Below, piece by piece: positions 1 to 64,000 of a DNA stretch of 64,000 nt. A program made the translations under genes and the position numbers. Position 1 is the stretch's first letter, and each line of letters opens with the position of its first letter. The notes under the pieces were generated by a model. It ran no database searches. It saw only the letters and a list, made by a program, of their open reading frames with translations, and was not told the origin of the DNA. Where the stretch lies: the NCBI RefSeq assembly GCF_003696365.1, contig NZ_RFFM01000002.1:1116001-1180000 (forward strand), read 5' to 3'. Source of the stretch: Stutzerimonas zhaodongensis (lineage in GTDB: Bacteria; Pseudomonadota; Gammaproteobacteria; Pseudomonadales; Pseudomonadaceae).

Positions 1-1051
<1,051 letters not shown>

Positions 1052-1144
1052 CTAAAAAACAGGAACATAAGGGTCTTGCAAAACCCGGCGATAATTAGAG
1101 CACAGCAGTGTTTTGCAAGAGCCCTACTGAGGATACAGAAACAA

Positions 1145-1172
1145 AAAAGCCCCGTCGCATGACAGGGCTTTT
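1145..1172 (-). terminator. Rho-independent terminator after rpmA
   Basis: An eight-base inverted repeat AAAAGCCC / GGGCTTTT with a 12-base loop lies between the rpmA stop and obgE. Read on the minus strand it ends in a run of T. It probably attenuates rather than fully separates rplU-rpmA from obgE. Confidence 0.7.
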
Positions 1173-1187
1173 CCAGCTACGTCGCGA

Positions 1188-1445
1188 TTAGGCTGCGACG
1201 ACGCTCACGTAGCGACGGCCAAAAGCGCCTTTCACTTCGAACTTGATCACGCCTTCCACTTTCGCGAACAGGGTGTGATCCTTACCCATGCCAACGCCGT
1301 AACCGGCATGGAACTGGGTGCCGCGCTGACGCACGATGATGTTGCCGGCCTTGATGACCTGGCCGCCGTACATCTTCACGCCAAGACGTTTGGCTTCTGA
1401 GTCGCGACCGTTGCGGGTAGAACCGCCAGCTTTTTTGTGTGCCAT
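1188..1445 (-). CDS. rpmA: 50S ribosomal protein L27
   Basis: Ribosomal protein of the large subunit whose N-terminus reaches towards the peptidyl-transferase centre. The 85-residue product begins [20 protein letters not shown], the invariant L27 start, and has the family's usual length. It lies 35 bases downstream of rplU on the same strand, so the two are co-transcribed. Nothing is unusual. Confidence 0.98.
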
Positions 1446-1480
1446 GAGTTCAATACTCCTATAAGGGGATTCAGGCCCGA

Positions 1481-1792
1481 TTAGCCCTGAATGCCGGTGA
1501 TTTTGACCTCAGTGAACCACTGACGGTGGCCCTGACGCTTCATGTGGTGCTTACGACGGCGGAATTTGATGATGGTGACCTTGTCATGACGGCCCTGAGC
1601 GATCACTTCAGCAGTGACCTTGGCACCATCGACCACCGGAGCGCCGATCTTTACATCATCGCCGTTGCCAATCAGCAGAACGCGGTCAAAGGTGACAGCT
1701 TCGCCAGTGGCAACTTCGAGTTTTTCAATCTTGAGGTATTCGCCTTCGGCGACCTTGTATTGCTTGCCGCCGGTAACGATAACTGCGTACAT
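1481..1792 (-). CDS. rplU: 50S ribosomal protein L21
   Basis: Large-subunit ribosomal protein that binds 23S rRNA. The start is set at ATG 1792, giving 103 residues ([20 protein letters not shown]...), the standard L21 length. A longer open frame upstream to 2017 has no homology to the family and overlaps the ispB promoter region, so it is rejected. The [13 protein letters not shown] stretch near the C-terminus is the typical basic RNA-binding segment. It is the first gene of rplU-rpmA(-obgE) and is divergent from ispB. Confidence 0.98.
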
Positions 1793-2040
1793 CTGTGTAT
1801 CTCCGTTGATCCTGCTCACCCAGCGCTTAAGTGAAATAGTTGGAGGCTGGCATGGCTGCTCGGGGCCGGATAGGACGCCCTTGCAATTGCGTAAGGCAGG
1901 GAAATGCCCAGGGGGAAAGTTCAGGGTCCGCGATTGTACGCATCCACCCGACCCGGCGCAATAGCCGCCGGGCCTTGCCTTGACACTGCATGACCCGACC
2001 CATAGCATGCCGCGCAATCTCCGAGGAGTACTCGTCCCCG

Positions 2041-3009
2041 ATGCAACCCCAGGCCTTTTACCAAGTAGTGGCTGAAGATTTCGCCGCTGTTGACGGCATT
2101 ATCCGCAACCAGTTGACGTCCCGCGTACCGCTGGTGGAAAAGATCGGGGACTACATTACCTCGGCTGGCGGCAAGCGCCTGCGACCTCTGCTCGTTCTGC
2201 TCAGCGGAAATGCGCTGGGACTCAAAGGTGAGCAGTTGCGCCTGCTCGCCGCCATCATCGAATTCCTGCATACCTCGACCCTGCTTCACGATGACGTGGT
2301 CGACATGTCCGGCATGCGTCGCGGTCGCTCCACGGCCAACGCCCTTTGGGGCAACGCTCCCAGCGTGCTGGTTGGCGACTTTCTTTACGCACGCTCGTTC
2401 GAAATGATGGTGGACCTGGATTCGATGCCAGTCATGCGCATCATTTCCCAAGCAACTCGAGTGATCGCTGAAGGCGAAGTGCTCCAACTGTCGAAGGTAC
2501 GAGACGCCAGCACAACCGAAGAAATCTATATGGAAGTTATCCGTGGCAAGACGGCCATGCTCTTCGAGGCGTCTACCCACAGCGCTGCCACCCTGGCAGG
2601 TGCCAACGACGACCAACGCGAAGCGCTGCGTAACTTCGGAGATTACCTGGGCATAGCCTTCCAGCTGGTTGACGACCTGCTCGATTATCAGGGCGATGCG
2701 GAAACACTGGGTAAGAATGTCGGCGACGACCTCGCAGAAGGCAAGCCGACACTGCCGCTGATCTACACCATGCGTGAAGGTACGGCAGAGCAAGCCGCGC
2801 TGGTGCGTCAGGCGATCCAGAAAGGCGGAATAGAGGATCTCGAGAAAATTCGCACGGCTGTAGAAGCATGCGGTGCGCTGGAATATACCGCTCGCATGGC
2901 GCGCGACTATGCCGATCGTGCGATTGCCTGTCTCGAACACATCCCGGCCAGTCCCTATCGCGATGCGCTGGTTGAACTGAGCCGTTTCGCTGTAGCCCGC
3001 ACTCACTAA
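2041..3009 (+). CDS. ispB: Octaprenyl/polyprenyl diphosphate synthase
   Basis: Trans-prenyltransferase that elongates farnesyl diphosphate to the side chain of ubiquinone. The start at ATG 2041 gives 322 residues ([18 protein letters not shown]...), the family length; an upstream in-frame ATG at 1990 has no supporting similarity. Both Asp-rich motifs are visible: the first as [15 protein letters not shown] near residue 82-96 and the second as QLVDDLLDY near residue 208-216. GGKRLRP near residue 41 binds the diphosphate. It is divergent from rplU, as in other Pseudomonas genomes. Confidence 0.96.
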
Positions 3010-3106
3010 GTTCAAGCCAATAAGGGCGACGCTGCGCGCCCTCCTCCTCACACCTCCACATGTGCCTGCAAGATCGCCGCTGATCCGTTGCAAGAATCTT
3101 TGCGCT

Positions 3107-3139
3107 TGCATGTTTGCGAATAGCAATTATTCTCATTAA
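3107..3139 (+). promoter_or_regulatory. Putative promoter overlapped by a Fur box
   Basis: Bases 3119-3137, AATAGCAATTATTCTCATT, read on the other strand as AATGAGAATAATTGCTATT, an A/T-rich imperfect inverted repeat of the Fur-box type (NATWAT hexamers). A possible -35 TTGCAT (3107-3112) and -10 TATTCT separated by 16 bases are overlapped by it. This is a motif reading by eye; no matrix was run. Confidence 0.55.
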
Positions 3140-3160
3140 GGAAATCAACTGGAGGTGCAC

Positions 3161-3388
3161 ATGACTTATCTGATCGATGCCTGGCTGGATCGGCCGCAGC
3201 CATACTTGCGGATACTCGACCGTAATACCGGAGCGGTATGCATCTCACTGGATGGTGACGCTCTTGACGAATTACGAGACCTGGGCGACCTGGATCTGCA
3301 TGAGTTGAGTACCAGCGAACCCTGTGTACTCAAGGAACAGGTACGCAACCTGTTCCTTTTCTCTTATGCCCGGGCGTTGCGCCCGTAG
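3161..3388 (+). CDS. Small conserved protein of the PA4570 type, function unknown
   Basis: A 75-residue protein beginning MTYLIDAWLDRPQPYLRILD. ATG 3161 is chosen over GTG 3155 because GGAGG (3151-3155) lies six bases before it. It is an acidic, soluble protein with alternating Asp/Leu in its middle and a hydrophobic end (VRNLFLFSYARAL). Its place between ispB and fklB matches the PA4570 locus of P. aeruginosa, which as far as I recall is iron-repressed. A Fur-box-like sequence overlaps the promoter and a terminator-like hairpin lies inside the 3' end of the gene. No biochemical function can be assigned. Confidence 0.8.
   Translation: MTYLIDAWLDRPQPYLRILDRNTGAVCISLDGDALDELRDLGDLDLHELSTSEPCVLKEQVRNLFLFSYARALRP
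3333..3361 (+). terminator. Perfect 10-bp hairpin with T-rich tail inside the small gene's 3' end
   Basis: AGGAACAGGT (3333-3342) and ACCTGTTCCT (3348-3357) form a perfect 10-bp stem with a five-base loop, followed by TTTCTCTT. It looks like an intrinsic terminator yet lies inside the coding frame, about ten codons before the stop. Confidence 0.55.
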
Positions 3389-3393
3389 CTCGA

Positions 3394-4011
3394 TCAGAGA
3401 ACGGCGAGCAGCTCGACGTCAAAGACCAGCACGCTGTGTGGAGGAATACTGCCAACACCCTGCGCCCCGTAGGCCAGCTCGCTTGGGACATAAAGACGCC
3501 ATTTGCTGCCTACGCCCATGAGCTGCAGCGCCTCGGTCCATCCGGCAATCACGCCCCCAACCGGGAACTCGGCGGGCTGGCCACGCTGGTAGGAGCTATC
3601 GAAGACGGTGCCATCGATCAAAGTGCCGTGGTAGTGCGTGCGGACCTGGTCGTCAGCGGTCGGCTTGGCGCCTTCGCCAGAAGCGAGAACCTCATACTGC
3701 AGGCCTGATGGCAATGTAGTGACGCCTTCACGCTTTGCGTTGTCGGCCAGGAAGGCTTTGCCCTCGCCTGCAGCCGCTTCGGCTTTGCGCTGCGCCTCGG
3801 TCTGCATGCGCTCACGGATGACAGCAAAACTGGCGTTCAGATGCTCCGGGCTAACCCGACTTTCAGCACCAGCGAACGCATCACGAATGCCGGCAATGAC
3901 CGCATCAAGGCTGATACCCGGTGGCGGATTCTCACGCAATTGATCACCCAACTGGCGGCCGATACCGTAACTCACGCGTGTTTCGTCGGTTGAAAGATTC
4001 AGATCGGTCAT
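3394..4011 (-). CDS. fklB: FKBP-type peptidyl-prolyl cis-trans isomerase
   Basis: FklB/FkpA-type prolyl isomerase that helps protein folding. The 205 residues comprise an N-terminal helical dimerisation domain (about 1-95: SYGIGRQLGDQL...) and a C-terminal FKBP domain (about 100-205) with VRTHYHGTLIDGTVFDSS, GVIAGWTEALQLM and a final VFDVELL. No signal peptide is seen, so it is cytoplasmic, like FklB. GGAG lies eight bases before ATG 4011. It is convergent with the small gene at 3161, only five bases apart. Confidence 0.94.
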   Translation of the reverse strand: MTDLNLSTDETRVSYGIGRQLGDQLRENPPPGISLDAVIAGIRDAFAGAESRVSPEHLNASFAVIRERMQTEAQRKAEAAAGEGKAFLADNAKREGVTTLPSGLQYEVLASGEGAKPTADDQVRTHYHGTLIDGTVFDSSYQRGQPAEFPVGGVIAGWTEALQLMGVGSKWRLYVPSELAYGAQGVGSIPPHSVLVFDVELLAVL

Positions 4012-4106
4012 GCATCGGCTCCGCTGGAAAAAAGGGCGGACAGCCTAGCACAGCAATAACGGACTGACCGACTCACGCCGCAGCCGTCCTTCGATCCAGG
4101 CACGCG

Positions 4107-4412
4107 CTACCAGGCGGAGCGCAGGCTGATCGGCACGCGCAACGGCTCACGAATGCCCCTTGGAAGACCACACATCTCGTCGTAAGCCGAGCTATGTACA
4201 AGATAAAAAGGAACGATCGGCATTTCGCTGAGCAGATCGCGGGCATGCTCAACGGAGCGCAAGTGGAAGACCTTACTGCGCTCATCGCGTAGCAGATGGG
4301 TTTCGCCACTGGAGCGGACGCTCAATAGGTAGAAGCCGCCCTCGATAGAAATCAGGTCAAGTGCCTCGACTCGCTGCGCCTGGACATTTTCCAGCAGTGT
4401 CTGCAGATTCAT
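4107..4412 (-). CDS. DUF6482-like conserved hypothetical protein
   Basis: A 101-residue protein starting MNLQTLLENVQAQRVEALDL. ATG 4412 is preceded by AGGAG at good distance; an in-frame GTG at 4421 would overlap that site and is rejected. The sequence has no membrane segment or signal peptide and ends in a basic tail (REPLRVPISLRSAW). Similar small proteins lie beside fklB in Pseudomonas (PA4573-like). Function is unknown; the family name is from memory and is less certain than the gene itself. Confidence 0.75.
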   Translation of the reverse strand: MNLQTLLENVQAQRVEALDLISIEGGFYLLSVRSSGETHLLRDERSKVFHLRSVEHARDLLSEMPIVPFYLVHSSAYDEMCGLPRGIREPLRVPISLRSAW

Positions 4413-4500
4413 GACGGCCACTCCTGTACAAATAACATTAGCTTGTACAACAGCGAAAACGCGATCACAACCTGCAATTTGGTCTAGCGCATATGGAGTT

Positions 4501-4989
4501 TCAATGCTTGGTCAGCTTGTCCAGGTAGCCCATGGCGAACGCTGAAAAGACGAACGTAAGGTGAATGATCACATACCACATCAACTGTTCGCTCTCGAGC
4601 TGCTGGGCATCCATGAACATGCGCAGAAGATGAATCGAAGAGATCGCGACGATGGATGCAGCGACTTTCATCTTGAGCGAGCCGGAATCCATCTTACCCA
4701 GCCAGTCCAGCTTTTCCTTGCCCTCATCTACGTTCAGTTGTGATACGAAGTTCTCGTACCCTGACAGCATGACCATTACCAGCAGGCCGCCCACAAGCGC
4801 CATGTCGATCAATGACAGCAATTTGAGGATGAGGTCGGCCTCGCTGAGCGAAAGGATGGCCGGAAGGATGTGCCAGATCTCTTGAAAGAATTTGATGGCA
4901 AGCGCCAAGAGCGCGAATGCCAGACCAAAGTAGATAGGCGCCAGCAGCCAACGGGCGGCGTACATGGTGTTTTCGATCAAGCGTTCCAT
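4501..4989 (-). CDS. UPF0114/YqhA-family inner-membrane protein
   Basis: A 162-residue integral membrane protein with about four hydrophobic segments (roughly residues 15-35, 60-80, 108-127 and 135-155). It begins [20 protein letters not shown], the conserved opening of UPF0114, and holds the family's central [20 protein letters not shown] and soluble loop [18 protein letters not shown]. The family's role is not established. It is transcribed in the same direction as its neighbours. Confidence 0.9.
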
Positions 4990-5080
4990 CTGTTCTCACT
5001 AAAGGGGCAGAAAACCGGCATGCGAGTATACGCAGCGCTACGAGGTCTTCAATAAGGCACGCTCGCAGAGTCGTTCGAGC

Positions 5081-5089
5081 TGTGGATAA
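5081..5089 (-). other. Perfect DnaA box
   Basis: TGTGGATAA here is the reverse complement of TTATCCACA, the bacterial DnaA box. It lies about 460 bases from the triple cluster at 5550-5583, on the other side of one small gene. Confidence 0.5.
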
Positions 5090-5153
5090 CACTCGCAACA
5101 GTCGGCCCTGACTTCAGTAAATCAGCACTCCGCACTGGCTATAACTATGGCAA

Positions 5154-5489
5154 TTACGGGTTGGCACCCCAGCCAGTCAGATAGCGGGCCTGGTTTGCAT
5201 TCACCTTGCGCAGCTCAGCTTGCATATGAAGCTGCCAGATCGAAGGTGAGTCGGATTGAGCGTAACCCTGGCCAAAGAGATTGTCGGCGATAGCTTTGAG
5301 GACTTTCTCAGCCTCGCGAGGCCCGTGGAATGGGCCTTGCGCCTTGATTGCCGTAGGTTGGCCGTCGGAGAGACCCGCAGCGCATAACAGAGTCCACAAC
5401 CCGTTACCGCCGGACAGCGGCCGGATGATGCACTCGATACGGGTGACCAGGCCAAGGCATTGGCGATTCAGACACAGAGTTTGCTGCAT
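5154..5489 (-). CDS. Conserved hypothetical protein (PA4575-like)
   Basis: A 111-residue soluble protein beginning MQQTLCLNRQCLGLVTRIEC. GAGG lies nine bases before ATG 5489. The N-terminal half contains two CxxxxxC-like pairs (residues 5/11 and 20) and a hydrophobic strand LWTLLCAAGL. The centre (PFHGPREAEKVLKAIADNLF) looks helical. The position beside the Lon-family gene is the same as that of PA4575 in P. aeruginosa. No function is known. DnaA boxes flank it on both sides. Confidence 0.7.
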   Translation of the reverse strand: MQQTLCLNRQCLGLVTRIECIIRPLSGGNGLWTLLCAAGLSDGQPTAIKAQGPFHGPREAEKVLKAIADNLFGQGYAQSDSPSIWQLHMQAELRKVNANQARYLTGWGANP

Positions 5490-5549
5490 GTTGGCGATCC
5501 TCGCGCTCAGTTGCGACCGCCATCCTGGCGAATGGGCGGGTCAACCCGT

Positions 5550-5583
5550 TTACCCACAAGCTTGTGGATAACCATGTGGATAG
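5550..5583. other. Cluster of three DnaA boxes
   Basis: TTACCCACA (5550-5558, one mismatch, plus orientation), TGTGGATAA (5563-5571, perfect, minus orientation) and TGTGGATAG (5575-5583, one mismatch, minus orientation) sit within 34 bases between the Lon-like gene's stop and the start of the gene at 5489. A short palindrome AGAGAGTTGAACTCTCT follows at 5582-5598. Confidence 0.55.
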
Positions 5584-5659
5584 AGAGTTGAACTCTCTTC
5601 CATTGCAGACCCGCGACATGCCGTATCGTTCCGTCCGTTAGCAACCAGTTGCCTGTCCG

Positions 5660-8104
5660 CTACTGAGCGGTGCCACCCTGCGCCGCTGCCAACACCTCTT
5701 CGGGTGAAGCCGCATCACTTTTGTGATCATCCTCCAGTTCGATCTCGGCGATATCGCGCAAGCGCTCGACCACTCGGGCGTTAACGCTGCCTTTCGGGAA
5801 CTGGCCATCCTTGTCTGCAGCGCCCACCGGCTCACCCACCAGAAGCGAGAGCGCCTCGTCGACATGGCGCACGGCATAGATGTGGAAGCGCTCCTGCCGC
5901 ACCGCCTCAAGCACGCGGTCATCGAGCATCAAGGTGGCGACGTTCGCGAACGGAATGATCGCCCCTTGATCTCCGGTCAAACCACGCGCCTCGCAAAGCC
6001 GGAAGAAGCCCTCGATCTTTTCGTTGACACCTCCGACTGCCTGCACCTCACCGAACTGGTTGATCGAGCCGGTGATCGCGAAGCACTGCTTGAGAGGTGT
6101 ACGGGAAATCGCAGAGATCAACGCGCAGCATTCGCCCAGCGAGGCACTGTCGCCGTCGACGTAACCGTAGGACTGCTCCAACGCAATGCTGGCCGAAATT
6201 TCCAGCGGGAATTCCTGCGCATAGCGACTGCCGAGAAAACCGGTCAGGATCATCACACCCTTGGAGTGAATGGGCTGCCCCAGGTTGACCTCGCGCTCGA
6301 TGTCGACGATGCCCGAGCCGCCGGGGTAGACGGTTGCGGAAATCCGTGCCGGCATACCGAACGCCGAATCGCCCACTTCCAGAACGGTCAGGCCGTTGCA
6401 CTTGCCAATGGCAGCGCCTTCGCTATCGATCAGAATAACGCCGGCAAGAATGTCTTCGAGGATGCGGGCCGAGACTCGCCCCGTGCGCGTGGCCTTGGCC
6501 TTCAACGCGCGCTCGATGTGGCCGACATCCGTTACTTCGTCCTTGGCCAGCTGACGAATGAAGTCCGCCTCGCTGACCAGCTGGAACAGGTCACCGATTC
6601 GCGCTGACAGACGTCCCTGATGCTCGGCGAGGCGAGCACTGTAGGTCGCCAGCCGCGCCACCGCCGCAGCGGTGAGCGGCGCCATGCCCTCCTCCGAGGT
6701 ACGCGTCTTCATCAGTTGCGCGAATTGCTCGAGGCTGTCCTCAGCCAGCGGGATGTCCTCGTCGAAATCCACCAGGACGCGGAACATCTCCTGAAAGTCC
6801 GGATCGAGGTCCTGCAGGGTGTAATAGAGCTGGCGTGAACCGATGATTACCACCTTCACGTTCAGCGGAATGACGGCAGGATTCAAGGTCACCGTTGCCA
6901 GACGGCCGAGTTCGGCCAATGGCGATTCCATCTTCAGCTTGCGCGACTGCAGCGCGCGCTTGAGCGCTTCCCACACGAAGGGCTCGCTGAGCATCTTCTC
7001 CGCTTCGAGCATCAGAAATCCGCCATTGGCACGATGCAAAGCACCCGGACGCAACTGGCGATAACTGGTGTAGAGCGCTCCCTGGTCGGTGCTGTACTCA
7101 ATACGGCCGAACAGGTTGTCGTAGGTCGGATGCGGCTCGAAGACCACAGGCGCGCCGCCATCGAGCGGATGGCCGACCACAAGGCTTGGGCTGTACTGTT
7201 CTTCGAGGAGCTGGCGGGTTTGGGCGTCGGGACGGTTTTCGTCCACCAGCTGTTCCACCACGGTTTTCAGCAGATTCACCTGCACCGCCTGCAGGTAGGC
7301 CTCGATGCCCGCGTTCTCGGCGTACTTCTCCGACAGCGGTGCCAACAGAGGTTGCAGCGCCTGGCTGATGGTCTCGTCGTTGAGCTGACGCAGCTGATTG
7401 CTCGACTCGCGCTTCCACTGCGGCAGGCTGGCAAGCCCTTCGTTCAGGTGGACTTCCAGCGCGGAGATGTCTTCGTGATAACGCTCACGCTCCGCTTCTG
7501 GCAGCTGGGCGAACTCCGCCTCGTCCATCGACTTACCATCCTTCATTGGTGTGAAGGCGATGTTGCTGCTGTCGCGGTAAAGGGCGATTTCCTTTTCCAG
7601 CGCCAGTTTTTCGATGACATCCAGCGCCTTGTCGTAACGCTGGTTGAATGCGCGGTCGATGGCGCTCTTCTTCTGCTGGAAGCTAGGGTGCTCGAAAACC
7701 GCCGGAAAGGTTGCCATCAGGTTGTCGATCAGCTGACCGATATCGGCAATGAACTCGGCCGCTCCGCCCTCAGGCAGCTCCACCACACGTGGCTCACGCG
7801 GCTCATCGAAATTGTTTACGTAAAGCCAGTCCGAGGGCGTATCCAGGCGCTTGCCCTCGGCCCTTAGATAACGTCGCACGAATGAAAACCGCCCGGTACC
7901 CGGCTCGCCCATCACATAAACGTTGTAACCAGGACGCGGCATTGCCACGCCAAACTGCAATGCCTCAACTGCTCGCTCCTGCCCGAGCACGCCAAGGAAG
8001 GGCTCCAGCTCATCGGTGGTTTTGAAGGCGAACTGGCTGGGTTCGAAGGGACGGGTCAGCGCATCGGGCGCCAGGCGCAGGCCGGCAGCGACAGTTTCGG
8101 GCAT
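5660..8104 (-). CDS. Lon-family ATP-dependent protease (AAA_32 type)
   Basis: An 814-residue cytoplasmic serine protease related to Lon but with a different N-terminal part. ATG 8104 (MPETVAAGLRLAPDALTR) has AAGGA just upstream; the longer frame to 8254 lacks similarity. The P-loop region reads MGEPGTGRFS at about residue 72, with Arg in place of the usual Lys, and a helical insertion (about 120-270) follows. The C-terminal S16 protease domain contains DGDSASLGE with the catalytic Ser near 651 and NEKIEGF with the catalytic Lys near 694, a spacing of about 43 as in E. coli Lon. Equivalent to PA4576 by position. Substrates are unknown. Confidence 0.9.
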   Translation of the reverse strand: MPETVAAGLRLAPDALTRPFEPSQFAFKTTDELEPFLGVLGQERAVEALQFGVAMPRPGYNVYVMGEPGTGRFSFVRRYLRAEGKRLDTPSDWLYVNNFDEPREPRVVELPEGGAAEFIADIGQLIDNLMATFPAVFEHPSFQQKKSAIDRAFNQRYDKALDVIEKLALEKEIALYRDSSNIAFTPMKDGKSMDEAEFAQLPEAERERYHEDISALEVHLNEGLASLPQWKRESSNQLRQLNDETISQALQPLLAPLSEKYAENAGIEAYLQAVQVNLLKTVVEQLVDENRPDAQTRQLLEEQYSPSLVVGHPLDGGAPVVFEPHPTYDNLFGRIEYSTDQGALYTSYRQLRPGALHRANGGFLMLEAEKMLSEPFVWEALKRALQSRKLKMESPLAELGRLATVTLNPAVIPLNVKVVIIGSRQLYYTLQDLDPDFQEMFRVLVDFDEDIPLAEDSLEQFAQLMKTRTSEEGMAPLTAAAVARLATYSARLAEHQGRLSARIGDLFQLVSEADFIRQLAKDEVTDVGHIERALKAKATRTGRVSARILEDILAGVILIDSEGAAIGKCNGLTVLEVGDSAFGMPARISATVYPGGSGIVDIEREVNLGQPIHSKGVMILTGFLGSRYAQEFPLEISASIALEQSYGYVDGDSASLGECCALISAISRTPLKQCFAITGSINQFGEVQAVGGVNEKIEGFFRLCEARGLTGDQGAIIPFANVATLMLDDRVLEAVRQERFHIYAVRHVDEALSLLVGEPVGAADKDGQFPKGSVNARVVERLRDIAEIELEDDHKSDAASPEEVLAAAQGGTAQ

Positions 8105-8281
8105 TTGAAATCCTTGCTGGAGTGGCCGATTGGCCACGATTGATGCCGCCATTCTGGCGATGCCCATGCGCGGCTGCAAGGCCAGGCCAATGGCCCACCG
8201 CGGTTGCGCCCGCTGCCTGCCGCTCACAAAGGGACAGCGGCAAAGGTGCGACATCCCTGCCTACCGCCCCAGACCACTGCC

Positions 8282-8295
8282 TTGATTCAAATCAA
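8282..8295 (+). promoter_or_regulatory. ANR/FNR box upstream of cytochrome c peroxidase
   Basis: TTGATTCAAATCAA matches the FNR/ANR consensus TTGAT-N4-ATCAA at every fixed position. It lies 57 bases before ATG 8353, a position suitable for activation of the peroxidase gene at low oxygen. Confidence 0.85.
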
Positions 8296-8352
8296 CTCCT
8301 TCAAGCCGTGAAAGCGCTTTCTTGGGTCGCCAACATAAAAAAGGATTCCGTG

Positions 8353-9384
8353 ATGCGCCCTTCTCTTTCCGTCCTGATCAGCGGACTGATGCTGATGACC
8401 CAAGTGGCAGCTGCCGATGACTTGCGTGACCGCGCCAATGCCATATTCAAGCCGATCCCCGACAAGGTCACCGAAGTCCGAGGTAAAGCCGTCAGCGCCG
8501 AGCAAGCGCAATTAGGGCATAAGCTCTGGTTCGATCCCCGGCTGTCGCGCAGTCATGTCATCAGTTGCAACACCTGCCACAACCTCAGCCTGGGAGGCGG
8601 TGACAACGTCACGACCTCGATCGGCCATGGCTGGCAGAAAGGCCCGCGCAACTCGCCCACGGTGTTGAACGCGGTATTCAACGCTGCGCAATTCTGGGAC
8701 GGCCGCGCTGAAGACCTGCAGGCTCAAGCGAAGGGACCGGTGCAAGCGGGTGTTGAAATGAACAACACGCCGGAGCGCGTCGTCGCTACGCTAAAAAGCA
8801 TCCCGGAATACGCCAGCGAGTTCAAAAAAGCCTTTCCTGGCGAACAGGATCCAGTCAGCTTCGACAACATGGCCTATGCCCTCGAGGCTTTCGAGGTCAG
8901 TCTGACCACCCCTGATTCGCCATTCGACCGCTATCTCAAAGGTGACGACAAGGCGCTCGACGCCAAGCAGAAAGAGGGTCTGGCCCTTTTCATGGATACC
9001 GGCTGCTCCGCCTGCCACAGCGGCGTTAACGTTGGCGGCCAGGGCTATTTCCCGTTCGGGGTAATCAAGAAGCCGGGCGCCGAGATTCTGCCTAGTGGGG
9101 ATAAGGGGCGCTTCACCGTGACCAATACAGCTTCGGATGAATACGTGTTCCGCGCAGCACCACTGCGCAACGTAGCGCTGACGCCCCCCTACTTTCACAG
9201 CGGCGAGGTCTGGGACCTGGAACAAGCCGTCGCAATCATGGGAGACAGTCAGCTTGGGCGCACCCTCAAGGAAGATGAGGCCGGTGCAATCGCAGCCTTC
9301 TTGCGCAGCCTAACGGGCAGGCAACCGCAGGTGACCTATCCGGTACTACCCGCCAGCACACCCGACACCCCTCGGCCTGAATAA
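8353..9384 (+). CDS. ccpR: Dihaem cytochrome c peroxidase
   Basis: Periplasmic dihaem peroxidase reducing hydrogen peroxide with electrons from small c-type cytochromes or azurin. ATG 8353 follows AAGGA and starts a signal peptide (MRPSLSVLISGLMLMTQVAA, cleavage about 20-21); the 343-residue length fits the family. Two haem-binding motifs are visible: CNTCH near residue 72 (peroxidatic haem) and CSACH near 218 (electron-entry haem). HGWQKGPRNSPTVLNA and a late PYFHSGEVWDLEQAV are typical family segments. The perfect ANR box upstream suggests oxygen-limited expression. Position matches PA4587 relative to the Lon-like gene. Confidence 0.95.
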   Translation: MRPSLSVLISGLMLMTQVAAADDLRDRANAIFKPIPDKVTEVRGKAVSAEQAQLGHKLWFDPRLSRSHVISCNTCHNLSLGGGDNVTTSIGHGWQKGPRNSPTVLNAVFNAAQFWDGRAEDLQAQAKGPVQAGVEMNNTPERVVATLKSIPEYASEFKKAFPGEQDPVSFDNMAYALEAFEVSLTTPDSPFDRYLKGDDKALDAKQKEGLALFMDTGCSACHSGVNVGGQGYFPFGVIKKPGAEILPSGDKGRFTVTNTASDEYVFRAAPLRNVALTPPYFHSGEVWDLEQAVAIMGDSQLGRTLKEDEAGAIAAFLRSLTGRQPQVTYPVLPASTPDTPRPE

Positions 9385-9400
9385 GCTTGACGTCCAGCCT

Positions 9401-9415
9401 GCGGCCTTAGGCCGC
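9401..9415 (+). terminator. Hairpin after the peroxidase gene
   Basis: GCGGCC (9401-9406), TTA loop and GGCCGC (9410-9415) form a short strong stem 16 bases after the stop, followed by GGGTTT. The weak T tract makes termination only moderately likely. Confidence 0.45.
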
Positions 9416-9486
9416 GGGTTTGAGCCTCGACGCTCATACCCTCCTGAACTAGCCTCCGGTTACATGCACCAAAATGGTGAACACCG

Positions 9487-9849
9487 ATGGCTTTGCATCA
9501 CGCTCGATCAGGGGAAGTAGTCAACGTCCTCACTCACTCGGAACTGCCCGCGGTTCAATCGCAGGCCATCGTCAGCACACCCGATCTCGAAGTCATGCGG
9601 CTGTGCATGCCCGAGGGCAAGCAGGTCCCGCCCCACGCCGTTGCTGGCGCCATCACGCTGTTGTGCTTGCAAGGCGAGGTAGAAGTTCAGGCGCATGGCG
9701 CCTGGCACACCCTGCAGGTGAACGATCACCTGTATCTCGATCGCCATGTAGAACATGCCCTGAGGGCACTCTCAGACGCCGTGGTACTGGTGAACATCCA
9801 GCGCCGGATTGAAACCAGAGCGGACGCAAACCAGACAAGCACTAACTAA
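9487..9849 (+). CDS. Small cupin-domain protein
   Basis: A 120-residue single-domain cupin beginning MALHHARSGEVVNVLTHSEL. The conserved beta-barrel signature is visible as a first motif around PHAVAGAITLLCLQGEVEV (residues 49-67) and a second around VNDHLYLDRHVEHALRALSD (78-97); His 50, His 87 and His 90 could bind metal. No signal peptide is seen. It is the first gene of the run cupin-microprotein-norCBQD, and only 48 bases separate its stop from the next start. A sensor or metal-handling role for denitrification is possible but unproven. The start lacks a strong ribosome site. Confidence 0.75.
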   Translation: MALHHARSGEVVNVLTHSELPAVQSQAIVSTPDLEVMRLCMPEGKQVPPHAVAGAITLLCLQGEVEVQAHGAWHTLQVNDHLYLDRHVEHALRALSDAVVLVNIQRRIETRADANQTSTN

Positions 9850-9897
9850 CGGCAGCCGTGCAGCGATGCGTCGGTCAACGAAAGGAGCACAGCTTTG

Positions 9898-10005
9898 GTG
9901 AAGTTCTTACGAGTTCTCAGTTTTGTGGTGTTGGCGCTGATGGCTACCGCGGTCATCTACGCCGGCGTCATGGGTATCGTCCACTGGGCCGGTATCGGCG
10001 TTTGA
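9898..10005 (+). CDS. 35-residue single-span membrane microprotein upstream of norC
   Basis: A short frame with the ribosome site AAAGGAG (9881-9887) and a start at GTG 9898 or TTG 9895. It encodes VKFLRVLSFVVLALMATAVI and continues to a C-terminal HWAGIGV. Lys 2 and Arg 5 precede a hydrophobic stretch of about 20-25 residues, so a single membrane span with cytoplasmic N-terminus is predicted. The stop lies 13 bases before norC. Heme-copper oxidases of P. stutzeri have a comparable tiny subunit (CcoM of cbb3 oxidase), so an accessory role for the NO reductase is a reasonable inference. No homologue is recalled with certainty. Confidence 0.65.
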   Translation: MKFLRVLSFVVLALMATAVIYAGVMGIVHWAGIGV

Positions 10006-10018
10006 GCGGAGCCTCAAG

Positions 10019-10888
10019 ATGAATAAAAGACAAACCCGGTTGTTCGCCATTGGCTCGACATTGGTAGCGTCATTGGTATTCATCGGCCTGACGATCGACA
10101 GCCACAGGCAGTTCCCCAAGTTGACCAACGCCGAAAACATCACTCCGGCCGTCACTCGCGGTAATGATGTATGGCACGCCAACAACTGTATCAACTGCCA
10201 CACGCTGTTTGGTGAAGGTGCCTACTACGCACCCGACCTGACAAAGATCACCCAGCTTCGCGGCGCACCCTATCTCAAGGCGTTCTTGCAGGACCCGGAA
10301 CGTTTTTATGACGAGCAGCGCCATCGCCGGCTGATGCCCAACCCCGACCTCAAAGATGAAGAGATCGATGATCTAATTGCTTTCTTCGACTGGGTTGCGA
10401 ACGTCGACAATCAGGGCTGGCCACCTCGACCGATTCTCGTAACGGGATCGTCCATTCCCGGCACCAGCCTGACCATTGCACAGCAGGACGCTTCCGGGCC
10501 AGGCAGAACCCAAGAGCAGATGCCGCCTGGTGCTCGCCCAGTCACCGGCGACGAGGACCCCATCGCACTTGGCGAGGCGCTCTTCCGCACGGCTAGCCCT
10601 GCCTGTAACGCCTGCCACTCGATAGCGCCCGGTGTGAACATGGCCGGGCCGACGCTGGCGGACTTGGTGACTCGAGCGCAGCAGACCATCGCCTCACCTG
10701 AGTATCAGGGCGAGGCCGAAACGGTAGAAGACTTCATCCGCGAATCAATCGTGGCGCCAAGCGCCTACCTGCACCCCGGCGATATGTACTCGGCCGGCGG
10801 TGTGTCCTTCATGCCCACCAGTTACGGCGAATCGCTGACCGACGAGCAGATCGATCAGCTGGTGCAGTACCTGGCGTCTTTCAAATGA
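10019..10888 (+). CDS. norC: Nitric oxide reductase cytochrome c subunit, with an added second haem c domain
   Basis: NorC passes electrons to NorB for reduction of NO to nitrous oxide at the periplasmic face of the membrane. Residues 1-145 look like an ordinary NorC: membrane anchor at about 7-24, haem site CINCH at 57-61, axial Met in RLMPNP at 106. Ordinary NorC is about 146 residues, but this product has 289. A linker rich in Pro and Gly (about 146-180) leads to a second cytochrome c domain with CNACH at 196-200 and a probable Met ligand at 265 (VSFMPTSYG). The frame is continuous with no internal stop. It precedes norB by 45 bases. The function of the extra haem is unknown. Confidence 0.93.
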   Translation: MNKRQTRLFAIGSTLVASLVFIGLTIDSHRQFPKLTNAENITPAVTRGNDVWHANNCINCHTLFGEGAYYAPDLTKITQLRGAPYLKAFLQDPERFYDEQRHRRLMPNPDLKDEEIDDLIAFFDWVANVDNQGWPPRPILVTGSSIPGTSLTIAQQDASGPGRTQEQMPPGARPVTGDEDPIALGEALFRTASPACNACHSIAPGVNMAGPTLADLVTRAQQTIASPEYQGEAETVEDFIRESIVAPSAYLHPGDMYSAGGVSFMPTSYGESLTDEQIDQLVQYLASFK

Positions 10889-10933
10889 GCGCGGTGCCAA
10901 AGGCCCGCCGGACGAACATGCAGGGGTTCAGCC

Positions 10934-12304
10934 ATGCGCTATAAATCACAATCGGTCGCCTACTGGTACTTCGCCGTGGCGATGGTGCTTTTCGGACTGC
11001 AGTTGGTGTTCGGCCTGCTGTCCGCCACCAAATACCTGGGCCCGGATCCATTGCTGAACATCCTGCCGTTCGATGTCACCAAGGTGATCCACACCAACCT
11101 GCTGATCGTCTGGGTGCTGACCGGCTTCATGGGAGCCACCTATTGGATGGTGCCGGATGAATCGCGTACCGAACTGCACAGCACCAAGCTCGCCTACATC
11201 CAGCTGGGCCTTTGGACAGCCATGGGCGTCACCGCAGTCATCGGTTACCTGTTCGGCTATGGCACAGGTAACAAGCTGCTGGAGCAGCCACTGCCACACA
11301 AGATCGTCATCGTCATATGCATGCTGATCTTTCTCTACAACATCGGTATGACCATCAAGAAATCCGGCCGCTTCACCACCACAGAAGGCGTGCTGCTGCT
11401 CGGTCTGGTCAGCTCCGCCGTGCTGTTCTTCCCCGCCCTGCTGCACTACGAGAATTACACCGTCTCCATCTTCTATCGTTGGTGGACCATTCATCTGTGG
11501 GTGGAAGGCGTATGGATGATGATCATGGGCGCCTTCCTTGCGTATCTGCTCATTCGACTGTCTGGAGCAGACCGTGAGGTGCTGGAGAAATGGCTTTACG
11601 TCATCGTCGGCCTGGTCTTCATTGCCGGCATTCTCGGCACCGCGCACCACTATTACTGGGTCGGCGTGCCGCATTACTGGCTGCCCATCGGCGGCTTCTT
11701 CAGCGCGCTTGAGCCGTTGGCAATCATCGGTATGGCCATGTATGCCTACAGCGCCATGCGCCGCTCGGGGATGGCACACCCCAACTCCCTGGCACTGCAC
11801 TGGACACTCGGCAGCACCATCTTCACGCTGTTCGGCGCAGGCTTGCTGGGGCTGGCACATACCTGGCCGAGCATCAACAAGTGGACCCATGGCACGCTTA
11901 TCACAGCCATGCACGGGCACGCCGCTTTCTATGGCGCCTACGCCATGATCGTGCTGGCGATGATCACCTATGCGCTGCCATCACTGACCAACAAGCGTCC
12001 TGAGCAAGGCACCACCATTGGCTACTGGGCGTTCTGGTTGCAGCTGGCCGGCATGTTCGGCATGACCCTTTCATTCGCCACGGCAGGAATCGGCCAGGTC
12101 TATCTGGAACGGATCATGGGCATGGGCTATCTGGATGCTCAATTGAAGATCCAGATTCACTTCGTGATGCTGATCTCCACTGCCTGTATCTTCTCCCTCG
12201 GCGTCGGCTTGTTCATCTACGATTTCTTTAGCTATCGACCGCGTTTCGAGGTCGATGCAAACGAAGCGATGGAAACCAACTTCGCCGCAGAGCGGGCAGT
12301 CTGA
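10934..12304 (+). CDS. norB: Nitric oxide reductase catalytic subunit
   Basis: Twelve-helix heme-copper-superfamily subunit that couples two NO molecules to nitrous oxide at a haem b3/non-haem iron centre. The 456 residues contain the expected ligands: His 53 and His 329 for haem b, His 327 for haem b3, and His 187, His 238 and His 239 for the non-haem iron. Glu 191 and Glu 260 match the conserved glutamates. Compared with my memory of P. aeruginosa NorB, numbering is offset by 7 at the first His and by 20 later, so about 13 residues of an early loop are absent. The ligand set is complete, so the enzyme should be active. Ends seven bases before norQ. Confidence 0.96.
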   Translation: MRYKSQSVAYWYFAVAMVLFGLQLVFGLLSATKYLGPDPLLNILPFDVTKVIHTNLLIVWVLTGFMGATYWMVPDESRTELHSTKLAYIQLGLWTAMGVTAVIGYLFGYGTGNKLLEQPLPHKIVIVICMLIFLYNIGMTIKKSGRFTTTEGVLLLGLVSSAVLFFPALLHYENYTVSIFYRWWTIHLWVEGVWMMIMGAFLAYLLIRLSGADREVLEKWLYVIVGLVFIAGILGTAHHYYWVGVPHYWLPIGGFFSALEPLAIIGMAMYAYSAMRRSGMAHPNSLALHWTLGSTIFTLFGAGLLGLAHTWPSINKWTHGTLITAMHGHAAFYGAYAMIVLAMITYALPSLTNKRPEQGTTIGYWAFWLQLAGMFGMTLSFATAGIGQVYLERIMGMGYLDAQLKIQIHFVMLISTACIFSLGVGLFIYDFFSYRPRFEVDANEAMETNFAAERAV

Positions 12305-12311
12305 GGTGGGC

Positions 12312-13127
12312 ATGGATCAATCGGTGCACGACCTCACTGCTAACCAACCCAGGGACGAGCCCTGGTACCGCCCTGCAGGCAACGAAGTCAGCCTGTTCGA
12401 GCACTGCCACAACCGCGGTCTGGCCGTCATGCTCAAGGGGCCGACCGGCTGCGGCAAGACCCGCTTCGTCGAACACATGGCATGGCGCCTGGGTCGGCCG
12501 CTGATCACCATCCCCTGTCACGACGACCTAGCGGCAAGCGACCTTATCGGTCGCTACCTGATCCGCCACGACGGCACCGTCTGGCAGGATGGGCCGCTCA
12601 CCCGAGCGGTTCGCGAAGGCGCCATCTGCTATCTCGACGAGGTGGTCGAGGCTCGGCAGGACACCGTGGTCGTGCTGCACGCACTGACCGACTACCGACG
12701 GACATTGCCGATCGACAAGACCGGCGAGAGCGTCAGGGCTGCGCCGGGTTTCCAACTGGTCGTTTCCTATAACCCCGGCTACCAGCGCATGCTCAAGGAC
12801 CTGAAGCCCAGCACCCGACAACGCTTCGTCGCCATGGACCTGGACTTTCCAGCAGCCGAGCACGAAGCGCTGATCGTGCAGCATGAAAGCGGGGTCGAAA
12901 CGGCCCTCGCCAAAGGGCTGGTCAGCCTTGCCGGGCGGATTCGCCAGCTGCGCGACCGCGGCCTGGCGGAGGTGCCAAGCACTCGACTGCTGATCGCCGC
13001 GGGCACACTGACCCTCTGTGGCATTCCGGTACGGGAGGCCTGCTATGCCGCCATCGTCTCGCCGCTGTCCGATGAACCCTCGATGGTCAGCACCCTGCGC
13101 GATCTGGTTGACGGCACTTTTGTTTAG
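12312..13127 (+). CDS. norQ: NorQ/CbbQ-type MoxR AAA+ ATPase for NO reductase activation
   Basis: Cytoplasmic AAA+ ATPase that works with NorD to insert the non-haem iron or otherwise mature NOR. ATG 12312 (MDQSVHDLTANQPRDEPWYR) follows GAGGTGG; 271 residues is the family length. The Walker A motif GPTGCGKT lies near residue 42 and the Walker B-like AICYLDEVVEAR near 105. VVSYNPGYQ and TRQRF (sensor and Arg-finger regions) follow. The gene is tightly coupled to norB. In the classical P. stutzeri arrangement I recall, the norQ/nirQ gene sits near nirS rather than after norB. Confidence 0.93.
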   Translation: MDQSVHDLTANQPRDEPWYRPAGNEVSLFEHCHNRGLAVMLKGPTGCGKTRFVEHMAWRLGRPLITIPCHDDLAASDLIGRYLIRHDGTVWQDGPLTRAVREGAICYLDEVVEARQDTVVVLHALTDYRRTLPIDKTGESVRAAPGFQLVVSYNPGYQRMLKDLKPSTRQRFVAMDLDFPAAEHEALIVQHESGVETALAKGLVSLAGRIRQLRDRGLAEVPSTRLLIAAGTLTLCGIPVREACYAAIVSPLSDEPSMVSTLRDLVDGTFV

Positions 13128-13213
13128 GACTTGCTTGAGCGCGTTTTCATCGGCGAGCGACGAGCAGCCCGGTTGCGGCCTTGATCTGTCAAGAAGCCGC
13201 AGTGAGCCAACCC

Positions 13214-15250
13214 ATGGCTGAAGCCGAAGAGCTGGTCAGCGACGCCGCGCGCCACGCAACCGTTTTCGCGCAGCGGCTGTGGCGACGCTATCGTCCCTTA
13301 CCCAAAGGCCCGCCAACAGTGCTGCTCGCCGATAACGCAGCCCGCCTGGACCTTTTGATTACGGCCGTTACGGGTATGAGCTACCCGATCAGGATCGCTC
13401 AGCCACCGGCGCTGCCAACCCTGCTAGCGCGGCTCTTCCGACGCTCCCAGGCCCCCTGGCAACGGCAGGCAGTTCCAGCTACAGACGGCCGGAGGCTTTG
13501 GCTACCTGCTGACTCCTGCATCGAGGACCCCGTCAGAGGGAGTGAACACTATCGAGTCATGGCGCTGCAGCAGGCGATACGGGCTAAACGAGGCAGCGCA
13601 GACCTCAGTGACCAGATGCTGTCGCCGCTGCAAGCGGACGCCTACCTGCTGCTCGAAGCCTGGGCGGTCGATGAAGCACTGGTCGGAATGCTGCCAGGCC
13701 TGGCTCCAGCCGTTGAGGCCTTTCGGCAACATGCATTGCGACAACGGCCCGCCTTCTCGACCTTCTCACGCGCTCGGCAGCCGCTCGAAGCACTGCTGCG
13801 CCAGCTGCTCGCCAGCCCCTGCAGTCAGAGGCCACCTGGCTTCACCTTGAGCGAGTCGCCAGAGCATTCAAGATCTCTGATCGGACCATTGCTCGCCACG
13901 CTGAACCTGCCATCGGATGCTCGCTCGCTGGGTAACGCGCCGCTGCTCAGGGATTGCTGGACCGGCAGCCTCGTGCGCCCCAGCGGGACTACCGAAGTGC
14001 TGACCGAAAGACAGCCAGCTGACGATTCATTTACCAAGGACGCCACTCCACCGCGCGGTGCCAAGCTGGCACGTCGCCCCGATCTTCGCCAAGCGACGGA
14101 GGACGAGGACAAGCACGACGATGGAATATTCATGGTGCAGGCCGACGAGCCGCACCAGCATGCGGAGGACCCGCTGGGCTTGACTCGCCCGGTGGATCAC
14201 GATGAGAACACGAGCGCCGATGATTATGGCGACATGCTTTCCGAACTCCCGGAAGCACGTCTTGTGTCGATGCCTGGCAGGCCCAAGGAAGTGCTGATTT
14301 CGGACGACCCGCCCGACGGCAATACAGCCCTGCAACTCAAGCGAGCTATCGCTGATGGACAGGGCCTGCGATATCCCGAGTGGGACTACCGGGCCGGGCA
14401 CTATATACAGCCAGGAGCGACAGTCAGAGTGTTGCCCAACCTGCCCGGATCTCAGCAGTGGGTCGAGGCCACACTGCAAGAGCACCGCTCGATGCTGAAC
14501 CAGATCCGCAGGCGCTTCGAAATGCTCAGGGCCCGTCGAGTAACGCGACGGCGTCAGCTGGACGGCGATGAGATCGACTTGCAGGCCTATATCGACAGTT
14601 ATGCCGACTTCAGAGCAGGCGGTTCGCTTTCCGACGCCTTGTATCAGAACCGCCGCACAGCGGAACGGGACCTGGCCATCACATTGCTCATCGATGTCAG
14701 TGGTTCAACCGATGGCTGGGTGTCGGCCGAACGCAGGATCATCGATGTGGAGCGCGAGGCGCTGCTGATCGTATGCGTCGCGCTGGAAGGCCTGGGCGAG
14801 CCCTATGCCGTGCAGGCCTTTTCCGGAGAAGGGCCGGACGCCGTCATCGTTCGACAGCTGAAAAGCTTCAACGAACCCTTCAGCAACGATGTGGCACTGC
14901 GGATCAGCGCTCTCGAGCCTGAGCATTACACCCGGGCGGGCGCGGCTATTCGCCACTCAACCAGCAGCCTTCTGGAGCAACCGGCAACTCACCGCCTGCT
15001 GCTCCTGCTCTCGGATGGCAAGCCAAACGACAAGGATGAATACGAAGGGCACTACGGCGTTGAGGACATGCGACAGGCCGTGACCGAAGCCAATCTTCAA
15101 GGCATTTCGACGTTCTGCCTGACGATCGATCGCCAGGCAGCCAGCTATCTGCCGAAGGTGTTCGGCGCGCACCAGTACGCGTTGCTTCCCAAGGCAGAGC
15201 TGCTCCCGGTCGTTCTGCTGGAATGGCTCAAGCGGCTGATCGCGACGTGA
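13214..15250 (+). CDS. norD: NorD, von Willebrand factor A domain activator of NO reductase
   Basis: Partner of NorQ in activating NO reductase. The start is uncertain: ATG 13214 (MAEAEELVSDAARHATVFAQ, 678 residues) is preferred, GTG 13202 is possible and TTG 13181 unlikely. The middle (about 280-340) is acidic and low in complexity. The C-terminal VWA domain carries the metal-ion-dependent adhesion motif IDVSGST near residue 492, with a later LLLLSDGKPND. No membrane segment is seen. It follows norQ after 86 bases and ends the norCBQD run; the next gene, mscL, is convergent. Confidence 0.92.
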   Translation: MAEAEELVSDAARHATVFAQRLWRRYRPLPKGPPTVLLADNAARLDLLITAVTGMSYPIRIAQPPALPTLLARLFRRSQAPWQRQAVPATDGRRLWLPADSCIEDPVRGSEHYRVMALQQAIRAKRGSADLSDQMLSPLQADAYLLLEAWAVDEALVGMLPGLAPAVEAFRQHALRQRPAFSTFSRARQPLEALLRQLLASPCSQRPPGFTLSESPEHSRSLIGPLLATLNLPSDARSLGNAPLLRDCWTGSLVRPSGTTEVLTERQPADDSFTKDATPPRGAKLARRPDLRQATEDEDKHDDGIFMVQADEPHQHAEDPLGLTRPVDHDENTSADDYGDMLSELPEARLVSMPGRPKEVLISDDPPDGNTALQLKRAIADGQGLRYPEWDYRAGHYIQPGATVRVLPNLPGSQQWVEATLQEHRSMLNQIRRRFEMLRARRVTRRRQLDGDEIDLQAYIDSYADFRAGGSLSDALYQNRRTAERDLAITLLIDVSGSTDGWVSAERRIIDVEREALLIVCVALEGLGEPYAVQAFSGEGPDAVIVRQLKSFNEPFSNDVALRISALEPEHYTRAGAAIRHSTSSLLEQPATHRLLLLLSDGKPNDKDEYEGHYGVEDMRQAVTEANLQGISTFCLTIDRQAASYLPKVFGAHQYALLPKAELLPVVLLEWLKRLIAT

Positions 15251-15294
15251 CTGCTGGACTGCCTCTATGGCGGACTGCTTTCAGAAGACAGCTG

Positions 15295-15705
15295 TCAGGG
15301 GCGATTCTGAGCGCGCAGCGCATCCCTGATCTCGGTCAGCAACACCTCTTCTTTACTTGGAGCTGGCGGCGCAGACGGTGCTTCGGCCTCTTTGCGCTTG
15401 AGATGGTTGATGCCCTTGACCGCGAGGAAAATCGCAAAGGCCACGATAGTGAAGTCGAATACCGTCTGGATGAAGCGCCCATAGCTCAAGGTAACGGCGG
15501 GCGTATCACCTACCGCCTGCTTGAGCACGATAGCCAGATCCGAGAAATCCACCCCGCCGATCAACATGCCCAGCGGCGGCGTAACGACATCGGCAACAAA
15601 GGACGAGACAATCTTGGTGAACGCAGCGCCGACAATGATGCCCACTGCCATATCGATGACATTGCCCCTGACTGCAAACGCTTTGAATTCGCTGATCATG
15701 CCCAT
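15295..15705 (-). CDS. mscL: Large-conductance mechanosensitive channel
   Basis: MscL opens under membrane tension and releases solutes on hypo-osmotic shock. The 136 residues begin [20 protein letters not shown]; the first helix [20 protein letters not shown] and the second around [19 protein letters not shown] are typical, as is the charged C-terminal helix. Its presence near a betaine-based osmolyte system is coincidental: mscL also lies in this core neighbourhood in other Pseudomonas. It is convergent with norD, 44 bases away. Confidence 0.96.
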
Positions 15706-15903
15706 CTGTGGAGTTCCCGTTCGGTTGAAATGAGTCGTCTTGCCCGTTTCGGCTGCACAAGCATAGGCGGGCTTGATCTACCGGGCCAGACCGCTTCGAC
15801 GACCGACGGGTAAAGTGCTTTGGCGACCTCTTGATCGCCGTCAAAAGCAATGCACGGGCGCGCGGCTAAGGTACAGCTCTCAGCACACAACCGGAGCGGC
15901 ACC

Positions 15904-16173
15904 ATGCACGTCGAACATCACCCACTGGTCAAGGATTTCCCGGAAAAGCGCGAATTGCTTCAGCAGATGCGCCAGCAGGATCCGAACTTCGCTCGCAAGG
16001 CCCACACCTACGAGGAGCTGGACAAGCAGATATGTCGCGCGGAAGACGGCGTGGAAACGCTCGATGACGCAGCGCTCGGTGCCCTCAAGCAGGAGCGCGT
16101 TGCGCTGAAGGACGACATTGCCCGCGACCTCAAGCGCGCCAGTGGCAGCTGCTGTGGAGGCTGTTGCGGCTGA
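15904..16173 (+). CDS. YdcH/DUF465-family small protein with a Cys-rich tail
   Basis: An 89-residue protein starting MHVEHHPLVKDFPEKRELLQ, preceded by GGAG. The body is a helical DUF465 hairpin (HPLVKDFPEKRELLQ...NFARKAHTYEELDKQI), often found in small cytoplasmic proteins. The C-terminus ends GSCCGGCCG, four cysteines in nine residues, which could bind a metal ion such as copper or zinc. That tail stands next to a CopD-domain gene, but the link is speculative. Function is unknown. Confidence 0.8.
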   Translation: MHVEHHPLVKDFPEKRELLQQMRQQDPNFARKAHTYEELDKQICRAEDGVETLDDAALGALKQERVALKDDIARDLKRASGSCCGGCCG

Positions 16174-16303
16174 TCCAGCCCTATAAATTGCCCACCCACC
16201 CACCCGCCCGCTCAGGCTCAGCCTGACGAGGCGGGTTGTGTTACACCCCCTCGATTGCGCCAGCCCTGCAACGCTCTTCCGAGCGCGACGCAATGCTACG
16301 GTG

Positions 16304-16738
16304 TCAGAACAAGCCGCCGAATCTGAAGCCCGAGCCAACCCAAACGAACGCGACCGCCGTCAGGGTGATAAGCACGATATGCACGCCTAGTTGCGGCAGC
16401 CGCTGGGCATCGAGTTTCGGAATAATCGCCAGCCGTGCATGCACGCCCAGCACCGCAGTGAAGACCGACAGTGCCAGCTTGGCCTGAACCAGATGAGCTA
16501 TAGGCGAATCGCCGAACCACTGCGAATGCGGAAGCCACCGCCCGGCCAGCCAGATCCCGGTGACGATCTGCAGTAACAGCGCCGGGATACCGACCCTCTC
16601 GTAAAGCTGCTCGAATGCCCGTACCGGCTGCACATCGCGGCGTTGCAAAGCGCCTGGTAGCACGCTGAACAGCAGCACCAGATGGCCGCCCACCCAGACA
16701 CTGGCGCCGAGCAGATGCAGAAACAACAAATGGCGCAT
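16304..16738 (-). CDS. CopD-domain integral membrane protein
   Basis: A 144-residue membrane protein with about four hydrophobic helices, beginning MRHLLFLHLLGASVWVGGHL. The first helix carries His 8 and His 19 in the pattern HLLGASVWVGGHL, typical of CopD-like proteins that may bind haem or copper. AGGAG precedes ATG 16738. It is divergent from radA. A role in copper or haem handling is possible; no specific function can be given. Confidence 0.8.
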   Translation of the reverse strand: MRHLLFLHLLGASVWVGGHLVLLFSVLPGALQRRDVQPVRAFEQLYERVGIPALLLQIVTGIWLAGRWLPHSQWFGDSPIAHLVQAKLALSVFTAVLGVHARLAIIPKLDAQRLPQLGVHIVLITLTAVAFVWVGSGFRFGGLF

Positions 16739-16854
16739 GACGGGTCACTCCTGTTCGATTTGTTTACAGTCTGGCGGTTGTAGCAGCGCTTTTGGCTGAT
16801 GACGATCAAGTCAGCCGTTATCATGCGGCTCCACTCGTCCGACGCGGAGCTACC

Positions 16855-18216
16855 ATGGCCAAGGCCAAGCGCATGTATGGCTGCACAGAATGCGGCTCGA
16901 CCTTTCCAAAATGGGCCGGCCAGTGCGGCGACTGCGGCGCCTGGAATACCCTGGTAGAAACCGTCATCGACGGTGCCGCCCCACCTTCGGGCCGCGCCGG
17001 CTGGGCCGGTGACCCGGCCAACATCAAGACCCTGGCCGAAGTCAGTGTTGAGGAGGTGCCGCGCTTCTCCACCGCTTCTGGTGAGCTGGACCGGGTTCTC
17101 GGCGGCGGATTGGTAGACGGCTCCGTCGTCCTGATCGGCGGGGACCCAGGGATCGGCAAGTCCACCATCCTGCTACAGACCCTATGCAACATTGCTCGGC
17201 AGTTCCCTGCGCTCTACGTCACTGGTGAGGAATCTCAACAGCAGGTCGCCATGCGCGCGCGTCGCCTGGACCTTCCCCAGGACAAACTCAAGGTCATGAC
17301 CGAGACGTGCATCGAATCGATCATCGCCACCGCCCGGCTGGAAAAGCCCAAAGTGATGGTGATCGACTCGATCCAGACCATCTTCACCGAACAGCTGCAA
17401 TCGGCACCCGGCGGGGTCGCCCAGGTCAGGGAGAGCGCGGCATTGCTGGTGCGCTTTGCCAAGCAGAGCGGCACGGCGATCTTTCTGGTCGGACATGTGA
17501 CCAAGGAAGGCGCACTGGCTGGGCCGCGCGTACTGGAGCACATGGTGGACACCGTGCTCTATTTCGAAGGCGAGTCGGATGGGCGTCTGCGCCTGCTGCG
17601 CGCGGTGAAGAACCGCTTCGGCGCGATCAACGAGCTGGGCGTGTTCGGCATGACCGACAAAGGCTTGAAGGAAGTCACCAATCCCTCGGCCATCTTTCTA
17701 ACCAGGGCGCAGGAAGCGGTACCCGGCAGCGTGGTCATGGCGACCTGGGAAGGCACCCGGCCGATGCTGGTGGAAGTGCAGGCGCTGGTCGACACCAGCC
17801 ACATGGCCAATCCCCGCCGCGTGACGCTCGGTCTCGACCAGAACCGCCTGGCCATGCTGCTGGCGGTGCTGCATCGCCACGGCGGCATTCCTACCTATGA
17901 CCAGGACGTGTTCATCAACGTGGTGGGAGGGGTCAAGGTACTGGAGACTGCTTCTGACCTGGCGCTCATGGCTGCGGTGATCTCCAGCCTGCGCAATCGC
18001 CCGCTGGATACCGATCTGCTGGTGTTCGGCGAAGTGGGCCTGTCAGGTGAAATCCGCCCGGTGCCGAGCGGCCAGGAGCGCTTGAAGGAAGCCGCCAAAC
18101 ATGGATTCAAACGCGCAATCGTACCCAAGGGCAATGCGCCGAAGGAGTCGCCCGCCGGCTTGCAAGTGATCGCCGTAACACGCCTGGAGCAGGCACTTGA
18201 TGCACTCTTCGAATAA
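16855..18216 (+). CDS. radA: DNA repair protein RadA
   Basis: RecA-like ATPase (branch-migration protein) acting in recombinational repair. ATG 16855 gives 453 residues, starting MAKAKRMYGCTECGSTFPKW. The N-terminal four-Cys zinc finger (Cys 10, 13, 24, 27) is followed by Walker A GGDPGIGKST at about 94-103. The RadA-specific KNRFG motif lies near residue 255, and a Lon-like C-terminal domain (about 290-453) ends with NAPKESPAGLQVIAV. Upstream ATG at 16792 is rejected as it adds no family sequence. Length and domains are normal. Confidence 0.96.
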   Translation: MAKAKRMYGCTECGSTFPKWAGQCGDCGAWNTLVETVIDGAAPPSGRAGWAGDPANIKTLAEVSVEEVPRFSTASGELDRVLGGGLVDGSVVLIGGDPGIGKSTILLQTLCNIARQFPALYVTGEESQQQVAMRARRLDLPQDKLKVMTETCIESIIATARLEKPKVMVIDSIQTIFTEQLQSAPGGVAQVRESAALLVRFAKQSGTAIFLVGHVTKEGALAGPRVLEHMVDTVLYFEGESDGRLRLLRAVKNRFGAINELGVFGMTDKGLKEVTNPSAIFLTRAQEAVPGSVVMATWEGTRPMLVEVQALVDTSHMANPRRVTLGLDQNRLAMLLAVLHRHGGIPTYDQDVFINVVGGVKVLETASDLALMAAVISSLRNRPLDTDLLVFGEVGLSGEIRPVPSGQERLKEAAKHGFKRAIVPKGNAPKESPAGLQVIAVTRLEQALDALFE

Positions 18217-18292
18217 GGCCAATACCCGGCGCTGCAGGTAACGGCAGCGCGCCTACTGAATCGCGGCGCCCCGGGAATTCGAGTGCAACTGA

Positions 18293-18673
18293 TCAGCTCG
18301 CATCGCTTGCCTGGCCAAGCGCCGCCAGTTCACGTTCGAGCAGCGCCTCGTCACCAAGGTTGAGCTCCACCAGACGCCGCAGGTGGCTGATCGAGTCGAC
18401 ATCGATGTGCCGACAGACCATGCCCAAGAGTTCACCTTCTCCGTGCGTCATCTCCACCTGCATGCGCACTTCGGCATCATCTGACAGCCGTATGCGGGCC
18501 TCGAATGGCTGGGCGGGATCGGCTTCCCAGTCTGCAGGACGATGCACCAGCAGCCCCTTGAGTGAAAGATCGTTAAGCTGCACGGGCCAATGGTTCTGAC
18601 CTTGCACCAGCTCCGTTTCGGCGTCGAATTCGAAGCGCTGGAAGCGCCGGCGATCACTGCTCGTTTCGTTCAT
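18293..18673 (-). CDS. PilZ-domain c-di-GMP-binding protein (PA4608/MapZ-like)
   Basis: A 126-residue single PilZ domain starting MNETSSDRRRFQRFEFDAET; ATG 18673 is preferred over the ATG at 18703. The c-di-GMP-binding RxxxR (RRRFQR, residues 8-13) and the second motif (D/N)xSxxG (LNDLSLKGLLV, about 44-54) are both present. The C-terminal stretch HIDVDSISHLRRLVELNLGD closely resembles PA4608, the P. aeruginosa protein known to bind c-di-GMP and control a chemotaxis methyltransferase. Here it lies downstream of radA but on the other strand. Confidence 0.92.
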   Translation of the reverse strand: MNETSSDRRRFQRFEFDAETELVQGQNHWPVQLNDLSLKGLLVHRPADWEADPAQPFEARIRLSDDAEVRMQVEMTHGEGELLGMVCRHIDVDSISHLRRLVELNLGDEALLERELAALGQASDAS

Positions 18674-18732
18674 CCTATCCACTCCACTAGATTTCTCATT
18701 CAACTATAGGCCAGGCGCGTCAGAGGTCGCGC

Positions 18733-19194
18733 TCACAGCCAGCGGCGCACACGCCGGCGGTAGGTTCGATAATCGTCACCAAACAACCGGGTCAACAAAT
18801 GCTCTTCGTGAACGATCACAGTGCGCTGCATGCAAAAGATCAGCAAGGGCAGCAGCAGCCACGGCCATATACTTTCGAGCAACAGCCCGATCCCGCAATA
18901 AACGAGGGTATCAGCCAGATAGATGGGATTGCGGGAGAAGCGAAACGGCCCGGTTTGCAACAGGCTGGTCGGTTTACCATAGGGGTTGATGGTGGTGCGA
19001 TGGCGGTACATCTCCAGTGCAGACCACAGCATCAGGCCAGCGCCAACCGCGATTGAAACCCAGCCGGCATAGCGCACCAGCTCAAGGGACGGGAGGTCGA
19101 GCGCAACCCATTTCGCAAGCCCCCACGCGCATCCAACGAAAACCAGATAGACCAAGGGCGGCGGCGGTATCACGCTGGCAGAGGGCTGAGTCAT
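18733..19194 (-). CDS. Isoprenylcysteine carboxyl methyltransferase-like membrane protein
   Basis: A 153-residue membrane protein (start MTQPSASVIPPPPLVYLVFV at 19194) of the ICMT/PEMT-like family. Hydrophobic segments occur at about 10-27, 38-58, 98-112 and 115-128. The family's signature is visible as the run TGPFRFSRNPIYLADTLVYC (about 79-98), and a late EEHLLTRLFGDDYRTYRRRV. Bacterial members of this group have poorly known substrates. An extended start at 19245 is less likely. Confidence 0.8.
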   Translation of the reverse strand: MTQPSASVIPPPPLVYLVFVGCAWGLAKWVALDLPSLELVRYAGWVSIAVGAGLMLWSALEMYRHRTTINPYGKPTSLLQTGPFRFSRNPIYLADTLVYCGIGLLLESIWPWLLLPLLIFCMQRTVIVHEEHLLTRLFGDDYRTYRRRVRRWL

Positions 19195-19281
19195 GGTGCG
19201 TCCCCGAGATATGGAAAACACTATCCTACAGAGCCATCGCGCCAATTCGATGGTTAATTCGCCTTATGGATACTCGCTCGA

Positions 19282-19920
19282 TCAATGCTGACCCGGCAGC
19301 CAACCGTGCACCATAGCGTGCTTCATCAGGTCCGCAGGTCGGTCGATATCGAGCTTGCGCCGAATGCTCAGCCGGTGAGTTTCCACCGTACGCACGCTTA
19401 TTTGCAGAGCACGTGCCATGGTCTTGTTGTTATGACCCTGGGCCAGCATCAGCAGCACTTCACGCTCGCGCGGCGTCAGCTCGCGCTCCTCGGTGCCGCG
19501 GCTGGCCAGCTTTTCGGCGATCCCCTCGCTGTAGTAGGTGCCTCCGGCCGCAATCGCCTCGATGGCGACGATGATTTCTCGGGACGGCGCATCCTTGAGT
19601 ACATAACCGCGCGCGCCGACTTTCACTGAGGTGTTCAGATACTCCTGATTGTCGTACATGCTCAGGATCAGCACGCGCAGATCCGGAAACTGCTGGCGCA
19701 GCGACTGGGTCAGTTCGAGGCCATTGACGTCCTTTAGGCCGATGTCCATCAACACCACATCAGCATCGACCCGGCTGAGCAGTTCGAGCGCTTCTGCACC
19801 ACCACCTGCCTCGCCGACCACATCCAGTTCGGGTACGGCCATCAGCAGTGCGCGGATGCCGTCCCGAACCAAAGCATGGTCGTCGATCAGTACCACCTTG
19901 ATGCAATCTTGCGGGTGCAT
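19282..19920 (-). CDS. NarL/FixJ-type response regulator
   Basis: A 212-residue regulator with a receiver domain (about 5-122) and a LuxR-type helix-turn-helix domain (about 145-210). The acidic pocket DD (14-15) and phospho-acceptor Asp near 59 in VLMDIGLKDVNG are present, as is the conserved Lys in YVLKDAPS near 109. LTPREREVLLMLAQGHNNKTMA is the LuxR recognition domain. AGAGG precedes ATG 19920. It is encoded 34 bases downstream of the sensor kinase and is surely its partner. Targets are unknown. Confidence 0.93.
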   Translation of the reverse strand: MHPQDCIKVVLIDDHALVRDGIRALLMAVPELDVVGEAGGGAEALELLSRVDADVVLMDIGLKDVNGLELTQSLRQQFPDLRVLILSMYDNQEYLNTSVKVGARGYVLKDAPSREIIVAIEAIAAGGTYYSEGIAEKLASRGTEERELTPREREVLLMLAQGHNNKTMARALQISVRTVETHRLSIRRKLDIDRPADLMKHAMVHGWLPGQH

Positions 19921-19954
19921 TGAGCGAGCCTCTTGTTATTGAACAACCCTGAAC

Positions 19955-21307
19955 TCAGCCAGCTCGTGCCGGCAAGGTGACGTCCAGCTCGGTACCGCCT
20001 GCTGCCGACAACAGGGTGAATTTGCCGCCAAAATGCTCCACCCGTTCACGAATGTTGCGCAAGCCGATAGCGCCACCCTTGATACTGTCGAGCCGGCGCG
20101 GGTTGAAGCCGACGCCGTCATCTCGAACCCTCAACCGTACCGACGCATCATCGCCGTCCAGGCTGATGTGCACCGCTTGTGCCGCGGCGTGCCGTTCGAT
20201 GTTGGTCAGAGCCTCTTGCAACACACGAAACAGCGCAACGGCCACCGCGTCATCCAGATCGTCATCGCCCAGATCGTTGCTGTATAGCATCTTCAGCCCG
20301 CTACGCTGCTCGAACTCTGCCACAAGCTGGCCGATAGCCGCCGGCAGCCCCAGCGTATCCAGCAGCGAAGGATGCAGATCGTGGGAAATCCGGCGCACCT
20401 CGCCGATTGCGCCAGCCAGCCGCTCAACCCCTGTATCAAGGGTAATCATGCCTTTAGGGTTACCGATGGCAAGTTCATGGCTGGCCAGCTCGAACTGGAA
20501 CTTGATCGAAACCAGTAACTGGCTGATACCGTCGTGCAGTTCTCGCGATACGCGAGAACGCTCCTCCTCCTGCAGGCTGACGATGCGCTGGGTCAGCAGC
20601 TGGAGTTTGCGGTCGGCCAAGCGTCTTTCGCTGACGTTCAACGTCAAACCACTGGCGAACACCAGCAGTACCGCGACCAACGCTACGCCAGCGATGGCCA
20701 GCATGGTCGTGTAGATACCGCTGGCCACTTCCTCGCGTACTTGAAGGATCGCTTGATCCACATCCTCCAGGTAAATCCCGGTGCCTAGCATCCAGCCCCA
20801 GCGCTCCAGCATCACCACATATGCCAGCTTCTCGGCGAACTGCCCGGTCGAGGGCTTCTGCCAGGCGTAGCGCTGGAAGCCCTTGCCGGTCTCGGCACTG
20901 TGCATGAGCGCCTGAATGACTGGCAAGCCGTTGGGGTCGGTCATGTTCCACAAGTCTTTGCCGACCAATTCGCTCTGTCGCGGGTGCATCAGGTTGCGAC
21001 CACTGCGGTCGTAGACGAAGAAGTAGCCATCGCTGCCAAAGCTGAATCGGCCCAGGGCTGCGAGCACCTTCTGTTTGGTTTCGTCGTCATCCCGACCATT
21101 GTCGTAGAGCGGAGCGATGGTGCTGAGCGCCATCTCGACGTAGTTTTTAAGCTCGGCATGCTTGCTGGCCAGGATACTGCTCTCGATCAGCTTGGCCTGT
21201 TGCTCGCCAAGCCGTTGGTTCTGGAACAGCACGAGCGCACAAACCACCGCCACGGCAAGCAACAAAGGCAGGATGCTGAGCGCGGCGATCTTGTGCTTGA
21301 GCTGCAT
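19955..21307 (-). CDS. Cache-domain sensor histidine kinase (NarX/HisKA_3 type)
   Basis: A 450-residue membrane sensor starting MQLKHKIAALSILPLLLAVA. A first membrane helix (about 10-30) is followed by a periplasmic single-Cache domain (about 35-185) with GSDGYFFVYDRSGRNLMHP and LGTGIYLEDVD. A second membrane helix lies at about 202-224. The HisKA_3 dimerisation domain has the phospho-acceptor His in SRELHDGISQLL, and the C-terminal ATPase domain shows VLQEALTNIERHA, DDGVGF and GLRNIRERV. GGAG lies eight bases before ATG 21307. Cache domains of this type often bind small organic acids; the ligand is not predictable. Confidence 0.92.
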   Translation of the reverse strand: MQLKHKIAALSILPLLLAVAVVCALVLFQNQRLGEQQAKLIESSILASKHAELKNYVEMALSTIAPLYDNGRDDDETKQKVLAALGRFSFGSDGYFFVYDRSGRNLMHPRQSELVGKDLWNMTDPNGLPVIQALMHSAETGKGFQRYAWQKPSTGQFAEKLAYVVMLERWGWMLGTGIYLEDVDQAILQVREEVASGIYTTMLAIAGVALVAVLLVFASGLTLNVSERRLADRKLQLLTQRIVSLQEEERSRVSRELHDGISQLLVSIKFQFELASHELAIGNPKGMITLDTGVERLAGAIGEVRRISHDLHPSLLDTLGLPAAIGQLVAEFEQRSGLKMLYSNDLGDDDLDDAVAVALFRVLQEALTNIERHAAAQAVHISLDGDDASVRLRVRDDGVGFNPRRLDSIKGGAIGLRNIRERVEHFGGKFTLLSAAGGTELDVTLPARAG

Positions 21308-21441
21308 CGAGCGTCTCCGTCGAACTGAACCGGGCCATGGGGAACGAACGTTAACCTACAGGGCGCGGCTGGGACAGTGCTACATGGCACTTTGCCTTGA
21401 TCGCCGTATGCTATGGCACATAGCCTACCCTCGGAAACGAA

Positions 21442-21465
21442 AAAGCCCGGCGCAGGCCGGGCTTT
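21442..21465 (-). terminator. Terminator of glyA
   Basis: AAAGCCCGG (21442-21450) and CCGGGCTTT (21457-21465) form a nine-base stem with a six-base loop. On the minus strand it ends in a T run, directly after the glyA stop. Confidence 0.85.
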
Positions 21466-21482
21466 CTGTGTTGCATCGAATG

Positions 21483-22736
<1,254 letters not shown>

Positions 22737-22859
22737 GGTTGGCAGTCCCCTGAGAATCAGCTGGCGGTAAAAAGAGAGCCGCGGATTCTACCTCATCCAC
22801 TAAAACGCGGGTATGAAGCTTGGTCATCTGCAACATGAATCGAGCAACCGAGCCGGCGA

Positions 22860-25826
22860 TCAACCCCAGGCTTGTCGACCTGCCAAAAGCGCGCTGGCTG
22901 AAATCGGTCGACCAAGATAGAAGCCCTGCACCTCGTCGCAGTTGTGCTCGCGCAGAAAATTCAGTTGCGCCTGATTTTCAACGCCCTCGGCGATCACCGA
23001 CATGCCCAGACTGTGGGCCATGGCGATGATGGCCCGAGCGATCTGTCCGTCCTGCTCGCCCTGCGGGAGACCGTCGACGAAGCTGCGGTCGATCTTGAGC
23101 ACGTCGATGGGGAACTGCTTGAGGTAGTTGAGTGAGGAATACCCTGTACCGAAGTCGTCGATAGCGATGGAGGGCCCGAGTTGCTTCAATGAGCCGAGAA
23201 CTCGCATGGCCTCTCCGACATCCTGCATCAGGATGCTTTCTGTGAGTTCCAGCTCCAGGCAAGCCGGGGCGATACCGCTGGCAGCCAGTAGCGTGGCGAT
23301 CCGTTGCGCGAGCTTGCCGTCGGCGAATTGGCGAGCGGAAATATTGACTGACACCTTCGGCACCGCCCTGCCCTGCGCCTGCCACTGAGCGATTTGCCTG
23401 CAGGCTTCACCGATCACCCAGTCACCTACTTCAACCACCAACCCCAGCTCCTCAAGTGCGGGAATGAAGTCGCCGGGCGGCACCAGACCACGCGCTGGGT
23501 GCTGCCAGCGCAACAAGGCTTCGACCCCAGTGAGCGTCCGCCCATCGGCGAGAAACTGCGGCTGGTAGTGCAACACGAACTGCTGCTGCTCGAGCGCATG
23601 GCGCAGGTCGCTTTCCAGTTCGAGACGCTCCAGCGCACGAGCGTTCATCTCGGCCTGGTAGAACTGGAAGTTGTTCTTGCCGCGTTCCTTGGCGTGATAC
23701 ATCGCGGTGTCGGCGTTCTTCATCAGCTGGCTGATGTCGTCGCCGTCCTGTGGGCTGAGGGCGATGCCGATGCTGGCGGTGACGAAGAACTCACGCCCGG
23801 ACAATACGAAGGGTTCGGTAAGACTGGCCAGGATCCGCTCGCCGACATGAATGGCGCGGGTCAGGGCCTCGTCGCGATCAGGCGCGGCGCGTAAGAGAAA
23901 GGTGAATTCATCGCCGCCCATACGGGCAACCGTGTCGTCTTCCTCGACACAAGAAGCCAGACGCATGGCGACTTCCTTGAGCATTCGGTCGCCCGCGGCG
24001 TGGCCGAGGGAATCATTGATCGGTTTGAAACGATCCAGATCCAGGAACATCAACGCGACCCAGGCACCACGACGCGAGGCCAGTTGCAGGCTGCTGTGCA
24101 GACGATCCTGGAACAGTGTCCGGTTGGGTAGCTGGGTCAGGCTGTCGTAATAGGCCAAGCGGTGAATGCGCTTCTCGCTGGCCTTACGCTCGCTCATGTC
24201 GCTGAAAAAGCACACGTAACTGACCAGATCATCCTCGGCGTCTCGCACCGCGGTGATCCCGATCCAGCACGGATAGGTGTCGCCGTCCTTGCGCTTGAGC
24301 CAGAGTTCACCCTCCCACTTGCCGGCCCTGAGGATCTGGTCGCGCACGAAGGTCATCTGGTTGGCCTGCTGTCGATCCGCGCTCAGTGCCGTCGGCCATA
24401 GCCCCACTACTTCGTCGCCGGAGTAGCCGGTAATCCGCTCGAACGCGTCATTCACCTGCACGATCCTGCCAGCCGGATCGGTTACAACGATCGCGGCCGA
24501 AGAATGTTCGAACACGGTCGCGGCGCGGCGAAGCTCCTTTTCAGCCTGGCGTTGCTTGCTGATGTCTCGACCGACACACAGGGTACCGTCGAATCGATTG
24601 TTCTCATTCCAGATCAGCGTAATGCGCAGCTCGATCGCCACTGGCCGACCATCAGCGGTGAGGCAATCGAAGTACAGCGTCTGACCCTGCAGGCTCTGCC
24701 CGAGCTCGGCCAGCGCAGTTGGGTTGAACGAAGCCTTCCGAACCTTGCGCATCAGGTCGTAGAAGCGCGCCGCCTGCCGCGGCTTGGTCACCACACGATC
24801 CAATCCGTGCTGCATCGTCCACTCCGCGCTATACCCCAACACGGTCTGTACAGACGGACTCACATAGTCGATCTGAACCGCACTGTCGGTGGTGAAGATG
24901 ACGTCCTGCAGGCTGCCGGCCAGCATGCGGTAGCGGCGCTCGCTGTCGCGCAGCGAATGGCTGTATTCGATGGTGGACGTTACGTCGCGCGCAACACCGA
25001 TCAGTCGTCGCACCTTTCCCAGTTCATCCCGGGCCAGCACCTGCTCGGTCACGCAGAACCAGTGCCACTTGCCGTTTCGATGACGCCAACGCAAAAACGA
25101 CTCCTGCACCACGCCGTCGACCATGGACCCGCGCAGCGCCAGCAACCGCCAGATGTACTCCTGGTCATCCGGGTGACTGATGCGACGCCAGAACAGATTG
25201 CCATCTTCGCCGCGCTCCTCTTCGCTGTAGCCCAGCCGGGACGCTAGGTTGCTGTTGCTGAACAGCAACTTGCCCGCGACCAGATCCTGTACATAAAGAG
25301 TGTCGGGCACTGCACGCAGCACTTCGGACCAGAAGCGCTCGCGTTCGGAAAGCGCTTGCTGAGCCAGCTGCTCGGCGGTGATATCGCGCATCACCCAAAC
25401 GAATCCGGACGATTGCAATGCACCTGCCGGATTAAGATGACGGCGGGTCACGGAAAACAGCCGACTTTCGCCATTCTGCAACAGCCGCACCGCATCAAGA
25501 TTGAGCTCGGCGTGCGCGCTGGTCGCGTCGAGAGCCGCCGAATCCAGCATCGGTAATAGCTCGCGCAATGCGTAACGCCGAGCATGCCGATTACTAACGC
25601 CGAACATCTCCTCGGCCCGGCCGTTGAGAAACTGAAGCCGGCCGGCAAAATCGCTGATCAGAATGCGCTCTTCAATCGCTCCAAGTGCGCTGGCCGAATA
25701 GCGCAGTGCCTGCAATTGGGTTCTCAGTCGCGGCGGGATCGGCAGCCATGCCGCTGCTGCAAACATCAGCCGAGCGAGCCTGCCGAAACGGGGCGAGACG
25801 GACAGCGAAGGATGTGGACCGGCCAA
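22860..25826 (-). CDS. PAS-GGDEF-EAL protein, MorA-like
   Basis: A 988-residue multidomain c-di-GMP enzyme. Four PAS regions occupy roughly 45-550 (for example DFAGRLQFLNGRAEEMFG near 60), then GGDEF (RMGGDEFTF, near 665) and EAL (VEALLRWQHP, near 790, and DDFGTGYSSLNYL, near 890). No RxxD inhibitory site is seen before GGDEF. P. aeruginosa MorA, also beside glyA, is longer and has N-terminal membrane helices; here only a weak hydrophobic stretch (FAAAAWLPI) remains. The start is uncertain: TTG 25826 has AAGGA nine bases before it, while ATG 25766 is an alternative. Synthesis, hydrolysis or both are possible. Confidence 0.88.
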   Translation of the reverse strand: MAGPHPSLSVSPRFGRLARLMFAAAAWLPIPPRLRTQLQALRYSASALGAIEERILISDFAGRLQFLNGRAEEMFGVSNRHARRYALRELLPMLDSAALDATSAHAELNLDAVRLLQNGESRLFSVTRRHLNPAGALQSSGFVWVMRDITAEQLAQQALSERERFWSEVLRAVPDTLYVQDLVAGKLLFSNSNLASRLGYSEEERGEDGNLFWRRISHPDDQEYIWRLLALRGSMVDGVVQESFLRWRHRNGKWHWFCVTEQVLARDELGKVRRLIGVARDVTSTIEYSHSLRDSERRYRMLAGSLQDVIFTTDSAVQIDYVSPSVQTVLGYSAEWTMQHGLDRVVTKPRQAARFYDLMRKVRKASFNPTALAELGQSLQGQTLYFDCLTADGRPVAIELRITLIWNENNRFDGTLCVGRDISKQRQAEKELRRAATVFEHSSAAIVVTDPAGRIVQVNDAFERITGYSGDEVVGLWPTALSADRQQANQMTFVRDQILRAGKWEGELWLKRKDGDTYPCWIGITAVRDAEDDLVSYVCFFSDMSERKASEKRIHRLAYYDSLTQLPNRTLFQDRLHSSLQLASRRGAWVALMFLDLDRFKPINDSLGHAAGDRMLKEVAMRLASCVEEDDTVARMGGDEFTFLLRAAPDRDEALTRAIHVGERILASLTEPFVLSGREFFVTASIGIALSPQDGDDISQLMKNADTAMYHAKERGKNNFQFYQAEMNARALERLELESDLRHALEQQQFVLHYQPQFLADGRTLTGVEALLRWQHPARGLVPPGDFIPALEELGLVVEVGDWVIGEACRQIAQWQAQGRAVPKVSVNISARQFADGKLAQRIATLLAASGIAPACLELELTESILMQDVGEAMRVLGSLKQLGPSIAIDDFGTGYSSLNYLKQFPIDVLKIDRSFVDGLPQGEQDGQIARAIIAMAHSLGMSVIAEGVENQAQLNFLREHNCDEVQGFYLGRPISASALLAGRQAWG

Positions 25827-26038
25827 ACGACTATGTCCTTTTCTCTGGCAGTTGGAGATGCCGACTCATCGACATTCGAATGGCGCCAAGAATGCCTCGA
25901 TGGATATCAAAGCGCCAGCATCGATTGAGCAGTTGGTTTGCCCTGTATGGAGCATTCCGGTAGCTTTGCCAGTTCGGTCCGACCCGCCCACGCTGGCGGG
26001 ATTCGCCTCCTTTTTCCTCGTCACGGGCATTCGTCTCC

Positions 26039-27703
26039 ATGGCTCAATACGTCTATACCATGCACCGGCTCGGCAAAGTCGTTCCGCCGAAGCGTGAAAT
26101 CCTCAAGAACATCTCCCTGTCATTCTTTCCCGGCGCCAAGATCGGCGTACTCGGCCTTAACGGCTCGGGCAAGTCCACCCTGCTGAAGATCATGGCGGGC
26201 GTCGACACTGAATTCGATGGCGAGGCGCGGGCGATGCCCGAGCTGAATGTCGGCTACCTGCCACAGGAACCCGAGCTCGATCCGAACAAGACGGTTCGCG
26301 AAGTGGTGGAAGAAGCTGTCAGCAGCATCAAGGACGCCCAGGCACGACTGGACGAGGTCTACGCGGCCTACGCCGAACCGGACGCCGATTTCGACAAGCT
26401 GGCCGCCGAACAGGCCAAGCTCGAAGCCATCCTGCAGGCCAGCGATGGTCACAACCTCGAGCGCCAGCTCGAAGTTGCCGCGGATGCCCTGCGTCTGCCG
26501 CCATGGGATGCCAAGGTCGAACATCTATCCGGCGGCGAGAAGCGCCGTGTCGCGCTGTGCCGCCTGCTGCTGTCTGCACCGGACATGCTGCTGCTCGACG
26601 AACCGACCAACCACCTGGATGCCGACTCGGTCGCCTGGCTGGAGCACTTCCTGCACGACTTTCCGGGCACCGTGGTCGCGATCACCCACGATCGTTACTT
26701 CCTCGACAACGTGGCTGGCTGGATTCTGGAACTCGACCGCGGCCAGGGCATCCCCTACGAGGGCAACTACTCCGGCTGGCTGGAAGCGAAATCCAACCGT
26801 CTGGCGCAGGAATCCAAGCAGCAGTCGGCCCATGAAAAAGCCATGAAGGAAGAGCTGGAGTGGGTGCGCAAAGGCGCCAAGGCCCGCCAGTCCAAGTCCA
26901 AGGCACGCTTGCAGCGCTTCGAGGAAATGCAGTCGCAGGAATTCCAGAAGCGCAGCGAAACCAACGAGATCTACATCCCCGCCGGCCCGCGTCTGGGTGA
27001 CAAGGTGATCGATTTCAACAACGTCACCAAGAGTTACGGTGATCGTGTGCTGATCGAAAACCTGTCATTCAGCATGCCCAAAGGCGCCATCGTCGGCGTG
27101 ATCGGCGGAAACGGCGCAGGCAAATCCACTCTGTTCCGCATGATCATGGGCAAGGAGCAACCCGACTCGGGCAGCATCGAGATCGGCGACACCGTTCAGG
27201 TCGCCTGCGTCGATCAGAGCCGCGATGATCTGGACGGGGGCAAGACCGTTTGGGAAGCCGTTTCCGATGGCGCGGATATGATCCGCATCGGCAACTACGA
27301 AGTCCCGTCGCGCACTTACGTGGGACGCTTCAACTTCAAGGGGGGCGACCAGCAGAAGTTCGTCAAGGATCTTTCCGGTGGTGAACGCGGACGGCTGCAT
27401 CTGGCGCTGACGCTCAAGGAAGGCGCCAACGTGCTACTGCTCGACGAACCGTCAAACGACCTCGACGTAGAAACCCTGCGCTCGCTGGAAGAAGCGCTGC
27501 TGGACTTCCCTGGCGCGGCCATCGTCATCTCTCACGATCGCTGGTTCCTGGACCGTGTCGCCACCCACATCCTGTCCTATGAGGACAACGGCGACATCGT
27601 CTTCTTCGAAGGCAACTACACCGAGTACGAGGCCGATCGCAAGAAACGCCTTGGCGACGCTGCTGCTCAGCCGCACCGGGTGAAGTACAAGAAACTCGCC
27701 TGA
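26039..27703 (+). CDS. ettA: ABC-F protein EttA, energy-dependent translational throttle
   Basis: Cytoplasmic ABC-F ATPase that binds the ribosomal E site and gates early elongation according to ATP level. It has 554 residues, start MAQYVYTMHRLGKVVPPKRE, and no membrane part. Two ABC domains are visible: Walker A GLNGSGKST (about 39) with signature LSGGEKRRVALC (about 162) and Walker B LLLLDEPTNHLD, then a linker/arm, and a second GGNGAGKST (about 357) with LSGGERGRLHLA. Length and sequence are typical. A terminator follows. Confidence 0.96.
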   Translation: MAQYVYTMHRLGKVVPPKREILKNISLSFFPGAKIGVLGLNGSGKSTLLKIMAGVDTEFDGEARAMPELNVGYLPQEPELDPNKTVREVVEEAVSSIKDAQARLDEVYAAYAEPDADFDKLAAEQAKLEAILQASDGHNLERQLEVAADALRLPPWDAKVEHLSGGEKRRVALCRLLLSAPDMLLLDEPTNHLDADSVAWLEHFLHDFPGTVVAITHDRYFLDNVAGWILELDRGQGIPYEGNYSGWLEAKSNRLAQESKQQSAHEKAMKEELEWVRKGAKARQSKSKARLQRFEEMQSQEFQKRSETNEIYIPAGPRLGDKVIDFNNVTKSYGDRVLIENLSFSMPKGAIVGVIGGNGAGKSTLFRMIMGKEQPDSGSIEIGDTVQVACVDQSRDDLDGGKTVWEAVSDGADMIRIGNYEVPSRTYVGRFNFKGGDQQKFVKDLSGGERGRLHLALTLKEGANVLLLDEPSNDLDVETLRSLEEALLDFPGAAIVISHDRWFLDRVATHILSYEDNGDIVFFEGNYTEYEADRKKRLGDAAAQPHRVKYKKLA

Positions 27704-27710
27704 TGAAAAC

Positions 27711-27740
27711 GGAAAACGGAGCTGCAAAGCTCCGTTTTCC
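27711..27740 (+). terminator. Terminator of ettA
   Basis: GGAAAACGGAGC and GCTCCGTTTTCC form a 12-base perfect stem with loop TGCAAA, eight bases after the ettA stop. The T run is part of the stem; a bidirectional terminator is likely. Confidence 0.75.
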
Positions 27741-27853
27741 TGCGTGCACAACAAACCGGTAGCGACTGGCTGGATGCCAGGCTTGCCACCTTGGACGCTC
27801 GGCATCGCCCCCAGCAATGCCAGCTTTGGATTCAAAGGACGGATAACCACCAC

Positions 27854-29845
27854 ATGGCGGCCCTGGGATTACGTGGCAAATCGCTGTTGGCGTTATTGCT
27901 TACCTTTGTTCTTGCGATAGGTGTTGCGGCGCTGGTCGGGCGAGAAGCGCTCAAAGGTGTTCAGAGCCGTTTCGGCGACGCCTATGCGCGCAACGTCGTG
28001 CAGTTCAACCGCGAGCGGCTTTTCGCTCCGGTTACGCGCGAGCTGGCACTGGCGCAGCGCCTGGCCGAATCGCAGATCACACGAGGATGGCTGCGCGAAG
28101 AAGAGGATCCCGCGAAGCGTGCGCTGTTCTTCAGCGAGGCAGCCGGTTATCAGCGAGCGCTATCCGATCACTCCTACTTCGCCGCTTCGGCGGCCAGTGG
28201 CCGTTACTACTCGAACGGTGACGACCTGGTGCCGAGCGAGGCGCCGCGTTACGAGATGAGCCCGGATGCCAGTGAGGACGAATGGTTCTATATCACCCTC
28301 AGATCCGAGGCGCCCTACCACCTCAACGTTGATCGCTCAGCCGTCAGTCAGGACCTGAAGATCTGGTTCAACGTCGTCGTACGTGACGATGATCAGCCCC
28401 TCGGCGTTGTCGGCTCGGGAATCAGCCTGAATGCGTTCATCAATGATTTCATCAGGGATGACAAGGCAGGCGTCGAGTCGATGGTGCTCGACAGCTACGG
28501 CTCGATTCTGGTCCACCCCAACCAGAATCTGGTCACGCTCAACGCGGACACCCCCCAGGGCCGATCACTGTCAACCAATCTGCTGGGCCTGCTCGATGAC
28601 ATCGAGCAGGCCACGGCGCTGCGCCAGGCCATGGCATACAGTCGAGAGCACCCGGGCGACACCGCCACGCTGCAGGTAAGCATCGACAACGAACCAAGGT
28701 TGTTGGCGATGGCCTGGATTCCAGAGTTGGAATGGTTCGTCACCAGCGCTGTGGATCTGCGCACGGCACAGGTAGTCGAGATCAGGCCGCTGCTGCCGGC
28801 CATCGGTGCGATTCTACTGCTGTTTCTGCTGCTCATCGCCGGAGGCGCCTGGCTGGTCGACAGACGCGTGCTCCGCCCCCTGCGTCAGCTGCGCAAGAGC
28901 GCTCAAGCTATTGCTGCCGGGCAATTCGATACGCCGCTGCCGAAGATGCGGAACGATGAGATCGGTGAGCTCAGCGCTGCATTCGGCAGCATGGCGCAGA
29001 AGGTTCGCAGCCATACCGGCGAACTGGAAAGCCGCGTGCGCGAGCGGACCCGTGAACTTGAGCAGGTCAACCGGGACATGGCCGCCGCCCACAAGAAAAT
29101 CGACGATTCGATCGAATATGCCAGTCTGATTCAGCATTCGATCCTTCCCAAGCGTCAGCTGATGGCCGATCTCGACGAACGTCACGCAGTGCTCTGGCAT
29201 CCTCGGGACATCGTCGGCGGCGACTTCTATGTCTATCGCTCCGCTGAGCACGGCTGCCTGCTTGGTGTGGTCGACTGCGCCGGACACGGTGTTCCGGGTG
29301 CCCTGATGACCATGCTTGCCCATGCCACGATCGACCAGGCGATTGCCGACGCCGGGTTGCATGACCCTGCCGCGATTCTTGCCCGCACCGACGCCATCGT
29401 GCGCAAGATGCTGCGCGACGATGCAGTCGAACACGCGCTCGCCACCAACATGGACGTGGGTTTGGCCTACGTTGACTTCATTCGCAGGACCGTGACTTAT
29501 GCAGGCGCCAAGGTCGCGCTTTACTACAGCGACGGCGAACGCATAGACGAACTGCGCGCAGGGAGGCGAGCGATCGGAGACCGTCGACCTTGCGAATACC
29601 AGAATGCCGACATCCAGCTCGAGCCCGGACGTACCTTTTATCTCGCCACAGATGGGTTCCTTGACCAGGCAGGCGGTGAGCTAGGCTATGGCTTCGGTAA
29701 CAGTCGCTTCGCTGAGATGATCCTGCGTCATGCTCGTCTGCCCATGAATGAGCAGTGCGCCGCGTTCAAAGCCACTCTGGATGAATACCAGGGCGATTAC
29801 CCCCAGCGTGACGACATCACAATGCTGTGTTTCCGTTTCGATTGA
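27854..29845 (+). CDS. siaA: SiaA, membrane PP2C-type phosphatase
   Basis: Membrane sensor phosphatase that dephosphorylates SiaC in the SiaABCD pathway. ATG 27854 (MAALGLRGKSLLALLLTFVL, 663 residues) is preferred to the ATG at 27791. A membrane helix (about 10-30) is followed by a double-Cache periplasmic domain (about 40-300), a second helix (about 310-335), a HAMP segment (DRRVLRPLRQLRKSAQAIAA), a coiled linker, and a SpoIIE/PP2C domain (about 425-663) with GGDFYVY, DCAGHGVPGALMTM and DDITMLCF. It is the first of four closely linked genes whose order is that of P. aeruginosa siaABCD. Confidence 0.92.
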   Translation: MAALGLRGKSLLALLLTFVLAIGVAALVGREALKGVQSRFGDAYARNVVQFNRERLFAPVTRELALAQRLAESQITRGWLREEEDPAKRALFFSEAAGYQRALSDHSYFAASAASGRYYSNGDDLVPSEAPRYEMSPDASEDEWFYITLRSEAPYHLNVDRSAVSQDLKIWFNVVVRDDDQPLGVVGSGISLNAFINDFIRDDKAGVESMVLDSYGSILVHPNQNLVTLNADTPQGRSLSTNLLGLLDDIEQATALRQAMAYSREHPGDTATLQVSIDNEPRLLAMAWIPELEWFVTSAVDLRTAQVVEIRPLLPAIGAILLLFLLLIAGGAWLVDRRVLRPLRQLRKSAQAIAAGQFDTPLPKMRNDEIGELSAAFGSMAQKVRSHTGELESRVRERTRELEQVNRDMAAAHKKIDDSIEYASLIQHSILPKRQLMADLDERHAVLWHPRDIVGGDFYVYRSAEHGCLLGVVDCAGHGVPGALMTMLAHATIDQAIADAGLHDPAAILARTDAIVRKMLRDDAVEHALATNMDVGLAYVDFIRRTVTYAGAKVALYYSDGERIDELRAGRRAIGDRRPCEYQNADIQLEPGRTFYLATDGFLDQAGGELGYGFGNSRFAEMILRHARLPMNEQCAAFKATLDEYQGDYPQRDDITMLCFRFD

Positions 29846-29873
29846 GCGTCATCCACCGGAGCCGAGTTACCCC

Positions 29874-30419
29874 ATGGAAAGCCTTGACCTGTTCGCCATG
29901 CGCGAAAGCTACAATCGGCAGCAGATTATGCTGTGCTTCAACGGACCGATATCACGCAGCCTCATCGAGGAGATAGGCAACGCGCTGCGCAATTACCTGG
30001 CCGCCGATCACGCCAACCCGTCTTCCGCCATGGATGTCTTCGCCGTTTACATAGAGATGACGCAGAACATCCGCCACTACGCCAAGGTCCACAACTGGGC
30101 GGACCAGGAGGCTGGCGCCACGGTCGTGGTCGCGCGTAACGATGACGATGGTCGCTACGTAGTCTCAGCCGGCAACCTGATCGAGACGGCCGACGGCGAA
30201 GCGCTGCTGGCGACGATCAAGGATCTGGCCGGCCTGGACAAGACGCAGCTCAAGGCCAGGTACAAAGAACAATTGCGCAAACCCCGTAAAGACAACACTG
30301 TCAGCGGTGCCGGTCTAGGCCTTATCGATATCGCACGCAAATCCAGTGAACCATTGAAAGCATCGCTCCAAGCCGTTGCCGATGGCCGATCCTTCATCAG
30401 CCTGAGCGCGGTCATCTGA
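29874..30419 (+). CDS. siaB: SiaB, SiaC-directed protein kinase
   Basis: A 181-residue cytoplasmic kinase of the GHKL-like SiaB family that phosphorylates SiaC. The start at ATG 29874 (MESLDLFAMRESYNRQQIML) is set by similarity and by the 28-base gap to siaA; the longer open frame overlaps siaA. The N-box-like region VYIEMTQNIRHYAK (about 57-70) and the glycine-rich VSGAGLGLIDIARKS (about 143-157) are visible. It opposes SiaA in controlling SiaC phosphorylation. Confidence 0.9.
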   Translation: MESLDLFAMRESYNRQQIMLCFNGPISRSLIEEIGNALRNYLAADHANPSSAMDVFAVYIEMTQNIRHYAKVHNWADQEAGATVVVARNDDDGRYVVSAGNLIETADGEALLATIKDLAGLDKTQLKARYKEQLRKPRKDNTVSGAGLGLIDIARKSSEPLKASLQAVADGRSFISLSAVI

Positions 30420-30438
30420 CTTCAAGAGCCATAACCAC

Positions 30439-30816
30439 ATGAACGATTTCATCATCACCGGCAGCCAGTCATCGCCTGCCATACAGTCGGACTGGGAAAA
30501 CGGCGTGCTCGCCATGCAAGGCGACTCCTACCCGGAAAACTCGTACGAGTTGTTCCACCAGGTCATCGAGTGGATCGAGCGCTACCTCGCTGAAGCCGGC
30601 CGTCCGCTTCGACTCGAGCTGCACCTGCTGTATCTGAACACCAGTAGCATCAAGGCCGTCATGGATATCTTCGATCTGCTCGAGGCGGCGCATCAGGACG
30701 GCAAGTCGGTCGCGGTCAACTGGCACTACGATCGGCGCAATGAGCGTGTGGTAGAACTGGCCGAAGAATTCAAGGAAGACTGCACCTTTCCGTTCATGAT
30801 CCTCAGTGACGACTAG
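30439..30816 (+). CDS. siaC: SiaC, phospho-switch activator of diguanylate cyclase
   Basis: A 125-residue cytoplasmic protein that, in P. aeruginosa, activates SiaD when unphosphorylated. It begins MNDFIITGSQSSPAIQSDWE. The phospho-acceptor region HLLYLNTSSIKAVMDIFDLL places a Thr at residue 68, the same number as the known phosphorylated Thr of P. aeruginosa SiaC. It lies 19 bases after siaB and nine before siaD. No unusual feature. Confidence 0.92.
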   Translation: MNDFIITGSQSSPAIQSDWENGVLAMQGDSYPENSYELFHQVIEWIERYLAEAGRPLRLELHLLYLNTSSIKAVMDIFDLLEAAHQDGKSVAVNWHYDRRNERVVELAEEFKEDCTFPFMILSDD

Positions 30817-30825
30817 TAGGTCCTT

Positions 30826-31611
30826 ATGCGTGGGCAAAATCCGTTGGAAAGCCAGGTCGTGGAATCGTTGTCCGATCCGCACAACCAGGGCCACCCGTTG
30901 CATGAAACGCTGAGCCAGCTGTGGGAAGCACACCACAACCTGCTCAACCGCATCGAGCGAATTGCCCGTGTATCCGATGGCTATCAGAGCATCGTGCGTG
31001 AACGTGAGATGAGTCTTTCAGCCCGTTTCGACAAGCAGCTCCGACAGCTCGAGAAAGTGGCGAGGATTTCCGATCGCTACCAGACGATGATGCGCGATCT
31101 GAACATTGCCCTGCGGGAAGCCTCCACCCATGACGCCCTGACCGGTATCGCCAACCGCCGCCTGCTCACCGAACGGCTACGCGAGGAAAGCGAACGCGCC
31201 AAGCGTTACTCCAGGCCCCTATGCGTGGTCATGGTCGACATAGATCGATTCAAGGCCATCAATGACGAACACGGCCACGAGATCGGCGACAACGTGTTGA
31301 TGGAGGTCGTGCGCGTGATGGAGGCCGAGATCCGCGAGCATGACCTGGTCGGCCGGTGGGGTGGCGAGGAATTCCTTGTGCTCATGCCCGAGACCTCAAC
31401 CGACAGCGCAATTCTCGTGATGGAAAGATTACGTGAAGCGGTCGCCCGACTCCGTGTCAGGATCAACGACGAGTCGCTGTCCGTCACTGTAAGCCTGGGC
31501 TTGTCCGAGCTGCGTGCCGACGAAAACTACTCCAGCGCGATCAATCGCGCCGACGTGGCGCTGCTTCGCGCCAAGCGCAATGGGCGCAACCGCTACGAGC
31601 TGGCTGACTGA
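30826..31611 (+). CDS. siaD: SiaD, diguanylate cyclase
   Basis: A 261-residue GGDEF-domain enzyme making c-di-GMP, which drives aggregation and biofilm. The N-terminal third is helical and may form a coiled-coil stalk (repeats of ERIARVSDGYQSIV and EKVARISDRYQTMM at about 43-57 and 75-90). The active motif is GGEEF near residue 180, preceded by the inhibitory-site pattern REHD five residues before. No membrane segment is present. Start ATG 30826 follows AGG. It closes the siaABCD operon. Confidence 0.93.
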   Translation: MRGQNPLESQVVESLSDPHNQGHPLHETLSQLWEAHHNLLNRIERIARVSDGYQSIVREREMSLSARFDKQLRQLEKVARISDRYQTMMRDLNIALREASTHDALTGIANRRLLTERLREESERAKRYSRPLCVVMVDIDRFKAINDEHGHEIGDNVLMEVVRVMEAEIREHDLVGRWGGEEFLVLMPETSTDSAILVMERLREAVARLRVRINDESLSVTVSLGLSELRADENYSSAINRADVALLRAKRNGRNRYELAD

Positions 31612-31626
31612 CGTCACCCTCGGCCT

Positions 31627-32133
31627 TTAGCCGGTTGTATCCATACGCGATAGGCGTTGCACAAGCGTCTCGACGATCTGCTCAGGTGCTGGCGTGATAT
31701 CCACTCGAAGCGCCTCGTCGTCGGCAGGTATCTCCAGCGTCTGCATCTGGCTGCGCAACAGGCTGGGATCGAAAAAATGTCCGGCGCGCGTGGCAAGACG
31801 CGTCATCAGCAGCTCTTCCGAACCGTCCAGATAGACCCAGACCACTTCGTCATCGCCATCACTGAGAAGCTCCCGATAGCTTCGCTTGAGTGCGGAACAG
31901 GCGAATACCCAGTCGTTTCCCTGCTCGCGTTGAGCGACGATTGCTGCCCGCATGGCTTCAAGCCAGGGGCGGCGATCTTCGTCTTGCAAGGCGACGCCGC
32001 TGGCCATCTTCTGCCTGTTGCCTTCGCTATGGAACTCGTCAGCGTCGGAAAAGCCGCAGCCGAGGCGATCGGCCAGCATCTCGCCAATGGTGGTTTTTCC
32101 GCTTCCCGCAACACCCATGATAATGACGATCAC
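31627..32133 (-). CDS. gntK: Gluconokinase
   Basis: A 168-residue shikimate-kinase-like P-loop enzyme phosphorylating gluconate to 6-phosphogluconate. It starts at GTG 32133 (MIVIIMGVAGSGKTTIGEML), with AGGGG six bases upstream. GVAGSGKT (about 7-14) is the P-loop; DADEFHSEGNRQKMASG and ACSALKRSYRELL are gluconokinase signatures. It lies alone, convergent with siaD, not next to other gluconate genes in this window. Confidence 0.93.
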   Translation of the reverse strand: MIVIIMGVAGSGKTTIGEMLADRLGCGFSDADEFHSEGNRQKMASGVALQDEDRRPWLEAMRAAIVAQREQGNDWVFACSALKRSYRELLSDGDDEVVWVYLDGSEELLMTRLATRAGHFFDPSLLRSQMQTLEIPADDEALRVDITPAPEQIVETLVQRLSRMDTTG

Positions 32134-32306
32134 TTGAACCCCTACATTGCAGCGACATTCCGGATAGGCCGCATTCTGGACGAGCCACGGCCTTGCGCTT
32201 CCAGTCTTCGGTCTTGAGGCCGCAGCGAAGTTCCTTGGAACCGGCTGCCAGAAACGCTACATCTCGGCCAGGCAAGCCCCGACGCGTTACGCAATCTGGA
32301 AATGAA

Positions 32307-32343
32307 AACGGCGTCCCTTCGCCTTCGCGAGGGGGACGCCGTT
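32307..32343 (-). terminator. Terminator-like hairpin downstream of gbcA
   Basis: AACGGCGTCCC and GGGGACGCCGTT form a strong stem with a loop of about 14 bases, 21 bases after the gbcA stop on the minus strand. T residues follow on that strand (TTTTCATT). Confidence 0.7.
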
Positions 32344-32363
32344 CGGTGCTGAGGGTTGGTCTG

Positions 32364-33653
32364 TTATGTATTGATTTGCCGCAGATAAGGCGCGGCGGCA
32401 GAACCGAGGTTGTTCAACATGCGCTCGCTGTACCAATCGATGAAGTTGACCACGCCGAATTCATACGTCTTCGAATACGGCCCTGGCTGGTAAGCCGTGG
32501 AGTTGATTCCACGCTGGTTTTCCTCGGCGAGGCGGCGGTCCTGATCATTGGTGGCGTCCCATACCTGGCGCAGACGCGCCACATCGTAGTCCACGCCCTC
32601 TACGGCATCCTTGTGCACCAGCCACTTGGTGGTGACCATTGTCTCCTGAGCACTGATCGGCCAGACGGTAAAGACGATGACGTGATCGCCCATGCAGTGA
32701 TTCCAGGAGTGCGGCAGATGCAGGATACGCATCGAGCCTAGCTCGGGGTTCTTGATCCGTCCCATCAGCTTCTGGCAACCCTGCTTGCCATCCATGGTCA
32801 TCGACACGGTGCCCTTGAGCAGTGGCATACGCACGATGCGGTTGCGCAGCCCGAAGCTGGCATGGGCATAGGGAATCTGCTCGGCGTCCCACTTGGCAGC
32901 GGACTCGGCCACATGGTCCTTGAACGCCTGGCTGGCACGCGGATCGGTGACGTCATCCCATTCCAGCAGGGTATTGAGCAACTCCGGGTGTGAGCCGTTG
33001 CAGTGGTAGCACTCGCGATTGTTCTCGAGCACCAGTTTCCAGTTGGCCTTTTCCACCAGGGTGCTCTGTACCGCCACCTTGGTGTTCTCCATGTCGTAGG
33101 GTTCCATGTAGTGCGACAAGGTCGCCAGGAAGTCATCGATCGCAGGTGGGTTCTCAGCCAGTGATATGAAGATATAGCCGCCAGCCGTCTTGCACTGCAC
33201 CGGCTTGAGCCCGTACTGATTGAGGTCGAAGTCCGTGCCCATTTCGGTGCCGGCGAACAGCAGGCGACCGTCCAGCTCGTAAGTCCACTGGTGGTAAGGA
33301 CACACCAGTTTGGCGACCTTGCCCTTCTCACTCGTGCACAGCCGCGAACCACGATGACGGCATACGTTGTGGAAGGCATGCACAACGCCCTCCGCGCCGC
33401 GAACGACCAGAATCGGATTGCTACCGATCTGCAGCGTCATGAAGTTGCCCTTCGCTGGAATTTCGCAGGTCATGCCCGCAATCAGCCATTCCTTGTGAAA
33501 GATCTCCTGCATGTCGATCTGGAACAGCCGTTCATCGCTATAGAACGGTTGCGGGAGAGAAAAATTCGGCTCGCGCCCCTGCAGCATTTCGGCAGTGGCC
33601 TTACGCGCTGCTTCGAGCGGATCGCCCAGGCTCAGGTTGGAAGTGGCATCCAT
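32364..33653 (-). CDS. gbcA: Glycine betaine monooxygenase, Rieske oxygenase subunit
   Basis: Catalyses oxidative N-demethylation of glycine betaine to dimethylglycine and formaldehyde with GbcB as reductase. The 429 residues carry the Rieske [2Fe-2S] motif as CRHRG near residue 98 and CPYHQW near 118. The mononuclear iron site appears as ENNRECYHCNGSHPE near 208-222. GAGGAG precedes ATG 33653. The reductase gene gbcB is divergent across a 397-base control region. This is the entry step of the betaine pathway encoded in this half of the window. Confidence 0.95.
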   Translation of the reverse strand: MDATSNLSLGDPLEAARKATAEMLQGREPNFSLPQPFYSDERLFQIDMQEIFHKEWLIAGMTCEIPAKGNFMTLQIGSNPILVVRGAEGVVHAFHNVCRHRGSRLCTSEKGKVAKLVCPYHQWTYELDGRLLFAGTEMGTDFDLNQYGLKPVQCKTAGGYIFISLAENPPAIDDFLATLSHYMEPYDMENTKVAVQSTLVEKANWKLVLENNRECYHCNGSHPELLNTLLEWDDVTDPRASQAFKDHVAESAAKWDAEQIPYAHASFGLRNRIVRMPLLKGTVSMTMDGKQGCQKLMGRIKNPELGSMRILHLPHSWNHCMGDHVIVFTVWPISAQETMVTTKWLVHKDAVEGVDYDVARLRQVWDATNDQDRRLAEENQRGINSTAYQPGPYSKTYEFGVVNFIDWYSERMLNNLGSAAAPYLRQINT

Positions 33654-34050
33654 CGGTTGCTCCTCAAGCCGGCCGCGCCTTGCAGGCGTCTGTGGCTGGC
33701 GACATAAAGTGGCTATTCAGTAACTACGCAAGGCGGCGAGCCGGATTGCAGCCATGCCATCAAAAAGAAAGCGACTCCGGCGAGATCACCTTCCCTGCTC
33801 GGCTGCGACCGAGTGTGTCGCGGAGCAATGGTGAAACCTTATCCATGGGCGACAGGCACACATCCGTTTCCGACGCCCGAACGCCCGTGACATAGGGCTG
33901 GTCGCGATAAGCATGCCGATGTCGCGGGTAGGTAAGTGACCGAGTAGCGCGTTGCGCACAATTCTGCGCCAGAAGGGCCATGCGTCGTGGCAGTCGCAGC
34001 CCTGCAAAAGGGCCTTACAGGCCGTTGTAGCCAGCGCAATCGAGGTGAGC
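33654..34050. promoter_or_regulatory. Divergent gbcA/gbcB control region (397 bases)
   Basis: No gene is seen. It should hold the two divergent promoters. A long-spaced inverted repeat TGTCGC (33815-33820) / GCGACA (33848-33853) lies in the middle, and further copies of the hexamer occur at 33699-33704 and 33920-33925. These could be binding sites of GbdR, but the hexamer is common elsewhere in the window, so this is weak. Confidence 0.4.
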
Positions 34051-35151
34051 ATGTCCAGCAATTTCCTCAATCCGGTCAATACCCAGACATGGACCAACGG
34101 CCGCCATCTGGTGCGCTGTGTGAAGGTGATCCAGGAAACCTGGGACGTTCGCACCTTCTGCTTCATGTCCGATCAGCCGATCATGTTCTTCTTCAAGCCA
34201 GGCCAGTTCGTCACCCTGGAACTGGAGATCGATGGCCAGCAGGTGATGCGCTCGTACACCATCGCCAGCTCACCCTCGGTGCCCTACAGCTTCTCGGTGA
34301 CGATCAAGCGCATCCCCGGCGGCAAGGTATCCAACTGGCTGCACGACAACCTCACCGAGGGTGATCTGCTGCCGGTACACGGTCCCGTGGGCCTGTTCAA
34401 TGTCATTGATTATCCCAGCGACCGGGTGCTGTTCCTGTCAGGCGGCGTCGGCATAACACCGGTCATGTCGATGGCGCGCTGGTATTTCGATACCAACGCC
34501 AACGTGGATATGGTGTTCGTCCACAGCGCACGCTCCCCCAAGGACGTGATCTTTCATCGTGAGCTGGAGCACATGGCGTCGCGGGTCAGCAATTTCAGCC
34601 TGCACATCATCTGCGAAAAACATGGCATGGGTGAGGCGTGGGCCGGCTACCGAGGCTATCTCGACCAGCGCATGCTGGAGCTGATAGCGCCCGACTTTCT
34701 TGACCGCGAAATCTTCTGCTGTGGACCGACGCCTTACATGAATGCGGTCAAGCGGCTGTTGACCGCCAATGGCTTCGACATGCAGCGCTATCACGAGGAA
34801 TCCTTTGGCGCGACGCCGGCCGATGTGCGCATCGATGTTCAGGAACTGGCGGAGTTGGCGGCCGGGGAGCCTGACGTACCACTTGCCGACCTCAACCAGG
34901 TGGAGTTCACCGCAACCGGGAAAAGCATCCGCGTGGGCCCGCGCGACACCGTTCACTCGGCCGCCGCGCAGCTCGGCCTGCATATACCCAAGGCATGCGG
35001 CATGGGCATTTGCGGCACCTGCAAGGTAATGAAGACGTCGGGCGAAGTGATCATGGAGCACAACGGCGGCATCACCGATGAGGATGTGGCTGAAGGCTAT
35101 ATCCTGTCCTGCTGCAGCGTGCCGCAAGGCGACGTAGTCATCGATTACTGA
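34051..35151 (+). CDS. gbcB: Glycine betaine monooxygenase, ferredoxin reductase subunit
   Basis: Supplies electrons from NAD(P)H to GbcA. ATG 34051 (MSSNFLNPVNTQTWTNGRHL) follows GAGGTG and gives 366 residues. The FAD-binding site appears as MRSYTIASSP near residue 66, the NAD-binding region as LSGGVGITPVMSM near 129, and the ending CCGPTPYMNAV near 226. The C-terminal plant-type [2Fe-2S] ferredoxin domain (about 280-366) has cysteines in KACGMGICGTCKV and a final CC (SCCSVPQGDV). Domain order is typical for class IA-like oxygenase reductases. Confidence 0.95.
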   Translation: MSSNFLNPVNTQTWTNGRHLVRCVKVIQETWDVRTFCFMSDQPIMFFFKPGQFVTLELEIDGQQVMRSYTIASSPSVPYSFSVTIKRIPGGKVSNWLHDNLTEGDLLPVHGPVGLFNVIDYPSDRVLFLSGGVGITPVMSMARWYFDTNANVDMVFVHSARSPKDVIFHRELEHMASRVSNFSLHIICEKHGMGEAWAGYRGYLDQRMLELIAPDFLDREIFCCGPTPYMNAVKRLLTANGFDMQRYHEESFGATPADVRIDVQELAELAAGEPDVPLADLNQVEFTATGKSIRVGPRDTVHSAAAQLGLHIPKACGMGICGTCKVMKTSGEVIMEHNGGITDEDVAEGYILSCCSVPQGDVVIDY

Positions 35152-35588
35152 GCCTTCCTGCCGGGCGCGATGACCGCGCTCGGCCGCTGTCTGTCCGTTA
35201 TCTGCACGCCTGCCTGAACCCGCCAGGCGCTTCTCGCGCGCTCTTCAAGAGTACGCCCTTCCCCTCCAGTTCCCACCCACGCCAACGCACCCGGCGCAAG
35301 TTGCTGTAATTGAACCTCACGCTCGGGGATCGGACCGCAGTGCGCGCCTTTCTTCCCCTTTCTTTCAACTGCACCGAACAGCTTCAACGGCGCTTGGTGC
35401 CTGCCTTTGCGGCAAAAGCTGGCAAGCGACAGTGCGAATTCCGATAACGACGGAGGCATGTCGCAAACGAACTCTCACAAGACGCAGGCAGGCATCTTCC
35501 CGGCAAGGCCCAGCCCTACCATCGCATCCAGACAGACCAAGGCCTTCACCGAGGCGAATGGCGCCGCTGCGCCTTTAGGAGATCCGCG
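35152..35588. promoter_or_regulatory. Leader region before glyA1 (437 bases)
   Basis: No convincing gene. It separates gbcB from the glyA1-sox operon and should hold that operon's promoter. A short frame from ATG 35458 has a GGAGG-like site but spaced too closely, and it overlaps glyA1 in another frame, so it is not called. No riboswitch structure was recognised. Confidence 0.4.
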
Positions 35589-36842
<1,254 letters not shown>

Positions 36843-36848
36843 TTCGCA

Positions 36849-36876
36849 GGGTGGAAGGCGCAGGTTCCTTCCACCC
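36849..36876 (+). other. Perfect 10-bp hairpin between glyA1 and soxB
   Basis: GGGTGGAAGG (36849-36858) and CCTTCCACCC (36867-36876) pair perfectly with an eight-base loop. There is no T tract, so it more likely marks an RNA processing or stabilising structure within the operon than a terminator. Confidence 0.5.
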
Positions 36877-36952
36877 CCAGTTGGTGGATCGCTGATCTCC
36901 GCTACGAGTCGCATCACCGCTTCGAGGCGGTCGTTCTTCAGGAGCATTCGAC

Positions 36953-38203
36953 ATGCAACGTTATTCCGGCTTCGGCCTGCTCAAGCACTCATTCAGCCAT
37001 CACGAAAACTGGCAGCGCATGTGGCGCAATCCCAAGCCCAAGCCGGTATACGACGTAGTCATCGTCGGCGGCGGTGGCCATGGCCTGGCTACGGCTTATT
37101 ACCTTGCGAAAGTGTTCGGCGTTAAGAATGTCGCGGTGATCGAGAAGGGTTGGCTGGGCGGTGGTAATACCGCACGCAATACCACCATTGTGCGTTCCAA
37201 CTATCTGTGGGACGAATCGGCGCGGCTCTACGAGCACGCGATGAAGCTTTGGGAAGGCCTGTCTCAGGACATCAACTACAACGTGATGTTTTCCCAGCGC
37301 GGCGTGTTCAACCTTGGCCACACCCTGCAGGACATGCGCGACATCGAGCGCCGCGTCAGCGCCAACCGCCTCAACGGTATCGACGGTGAAGTGGTAGATG
37401 CCCGGCAGGTGGCCGAGATGATCCCCTACCTGGACTGCTCGAAGAACACCCGCTACCCGATTCTCGGCGCGTCTCTACAGCGCCGCGGTGGTGTTGCCCG
37501 TCACGATGCGGTTGCCTGGGGCTATGCCCGCGCCGCCGACGCCCTGGGCGTCGATCTGATCCAGCAAACCGAAGTGATCGGCTTCCGCAAGGAAAACGGC
37601 GTGTGCATCGGCGTTGAAACCAACAAAGGCTTCATCGGCGGCAAGCGCGTCGGTGTGGTCACTGCCGGTAACTCCGGACACATGGCCAAGCTGGCTGGTT
37701 TCCGCCTGCCGCTCGAGTCCCATCCGCTGCAGGCTCTGGTGTCCGAGCCGATCAAGCCGATTATCGACACCGTGATCATGTCCAACGCCGTGCACGGGTA
37801 CATCAGCCAGTCGGACAAGGGCGACCTGGTCATCGGCGCCGGTATCGACAGCTATGTCGGTTACGGCCAGCGTGGCTCCTACCCCACCATCGAACACACG
37901 CTGCAAGCCATCGTCGAGATGTTCCCGATCCTCTCGCGGGTGCGCATGAATCGCCAGTGGGGCGGCATCGTCGATACCACCCCGGACGCCTGCCCGATCA
38001 TCGCCAAGACCCCGGTGCCAAACCTGTTCTTCAACTGCGGTTGGGGCACGGGTGGCTTCAAGGCCACGCCGGGCTCGGGTCACGTGTTCGCCGCCAGCCT
38101 GGCCAAGGGCGAGATGCACCCGCTGGCCAAGGCGTTTTCGATCGAACGGTTCCACAACGGCGCCTTGATCGACGAACACGGCGCGGCTGGGGTCGCACAC
38201 TGA
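36953..38203 (+). CDS. soxB: Sarcosine oxidase beta subunit
   Basis: FAD/FMN-containing subunit of heterotetrameric sarcosine oxidase, which demethylates sarcosine to glycine. The 416 residues carry an N-terminal Rossmann motif VIVGGGGHGLATAYYLAK (about 35-53). An RRGGVARHDAVAWGYARA segment (about 177-194) holds the His that carries covalent FMN in this family. GCGWGTGGFKATPGSG (about 362-377) is the C-terminal FAD site. ATG 36953 has AGGAG upstream. It is followed by soxD. Confidence 0.96.
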   Translation: MQRYSGFGLLKHSFSHHENWQRMWRNPKPKPVYDVVIVGGGGHGLATAYYLAKVFGVKNVAVIEKGWLGGGNTARNTTIVRSNYLWDESARLYEHAMKLWEGLSQDINYNVMFSQRGVFNLGHTLQDMRDIERRVSANRLNGIDGEVVDARQVAEMIPYLDCSKNTRYPILGASLQRRGGVARHDAVAWGYARAADALGVDLIQQTEVIGFRKENGVCIGVETNKGFIGGKRVGVVTAGNSGHMAKLAGFRLPLESHPLQALVSEPIKPIIDTVIMSNAVHGYISQSDKGDLVIGAGIDSYVGYGQRGSYPTIEHTLQAIVEMFPILSRVRMNRQWGGIVDTTPDACPIIAKTPVPNLFFNCGWGTGGFKATPGSGHVFAASLAKGEMHPLAKAFSIERFHNGALIDEHGAAGVAH

Positions 38204-38212
38204 TTTAGTGCC

Positions 38213-38233
38213 CCCTCCGCCGACGGCGGGGGG
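38213..38233 (+). other. GC-rich hairpin between soxB and soxD
   Basis: CCCTCCGCC (38213-38221) pairs with GGCGGGGGG (38225-38233) around loop GAC, with one G-T wobble. It sits just before the soxD ribosome site CTGGAGG and could affect differential expression inside the operon. Confidence 0.45.
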
Positions 38234-38259
38234 AGGAAGGTTTTCTGGAGGTACCGACC

Positions 38260-38586
38260 ATGCTGCATATCTTCTGCCCTCACTGTGGCGAACTGCGCTC
38301 CGAAGAAGAATTCCACGCGGGCGGCCAGGCGCACATCCCTCGCCCACAGGACCCGAACGCCTGCACCGACGAGGAATGGGGCGACTACCTGTTCTTCCGT
38401 GACAACCCACGCGGGATTCACCACGAACTGTGGATTCACGCAGCCGGGTGCCGCCAGTACTTCAACGTCACCCGTCACACGGTGAGCTACGAAATTCTAG
38501 AAACCTACAAGATCGGCGAGCAGCCCAGCGTGACCGAGGCTTCGCTCGCTGCGAAGAAGGCTGTCGACCAAGGAGTAAGGGCATGA
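38260..38586 (+). CDS. soxD: Sarcosine oxidase delta subunit
   Basis: Small zinc-binding subunit of heterotetrameric sarcosine oxidase, 108 residues. It begins MLHIFCPHCGELRSEEEFHA, with CPHC at residues 6-9, a conserved His at 19, and a later AAGCRQYFNVTRHTVSYEI; together these provide the zinc ligands. Ribosome site GGAGG lies 11 bases before ATG 38260. Its stop overlaps the soxA start (ATGA), implying translational coupling. Confidence 0.95.
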   Translation: MLHIFCPHCGELRSEEEFHAGGQAHIPRPQDPNACTDEEWGDYLFFRDNPRGIHHELWIHAAGCRQYFNVTRHTVSYEILETYKIGEQPSVTEASLAAKKAVDQGVRA

Positions 38587-41500
38587 GCCAGGTCAATCGT
38601 CTTTCCCAGGGTGGCCGTATCGACCGCAGCCGGCCCCTGACCTTCAGCTTCAATGGTGAAACCTATCAGGGCTTCGTCGGTGACACGCTTGCCGCTGCGT
38701 TGCTGGCCAACGGTGTCGATGTGGTGGGTCGCAGCTTCAAGTACTCACGCCCGCGCGGCATCGTCGCCGCGGGTTCCGAGGAGCCGAATGCCGTGCTGCA
38801 GATCGGCGGCACCGAAGCTGCGCAAATCCCCAACGTTCGTGCCACTCAGCAAGCCCTGTACGCAGGCCTGACCGCGAAAAGCGTAAACGGCTGGCCGAGT
38901 GTCGACACTGACCTGATGGGTATTCTCGGCAAGGTCGGCGGCGGGATGATGCCGCCCGGTTTCTACTACAAGACCTTCATGTACCCGCAAAACCTCTGGC
39001 TGACCTACGAGAAGTACATTCGTAAGGCCGCAGGCCTGGGGCGCGCGCCGACGGTGAATGACCCGGACAGCTACGACCATCTGAACCAGCATTGCGACGT
39101 GCTGGTGGTCGGTTCTGGTCCTGCGGGTCTGGCCGCAGCCCTCGCTGCTGGTCGCAGTGGCGCCCGGGTGATTCTGGCCGACGAGCAGGAAGAGTTCGGA
39201 GGCAGCCTGCTCGCCACACGCGAGACGCTCGATGGCAAGCCCGCTGCCGACTGGGCCGCCAGCGCCATTGCTGAACTGGAAGCGATGGCGGAAGTGACGC
39301 TGCTGCCACGCGCCACCGTGACCGGCTACCACGATCACAACTTCCTCACCATTCACCAGCGCCTGGCCGACCACCTCGGAGAGCTAGCGCCCATGGGCGC
39401 GCTCGGGCAGCGAATCGTCCGTCAGCGCATGCATCGCGTCAGGGCCAAGCGTGTGGTGCTGGCGACCGGCGCCCACGAGCGCCCACTGGTCTATTCGAAC
39501 AACGACGTGCCCGGAAACATGCTGGCCGACGCGGTTTCCACATATGTGCGCCGCTACGGCGTGACGCCTGGTCGTCAGTTGGTTTTGTCGACCAATAACG
39601 ATTATGCCTACCGTGTGGTGCTCGACTGGCTGGACGCAGGCCATAAAGTGGTCGCGGTTGCCGATGCCCGCAGCAATCCACGCGGTGCCTGGGTCGAGGA
39701 AGCACGCCGGCGAGGCGTACGTGTTCTCGCCGGCAGTGCGGTGGTCGAAGCGCGCGGCAGCAAGCGGGTAACGGGCGCACGTATCTGTGCAATCGACATT
39801 GCCAGCCACAAGGTCACCAACGCCGGTGAGGTGGTCGATTGCGACCTGATTGCCAGCTCCGGTGGCTACAGCCCCGTGGTCCACCTCGCCTCCCACCTGG
39901 GCGGTCGTCCAACCTGGCGCGAAGACATTCTTGCCTTCGTTCCCGGTGAAGGCTTCCAGCAGCGTATCTGTGCTGGCGCCGTCAACGGGGTCTTTGCCCT
40001 GGGCGATGCGCTTGCCGACGGCTTCGAGGCTGGCGCCAAGGCTGCCGCCGATAATGGCTTCGGTGCTGTAACGGGGAGCCTGCCGACAGTCGAACAGCGT
40101 GTCGAGGAGCCGAGCGTCGGACTGTTCCAGGTCCCTCACGACAAACCCACTGAACGTGCGCCCAAGCAGTTCGTAGACCTGCAGAACGATGTCACCGCGG
40201 CGGGCATCAAACTCGCTACCCGTGAAGGCTTCGAGTCGGTCGAGCATGTAAAGCGCTACACCGCGCTGGGCTTCGGTACCGACCAGGGCAAGCTCGGTAA
40301 CATCAACGGCCTGGCCATTGCCGCTCATTCGATGGGCATCAGCATCGCCGAAATGGGCACCACGATGTTCCGCCCGAACTACACGCCGGTTACCTTCGGC
40401 GCAGTCGCCGGTCGTCACTGTGGCGAGCTATTCGAGCCCAAGCGCTACACCGCCATGCAGAAATGGCACCTGGAGAACGGCGCCGAGTTCGAGGATGTGG
40501 GCCAGTGGAAGCGCCCCTGGTACTTCCCCAAGAAGGGCGAGAACTTGCACGCCGCCGTGGCCCGCGAATGCCTGGCCGTGCGCAATCAGGTGGGTATCCT
40601 CGACGCCTCCACGCTGGGCAAGATCGATATCCAGGGCCCGGATGCGCGCGAATTCCTCAACCGCGTCTACACCAACGCCTGGACCAAACTGGACGTGGGC
40701 AAAGCCCGTTACGGCTTGATGTGCAAAGAAGACGGCATGGTCTTCGATGACGGCGTGACCGCCTGCCTGGCCGACAATCACTTCCTGATGACCACCACCA
40801 CCGGCGGTGCCGCACGGGTGATGGAGTGGCTGGAGATCTACCACCAGACCGAATGGCCGGAGCTGAAGGTGTACTTCACTTCGGTCACTGACCACTGGGC
40901 GACCATGACCCTGTCCGGCCCCAACAGCCGCAAGTTGCTGGCCGAGGTCACGGACATCGACCTGGAAAAAGAAGCCTTCCCGTTCATGAGCTGGAAAGAA
41001 GGCAAGGTCGGCGGCGTGCCCGCACGGGTGTTCCGCATCTCCTTCACCGGGGAGCTGAGCTACGAGGTCAACGTGCAGGCCGACTACGCGCTCGGTGTCT
41101 GGGAGCAGATCATCGAAGCGGGCAAGAAGCACGGGCTGACCCCCTATGGGACCGAGACCATGCACGTGCTGCGTGCCGAGAAGGGTTTCATCATCGTTGG
41201 CCAGGACACCGACGGTTCCGTGACCCCGGACGACCTGAACATGGGCTGGTGCGTCGGTCGCTCAAAGCCCTTCTCCTGGATCGGCTGGCGCGGCATGAAC
41301 CGCGAGGACTGCCTGAAGGAAGACCGCAAACAGCTGGTCGGTCTCAAACCGCTGGATCCGAAGAAGGTCTTGCCAGAAGGCGCGCAGCTGGTGTTCGACC
41401 CCACGCAGCCAATTCCGATGACCATGGTTGGCCACGTGACCTCCAGCTACATGAGCGCAGCCATGGGCTATTCCTTCGCCATGGCCCTGGTCAAGGGCGG

Positions 41501-41615
41501 CCTCAAGCGCATCGGCGAGCGTGTCTTCGCGCCGCTGGTCGATGGCAGCGTGATAGAAGCCGAAATCGTCAGCTCGGTGTTCTACGACCCTAAAGGCGAA
41601 CGGCAGAACGTGTGA
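38583..41615 (+). CDS. soxA: Sarcosine oxidase alpha subunit
   Basis: Largest subunit of sarcosine oxidase, binding NAD and forming the channel through which the one-carbon unit passes to tetrahydrofolate. ATG 38583 overlaps the soxD stop and gives 1010 residues, starting MSQVNRLSQGGRIDRSRPLT. A Fer2-like N-terminal domain (about 15-95) is followed by a dinucleotide fold with VVGSGPAGLAAALAAG near residue 174. The last 400 residues are a GcvT-like aminomethyltransferase domain (VGILDASTLGKIDIQGPDAR near 674). Full length and undamaged. Confidence 0.96.
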   Translation: MSQVNRLSQGGRIDRSRPLTFSFNGETYQGFVGDTLAAALLANGVDVVGRSFKYSRPRGIVAAGSEEPNAVLQIGGTEAAQIPNVRATQQALYAGLTAKSVNGWPSVDTDLMGILGKVGGGMMPPGFYYKTFMYPQNLWLTYEKYIRKAAGLGRAPTVNDPDSYDHLNQHCDVLVVGSGPAGLAAALAAGRSGARVILADEQEEFGGSLLATRETLDGKPAADWAASAIAELEAMAEVTLLPRATVTGYHDHNFLTIHQRLADHLGELAPMGALGQRIVRQRMHRVRAKRVVLATGAHERPLVYSNNDVPGNMLADAVSTYVRRYGVTPGRQLVLSTNNDYAYRVVLDWLDAGHKVVAVADARSNPRGAWVEEARRRGVRVLAGSAVVEARGSKRVTGARICAIDIASHKVTNAGEVVDCDLIASSGGYSPVVHLASHLGGRPTWREDILAFVPGEGFQQRICAGAVNGVFALGDALADGFEAGAKAAADNGFGAVTGSLPTVEQRVEEPSVGLFQVPHDKPTERAPKQFVDLQNDVTAAGIKLATREGFESVEHVKRYTALGFGTDQGKLGNINGLAIAAHSMGISIAEMGTTMFRPNYTPVTFGAVAGRHCGELFEPKRYTAMQKWHLENGAEFEDVGQWKRPWYFPKKGENLHAAVARECLAVRNQVGILDASTLGKIDIQGPDAREFLNRVYTNAWTKLDVGKARYGLMCKEDGMVFDDGVTACLADNHFLMTTTTGGAARVMEWLEIYHQTEWPELKVYFTSVTDHWATMTLSGPNSRKLLAEVTDIDLEKEAFPFMSWKEGKVGGVPARVFRISFTGELSYEVNVQADYALGVWEQIIEAGKKHGLTPYGTETMHVLRAEKGFIIVGQDTDGSVTPDDLNMGWCVGRSKPFSWIGWRGMNREDCLKEDRKQLVGLKPLDPKKVLPEGAQLVFDPTQPIPMTMVGHVTSSYMSAAMGYSFAMALVKGGLKRIGERVFAPLVDGSVIEAEIVSSVFYDPKGERQNV

Positions 41616-41696
41616 GGTGAGCGTGAGGCTGGCGCGCCAGCCTCACCTCGGTACACCAGAATTCAACGGCGCAAAGTGGCGCCAGGCAGGTAACCC

Positions 41697-42326
41697 ATGA
41701 CCGCAGTGAACGTTTACAGACAACGGCCGGACACCCTCGAGGCGCAATCGCCGCTGCACCACGCAGGCCTCGCCGAGCTGGTCGGCAAGGGTCGCGCCGG
41801 AGCCGGCATACGCCTGCGTGAAAAAAAGCTGCGCGGTCACCTGACCCTGCGCGGCGATGCACACGACCAGTCTTTTGCCAGCGGCGTACAGGCTGCGCTC
41901 GGCCTGCCGTTGCCGGTCGCTCTGACACTGGTGGCAGACGGCGAGACGTCCCTGCAGTGGATGGGCCCGGACGAATGGCTGCTGATCGTGCCGCAGGGCG
42001 AAGAGTTCGCCGCTGAACAGAGACTGCGCGAGGCCTTGGCCGGACAGCACATCCAGGTGGTCAACGTCAGCGGCGGGCAGACCCTGGTCGAGCTTTCCGG
42101 GGAAAAGGTCCGCGAGCTGCTGATGAAGTCCACGCCCTACGATGTCCACCCGAGCAACTTTCCGGTGGGCAAGGCGGTGGGCACCCACTTCGCCAAGAGT
42201 CAGCTGGTCATCCGCCACACGGCCGAGGACGTGTGGGAGCTGGTGGTGCGGCGCAGCTTCGCCGATTACATCTGGCTCTGGCTGCAGGACGCCAGCGCCG
42301 AGTATGGGCTGGCGATCGAGGCGTGA
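41697..42326 (+). CDS. soxG: Sarcosine oxidase gamma subunit
   Basis: Fourth subunit of the enzyme, 209 residues, GcvT-like fold. It begins MTAVNVYRQRPDTLEAQSPL and includes LQWMGPDEWLLIVP (about 84-97), NVSGGQTLVELSGEKVRELL (about 122-141) and a C-terminal RRSFADYIWLWLQDA. It lies 81 bases after soxA. The order B-D-A-G is the usual one. Confidence 0.94.
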   Translation: MTAVNVYRQRPDTLEAQSPLHHAGLAELVGKGRAGAGIRLREKKLRGHLTLRGDAHDQSFASGVQAALGLPLPVALTLVADGETSLQWMGPDEWLLIVPQGEEFAAEQRLREALAGQHIQVVNVSGGQTLVELSGEKVRELLMKSTPYDVHPSNFPVGKAVGTHFAKSQLVIRHTAEDVWELVVRRSFADYIWLWLQDASAEYGLAIEA

Positions 42327-42447
42327 GATTCACTTTAAGCCTGCTCCGGGGCGCACCGTTTGTAGGCTCGACAGCGCAAGCGTCGCCTCCCTGCCGGAAC
42401 GCAGCGCATAGCGCCAACCTGAGTTTGTGCAGCATTCGGAGAACACC

Positions 42448-43305
42448 ATGAGCCGCACGCCCGATACCTGGATTCTCACCGCACACAGCCCGAGCCTGCT
42501 CGGCACGGTGGACGTGGTGACCCGCTACCTGTTCGAACAGGGCTGCTACGTCACCGAGCACCACAGCTTCGATGATCGGCTGGTCAGCCGCTTCTTCATC
42601 CGCGTCGAGTTCCGTGCGCCAGACGGTTTCGACGAGGCGCAGTTCCGCACGGGTCTGATCGACCGCGTCACGCCGTTCGAGATGCATACCGAACTGACAC
42701 CACCGGGCTACAGGGCCAAGGTGGTTATCATGGTGTCCAAGTCAGATCATTGCCTGAACGACCTGCTCTATCGCCAGCGCATCGGCCAACTGCCGATGGA
42801 TATCGCTGCGGTGGTCTCCAACCACCCGGATCTGGAACCCCTGGCACGCTGGCACGGTATCCCCTATCACCACTTCCCGCTCGATCCGCGCGACAAGCCG
42901 GCCCAGGAACGTCAGGTGTTGCAGGTGATAGAGGACAGCGGTGCGGAGCTGGTGGTGCTCGCACGCTACATGCAAGTGCTCTCGCCCGAGCTCTGCCGCA
43001 CGCTCGATGGGCGTGCCATCAACATCCACCATTCCTTGTTGCCCGGTTTCAAAGGCGCCAAGCCCTACCATCAGGCGTACCAGAAAGGCGTCAAGCTGGT
43101 GGGCGCGACCGCGCACTTCATCAATAACGACCTCGACGAAGGGCCGATCATCGCTCAGGGCGTCGAGCCCGTGGACCACACTCACTATCCCGAGGACCTG
43201 ATCGCCAAAGGCCGCGACATCGAATGCCTGACACTGGCCAAGGCCGTCGGCTATTTCCTCGAGCGCCGCGTGTTCCTGCACGCCAGTCGCACGGTCGTGC
43301 TTTGA
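42448..43305 (+). CDS. purU: Formyltetrahydrofolate deformylase
   Basis: Hydrolyses 10-formyl-tetrahydrofolate to formate and tetrahydrofolate, releasing folate after one-carbon transfer. ATG 42448 (MSRTPDTWILTAHSPSLLGT, 285 residues) follows GGAG. An N-terminal ACT domain (about 8-85) is followed by the formyltransferase-like catalytic domain, with NIHHSLLPGFKGAKPYHQAY (about 192-211) and the catalytic Asp in NDLDEGPII near 228. Placed in the sox operon, it balances the folate pool during sarcosine use. Confidence 0.95.
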   Translation: MSRTPDTWILTAHSPSLLGTVDVVTRYLFEQGCYVTEHHSFDDRLVSRFFIRVEFRAPDGFDEAQFRTGLIDRVTPFEMHTELTPPGYRAKVVIMVSKSDHCLNDLLYRQRIGQLPMDIAAVVSNHPDLEPLARWHGIPYHHFPLDPRDKPAQERQVLQVIEDSGAELVVLARYMQVLSPELCRTLDGRAINIHHSLLPGFKGAKPYHQAYQKGVKLVGATAHFINNDLDEGPIIAQGVEPVDHTHYPEDLIAKGRDIECLTLAKAVGYFLERRVFLHASRTVVL

Positions 43306-43445
43306 GACGCCAACACCACCAGGCGGCCAGCAGGTCCGCATCCAAGCAACTGCCGGCTGACGCAGACGGCAACTGACAGCTCCACTACAAGCCCGCGCGG
43401 CCTCCCGTCGCGCCTTGTATTCACAAAAACAAAGGAGAAAGGCAG

Positions 43446-44645
43446 ATGGCTGACAATCGTGGCGTCGTTTATCTCGGCGCAGGCAAGGTCGAAGTACAAC
43501 GCATCGACTATCCGAAAATGCAGGACCCACGCGGGCGCAAGATCGAGCACGGTGTAATTCTGCGCGTCGTTTCCACCAACATCTGCGGCTCGGACCAGCA
43601 CATGGTCCGCGGGCGCACCACTGCTCAGACCGGCCTGGTGCTGGGCCACGAGATCACGGGTGAAGTGATCGAGAAAGGCAGCGACGTCGAGAACCTGCAG
43701 CTTGGCGATCTGGTTTCCGTGCCCTTCAACGTCGCCTGCGGCCGTTGCCGCTCCTGCAAGGAGCAACACACCGGCGTCTGCCTGACCGTCAACCCGGCAC
43801 GCGCCGGCGGTGCCTATGGCTATGTCGACATGGGTGACTGGACCGGTGGCCAGGCCGAGTACGTGCTGGTTCCCTACGCCGACTTCAACCTGCTCAAGCT
43901 GCCCGACCGCGACAAGGCGATGGAGAAGATCCGTGACCTGACCTGCCTGTCCGACATCCTGCCCACCGGCTACCACGGCGCGGTCACCGCGGGCGTAGGC
44001 CCGGGTAGCTCGGTGTACATTGCTGGTGCCGGTCCGGTCGGTCTCGCTGCGGCGGCATCCGCGCGGCTGCTAGGCGCAGCGGTGGTCATCGTTGGCGACG
44101 TCAATCCAGTGCGTCTGGCCCACGCCAAGGCCCAGGGCTTCGAAATCGCCGACCTGTCCCAGGACACGCCACTGCACGAGCAGATCGCGGCTCTTCTGGG
44201 CGAGCCGGAAGTGGACTGCGCGGTTGATGCGGTTGGCTTCGAGGCACGCGGACATGGCCATGCGGGCGCGCAGAGCGAAGCGCCCGCAACAGTACTCAAC
44301 TCGCTGATGGGCGTGGTGCGGGTCGCCGGCAAGATCGGTATTCCGGGTCTCTACGTGACCGAAGATCCGGGAGCAGTGGATGCAGCAGCGAAGATGGGTA
44401 GCCTGAGCATTCGCTTCGGTCTGGGCTGGGCCAAATCCCACAGCTTCCACACCGGCCAGACCCCGGTGATGAAGTACAACCGCGCCCTGATGCAGGCCAT
44501 CATGTGGGACCGCATCAACATCGCCGAAGTGGTGGGTGTGCAGGTGATCAGCCTGGATGACGCGCCCAAAGGCTACGGCGAGTTCGATGCCGGCGTACCG
44601 AAGAAATTCGTCATCGACCCACACCGGATGTTCAGCGCCGCCTGA
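43446..44645 (+). CDS. fdhA: Glutathione-independent formaldehyde dehydrogenase
   Basis: Zinc- and NAD-dependent enzyme oxidising the formaldehyde released by the three demethylation steps to formate. The 399 residues begin MADNRGVVYLGAGKVEVQRI, preceded by AAAGGAG. NICGSDQH (about 45-52) and GHEITGEVIE (about 67-76) form the catalytic zinc site; CGRCRSCKEQHTGVC (about 98-112) is the structural zinc loop; AGAGPVGLAAAASARLLG (about 194-211) is the NAD site. Last gene of the operon, followed by a terminator. Confidence 0.96.
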   Translation: MADNRGVVYLGAGKVEVQRIDYPKMQDPRGRKIEHGVILRVVSTNICGSDQHMVRGRTTAQTGLVLGHEITGEVIEKGSDVENLQLGDLVSVPFNVACGRCRSCKEQHTGVCLTVNPARAGGAYGYVDMGDWTGGQAEYVLVPYADFNLLKLPDRDKAMEKIRDLTCLSDILPTGYHGAVTAGVGPGSSVYIAGAGPVGLAAAASARLLGAAVVIVGDVNPVRLAHAKAQGFEIADLSQDTPLHEQIAALLGEPEVDCAVDAVGFEARGHGHAGAQSEAPATVLNSLMGVVRVAGKIGIPGLYVTEDPGAVDAAAKMGSLSIRFGLGWAKSHSFHTGQTPVMKYNRALMQAIMWDRINIAEVVGVQVISLDDAPKGYGEFDAGVPKKFVIDPHRMFSAA

Positions 44646-44696
44646 GCCAAAGCGCGGCCTGCGCCCGTCGCGCACAGGCATGGTGTCACCCTTTTT

Positions 44697-44723
44697 GGGG
44701 AGTCTTCTGGCTCCCCCTTTTTT
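44697..44723 (+). terminator. Terminator of the glyA1-sox-purU-fdhA operon
   Basis: GGGGAG (44697-44702) and CTCCCC (44711-44716) with an eight-base loop, followed by seven T residues. The opposite strand also has A/T flanks, so it may serve the convergent thioesterase gene too. Confidence 0.85.
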
Positions 44724-44733
44724 GGGCGCTTGT

Positions 44734-45237
44734 TTATGCGCGCCCACTTGGTGGGCCGCCATGTCCGGCCTCGCCAGGAAGCCCAATCACCCGCCCGATG
44801 TGAATGGGCCTGGGCAAACCACGCTGCGTCTCGTGCAACGCCCGAACGGACGCCAGTACCTCCTCGTCAAAGGCCGACGAGCGCCCGACGCTACGGTCGA
44901 TGTTCATCAGCATCTGCTCGCTGGCCGCCAGCAACTGCTCCTCACCGGGGCGATATAGAGCGAGATGGACGTGCAGACGCTTGTGGTCATATGCCAGCAG
45001 GTGAGTACGCACCTCGACCTCGTCACCAAGCTTTACCTCGTTCAGGTAGTTGAGATGACACTCGAGGGTATAGAGGGTATGCCCCGTTCGAGCTCGACCC
45101 GCCTCATCCAGGCCGATTCGATCCATGAGCGCATCCGTGGCATAGCTGAAGATCAGCAGGTAGAAGGCATCGCGCAGGTGCCCGTTGTAGTCCACCCATT
45201 CGGCGGGTATGGCGGTGCGGTAGCTGGTCAGGAGCAT
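44734..45237 (-). CDS. Hotdog-fold (4HBT) thioesterase
   Basis: A 167-residue single hotdog-domain protein beginning MLLTSYRTAIPAEWVDYNGH. The catalytic pattern of 4HBT thioesterases is visible as Asp 16 in WVDYNGHLRDAFYL, with Asn, Gly and His next to it, then a LYTLECHLNYLNEVKLGDEV strand. It lies between the sox and dgc operons and is transcribed away from the latter. Pseudomonas carnitine degradation uses a thioesterase of this class releasing betaine from betainyl-CoA; a similar role here is inference. No signal peptide. Confidence 0.8.
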   Translation of the reverse strand: MLLTSYRTAIPAEWVDYNGHLRDAFYLLIFSYATDALMDRIGLDEAGRARTGHTLYTLECHLNYLNEVKLGDEVEVRTHLLAYDHKRLHVHLALYRPGEEQLLAASEQMLMNIDRSVGRSSAFDEEVLASVRALHETQRGLPRPIHIGRVIGLPGEAGHGGPPSGRA

Positions 45238-45788
45238 GGTGATGGTCGTCCTCGGAACTGGCAGTCGAGTGCGCTGAGCCCATGTCGCAGGCTCGACGAC
45301 GCAACGGCTAATCTAGCAGTGAATGGTTTGCACCCCCACCGCTGTGGCGCGGCAATAGCGCATCGCTTGCGACGGCTTCATTCAGTAAAGCCGAAGCCGT
45401 GGCGTGCCTTGGTTTCCTTTATAGCCGCCAGCACGGCCAGCAGGCGGTCGTCGCGATAGCGTTCCAGTTCAGCAATGCTGCGCTGCCCCTGCTCTTGGCC
45501 GGCGCCTTCAACCCCACTGTCAATCAGCGCGTAGGCCAGCGGTGGTGCTTTCAGGCAAGCGCAGGGCATCTGCAAGGCCGGCCTGAACTGGGTCATGAAG
45601 TGGCATATGCCTTAGGCCACAAGCCCAGCATCCCTTGATGCGCGGTCGATGATCCATCTCGTGGAACCACGCCTGCCGTTTTAAGCAATACCCCAGTCGT
45701 TTTTGCATCGGGACGACATGCCCCCCAGGGATAAGCTGCCGCAAAGCGTCGACAAAGGTTTCGATGCGCCGCACTGGGGAGTTACCTG
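45238..45788. promoter_or_regulatory. Divergent region between thioesterase and dgc operon (551 bases)
   Basis: No secure gene. It contains a weak minus-strand frame at 45378-45596 and must hold promoters for the thioesterase and for the dipeptidase-dgc operon. The last 100 bases before 45789 contain GGGACGACATGCCCCCCAGG, with no recognised operator. Confidence 0.35.
45378..45596 (-). CDS. Possible small hypothetical protein
   Basis: A 72-codon frame whose second half (SIAELERYRDDRLLAVLAAI) looks like a real charged helix. The first half is Pro/Cys-rich and there is no ribosome site before ATG 45596. It may be a remnant of a longer gene or chance. No family recognised. Confidence 0.25.
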   Translation of the reverse strand: MTQFRPALQMPCACLKAPPLAYALIDSGVEGAGQEQGQRSIAELERYRDDRLLAVLAAIKETKARHGFGFTE

Positions 45789-46766
45789 ATGAACCCAACC
45801 GAACTGCACGCTGACAGCATCGTCATTGACGGACTGGTCATCGCTAAATGGAACCGCGAACTGTTCGAAGACATGCGCAAGGGTGGTTTGACGGCCGCCA
45901 ACTGCACCGTCTCGGTATGGGAAGGTTTCCAGGCAACGGTCAATAACATCGCCGCCAGCCAGAAGCTGATTCGCGAGTGCAGCGATCTGGTCATGCAAGT
46001 GCGTTCCACGGCCGACATCCGTAAAGCAAAGGAGCTGGGCAAGACCGGCATCCTGTTCGGCTTCCAGAACGCTCATGCATTCGAGGACCAGATCGGCTAC
46101 GTCGAGGTCTTCAAGCAGCTCGGCGTCGGCATCGTACAGATGTGCTACAACACCCAGAATCTGGTCGGCACGGGCTGCTACGAACGCGACGGCGGGCTGT
46201 CTGGCTTTGGCCATGAGATCGTCGCGGAGATGAACCGCGTCGGCGTCATGTGCGATCTCTCCCACGTGGGCAGCAAAACCAGCGAAGAGGTCATCCTGGC
46301 CTCCAACAAGCCGGTTTGCTACTCCCACTGCCTGCCTTCCGGCCTGAAGGAACACCCCCGCAACAAGTCCGACGAAGAGCTGAAATTCATCGCCGACCAC
46401 GGCGGCTTCGTCGGCGTGACCATGTTCGCGCCGTTCCTCGCCAAGGGCATCGACTCGACCATCGACGATTACGCCGAAGCCATCGAGTACGTGATGAACC
46501 TCGTCGGCGAAGACGCCATCGGCATCGGCACCGACTTCACCCAGGGCCATGGCCAGGACTTCTTCGAGTGGCTGACCCACGACAAGGGTTACGCGCGCCG
46601 GCTGACCAGCTTCGGGAAGATCGTCAACCCGCTGGGCATCCGCACTGTTGGCGAATTCCCCAACCTCACCGAAACCCTTCTCAAGCGCGGCATGCCCGAA
46701 CGCACGGTGCGCAAGGTGATGGGCGAAAACTGGATGCGCGTACTGGCGGACGTCTGGGGCGAATAA
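45789..46766 (+). CDS. Membrane-dipeptidase (M19) family protein of the dgc operon, degenerate metal site
   Basis: A 325-residue protein with the M19 TIM-barrel fold, in the place of PA5396. It begins MNPTELHADSIVIDGLVIAK. M19 enzymes normally have an HxD pair directly after the first strand (DGHND); here the position reads DGLVIAKW. The usual bridging Glu position reads GFQNAHAFED. Later ligands appear kept: CDLSHVG (about 153-159) and CYSHCLPSG (about 177-185). It therefore may not be a dipeptidase. No signal peptide is present. It leads the operon with the DUF5943-like gene, dgcA and dgcB, separated from the next gene by a REP-like repeat. Confidence 0.88.
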   Translation: MNPTELHADSIVIDGLVIAKWNRELFEDMRKGGLTAANCTVSVWEGFQATVNNIAASQKLIRECSDLVMQVRSTADIRKAKELGKTGILFGFQNAHAFEDQIGYVEVFKQLGVGIVQMCYNTQNLVGTGCYERDGGLSGFGHEIVAEMNRVGVMCDLSHVGSKTSEEVILASNKPVCYSHCLPSGLKEHPRNKSDEELKFIADHGGFVGVTMFAPFLAKGIDSTIDDYAEAIEYVMNLVGEDAIGIGTDFTQGHGQDFFEWLTHDKGYARRLTSFGKIVNPLGIRTVGEFPNLTETLLKRGMPERTVRKVMGENWMRVLADVWGE

Positions 46767-46775
46767 GGCTTGTCT

Positions 46776-46798
46776 CCCCTCTCTCACGGCGAGAGGGG
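46776..46798. repeat. REP-like palindrome
   Basis: CCCCTCTC (46776-46783) and GAGAGGGG (46791-46798) with a seven-base loop. It shares its core with the larger element at 49538, typical of dispersed intergenic Pseudomonas repeats. Confidence 0.65.
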
Positions 46799-46829
46799 CC
46801 AAATCAACGAATTCTGGAGTACCTGAAAC

Positions 46830-47360
46830 ATGTCCACCCACGCCCCTGAAATGCCCATCCAGGTCGACGACGAAACCGGCGTCTGGACCACTGACGCCCT
46901 GCCGATGCTCTATGTGCCGCGGCATTTCTTCGTCAACAATCACATGGGCATCGAGGAAGTTCTCGGCGCCGAGGCTTACGCCGAGATTCTCTACAAGGCT
47001 GGCTACAAGTCGGCCTGGCACTGGTGCGAGAAGGAAGCCGAGTGCCACGGTCTGGTCGGCGTTGAAGTCTTCGAACACTACATGAAGCGCCTGTCACAGC
47101 GAGGCTGGGGGCTGTTCAAGATCCAGTCGATCGACCTGGACGCGGGCACCTGCGAAGTGCGCCTGGACCATTCGGCCTTTGTCTACGTGTACGGCAAATG
47201 CGGCCGCCCGGTGGATTACATGTTCACCGGCTGGTTCGCCGGTGCCATGGACCAGATTCTCCAAGCCAAGGGCAGCAGCATCCGCACCGTCGCCGAACAG
47301 GTCTACGGCGCGTCGCAGGACGGCCATGACCACGGCTTGTTCCGCGTCAAACCACTCTAA
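46830..47360 (+). CDS. DUF5943/4-vinyl-reductase-like protein of the dgc operon
   Basis: A 176-residue soluble protein beginning MSTHAPEMPIQVDDETGVWT, equivalent in position to PA5397. The body resembles V4R-like small-molecule-binding domains: LGAEAYAEILYKAGYKSAWH (about 47-66) and a C-terminal MFTGWFAGAMDQIL (about 131-144). Cys 68, Cys 75 and Cys 127 are spaced, not a cluster. A role in dimethylglycine demethylation is implied only by the operon. No catalytic site recognised. Confidence 0.85.
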   Translation: MSTHAPEMPIQVDDETGVWTTDALPMLYVPRHFFVNNHMGIEEVLGAEAYAEILYKAGYKSAWHWCEKEAECHGLVGVEVFEHYMKRLSQRGWGLFKIQSIDLDAGTCEVRLDHSAFVYVYGKCGRPVDYMFTGWFAGAMDQILQAKGSSIRTVAEQVYGASQDGHDHGLFRVKPL

Positions 47361-47456
47361 AAAAGGTATGCGTGAGGAGCTTCAGCCGCAGCATCATCGC
47401 CGCTGAAGCATCCCCGCAGAGAAACCGCTAGGCCGCTTTTCCGTGAGGGTGCCGCA

Positions 47457-49529
47457 ATGGCTTTCGAAGCAATGTTTCAGCCGATTCAGCTCGGCAAGCT
47501 GACCATCCGCAACCGCGTGATCAGCACTGCCCACGCCGAGGTCTATGCCACCGACGGCGGCATGACCACCGAGCGCTACGTGAAGTACTACGAGGAGAAG
47601 GCCAAGGGTGGTATCGGCCTGGCGATCTGCGGCGGCTCTTCCGTGGTGGCCATCGACAGCCCTCAGCAATGGTGGAGTTCGGTCAACCTATCCACCGACC
47701 GTATCATCCCGCACTTCCAGAATCTGGCCGACGCCATGCACAAGCACGGCGCCAAGATCATGATTCAGATTACCCACATGGGCCGCCGCTCGCGCTGGGA
47801 CGGCTACCACTGGCCGACCCTTATGTCGCCGTCTGGCGTCCGCGAGCCGGTGCATCGTGCCACCTGCAAGACAATCGAGCCGGAAGAGATCTGGCGGGTA
47901 ATCGGCAATTACGCCCAGGCCGCACGCCGTGCCAAAGAAGGTGGCCTGGACGGGGTCGAGCTGTCCGCCGTGCATCAACACCTGATCGACCAGTTCTGGT
48001 CGCCGCGCGTGAACAAGCGTACCGACGAGTGGGGCGGCACCTTCGAGGGCCGCATGAAATTCGGCCTGGAAGTGCTCAAGGCTGTGCGCGCCGAGGTGGG
48101 TGACGACTTCTGCGTCGGCATGCGCATCACCGGCGACGAGTTCCACCCGGACGGCCTCACCCATGAGGACATGAAAGAGATCGCCAAGTACTACGATGCC
48201 ACCGGCATGGTCGACTTCTTCGGCGTGATCGGCTCGGGCTGCGATACGCACAACACCCTGGCCAACGTGATCCCGAACATGAGCTACCCACCAGAGCCGT
48301 TCCTGCATCTGGCTGCTGGCATCAAGGAAGTGGTGTCTGTTCCGGTTTTGCATGCGCAGAACATCAAAGACCCGAACCAGGCCCAACGCATCCTCGAGGG
48401 CGGCTACGTGGATATGGTCGGCATGACGCGGGCGCATATCGCCGACCCACACCTGATCGCCAAGATCAAAATGGGCCAGGTTGACCAGATCAAGCAGTGC
48501 GTCGGCGCCAACTACTGCATCGACCGCCAGTATCAGGGCCTGGACGTACTTTGCATCCAGAACGCCGCGACCAGCCGCGAATACATGGGCCTGGCGCATA
48601 TCATCGAAAAGACCACCGGATCCAAACGCAAGGTAGTCATCGTTGGTGGCGGCCCGGCGGGGATGGAAGCTGCACGCGTCGCGGCCGAGCGGGGCCACGA
48701 CGTCACCCTGTTCGAGAAAAAGGACAGTCTTGGCGGGCAGATCAGCATTGCCGCCAAGGCGCCCCAGCGTGACCAGATGGCCGGCATCACCCGCTGGTTC
48801 CAGCTTGAACTGGCGCGTCTGAACATCGACCTGCGTCTGGGCACCGGCGCAGATGTCGACACCATTCTCGACCTGCGTCCGGACATCGTGGTGCTGGCCA
48901 ACGGCGGCCATCCTTTCATCGAGCAGAACGAGCACTGGGGCGCCGAAGAAGGCCTGATCGTCAGCAGCTGGGACGTGCTCGACGGCAAGGTCGCGCCGGG
49001 CAACAACGTTCTGGTCTACGACACCATCTGCGAATTCACCGGCATGTCGGTGGCTGACTTCATCGCTGAAAAAGGCGCCAAGGTCGAGATCGTCACCGAC
49101 GACATAAAACCCGGCGTGGCCATCGGCGGTACAAGTTTCCCGACCTACTACCGCAGCCTGTACCCCAAGGAAGTGATCATGACCGGCGACATGGTGCTGG
49201 AAAAGGTCTACCGCGAGGGTGACAAGATGGTGGCGGTACTTGAGAACGAGTACACCGGCGCCAAAGAAGAAAGGGTCGTCGATCAGGTGGTGGTTGAGAA
49301 CGGTGTACGGCCGGACGAAACGCTCTACTACGCACTCAAGGAAGGCTCGCTCAATAAAGGGCAGGTCGATGTAGAGGCGCTGTTCGCCATTCAACCGCAG
49401 CCCTGCCTCGCCAGTCTTGATGGCAAGGCTGCCGGTGGCTATGTGTTGTTCCGCATTGGCGACTGTGTGGCTCAGCGCAACACCCATGCGGCGATATATG
49501 ACGCGCTGCGGATCTGCAAGGACTTTTAA
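47457..49529 (+). CDS. dgcA: Dimethylglycine demethylase subunit DgcA
   Basis: FMN- and Fe-S-containing subunit related to trimethylamine dehydrogenase and 2,4-dienoyl-CoA reductase, converting dimethylglycine to sarcosine. The 690 residues show an N-terminal TIM barrel of the old-yellow-enzyme type (about 1-340, FQPIQLGKLTIRNRVISTAH). A Cys-rich [4Fe-4S] loop CVGANYCIDRQYQGLDVLC lies at about 348-366. A dinucleotide-binding domain follows with VIVGGGPAGMEAARVAAERG near 394-413. GAGGG precedes ATG 47457. It is followed by a REP-like repeat and dgcB. Confidence 0.94.
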   Translation: MAFEAMFQPIQLGKLTIRNRVISTAHAEVYATDGGMTTERYVKYYEEKAKGGIGLAICGGSSVVAIDSPQQWWSSVNLSTDRIIPHFQNLADAMHKHGAKIMIQITHMGRRSRWDGYHWPTLMSPSGVREPVHRATCKTIEPEEIWRVIGNYAQAARRAKEGGLDGVELSAVHQHLIDQFWSPRVNKRTDEWGGTFEGRMKFGLEVLKAVRAEVGDDFCVGMRITGDEFHPDGLTHEDMKEIAKYYDATGMVDFFGVIGSGCDTHNTLANVIPNMSYPPEPFLHLAAGIKEVVSVPVLHAQNIKDPNQAQRILEGGYVDMVGMTRAHIADPHLIAKIKMGQVDQIKQCVGANYCIDRQYQGLDVLCIQNAATSREYMGLAHIIEKTTGSKRKVVIVGGGPAGMEAARVAAERGHDVTLFEKKDSLGGQISIAAKAPQRDQMAGITRWFQLELARLNIDLRLGTGADVDTILDLRPDIVVLANGGHPFIEQNEHWGAEEGLIVSSWDVLDGKVAPGNNVLVYDTICEFTGMSVADFIAEKGAKVEIVTDDIKPGVAIGGTSFPTYYRSLYPKEVIMTGDMVLEKVYREGDKMVAVLENEYTGAKEERVVDQVVVENGVRPDETLYYALKEGSLNKGQVDVEALFAIQPQPCLASLDGKAAGGYVLFRIGDCVAQRNTHAAIYDALRICKDF

Positions 49530-49537
49530 GCCCGTCT

Positions 49538-49646
49538 CCCCTCTCCCACCGGGAGAGGGGCCGGGGGTGAGGGAGGGTTGGCGCTACTGAGAGATCCAGG
49601 CGCCTGACAGAACCCTCACCCCAGCCCTTTCCAAAGGGAAAGGGCG
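49538..49646. repeat. Paired REP-like element between dgcA and dgcB
   Basis: CCCCTCTCCC / GGGAGAGGGG (49538-49560) forms one stem. A second half begins AACCCTCACCCC at 49611 and ends with CCCTTTCC / GGAAAGGG. The two halves face each other (GGGTGAGGGAGGGTT against AACCCTCACCCC), as in dimeric REP elements. Confidence 0.7.
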
Positions 49647-49687
49647 CTATCCGTGCCGCTTTCAGGTCCCTCTGAGGAGACCATACG

Positions 49688-51676
49688 ATGTTGAACACCC
49701 TACTCCCCATCCTGCTGTTCGCCGCCCTCGGGCTCGCGGTGCTTGGCGCCGGCAAGCGCTTCGCCATGTGGCGTCGTGGGCGTCCCTCGAAGGTCGATTG
49801 GCTGGGCGGCCTGATGGCCATGCCGCGACGCTACCTGGTCGACCTGCACCACGTAGTCGAGCGTGACAAGTACATGTCCAAGACGCACGTCGCCACCGCT
49901 GGCGGCTTCGTGCTGGCCGCGATACTGGCGATCGTTGTGCATGGCTTCGGTCTGCAGAACCGTATTCTCGGTTTTGCCCTGTTGGGTGCCTGCGTGCTGA
50001 TGTTCGTCGGCGCGTTGTTTGTCGCCAAACGCCGCCGCAACCCGCCAGCGCGGCTGTCGAAAGGCCCTTGGATGCGCCTGCCGAAAAGCCTGCTGATGTT
50101 CTCGTTCAGCTTTTTCATCGCCACCCTGCCGGTGGCCGGCATTCTGCCCGAGGGCTTCGGGGGCTGGATATTGGCGGCTGTCCTGGCTGTCGGCGTGGCC
50201 TGGGGTGTGTCGGAGATGTTTTTCGGCATGACCTGGGGCGGGCCGATGAAGCATGCCTTCGCCGGTGCCCTGCACCTGGCTTTCCATCGTCGTCCGGAGC
50301 GATTTCGCAGCCCGCACAATGCCAGCGCGGCGCGCTCCAGCGGGTTGAAGGCCCTCGATCTGAACGACCCGAACGCACCGCTGGGCGTGGAAAAACCCAA
50401 GGATTTCACCTGGAACCAGCTGCTCGGCTTCGATGCCTGCGTGCAGTGCGGGCGCTGCGAGGCCGCGTGTCCGGCGTTCGCCGCAGGCCAGCCCCTGAAC
50501 CCGAAAAAGCTGATCCAGGACATGGTCGTCGGCCTGGCCGGCGGCAGCGACAAAGGCTATTTCGGCAGCCCCTATCCGGGCATTCCTGTCGGCGAGCATG
50601 GCGGCAATCCGCACCAGCCAATCGTCTTTGCCGAGGGCAAGGGTCTGGTCGAGGCGGAAACCCTGTGGTCCTGCACCACCTGCCGTGCATGCGTCGAGGA
50701 GTGCCCGATGATGATCGAGCACGTCGATGCCATCGTCGACATGCGCCGCCATCTCACCCTTGAGAAAGGCGCCACGCCGAACAAGGGCGCCGAGGTGCTG
50801 GACAATCTGATCGCCACCGACAACCCCGGAGGCTTTGCTCCTGGCGGGCGACTCAACTGGGCGGCTGACCTCAACCTGCCGCTGATGAGCGAAAAGAAGC
50901 AGGCCGAGGTGCTGTTCTGGGTCGGTGACGGCGCCTTCGACATGCGCAACCAACGCACCCTGCGCGCCTTCGTCAAAGTCCTGAAAGCTGCCGAGGTGGA
51001 CTTCGCCGTGCTCGGCCTGGAGGAGCGCGACAGCGGCGACGTTGCACGCCGGCTCGGCGACGAGGCGACCTTCCAGCAACTGGCCAAACGCAACATTGCA
51101 ACCCTGGCTCAGTACCGCTTCCAGACCATCGTCACCTGCGACCCGCACAGCTTCCATGTGCTGAAGAACGAGTACGGCGAGCTGGGTGGTCGCTACGAGG
51201 TGCTGCACCACAGCACCTACATCGCCACCCTCATCGCCCGCGACAAGCTGGATCTTGGCAAGCACCAGAGTGCCAGCGTCACTTATCACGATCCCTGTTA
51301 CCTGGGCCGTTACAACGGCGAGTATGAAGCGCCGCGCGCCGTGCTCAAGGCGATCGGGATCGAGGTCAAGGAAATGGCCCGCTCCGGCTTCCGTTCGCGC
51401 TGCTGCGGTGGTGGTGGCGGCGCGCCGATCACCGACATTCCCGGCAAGCAACGCATCCCCGACATGCGCATGGCCGATATCAAGGAAACCGGCGCCGAAG
51501 TGGTGGCCGTGGGCTGCCCGCAGTGCACAGCAATGCTCGAAGGCGTGGTTGCGCCGCGGCCTGAAATCAAGGACATCGCCGAGCTGGTCGCCGAGGTGCT
51601 GATCGAAAGCACCAACACCCCTGCAAAGAAACGAGCAGTGGCCAAACATGAGGAAGTAGCGGAGGTGCATCCATGA
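49688..51676 (+). CDS. dgcB: Dimethylglycine demethylase subunit DgcB, membrane Fe-S protein
   Basis: Probable electron-transfer partner of DgcA, passing electrons to the membrane or ETF. The 662 residues begin with about four to five membrane helices in residues 1-190 (first one about 3-21). Two ferredoxin motifs follow, CVQCGRCEAACP near 252 and CTTCRACVEECP near 328. The C-terminal half has Cys-Cys-Gly (CCG-type) heterodisulfide-reductase-like motifs (YHDPCYLGRY, SRCCGGGGGA and GCPQCTAML at 538-620). Its stop overlaps a 28-codon ORF in ATGA, which in turn overlaps etfA. Confidence 0.93.
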   Translation: MLNTLLPILLFAALGLAVLGAGKRFAMWRRGRPSKVDWLGGLMAMPRRYLVDLHHVVERDKYMSKTHVATAGGFVLAAILAIVVHGFGLQNRILGFALLGACVLMFVGALFVAKRRRNPPARLSKGPWMRLPKSLLMFSFSFFIATLPVAGILPEGFGGWILAAVLAVGVAWGVSEMFFGMTWGGPMKHAFAGALHLAFHRRPERFRSPHNASAARSSGLKALDLNDPNAPLGVEKPKDFTWNQLLGFDACVQCGRCEAACPAFAAGQPLNPKKLIQDMVVGLAGGSDKGYFGSPYPGIPVGEHGGNPHQPIVFAEGKGLVEAETLWSCTTCRACVEECPMMIEHVDAIVDMRRHLTLEKGATPNKGAEVLDNLIATDNPGGFAPGGRLNWAADLNLPLMSEKKQAEVLFWVGDGAFDMRNQRTLRAFVKVLKAAEVDFAVLGLEERDSGDVARRLGDEATFQQLAKRNIATLAQYRFQTIVTCDPHSFHVLKNEYGELGGRYEVLHHSTYIATLIARDKLDLGKHQSASVTYHDPCYLGRYNGEYEAPRAVLKAIGIEVKEMARSGFRSRCCGGGGGAPITDIPGKQRIPDMRMADIKETGAEVVAVGCPQCTAMLEGVVAPRPEIKDIAELVAEVLIESTNTPAKKRAVAKHEEVAEVHP

Positions 51677-51759
51677 TCATCCAGCATCGCCGCGCTGAGC
51701 CGCTCGCGAACAAGCTCGCCACTACGATGAGTGCCCTGAACCCGGAGGCTTCGTCATGA
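51673..51759 (+). CDS. 28-residue ORF bridging dgcB and etfA
   Basis: A short frame with ATG 51673 inside the dgcB stop (ATGA) and stop TGA 51757-51759 inside the etfA start (ATGA). GGAGG (51661-51665) lies seven bases before it. The product, MIIQHRRAEPLANKLATTMS followed by ALNPEASS, is basic at the front and has no membrane segment. The double overlap suggests translational coupling of dgcB to etfA through it. It could be a leader-like coupling peptide rather than a functional protein. No homologue is known to me. Confidence 0.5.
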   Translation: MIIQHRRAEPLANKLATTMSALNPEASS

Positions 51760-52979
51760 CTGTGATCCGTCGCGACCCTCGCACCGAGTGGATCGCCCGC
51801 AACCGTCTGCACCCACTGCATGCCGCCATGCAGATCAGAGGCGAGACAAGCTGGATGGGCCCCAACGGCGTCGTTCGTAAAGACCCGCATGCGGTCGGCT
51901 TCATCGGCCCCAACGGGATCAAACGCATCGATCGCAGCGGTGCCCAGCAAGGCGGCAGCGGCCGTTCGGCCACCGCCAAAGATGTCGTGCTGCTGCCGCT
52001 CCACCGCATCGAGCATCCGAGCTTCTACATCGTTGCCGTACCGGACATGCCAGGTGGCCGGCTCTCCAGCCACGACCGGGATCTGCTCGGCCTGGCACGC
52101 AAGCTCGCCGGGGCGCAGGGAGCGGTGTTGGCCATCCTCTTCGGCGATCACAAGGAGTCCGCCCTGGATACCGCTGGTGTCGATCGCCTCCTTCATCTTG
52201 AGGGTGCCGAATACGAAGGCTACGCGCCGGAGCAACGTCTGCAGGCGCTGGTGGCAGTTGATCGTCAGTTTGCTCCGCGCCACTGGCTGTTGCCCGACAG
52301 CCGCAGCGGTGGCGCAGAACTCGGTCGTCGTCTGGCCGCCAAACTCGGCGAACGCCCTGCGACACGCGTTTGGCAGGTGGACGAGACCCATTGCACCGGG
52401 CGCGCAGGTGCTGGCCTCAAGGACCTGCAGCGGCCGCTGCCGAAGCTGGTGCTGGCCGCCGCCGAATGCGCCGAGCCTGTGGCCGATACTCGCCATGAAG
52501 TACTACCGATGTCGCTTCAAGACGCTGTGGCTCGCAGCCTGCCGCGGCTGGAGAATCTCGGACCGGTTGCCGTCGATCCCGCGCTGATACCCATGGCCGA
52601 GTCGGAATTCATCCTCGCCGGTGGCAACGGCGTGAAGGACTGGGACCTGTTCCATCGCGCCGCAGAAGTGCTCGGCGCTACCAAGGGCGCGTCCCGCGTC
52701 GCGGTCGACGATGGATTCATGCCTCGCCATTGCCAGGTCGGCGCGACCGGCACCTGGGTTACCGCCCGGGTCTATCTGGCGGTGGGTATTTCCGGGGCCG
52801 TCCAGCATCTTCAAGGAATCGGCGCTTGCGACAAAGTCGTGGCGGTCAACATGGACCCAGGCTGCGACATGATCAAACGCGCGGATCTGTCGGTTATCGG
52901 TGACTCCGCCGCGATTCTCAAGGCGCTGATGGAGCGGGTCGCCGAATGGCGCCAGGGAGGACAACGTGATGCCGCTTGA
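51756..52979 (+). CDS. etfA: Electron transfer flavoprotein alpha-like subunit of the dgc operon
   Basis: A 407-residue ETF-alpha-type protein (PA5400-like) that should accept electrons from DgcAB. The N-terminal half is an ETF-type domain longer than in the housekeeping enzyme. The C-terminal FAD-binding domain shows ILAGGNGVKDWDLFHRAAEV (about 284-303), GATGTWVTARVYLAVGISGA (about 329-348) and NMDPGCDMIKRADLSVIGD (about 366-384). GGAGG lies before ATG 51756. It is encoded 90 bases before etfB. Confidence 0.92.
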   Translation: MTVIRRDPRTEWIARNRLHPLHAAMQIRGETSWMGPNGVVRKDPHAVGFIGPNGIKRIDRSGAQQGGSGRSATAKDVVLLPLHRIEHPSFYIVAVPDMPGGRLSSHDRDLLGLARKLAGAQGAVLAILFGDHKESALDTAGVDRLLHLEGAEYEGYAPEQRLQALVAVDRQFAPRHWLLPDSRSGGAELGRRLAAKLGERPATRVWQVDETHCTGRAGAGLKDLQRPLPKLVLAAAECAEPVADTRHEVLPMSLQDAVARSLPRLENLGPVAVDPALIPMAESEFILAGGNGVKDWDLFHRAAEVLGATKGASRVAVDDGFMPRHCQVGATGTWVTARVYLAVGISGAVQHLQGIGACDKVVAVNMDPGCDMIKRADLSVIGDSAAILKALMERVAEWRQGGQRDAA

Positions 52980-53068
52980 ATGGGAAGGGTGTATGCCAAT
53001 TCATGCATCCACCGTCACCACGTGCTGGTGGATCGATGAAGCGCGATCAACGCTACGGAGCACCCGTC

Positions 53069-53842
53069 ATGACTGACTTGAACATCATCGCGCTGGTATC
53101 GGTCGGCACGCATCCGACCTCGGGACGCACCCGCCGAGCCGAGCAGGACGCCCGTGCCGTGGAGCTGGGGCTGCGTCTGGTCGGGGAACGGCTGCAGTTG
53201 GTGCATGCCGGCAATCCCGAAGAGGAAGCGCTGCGGGGCTACCTCGGGATGGGTCTGGAAGAACTCACCGTGCTGCAGCAGCCGCCGGGGGCCGACGCCC
53301 TGCCCGTCCTTGCCGAGTACCTGGTCAACGCCGGGGTACAGATGGTCTTGACCGGCAGCCAGGCAGAAACCGGTGAAGGCTCGGGCATGCTCCCCTACCT
53401 GCTGGCCGAGCGACTGGGCTGGCCGCTTGTGGTGGGACTGGCTGAGGTCGAGAGCGTCGAAAATGGCAGCGCCCTGGTGTTGCAGGCGCTGCCTAGAGGA
53501 CAAAGGCGCCGGCTCAAGGTGCGGCTGCCGTTTCTCGCCAGCATCGACAGTGCCGGGCCTGTGCCACGGCAAAGCGCGTTCGGCCCTGCCCGCCGTGGCC
53601 AGCTCGATGCCGAAGAGGTGGTCGTTGTCGAGGATGAGCTGTTCGCCCAGGCACAACTGCAACCGGCCCGCCCGCGCCCAAAACGACTCAAGGTGATCCA
53701 TGGCAAGACGGCCGCGGACCGTTTGAAAGCCGCGACGGCCAAGGCGTCCGGAGACGGTGGGCAGGTATTGCGTGATCTGACGCCGGAAGCCGGCGCCGAG
53801 GCGATCTTCAAGTTACTGCGAGAGGAAGGCGTCCTGCGATAG
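53069..53842 (+). CDS. etfB: Electron transfer flavoprotein beta-like subunit of the dgc operon
   Basis: A 257-residue ETF-beta-type protein that pairs with the alpha subunit. ATG 53069 (MTDLNIIALVSVGTHPTSGR) follows GGAG; a longer frame to 52976 overlaps etfA and is not used. GYLGMGLEELTVLQ and VLTGSQAETGEGSGMLPYLL (about 91-110) match the AMP-binding region of ETF beta. A Gly/Ala-rich C-terminal helix follows. Together with etfA it makes a dedicated ETF for dimethylglycine demethylation, distinct from the fatty-acid ETF. Confidence 0.9.
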   Translation: MTDLNIIALVSVGTHPTSGRTRRAEQDARAVELGLRLVGERLQLVHAGNPEEEALRGYLGMGLEELTVLQQPPGADALPVLAEYLVNAGVQMVLTGSQAETGEGSGMLPYLLAERLGWPLVVGLAEVESVENGSALVLQALPRGQRRRLKVRLPFLASIDSAGPVPRQSAFGPARRGQLDAEEVVVVEDELFAQAQLQPARPRPKRLKVIHGKTAADRLKAATAKASGDGGQVLRDLTPEAGAEAIFKLLREEGVLR

Positions 53843-53882
53843 CCGCGACGCCGTTTAAAGCTGAACCAAAGGAACCAGGACG

Positions 53883-54128
53883 ATGATGCATGCCGATCTG
53901 ATCGACCAGGACGATTTTCGTGATCGTCTCGTGTCGCTGGGTTTTGAAATACCTATGAACGCTTCCGCAGAACAAGCTTGCGAAAGGGCTGTAATGGGCC
54001 TTTCCCACGAGCGAGCGCAGGTACTGCGCAGACTGGTCGAGGACCTCCTGGGGGGTTCGGCCACATTGCTGCCCGCGGTGCGCGAGGCCATCTGCAGGAA
54101 ATTGCTGCCGGCCTTGGTGAAGCCCTAG
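53883..54128 (+). CDS. Small hypothetical protein after etfB
   Basis: An 81-residue helical protein beginning MMHADLIDQDDFRDRLVSLG. Start could be the first or the second ATG (53883 or 53886); a weak AGGA precedes it. There is no membrane segment or known motif. It may close the dgc-etf operon. Function unknown. Confidence 0.55.
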   Translation: MMHADLIDQDDFRDRLVSLGFEIPMNASAEQACERAVMGLSHERAQVLRRLVEDLLGGSATLLPAVREAICRKLLPALVKP

Positions 54129-54369
54129 CAAGGAGCTGGGAAGTGACATGCGCCACTTGTATGCGTGGCGCCCGCTTACCCCTCGAAGGGTTGCTGAACA
54201 TGAGATCAACGGGATGGGTAACGCTGCATGAGCATGAGCATCTGGAACCCGTTGGAGTCGCGGCTGGCTGAGGACATACCGGAAAATACAGCGCTGTTCA
54301 GGCGTTCGATTGTTCTGACCGGGCGGGAGGATCTGTCATCCCGCCAGGTCACTCATGCGCAAGCGCTGA

Positions 54370-55467
54370 TCATATTCGGACGCTGGCGTAGGTCGACTCC
54401 CCCTGAGCGCGTTGCAGGGCTGCCATGACGGCTGGGTTCTTGTTGCCTTCATCGGGGCTCGGGATCATTGCGAGCACCTGCCCGGAATGCTGACCAGAAC
54501 GCTCGTCACGTGGCGGAATGCCGAAGTACTCGCGGTAGCACTTGGAAAAATGCGGCGTGGAAACGAAGCCACACACCGAGGCCACCTCGATGATCGACAT
54601 CGGCGTCTGCTTGAGCAGTTGACGAGCACGTATCAGCCGCAACTTGAGGTAGTAACGCGATGGCGAGCAATGCAGATATTTCTGGAACAGCCGCTCCAGC
54701 TGACGTCGAGAAACATTGACGTAGCAGGCCAGCTCGTCGAGATCGATCAACTCCTCAAGGTTGGCTTCCATCAATGCCACGATTTCCAACAGCTTCGGCT
54801 GATTGGTACCCAGCATGTGCTTGAGCGGCACCCGCTGGTGATCTTGCTCGTTGCGGATGCGTTCGCACATGAACATGTCCGAGATGGCCGCCGCCAGCTC
54901 ACGCCCATGTTGGGCGCCGATCAGGTGCAACATCATGTCCATGGGTGCCGTCCCGCCGGAGGCAGTAAAGCGATTGCGGTCGATGGAAAACAGGCGGGGC
55001 GTGACCGTCGTGCGGGGAAAGGCTTCCTGCATGGCGGCCAGACATTCCCAATGCACGCTGCAGTCGAAGCCATCGAGCAGGCCGGCCTTTGCCAACCCCC
55101 AGCTGCCGGTACACACAGCACCCATCTGGCGACCATGACGGGCTTGAGCCTGCAGCCAGTGGACGTGGTCGCGGGTCACGCTGTGCAGAATGTCCACACC
55201 ACCACACACAACCACAGCATCGAGCTTGGGCGCCGTTTCGAAACTGGCATCCGGCGAGATCTGCAGTCCGTCGCTGGCCATGACTGCCTGGCCGTTGTGA
55301 GTCACCGTGAACCAGCGGTAGAGCTCCTTGCCGGATAGCTGATTCGCCATCCGCAAAGGCTCCACAGCTGAAGCCAGGGAGATCAGGGTGAAATTATCCA
55401 GCAGCAAAAAGCCGATAGTCTGCGGGAGTCGGTTCGGGGGCTGTACCCCTGGGTTGATCTGTGACAA
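54370..55467 (-). CDS. gbdR: GbdR, AraC-family activator of betaine catabolism
   Basis: Transcriptional activator of gbc, dgc, sox and transport genes in response to glycine betaine and dimethylglycine. TTG 55467 is chosen as start (SQINPGVQPPNRLPQTIGFL follows), with GAGGG eight bases before; it gives 365 residues, close to P. aeruginosa GbdR. The longer frame to 55560 lacks similarity. The N-terminal two thirds form a DJ-1/PfpI-like ligand domain (VVVCGGVDILHS near 85, CTGSWGLAKAGLLDGFDCSV near 118-137). The C-terminal AraC helix-turn-helix domain is about 240-335 (ELACYVNVSRRQLERLFQKY). Confidence 0.95.
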   Translation of the reverse strand: MSQINPGVQPPNRLPQTIGFLLLDNFTLISLASAVEPLRMANQLSGKELYRWFTVTHNGQAVMASDGLQISPDASFETAPKLDAVVVCGGVDILHSVTRDHVHWLQAQARHGRQMGAVCTGSWGLAKAGLLDGFDCSVHWECLAAMQEAFPRTTVTPRLFSIDRNRFTASGGTAPMDMMLHLIGAQHGRELAAAISDMFMCERIRNEQDHQRVPLKHMLGTNQPKLLEIVALMEANLEELIDLDELACYVNVSRRQLERLFQKYLHCSPSRYYLKLRLIRARQLLKQTPMSIIEVASVCGFVSTPHFSKCYREYFGIPPRDERSGQHSGQVLAMIPSPDEGNKNPAVMAALQRAQGESTYASVRI

Positions 55468-55880
55468 TGGCGGACCCTCACGTAGGCATTTATGAGCCTT
55501 CGACGAGGCTCTTTTTATAATTTTCGACTCACTGGTCGAATCATGAATATAGCAAGGCAAACTGCATGCCTATTTTGAATGCGCGTTCAATAAAAGAATT
55601 TGAATCTGCTTCAAAGCCCTCGATAGAGGCCTCGCAATAGGCCGGGCAAGCCCTATGGGATCTGTCGGCAGCCTTGCGATTGCTGGGCCTGAGCACTTTC
55701 GTAGCAGTCCAGGGACCCCTCCTCGACAATATCTGAGTAGTGAAAACCGGCGGTAACACACAGGTAACAATAGGCGATCCTGCGGACGCACATGAGCGGC
55801 GGGACACTTGTTACCGCGCAAGCAATCCGTCGACTGCACCGCAAGCAGCCACCGAGGTCACGGCCATGCACGGATTCGGG
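55468..55880. promoter_or_regulatory. gbdR upstream region (413 bases)
   Basis: No convincing gene; short minus-strand frames here have no ribosome sites. It contains the sigma-54-type promoter at 55556-55571 for gbdR and spans the far side of sdaB. Confidence 0.45.
55556..55571 (-). promoter_or_regulatory. Candidate sigma-54 promoter of gbdR
   Basis: Read on the minus strand, AGGCATGCAGTTTGCC has the invariant GG and GC separated by ten bases, and matches YGGCAYG-N4-TTGCW at every position except the two outermost. It would start transcription roughly 80 bases before the TTG start. Nitrogen/CbrB-type control of gbdR in P. aeruginosa fits a sigma-54 promoter. Confidence 0.55.
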
Positions 55881-57257
55881 TCAGCACTCGATGGCATTGA
55901 CCGCCAGACCGCCGCGGGATGTTTCCTTGTATTTGTCATGCATGTCGGCGCCGGTGTCGCGCATCGTTCGGATCACTCGATCCAACGAGATGAAGTGCTC
56001 ACCATCACCGCGCAATGCCATCTGCGCAGCGTTGATCGCCTTCATTGCGGCGATGGCGTTGCGTTCGATGCAAGGGACCTGCACCAGCCCGCCGACCGGA
56101 TCGCAGGTCAACCCAAGGTTGTGCTCCAGGCCGATTTCGGCCGCGTTCTCCAGCTGCTCGGGCGTTGCACCCAAGAGCTCTGCAAGACCTGCGGCAGCCA
56201 TGGCACAGGCAGAACCAACCTCGCCCTGGCACCCGACCTCAGCCCCTGAAATCGATGCATTCTTCTTGCACAGAATGCCCACCGCTGCCGCTGCGAGGAG
56301 GTAATTCACCACGTCGTCGTCGCAGGCTTCGGGATGAAACTTCATGTAATAGTGCAGTACCGCGGGGATGATGCCGGCAGCTCCGTTGGTGGGCGCAGTA
56401 ACCATCCGCCCGCCGGCTGCGTTTTCTTCATTCACCGCGAGCGCGAAAAGGTTCACCCATTCCATGGCACTCATGGTGGAGCCGATGACGTTGGGTTTGC
56501 CAAGCTCCATGAGGTTCTGATGCAGCCTGGAAGCGCGCCGCCGCACATTCAGTCCGCCTGGTAGCACCCCCTCGTGCCGCAGCCCGTTGATCACGCACGC
56601 CTGCATCGCTTCCCACAGGCGCAACAGACCACTGCGCACTTCCGCTTCGCTGCGCCAGGCCAGCTCATTGGCCATCATCAGTTCACTGACGCGCAGCCCG
56701 TGCAGCTTGCACAGCTGCAAGAGCTCCACGGCGCTGGAGAAGTCATAGGGAAGTTCGGTGTGATCCTGATCCAGCTGGCCGGCAGCCGCTTGTTCGGCAT
56801 TGACCACGAAGCCGCCGCCCACCGAGTAGTAAGTGTCCTGATAGAGCACACCCGAGTCGCCCTCGGCGACGAACGTCACGGCGTTGGGGTGATACGGCAG
56901 GTTCTCCTCGAGCAGCAGAAGATCCTTGGACCAGTCGAACGCAATCGGCCAGTGATCATCGAGCCGCAGTTGTCCGCAGGACTTGAGGGCCGCGATGCGG
57001 GGTGCTATCTGCTGCGGGTCGATGAGGTCGGGCCGCTCACCCATCAACCCCATGATCACGGCGTTGTCGGTGCCATGGCCGACACCAGTGGCGGACAGCG
57101 AGCCATACAGGCGAACCTCGACGCGCGAGACGCGTTCCAGCAACTTGCGTTCGCGCAGCGCACCGACGAACAGCGCGCCAGCGAGCATGGGCCCAACGGT
57201 ATGCGAGCTCGAAGGCCCGATTCCGATTTTGAAAAGGTCGAATACGCTGATCGCCAC
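55881..57257 (-). CDS. sdaB: L-serine dehydratase (L-serine ammonia-lyase)
   Basis: Iron-sulfur enzyme deaminating serine to pyruvate and ammonia, the last step of betaine carbon use. GTG 57257 ([20 protein letters not shown]) is chosen as it matches the family's start and has GGAG eight bases upstream; 458 residues. The SSSHT motif is near residue 18. Cysteines for the [4Fe-4S] cluster lie in [20 protein letters not shown] (about 328-347) and [12 protein letters not shown] (about 382-393). Placement beside gbdR matches P. aeruginosa sdaB. Confidence 0.95.
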
Positions 57258-57954
57258 GCTGAACACTCCACGGGATGTCACAAGTCGGAAGTCATCATCG
57301 GGCTTTTGCAGGCTGGGAGAAGTCTGGCACCGACGTACTCATATCCAAATCCGTCAGGCCGAACGCCGCCACAACGACCGGCGGTTACTCGTAGCGCGCT
57401 GGGTAACGCATATCGAATTACGTAACGCGCATGCACGGCAATTGCGGAGATGATCAGTCCGTTGTCGATGACTTTTAATTGATGCCATGTCGCCGGCCAG
57501 CATGTAGGGGTCGCAACCCGACAATCGCCGGCTCTGAAGGGGAATATCGTTAAATCATGTTCCCCCCGGCCAAGGATCAGAATGGTATCCGACGCCTATG
57601 AATGCTTTGCGTAGACCAATCGCAGCCGCACCGAACGACAGCTGCGCATAACAATAATGAATTTCGGCTCAGCGCCTCCCAAGCGAGGAGCCACGATGGT
57701 TTTGCTAGTACTGCCAGGACGGAAGTAGCTAACAGCACAGAGGTGACCGAAGAACGATGCCACGCCAGCCGCTGGGCGAGATGATCATTCATCCGCACCT
57801 GAGGCCGAGGCTCGTCGAGTCCCGCCGCCGCGCCGCTTCCATCCGCGAATGAGTCCACACACAAGCCATAACAGTTGGCATCAGCCGTAAGCGCTGCAAG
57901 GCGCGTGCGGTCTCCGTTTAGCTGATCTGGATGTCTACTGAGGGGAACCATCCC
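57258..57954. promoter_or_regulatory. Divergent sdaB/cbcV region (697 bases)
   Basis: No gene is supported; short frames on either strand look like chance. A small palindrome GTCGCAACCCGAC lies at about 57512-57524. This should contain promoters for sdaB and the cbc transport operon and probably a GbdR site, which I cannot locate with confidence. Confidence 0.35.
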
Positions 57955-59151
57955 ATGCGGTCTGGAAAAATCGTCGTCGAAAACCTCTACAAGGTCTTCG
58001 GCTCGCAGCCACAAGAAGCCATCGACCTGCTCAAGCAAGGCTGGAGCAAGGACAAGATTCTCGCCGAACGCGGCGCCGTCATCGGTGTAAGTGACGTGTC
58101 CTTCAGTGTCGAGGAAGGTGAAATCTTCGTGCTGATGGGCCTGTCCGGGTCCGGCAAATCGACGCTCATACGCCTGATCAATCGCCTGATCGAGCCCACT
58201 GCCGGCGATGTGTACATCGATGGGCAGAACGTCGCGAAGCTGCCCCACGCGCAGCTGATAGATCTACGCCGTCGCGACATGAGCATGGTCTTTCAATCTT
58301 TCGCCCTGATGCCCTCGCGCTCGGTTCTGGACAATGCAGCCTTCGGCTTGGAGGTTGCCGGTGTCGGCCGCAAGGAGCGTGAGGAGCGCGCCATGGCGGT
58401 CCTTACGCAAGTCGGCCTGGATACCTTTGCGCAAAAATTCCCGCACGAGCTGTCGGGCGGCATGCAGCAGCGCGTCGGCCTTGCACGCGCGCTGGCGGTG
58501 AATCCTTCGATGATCATCATGGATGAAGCCTTCTCGGCGTTGGACCCGCTCAAGCGCAGGGAAATGCAGGACGTGCTGCTGGAGCTGCAGAAGACCCATC
58601 GCCGCACCATCATCTTCGTCTCGCATGACATCGAAGAGGCCATGCGCATCGGCAACCGCATCGGCATCATGGAAGGCGGCAAGCTGATCCAGGTCGGCAC
58701 GCCACAGGAATTGATCGACAACCCCGCCAGCAGCTACGTGCGCAATTTCTTCGACACGGTCAACACCAGCCGCTACCTCACTGCCGGCCAGCTCAAGACC
58801 AACAGCGTTCCGCTCTACGTACACAACGGCAAGGCACCAGATGCGTTGCAGGTGTGCCAGGAACTGCAGGCAATGGACAAGCACTACGCCTTCGTCGTCG
58901 ACGAGGAAAACAAGTTTCGAGGCTCCATCAGCCTGGAACGGATCGCGCTGCTCGTCGAGAACGGCCAGACCTGCAGTCTCGATGCACGGGTGCTCAAGCA
59001 TATCGACCCGCTGACCGAAGACCAGCCGCTCGACCAGGTGATCGAACGTCTGGTGGATAACGAGGGCCCGATGCCGGTGGTCGACAGCCAGGGATTCTAC
59101 GCGGGCGCCATCAGCAAGGGCCGCCTTCTGACCCGCCTGCAGGAGGAATGA
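57955..59151 (+). CDS. cbcV: Choline/betaine/carnitine ABC transporter, ATPase
   Basis: ATP-binding subunit of a quaternary amine importer (ProV-like). ATG 57955 (MRSGKIVVENLYKVFGSQPQ, 398 residues) is eight bases after GAGGGGA; ATG 57931 is less likely. Walker A MGLSGSGKST is near residue 62-71, the Q-loop VFQSFALMP near 113, signature LSGGMQQRVGLARA near 167 and Walker B IIMDEAFSALDP near 185. The C-terminal third has two CBS domains (about 290-395), common in osmolyte ABC transporters. Confidence 0.94.
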   Translation: MRSGKIVVENLYKVFGSQPQEAIDLLKQGWSKDKILAERGAVIGVSDVSFSVEEGEIFVLMGLSGSGKSTLIRLINRLIEPTAGDVYIDGQNVAKLPHAQLIDLRRRDMSMVFQSFALMPSRSVLDNAAFGLEVAGVGRKEREERAMAVLTQVGLDTFAQKFPHELSGGMQQRVGLARALAVNPSMIIMDEAFSALDPLKRREMQDVLLELQKTHRRTIIFVSHDIEEAMRIGNRIGIMEGGKLIQVGTPQELIDNPASSYVRNFFDTVNTSRYLTAGQLKTNSVPLYVHNGKAPDALQVCQELQAMDKHYAFVVDEENKFRGSISLERIALLVENGQTCSLDARVLKHIDPLTEDQPLDQVIERLVDNEGPMPVVDSQGFYAGAISKGRLLTRLQEE

Positions 59152-59154
59152 ACC

Positions 59155-60042
59155 ATGGATAAGCAACTGGATCTGGGCAGCTGGGTCGACAGCGTCGTTC
59201 AGCACCTGCTGGAAAACTATAGCGGCGCTTTCGACAGCCTTGGCGGCATCGTCAGCGGGTTCTCCGAAGGTATCGAGAGCTTGCTGATGCTTCCGCCCGC
59301 GTGGCTGCTCATCGCCATTTTCGTGGGCCTCGGACTCTGGCGCATTGGTGCCCGGTTCGCCGCCTTCACTGCCGTTTCCTTCGTGCTAATCGTGCTGACC
59401 GGCTTCTGGGAACAGACAGTCGTGACCCTCGGCCTGACGTTCTCCGCGACGCTGATCAGCCTGCTTCTCGGAATACCCCTCGGCATATGGTCGGCACGCA
59501 GTGAGCGCGTCGCCATGATTACCCGACCGGTTCTGGACTTCATGCAGACAATGCCGGCATTCGTCTACCTGATCCCGGCAGCGATGCTGTTCGGCCTCGG
59601 ACGGGTACCCGGCATCATCGCCACGGTGATCTTCGCCATGCCGCCAGCCGTGCGGCTGACGAACCTTGGCATTCGTCAGGTCAACAAGGAGATCGTCGAG
59701 GCCGGGCAATCGTTCGGCTGCAACGGCCGGCAACTCCTGTTCAAGGTACAGCTGCCCAACGCGATGCCCTCGATCATGGCGGGCGTCAATCAGACCATCA
59801 TGATGGCGCTGTCGATGGTGATCATCGCCTCGATGGTGGGTGCCGGTGGCCTGGGTAACGACGTGCTCGCCAGTATCCAGCGTCTCGACATCGGTCTCGG
59901 TTTCGAGAGCGGCATGGCGGTGGTACTGCTGGCGATCATCCTTGACCGGATTACCGAAAGCTTCGGCACGGCGAAACGAGCCACTGAAAAGGCCGGCTGG
60001 TATGCCTGGGTGAGCACCAAACTCCGGCTACAGCGTCAGTAG
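59155..60042 (+). CDS. cbcW: Choline/betaine/carnitine ABC transporter, permease
   Basis: ProW-like membrane permease of 295 residues, start MDKQLDLGSWVDSVVQHLLE. About seven hydrophobic segments are visible from residue 45 onward. The BPD signature of permeases appears as VEAGQSFGCNGRQLLFKVQL (about 182-201). It starts three bases after cbcV, so the two are translationally coupled. Confidence 0.94.
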   Translation: MDKQLDLGSWVDSVVQHLLENYSGAFDSLGGIVSGFSEGIESLLMLPPAWLLIAIFVGLGLWRIGARFAAFTAVSFVLIVLTGFWEQTVVTLGLTFSATLISLLLGIPLGIWSARSERVAMITRPVLDFMQTMPAFVYLIPAAMLFGLGRVPGIIATVIFAMPPAVRLTNLGIRQVNKEIVEAGQSFGCNGRQLLFKVQLPNAMPSIMAGVNQTIMMALSMVIIASMVGAGGLGNDVLASIQRLDIGLGFESGMAVVLLAIILDRITESFGTAKRATEKAGWYAWVSTKLRLQRQ

Positions 60043-60073
60043 CCGCCAAGAACCGCAGACACAGGGAATCAGA

Positions 60074-61018
60074 ATGAATAGGTTCAAGACGATCACGGGT
60101 ATCGGCCTGCTCTCCTGCACGTTACTGCAGAGTGCATGGGCACAGGAGCCCGCCAGCTGCGAGAAGGTGCGTTTCGCTGAAATCGGCTGGGCGGATATCG
60201 CTGCTACGACCGGCGTGGCCATGGTGCTGACCGAAGGCCTGGGCTACGCGCCAAGCAAGGTGATGGCGTCGGTACCGATTGCCTTCACCGGCGTGAAGAA
60301 CAAGCAGATCGATGCGTTTCTCGGCTACTGGTCGCCCTCAATGGACGCGGTCATCGAGCCGTTTACCAAGAACGACGGTGTCAGGGTTCTCGAATCGCCG
60401 AATCTGGAGGGCGCCAAATACACGCTGGCGGTGCCGAGCTACACCGCCGAAGCCGGCCTCAAGAGCTTTCAGGACATTGCCAGGTTCAAGGACCAGCTGG
60501 GTGGAAAGATCTACGCAATCGAACCCGGCAACGACGGCAACCTGCTGATCGAGAAGATGATCAAGAGCGACCAGTTCGGCCTTGGCGGCTTCCGCATGGT
60601 CGAGTCCAGCGAGGCCGGCATGCTTGTTCAGGTCCAGCGGGCAATCAGGAAGAAGGAGCCGGTGGTCTTCCTCGGCTGGGCCCCCCACCCTATGAACACG
60701 CAATACGACCTGACGTACCTCTCCGGCGGCGACGAGGTATTCGGGCCCGATTACGGCGCAGCCAAGGTCTTCACCGTAGTGCCGCCAGACTACCTGGAGC
60801 GCTGTGCGAACGTCGGCCAGCTGCTACAGAATCTGCAGTTCACCGTTGCTATCGAGAGCGAATTGATGGAGATGGCGGTCGAGCGAAACGATCCGCAGAG
60901 CGTCGCGAAAACCTGGATCAAGGCCAACCCGGCCATCCTGGACAAGTGGCTTGCGGGCGTGACCACCTATGACGGCCAGGACGGCATCGCCGCCGTGAAG
61001 AAGTTCGTCGGGCTCTGA
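60074..61018 (+). CDS. cbcX: Choline/betaine/carnitine ABC transporter, substrate-binding protein
   Basis: Periplasmic binding protein (OpuAC/ProX family), 314 residues. A signal peptide (MNRFKTITGIGLLSCTLLQS followed by AWAQ) is clear, cleavage near residue 24. The mature protein carries VRFAEIGWADIAATTGVAMV, YWSPSMDAVIEPF and FLGWAPHPMNTQYDLTYLSG with aromatic residues suited to bind a trimethylammonium group. It lies 31 bases after cbcW. In P. aeruginosa the equivalent binds choline. Confidence 0.93.
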   Translation: MNRFKTITGIGLLSCTLLQSAWAQEPASCEKVRFAEIGWADIAATTGVAMVLTEGLGYAPSKVMASVPIAFTGVKNKQIDAFLGYWSPSMDAVIEPFTKNDGVRVLESPNLEGAKYTLAVPSYTAEAGLKSFQDIARFKDQLGGKIYAIEPGNDGNLLIEKMIKSDQFGLGGFRMVESSEAGMLVQVQRAIRKKEPVVFLGWAPHPMNTQYDLTYLSGGDEVFGPDYGAAKVFTVVPPDYLERCANVGQLLQNLQFTVAIESELMEMAVERNDPQSVAKTWIKANPAILDKWLAGVTTYDGQDGIAAVKKFVGL

Positions 61019-61132
61019 CGATTCCAGACGTTTGAAGCGAGGCGCGTCCAGGCGTGACAAGTCACTTGGACGATGCCTCGCTTGATCGCCACAGCACCAG
61101 CAACCCCATCCATTTCACCGGCGCGAGCACCA

Positions 61133-61154
61133 GCCCGCGCGACCGCGCGCGGGC
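61133..61154. other. Nine-base GC hairpin between the two binding-protein genes
   Basis: GCCCGCGCG (61133-61141) and CGCGCGGGC (61146-61154) pair perfectly around a four-base loop. No T run follows. It may slow or process the transcript between cbcX and the second binding protein. Confidence 0.4.
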
Positions 61155-61251
61155 CTTCGCCTGACCGGCGAGGCCCTGCAGTAAACCGCGAGCCCGACTG
61201 ACGGGTTCACGGTCGGCATCAATGCCACCCACCGACATGGAGCTAAAACGC

Positions 61252-62106
61252 ATGCGTCTACTCAAGCACCTTCTTTGTGGCCTCGGCGCCGCCAGCATGG
61301 CGCTCGGCATGGCTGCCAGCATGGCGGCTGATAAACCCGAGCTGAAGATCGGCTACGTCAACGGCTGGGACGATAGCGTCGCTGCGACTCACGTCGCGGG
61401 GGAAATTCTCAAGAGCAACCTGGGCTACCCGATCAAGCTGCAACCGGTCGAGCCGGCCATCATGTGGCAAGGCGTTGCCCGGGGCGATCTGGATGCCACA
61501 CTCTCCGCCTGGCTTCCGGCAACCCATGGTGAGTATTTCGAAAAGCTGAAGGACAAGGTCGTGGTGCTGGGCACTAACTATGAGGGCGCGAAGATCGGTC
61601 TGATCGTGCCTGATTACGTCGAGGCCAAAAGCATCGCCGATCTCAAGCAGCACAGCAAAACCTTCGACAGCAAGATCACCGGCATCGATGCAGGGGCCGG
61701 CGTGATGCGCCGCACCGAGGAGGCCATCAAGCAATACGACCTCGATATTCGTCTGATGGCCAGTTCCGGTCCAGCCATGGCCACGGCCCTGACACGCGCT
61801 GAAAAAGCCAAGGAACCCATTGTGGTCACTGGCTGGATTCCGCATTGGATGTTCGCCAAATGGAAGCTGCGCTTTCTGGAAGACCCGAAAAAGGTCTTCG
61901 GAGACGATGAGCACGTCGACACCGTCGCCAATCCGGCCCTGGCCAGCAAAGCCCCCGAAGCCGAGGCCTTCCTGAAGAAGTTCAGCTGGAGCGCAGAAGA
62001 GGTAGGTGAAGTGATGCTGGCCATTCGCGATGGTGCCAAGCCGGATGCAGCGGCTCGCGACTGGGTGAAGAAAAACCCGGAACGCGTCGCCGGCTGGCTC
62101 GAGTAA
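61252..62106 (+). CDS. Second quaternary-amine substrate-binding protein (BetX/CaiX-like)
   Basis: A 284-residue periplasmic protein of the OpuAC family. ATG 61252 (MRLLKHLLCGLGAASMALGM) starts a signal peptide ending near AASMAADKPE, cleavage around 24; ATG 61237 is possible. The mature part has IGYVNGWDDSVAATHVAGEI, EPAIMWQGVARGDLDATLSA and VVTGWIPHWMFAKWKLRFLE. The Trp residues fit an aromatic cage for betaine. It has no ATPase or permease of its own and lies behind cbcX, so it probably delivers another substrate to CbcVW. Substrate not determined. Confidence 0.88.
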   Translation: MRLLKHLLCGLGAASMALGMAASMAADKPELKIGYVNGWDDSVAATHVAGEILKSNLGYPIKLQPVEPAIMWQGVARGDLDATLSAWLPATHGEYFEKLKDKVVVLGTNYEGAKIGLIVPDYVEAKSIADLKQHSKTFDSKITGIDAGAGVMRRTEEAIKQYDLDIRLMASSGPAMATALTRAEKAKEPIVVTGWIPHWMFAKWKLRFLEDPKKVFGDDEHVDTVANPALASKAPEAEAFLKKFSWSAEEVGEVMLAIRDGAKPDAAARDWVKKNPERVAGWLE

Positions 62107-62137
62107 GTACCCCTTTCCCTGCGACCCCCCTCATCCA

Positions 62138-62161
62138 AACGGCGCCCCAGCGGGCGCCGTT
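62138..62161 (+). terminator. Hairpin after the second binding-protein gene
   Basis: AACGGCGCC (62138-62146) and GGCGCCGTT (62153-62161) form a nine-base stem with a six-base loop. Only a weak T-containing sequence follows. Confidence 0.6.
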
Positions 62162-62165
62162 CCTA

Positions 62166-62505
62166 ACAATCGAACACTACGCCCCCGGCGAGAAGTCCGT
62201 TCAAGCCCCCTACGACCTCAACATGGCGGCTTATGGTGTTCCGGGCCTGACGCTCATGGCCAGGTACATCAAGGGAGACATCGATGGCGCGAGCGCCGGT
62301 CCAGATGGCGCCTATTGCCTACTACACGGGCAGCTCCGGCAAGCGAGGAAAGGAGTGGGAAGGCGACCTGGAAGCCAGATACGTACTGCAGCAAGGCAAT
62401 CTCCAGCACCTGTCCTTTCGCGCGCGCTATGCCACAGCTCGCAGGTTCGCGTGCGACATCGACGAACTCCGGGTGATCACCGGGTACCCGCTGGACATCT
62501 TGTAA
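62166..62505 (+). pseudogene. C-terminal remnant of an OprD-family porin, frameshifted
   Basis: The frame from 62166 reads TIEHYAPGEKSVQAPYDLNM then AAYGVPGLTLMARYIKGDID, the typical late beta-strands of an OprD-type outer-membrane porin. After about 62300 the matching sequence continues in the next frame: KRGKEWEGDLEARYVLQQGN, HLSFRARYATARR, DIDELRVITGYPLDIL and stop TAA 62503-62505, the usual OprD ending. So at least one frameshift is present and the first three quarters of the gene are missing. It lies between the second binding protein and betI. OprD-family porins take up small organic solutes, so the lost gene may have served betaine or choline entry. Confidence 0.75.
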
Positions 62506-62639
62506 TCATCTTAACGAGCGATTACCGACCCATGCCGTAACCGCGCCATGGGTAAGCCGCCCTGTGCGACATCGCGTAGGACGGCCCTAGAAACCTACCC
62601 GCGACGCAGACTTGCCCATTCTCGACAGCCCGCCTTTTA

Positions 62640-62659
62640 TTGATTGATCGTTCAATTAA
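62640..62659. promoter_or_regulatory. Candidate BetI operator
   Basis: TTGATTGATCGTTCAATTAA is an imperfect palindrome (TTGATTGA / TTCAATTAA) 46 bases before the betI ATG, the site expected for autoregulation by the TetR-type repressor BetI. Confidence 0.65.
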
Positions 62660-62704
62660 ACGAATCTAGGCTGCGCCCTATCCATCACTCACCCGGACCC
62701 TCTC

Positions 62705-63298
62705 ATGCCTAAGGTTGGGATGCAGCCGATTCGGCGCAAGCAGTTGATCCATGCCACTCTCGAAGCGGTGGATCAGGTCGGCATGAGCGACGCCAGCATT
62801 GCCATGATTGCGCGCCTTGCGGGCGTCTCGAACGGCATCATTGCTCACTACTTTCAGGACAAGAACGGCCTGCTCGAAGCCACGATGCGGCACCTGATGA
62901 AAGCACTCAATCAGGCCGTTCGCGAGCGTCGCGAGCTGCTTGCCGACGACAGCCCCCGCGCCCATTTGAAGGCGATCATCGACGGCAACTTCGACGACAG
63001 CCAGGTAAACGGTCCGGCGATGAAAACCTGGTTGGCGTTCTGGGCATTCAGCATGCACCAGCCTTCGCTGCATCGCTTGCAGCGTGTCAACGACCACCGT
63101 CTGTACTCGAGCCTTTGTTGTGAATTTCGCCGGGTGCTCCCGAAAGAACAAGCACGGTCGGCCGCGCGAGGTATGGCGGCATTGATCGACGGCTTGTGGC
63201 TACGCGGGGCCTTGGCCGGCGACGATTTCGATATCGACCAGGCCCTGCAGCTGGCCTACGAGTACCTGGATCAGTTGCTGGCCAAACAGGTGCACTGA
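62705..63298 (+). CDS. betI: BetI, choline-responsive TetR-family repressor
   Basis: Repressor of the choline-to-betaine genes, released by choline. The 197 residues start [20 protein letters not shown]; the helix-turn-helix lies at about 27-50 ([20 protein letters not shown]). The C-terminal domain has the BetI features [20 protein letters not shown] (about 101-120) and a late [15 protein letters not shown]. It lies 42 bases before betB, so the two are one operon (betIBA expected beyond the window). A palindromic operator is upstream. Confidence 0.95.
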
Positions 63299-63340
63299 CC
63301 CTCCCTTCCTCCACCACGCCTCCGCACGAGAAATGACCAT

Positions 63341-64000
63341 GCCCCGTTTCGAGCAGCAGAAACTCTACATCGATGGCCGTTATGTCGAAGCGACCAGCGG
63401 AGCGACGTTCGAAACGGTGAACCCCGCGACGGGTGAAGTCCTTGCCGAGCTTCAGCGTGCATCCCAGGCCGATGTCGACAGGGCTGTAGCCAGCGCGACC
63501 GCAGGGCAGAAGGTCTGGATGGCGCTGACGGCCATGCAGCGCTCGCGGATCCTGCGCCGAGCGGTGGACATCTTGCGCGAGCGCAACGATGAACTGGCCG
63601 AACTGGAGACTCTCGAGACCGGTAAGCCTCTGGCCGAAACCCGCACCGTGGACATCGTCACCGGCGCCGACGTACTCGAGTACTACGCCGGGCTTATTCC
63701 CGCCATCGAGGGCGAGCAGATCCCGCTGCGCGAAAGCAGCTTCGTTTACACCCGCCGCGAGCCGCTCGGAGTTGTGGCAGGCATTGGCGCGTGGAACTAC
63801 CCCATTCAGATCGCCCTGTGGAAGTCCGCACCCGCATTGGCCGCCGGTAACGCGATGATCTTCAAGCCCAGCGAAATGACTTCGCTGACCACGCTGAAGC
63901 TGGCCGAAATCTATACAGAGGCAGGCGTACCCGATGGCGTGTTCAACGTGCTCACCGGCAGTGGCCGGGACGTGGGCACCTGGCTCACCGAACATCCGGG
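63341..64000 (+). CDS. betB: Betaine aldehyde dehydrogenase (partial, cut by window end)
   Basis: NAD(P)-dependent aldehyde dehydrogenase producing glycine betaine from betaine aldehyde. ATG 63341 ([20 protein letters not shown]) fits the family; ATG 63335 is two codons earlier and possible. About 220 codons are visible, covering the N-terminal nucleotide domain with [20 protein letters not shown] (about 149-168) and [16 protein letters not shown]. The catalytic Cys region lies outside the window. This step joins choline to the betaine pathway encoded to the left. Confidence 0.95.

Follow-up and report, generated by a model that had tools for sequence, protein, structure and literature searches.

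The closest described relatives of the enzyme reported here are the canonical cytochrome c-type nitric oxide reductases (cNORs) of P. aeruginosa (3o0r) and R. denitrificans (4xyd), with which it shares the NorB fold and catalytic residues, the first NorC domain with its GEGAY motif and the gene order norCBQD. It differs from them in having a second haem c domain in NorC, a NorB of a separate clade (43-49% identity) and a strictly linked upstream microprotein. Among haem-copper superfamily enzymes, the caa3 oxidases, such as that of Rhodothermus marinus, likewise have a class-I cytochrome c fused to their electron-entry subunit, and it is at this fused domain that electrons enter (PMC5928083). 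These oxidases reduce O2, however, and their cytochrome c lies behind a CuA domain, whereas that of the present NOR lies behind a haem c domain. The cbb3 oxidases share with it a dihaem c entry subunit (CcoP) and a tiny subunit, CcoM, which in Stutzerimonas is 36 amino acids long (PMC10433244); they differ in being built of CcoN, CcoO and CcoP and in reducing O2. A third small subunit, NorH, has also been described for the NOR of Thermus thermophilus (PMC5748679), where the gene order is norCBH, unlike the present locus with its small gene 5' of norC. Both CcoM and NorH are likened to the microprotein by description and not by sequence.

The locus lies in a window of 64,000 nucleotides, the whole stretch of DNA that was analysed (Table 1). 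In an earlier note on this DNA, it was claimed that the NOR subunit NorC carries an extra haem c domain, and this is well supported by the conservation of the domain, the single NorB clade and a fold match of the caa3 type. The two-haem NorC type is a real and new variant of cNOR; a description of a dihaem or fused NorC was not found in the open-access literature, and one may have appeared earlier in a subscription journal. On balance, we lean towards the joint reading that the locus represents a distinct cNOR clade, in which the second haem would act as a tethered electron-entry module and the microprotein would be a probable third subunit.

Table 1 Features of the two-domain NOR locus (positions in the window)
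Feature	Position	Strand	Description	Evidence
FNR/DNR-type palindrome	8282-8295		TTGATTCAAATCAA, exact, 5' of the di-haem protein gene	
Di-haem protein gene	8353-9384	+	MauG/CCP-like family	
Cupin gene	9487-9849	+	between di-haem protein gene and micro-ORF	
Ribosome-binding site	9881-9887		AAAGGAG, seven bases 5' of the micro-ORF TTG codon	
Micro-ORF	9895-10005	+	MVKFLRVLSFVVLALMATAVIYAGVMGIVHWAGIGV, 36 aa, TTG start, one TM helix; a candidate for a third subunit of the NOR	
norC	10019-10888	+	two-domain (dihaem) NorC, 289 aa	translation, domain search, alignment
NorC domain 1	10019-10432	+	N-terminal TM helix (residues 3-36) and, up to residue 138, the canonical cytochrome c domain of NorC	PDB sequence match, AlphaFold, Foldseek
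Haem c motif 1	10187-10201	+	CINCH, residues 57-61	translation, alignment
Met106	10334-10336	+	axial ligand of haem 1	invariant 112/112
NorC linker	10430-10552	+	residues 138-178; conserved PILVTG at start, variable beyond	pLDDT, pN/pS
NorC domain 2	10553-10885	+	residues 179-289, the added cytochrome c domain of class I	domain search, profiles, Foldseek, pN/pS
Haem c motif 2	10604-10618	+	CNACH, residues 196-200	translation, alignment
Met265	10811-10813	+	inferred axial ligand of haem 2	invariant 112/112
norB	10934-12304	+	catalytic subunit; retains the FeB ligands HHYYW and the equivalents of Glu211 and Glu280, with Met at that of Glu215	
HLWVEGVWM in norB	11492-11518		contains the P. aeruginosa Glu215 equivalent	
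norQ	12306-13127	+	MoxR-type AAA+; start inferred from relatives	domain search, relatives
norD	13214-15250	+	VWA domain; start inferred from relatives	domain search, relatives

Architecture and conservation of the dihaem NorC

The norC frame gave 289 residues with no internal stop, and the earlier description of one unbroken frame with CINCH at 57-61, Met106 and CNACH at 196-200 was borne out by translation and alignment. Met265, previously given as probable, was the right call because it is invariant in all 112 aligned two-domain NorCs, as are C57, C60, H61, M106, C196, C199 and H200. Many of these 112 sequences are close relatives or come from one species fetched twice, and counts among them are therefore not independent events. 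Pfam found two cytochrome c stretches in the protein. Residues 6-137 align with the P. aeruginosa NorC (3o0r_C, 146 aa; E 7e-25) and with that of R. denitrificans (4xyd_B), and residues 1-137 provide the membrane anchor and haem c domain of a NorC together with GEGAY, a calcium-site motif that is invariant in the two-domain alignment. For residues 184-285 the sequence matches are separate class-I cytochromes c, 1w2l among them. Judged by sequence, the second cytochrome domain is an addition to an otherwise canonical NorC.

An AlphaFold model of the NorC polypeptide alone, made with 47 homologues, exhibits a TM helix at residues 3-36, the NorC domain, a disordered linker (pLDDT below 50 at 133-163 and 167-174) and a separate helical C-domain. 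The mean pLDDT of 68.5 is moderate, and hence the outline of the model alone was trusted. In the Foldseek search, 3o0r_C and 4xyd_B (both on domain 1) were followed in third place by 1w2l (E 0.04, probability 1.00), the cytochrome c domain of the Rhodothermus marinus caa3 oxidase. When sequence profiles of the C-domain were used, the dihaem Kuenenia protein Kustd1711 came first, with 1w2l behind it.

The pN/pS ratio was found to be 0.23 in domain 1, 0.35 in domain 2 and 0.54, the highest of the protein, in the linker, indicating that domain 2 is under purifying selection and that the linker is freer. That domain 2 is vestigial or merely a structural appendage might be argued from its pN/pS being above that of domain 1, but the ratio is nevertheless only 0.35, and the haem motif, the axial Met and many more residues are invariant across two bacterial groups, which makes this explanation very improbable. 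The idea that an error of sequencing or assembly fused two genes can be given practically no weight, since the same frame recurs in 112 sequences, including those of complete genomes and plasmids; no stop and new start occurs near residues 150-180, and the second CxxCH is kept in 112/112.

A microprotein encoded upstream of norC

The micro-ORF 5' of norC was overlooked in the earlier note. A homologue is located directly 5' of norC in every one of the 113 two-domain loci that have this region; the 113 homologues represent 74 distinct sequences of 36-43 amino acids, one being cut by a contig end, and they end 8-75 bases (mostly 8-24) before norC. The micro-ORF is under purifying selection, with a pN/pS of 0.52 in frame as compared to 1.10 and 1.33 when the two remaining frames are read, and with codon-position entropies of 0.97, 0.64 and 1.39. 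Its core is strongly hydrophobic and its N-terminal side positive, and this hydropathy and charge suggest an N-in, C-out topology in which the conserved YWxGIGV end would face the periplasm. In the Stutzerimonas nirK lineage, the protein ends in GINV. No Pfam or NCBIfam family fits the micro-ORF, for which only scattered weak matches of single members were obtained, and no match was found in the PDB. It is unannotated in the Eleftheria and Aquabacterium plasmid records, the plasmid gene table being incomplete.

A profile search found the microprotein in 45 of the 248 genomes of the family sample, which are exactly those with a two-domain NorC and where it adjoins norC; there was additionally one weak partial match inside a longer frame. 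Among the 243 genomes of a class-wide sample, it was present only in G000, G015 and G417, besides one weak partial match. Since both samples contain many genomes with an ordinary cNOR, the microprotein goes with the two-domain type and not with NORs at large. It probably sits beside NorB and NorC as a third subunit, though it could be an assembly factor instead.

NorB clade, distribution and genome context

The closest PDB match of the window NorB is 3o0r_B (E 5e-109). The protein is of the NOR branch of the haem-copper superfamily and has the FeB ligands and the active-site Glu; HLWVEGVW, GTAHHYYW and FSALE are conserved, and the FeB-site, HxH and calcium-site residues are kept. The maturation genes follow in the usual order, NorQ with AAA and CbbQ_C domains and NorD with a VWA domain, so that the norC-norB-norQ-norD order proposed earlier was confirmed by domain searches and by the loci of relatives. 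The NorBs paired with a two-domain NorC share 74-98% identity with that of the window, compared to 43-49% for canonical cNorBs, and a maximum-likelihood tree places them in one group (100/100 support) apart from all NorBs that have a one-haem NorC as neighbour. On this sequence evidence, the window NOR is a cytochrome c-type NOR of a distinct clade.

Other assignments were considered and rejected. A qNOR is a single fused NorC-NorB-like chain that has a quinol site but lacks haem c, whereas here norC and norB are separate genes and NorC has two CxxCH motifs. A NOR of the CuA or cupredoxin type (bNOR, sNOR, eNOR) does not apply either, as the subunit is a NorC plus a cytochrome c; no cupredoxin domain was found in the window NorC with Pfam. 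Met takes the place of Glu215 (P. aeruginosa numbering) at 44 of 115 loci, a count that includes duplicates; this replacement was discarded as a group-wide mark because Met occurs only in a gammaproteobacterial subset and Glu in the rest.

When GTDB genomes were scanned with an alignment of the C-domain, 142 relatives were confirmed, of which the best 80 were kept for locus analysis. These 80 belong to the Gamma- and Betaproteobacteria (Pseudomonadaceae, Marinobacteraceae, Idiomarinaceae, Cellvibrionaceae, Steroidobacteraceae, Alcaligenaceae, Comamonadaceae, Oxalobacteraceae, Sphaerotilaceae and Rhodocyclaceae), except for one MAG contig labelled Polyangiaceae. In 79 of the best 80, norB follows the two-domain norC, the remaining one reaching a contig end; these 79 also have norQ (incomplete at one locus), and norD is present in all but four. 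The database check suggested earlier, for other genomes with a two-domain NorC in norCBQD order, has yielded many such loci. At the level of the Pseudomonadaceae, a full or nearly full two-domain NorC was found in 45 of 248 genomes (61-100% identity), and in a class-wide sample of 369 genomes NorC of the window type was found only in G000, G015 and G417. Two further two-domain NorCs were found in Eleftheria and Aquabacterium, where plasmids or secondary replicons carry them and the annotation of the genes reads only 'cytochrome c' and 'cbb3-type oxidase subunit I'. The Pseudomonas fluorescens genome G985 has two copies of the two-domain NOR (L050, L061) and a canonical cNOR; full norQ and norD are missing at L061. 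In the MAG locus L106, norB and norD are apparently split by frame breaks (8425-9750, 8469-8780).

The host genome also has a canonical norCB, missed in the earlier note, about 122 kb away near nirS. When 33 genomes of this group were searched for NorB-like genes (E <= 1e-20), the two-domain NOR was the only such enzyme found in 13, some assemblies being drafts, so that 'only' means only one found; these include Diaphorobacter nitroreducens, Pusillimonas noertemannii, Parapusillimonas granuli and Pseudidiomarina terrestris. The other 20 have canonical cNOR, qNOR-like genes or both besides the two-domain type. As ten of the 13 have nirS (called by cytochrome d1, E <= 1e-20) or nirK (family cut-off), the two-domain NOR plausibly serves denitrification on its own.

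The gene directly 5' of the micro-ORF-norC unit is nirK in 8 of the best 80 of the 142 loci, and the family sample has further Stutzerimonas loci of this kind, the Stutzerimonas order being nirK - micro-ORF - two-domain norC - norB - norQ - norD. The NirK adjoining the operon (L094 6041-7417; L159 3562-5265) has an extra N-terminal cupredoxin domain, and neighbouring enzymes therefore both have fused electron-transfer domains. An 'extra norCBQD' after nirK clade II is reported for Stutzerimonas in PMC13086519 and is very probably the same operon; the passages on it treat the cluster as an ordinary cNOR and mention neither the second haem domain nor the small gene. In the window, the di-haem protein gene, cupin gene, micro-ORF and norCBQD are all on the forward strand and hence may form a single operon in this lineage. 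A shared promoter just 5' of the microprotein was rejected, as the FNR/DNR type was found at only 3 of 81 loci and the sigma-54 type at only 7 of 81.

Possible roles of the second haem

The best reading of domain 2 appears to be that of a tethered electron-entry haem, which is favored because its fold is nearest to that of the caa3-fused cytochrome c domain. The membrane-anchored haem c of NorC domain 1 would supply haem b of NorB with electrons, and domain 2, the further class-I cytochrome c, would be tethered to domain 1 by the flexible linker of about 40 residues. Haem 2 would be reduced by a donor in the periplasm, or else by bc1 or another membrane partner, and would swing in and reduce haem c 1, as is thought for the fused cytochrome c of caa3, and the single-helix microprotein of 36-43 residues would sit beside NorB and NorC as the third subunit. 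The computation shows the two haem motifs with their ligands, the clade, the operon and the strictly linked microprotein gene; haem loading, the direction of electron flow, the movement of the tether and the membership of the microprotein in the complex are what we infer. Domain 2 as a built-in donor, or as a link to a different partner, both put forward in the earlier note, fits these observations. A broader proposal, which we offer tentatively, is a three-subunit NOR with two haems c (microprotein-NorC2-NorB), where the tethered cytochrome c and an obligate membrane subunit of about 40 residues would allow NO reduction without a free soluble donor; it would have a single origin and have been passed between Beta- and Gammaproteobacteria, sometimes in one operon with the cupredoxin-fused NirK.

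Domain 2 might otherwise dock the NOR onto a partner, the bc1 complex or a nitrite reductase, with direct transfer or NO channelling in a supercomplex and no relay from soluble carriers. The nirK genes adjoining some loci, with their extended NirK, would suit such docking, as would the binding of the cd1 nitrite reductase to NorC in P. aeruginosa (PMC6872814). The two-domain NOR occurs with nirS, nirK, both or neither, however, so that there is no single nitrite reductase partner, and a constant one was rejected; the neighbourhoods of the best 80 of the 142 loci likewise have no donor or partner gene that is constantly adjacent. We consider docking rather unlikely. Still less probable is that haem 2 acts as an electron store, or as an outlet to another acceptor such as the upstream di-haem cytochrome c peroxidase-like protein, and not as an entry haem. 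That gene lies upstream on the same strand behind an exact FNR/DNR-type box, but it is found at about five loci only, whereas the two-domain NorC is invariant.

The electron supply of NOR bears on the release of toxic NO and of the greenhouse gas N2O by denitrifiers, and a tethered cytochrome with a linked microprotein would offer a natural system in which to test if NO reduction is limited by soluble cytochrome c or azurin. The microprotein is a likely third subunit for a textbook two-subunit enzyme. The locus also provides a simple sequence marker to separate two types of cNOR that are now annotated alike, or just as 'cytochrome c' and 'cbb3-type oxidase subunit I'.

In genome G459 (L035 1372-2211, L131, L158 4610-5452), a different two-domain NorC was observed, whose second cytochrome domain is shorter and resembles CBB3/FixO. 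The micro-ORF was not found beside it at these three loci. Its NorB (52% identity) forms a long branch beside the two-domain clade in the tree, and this NorC is possibly an independent fusion.
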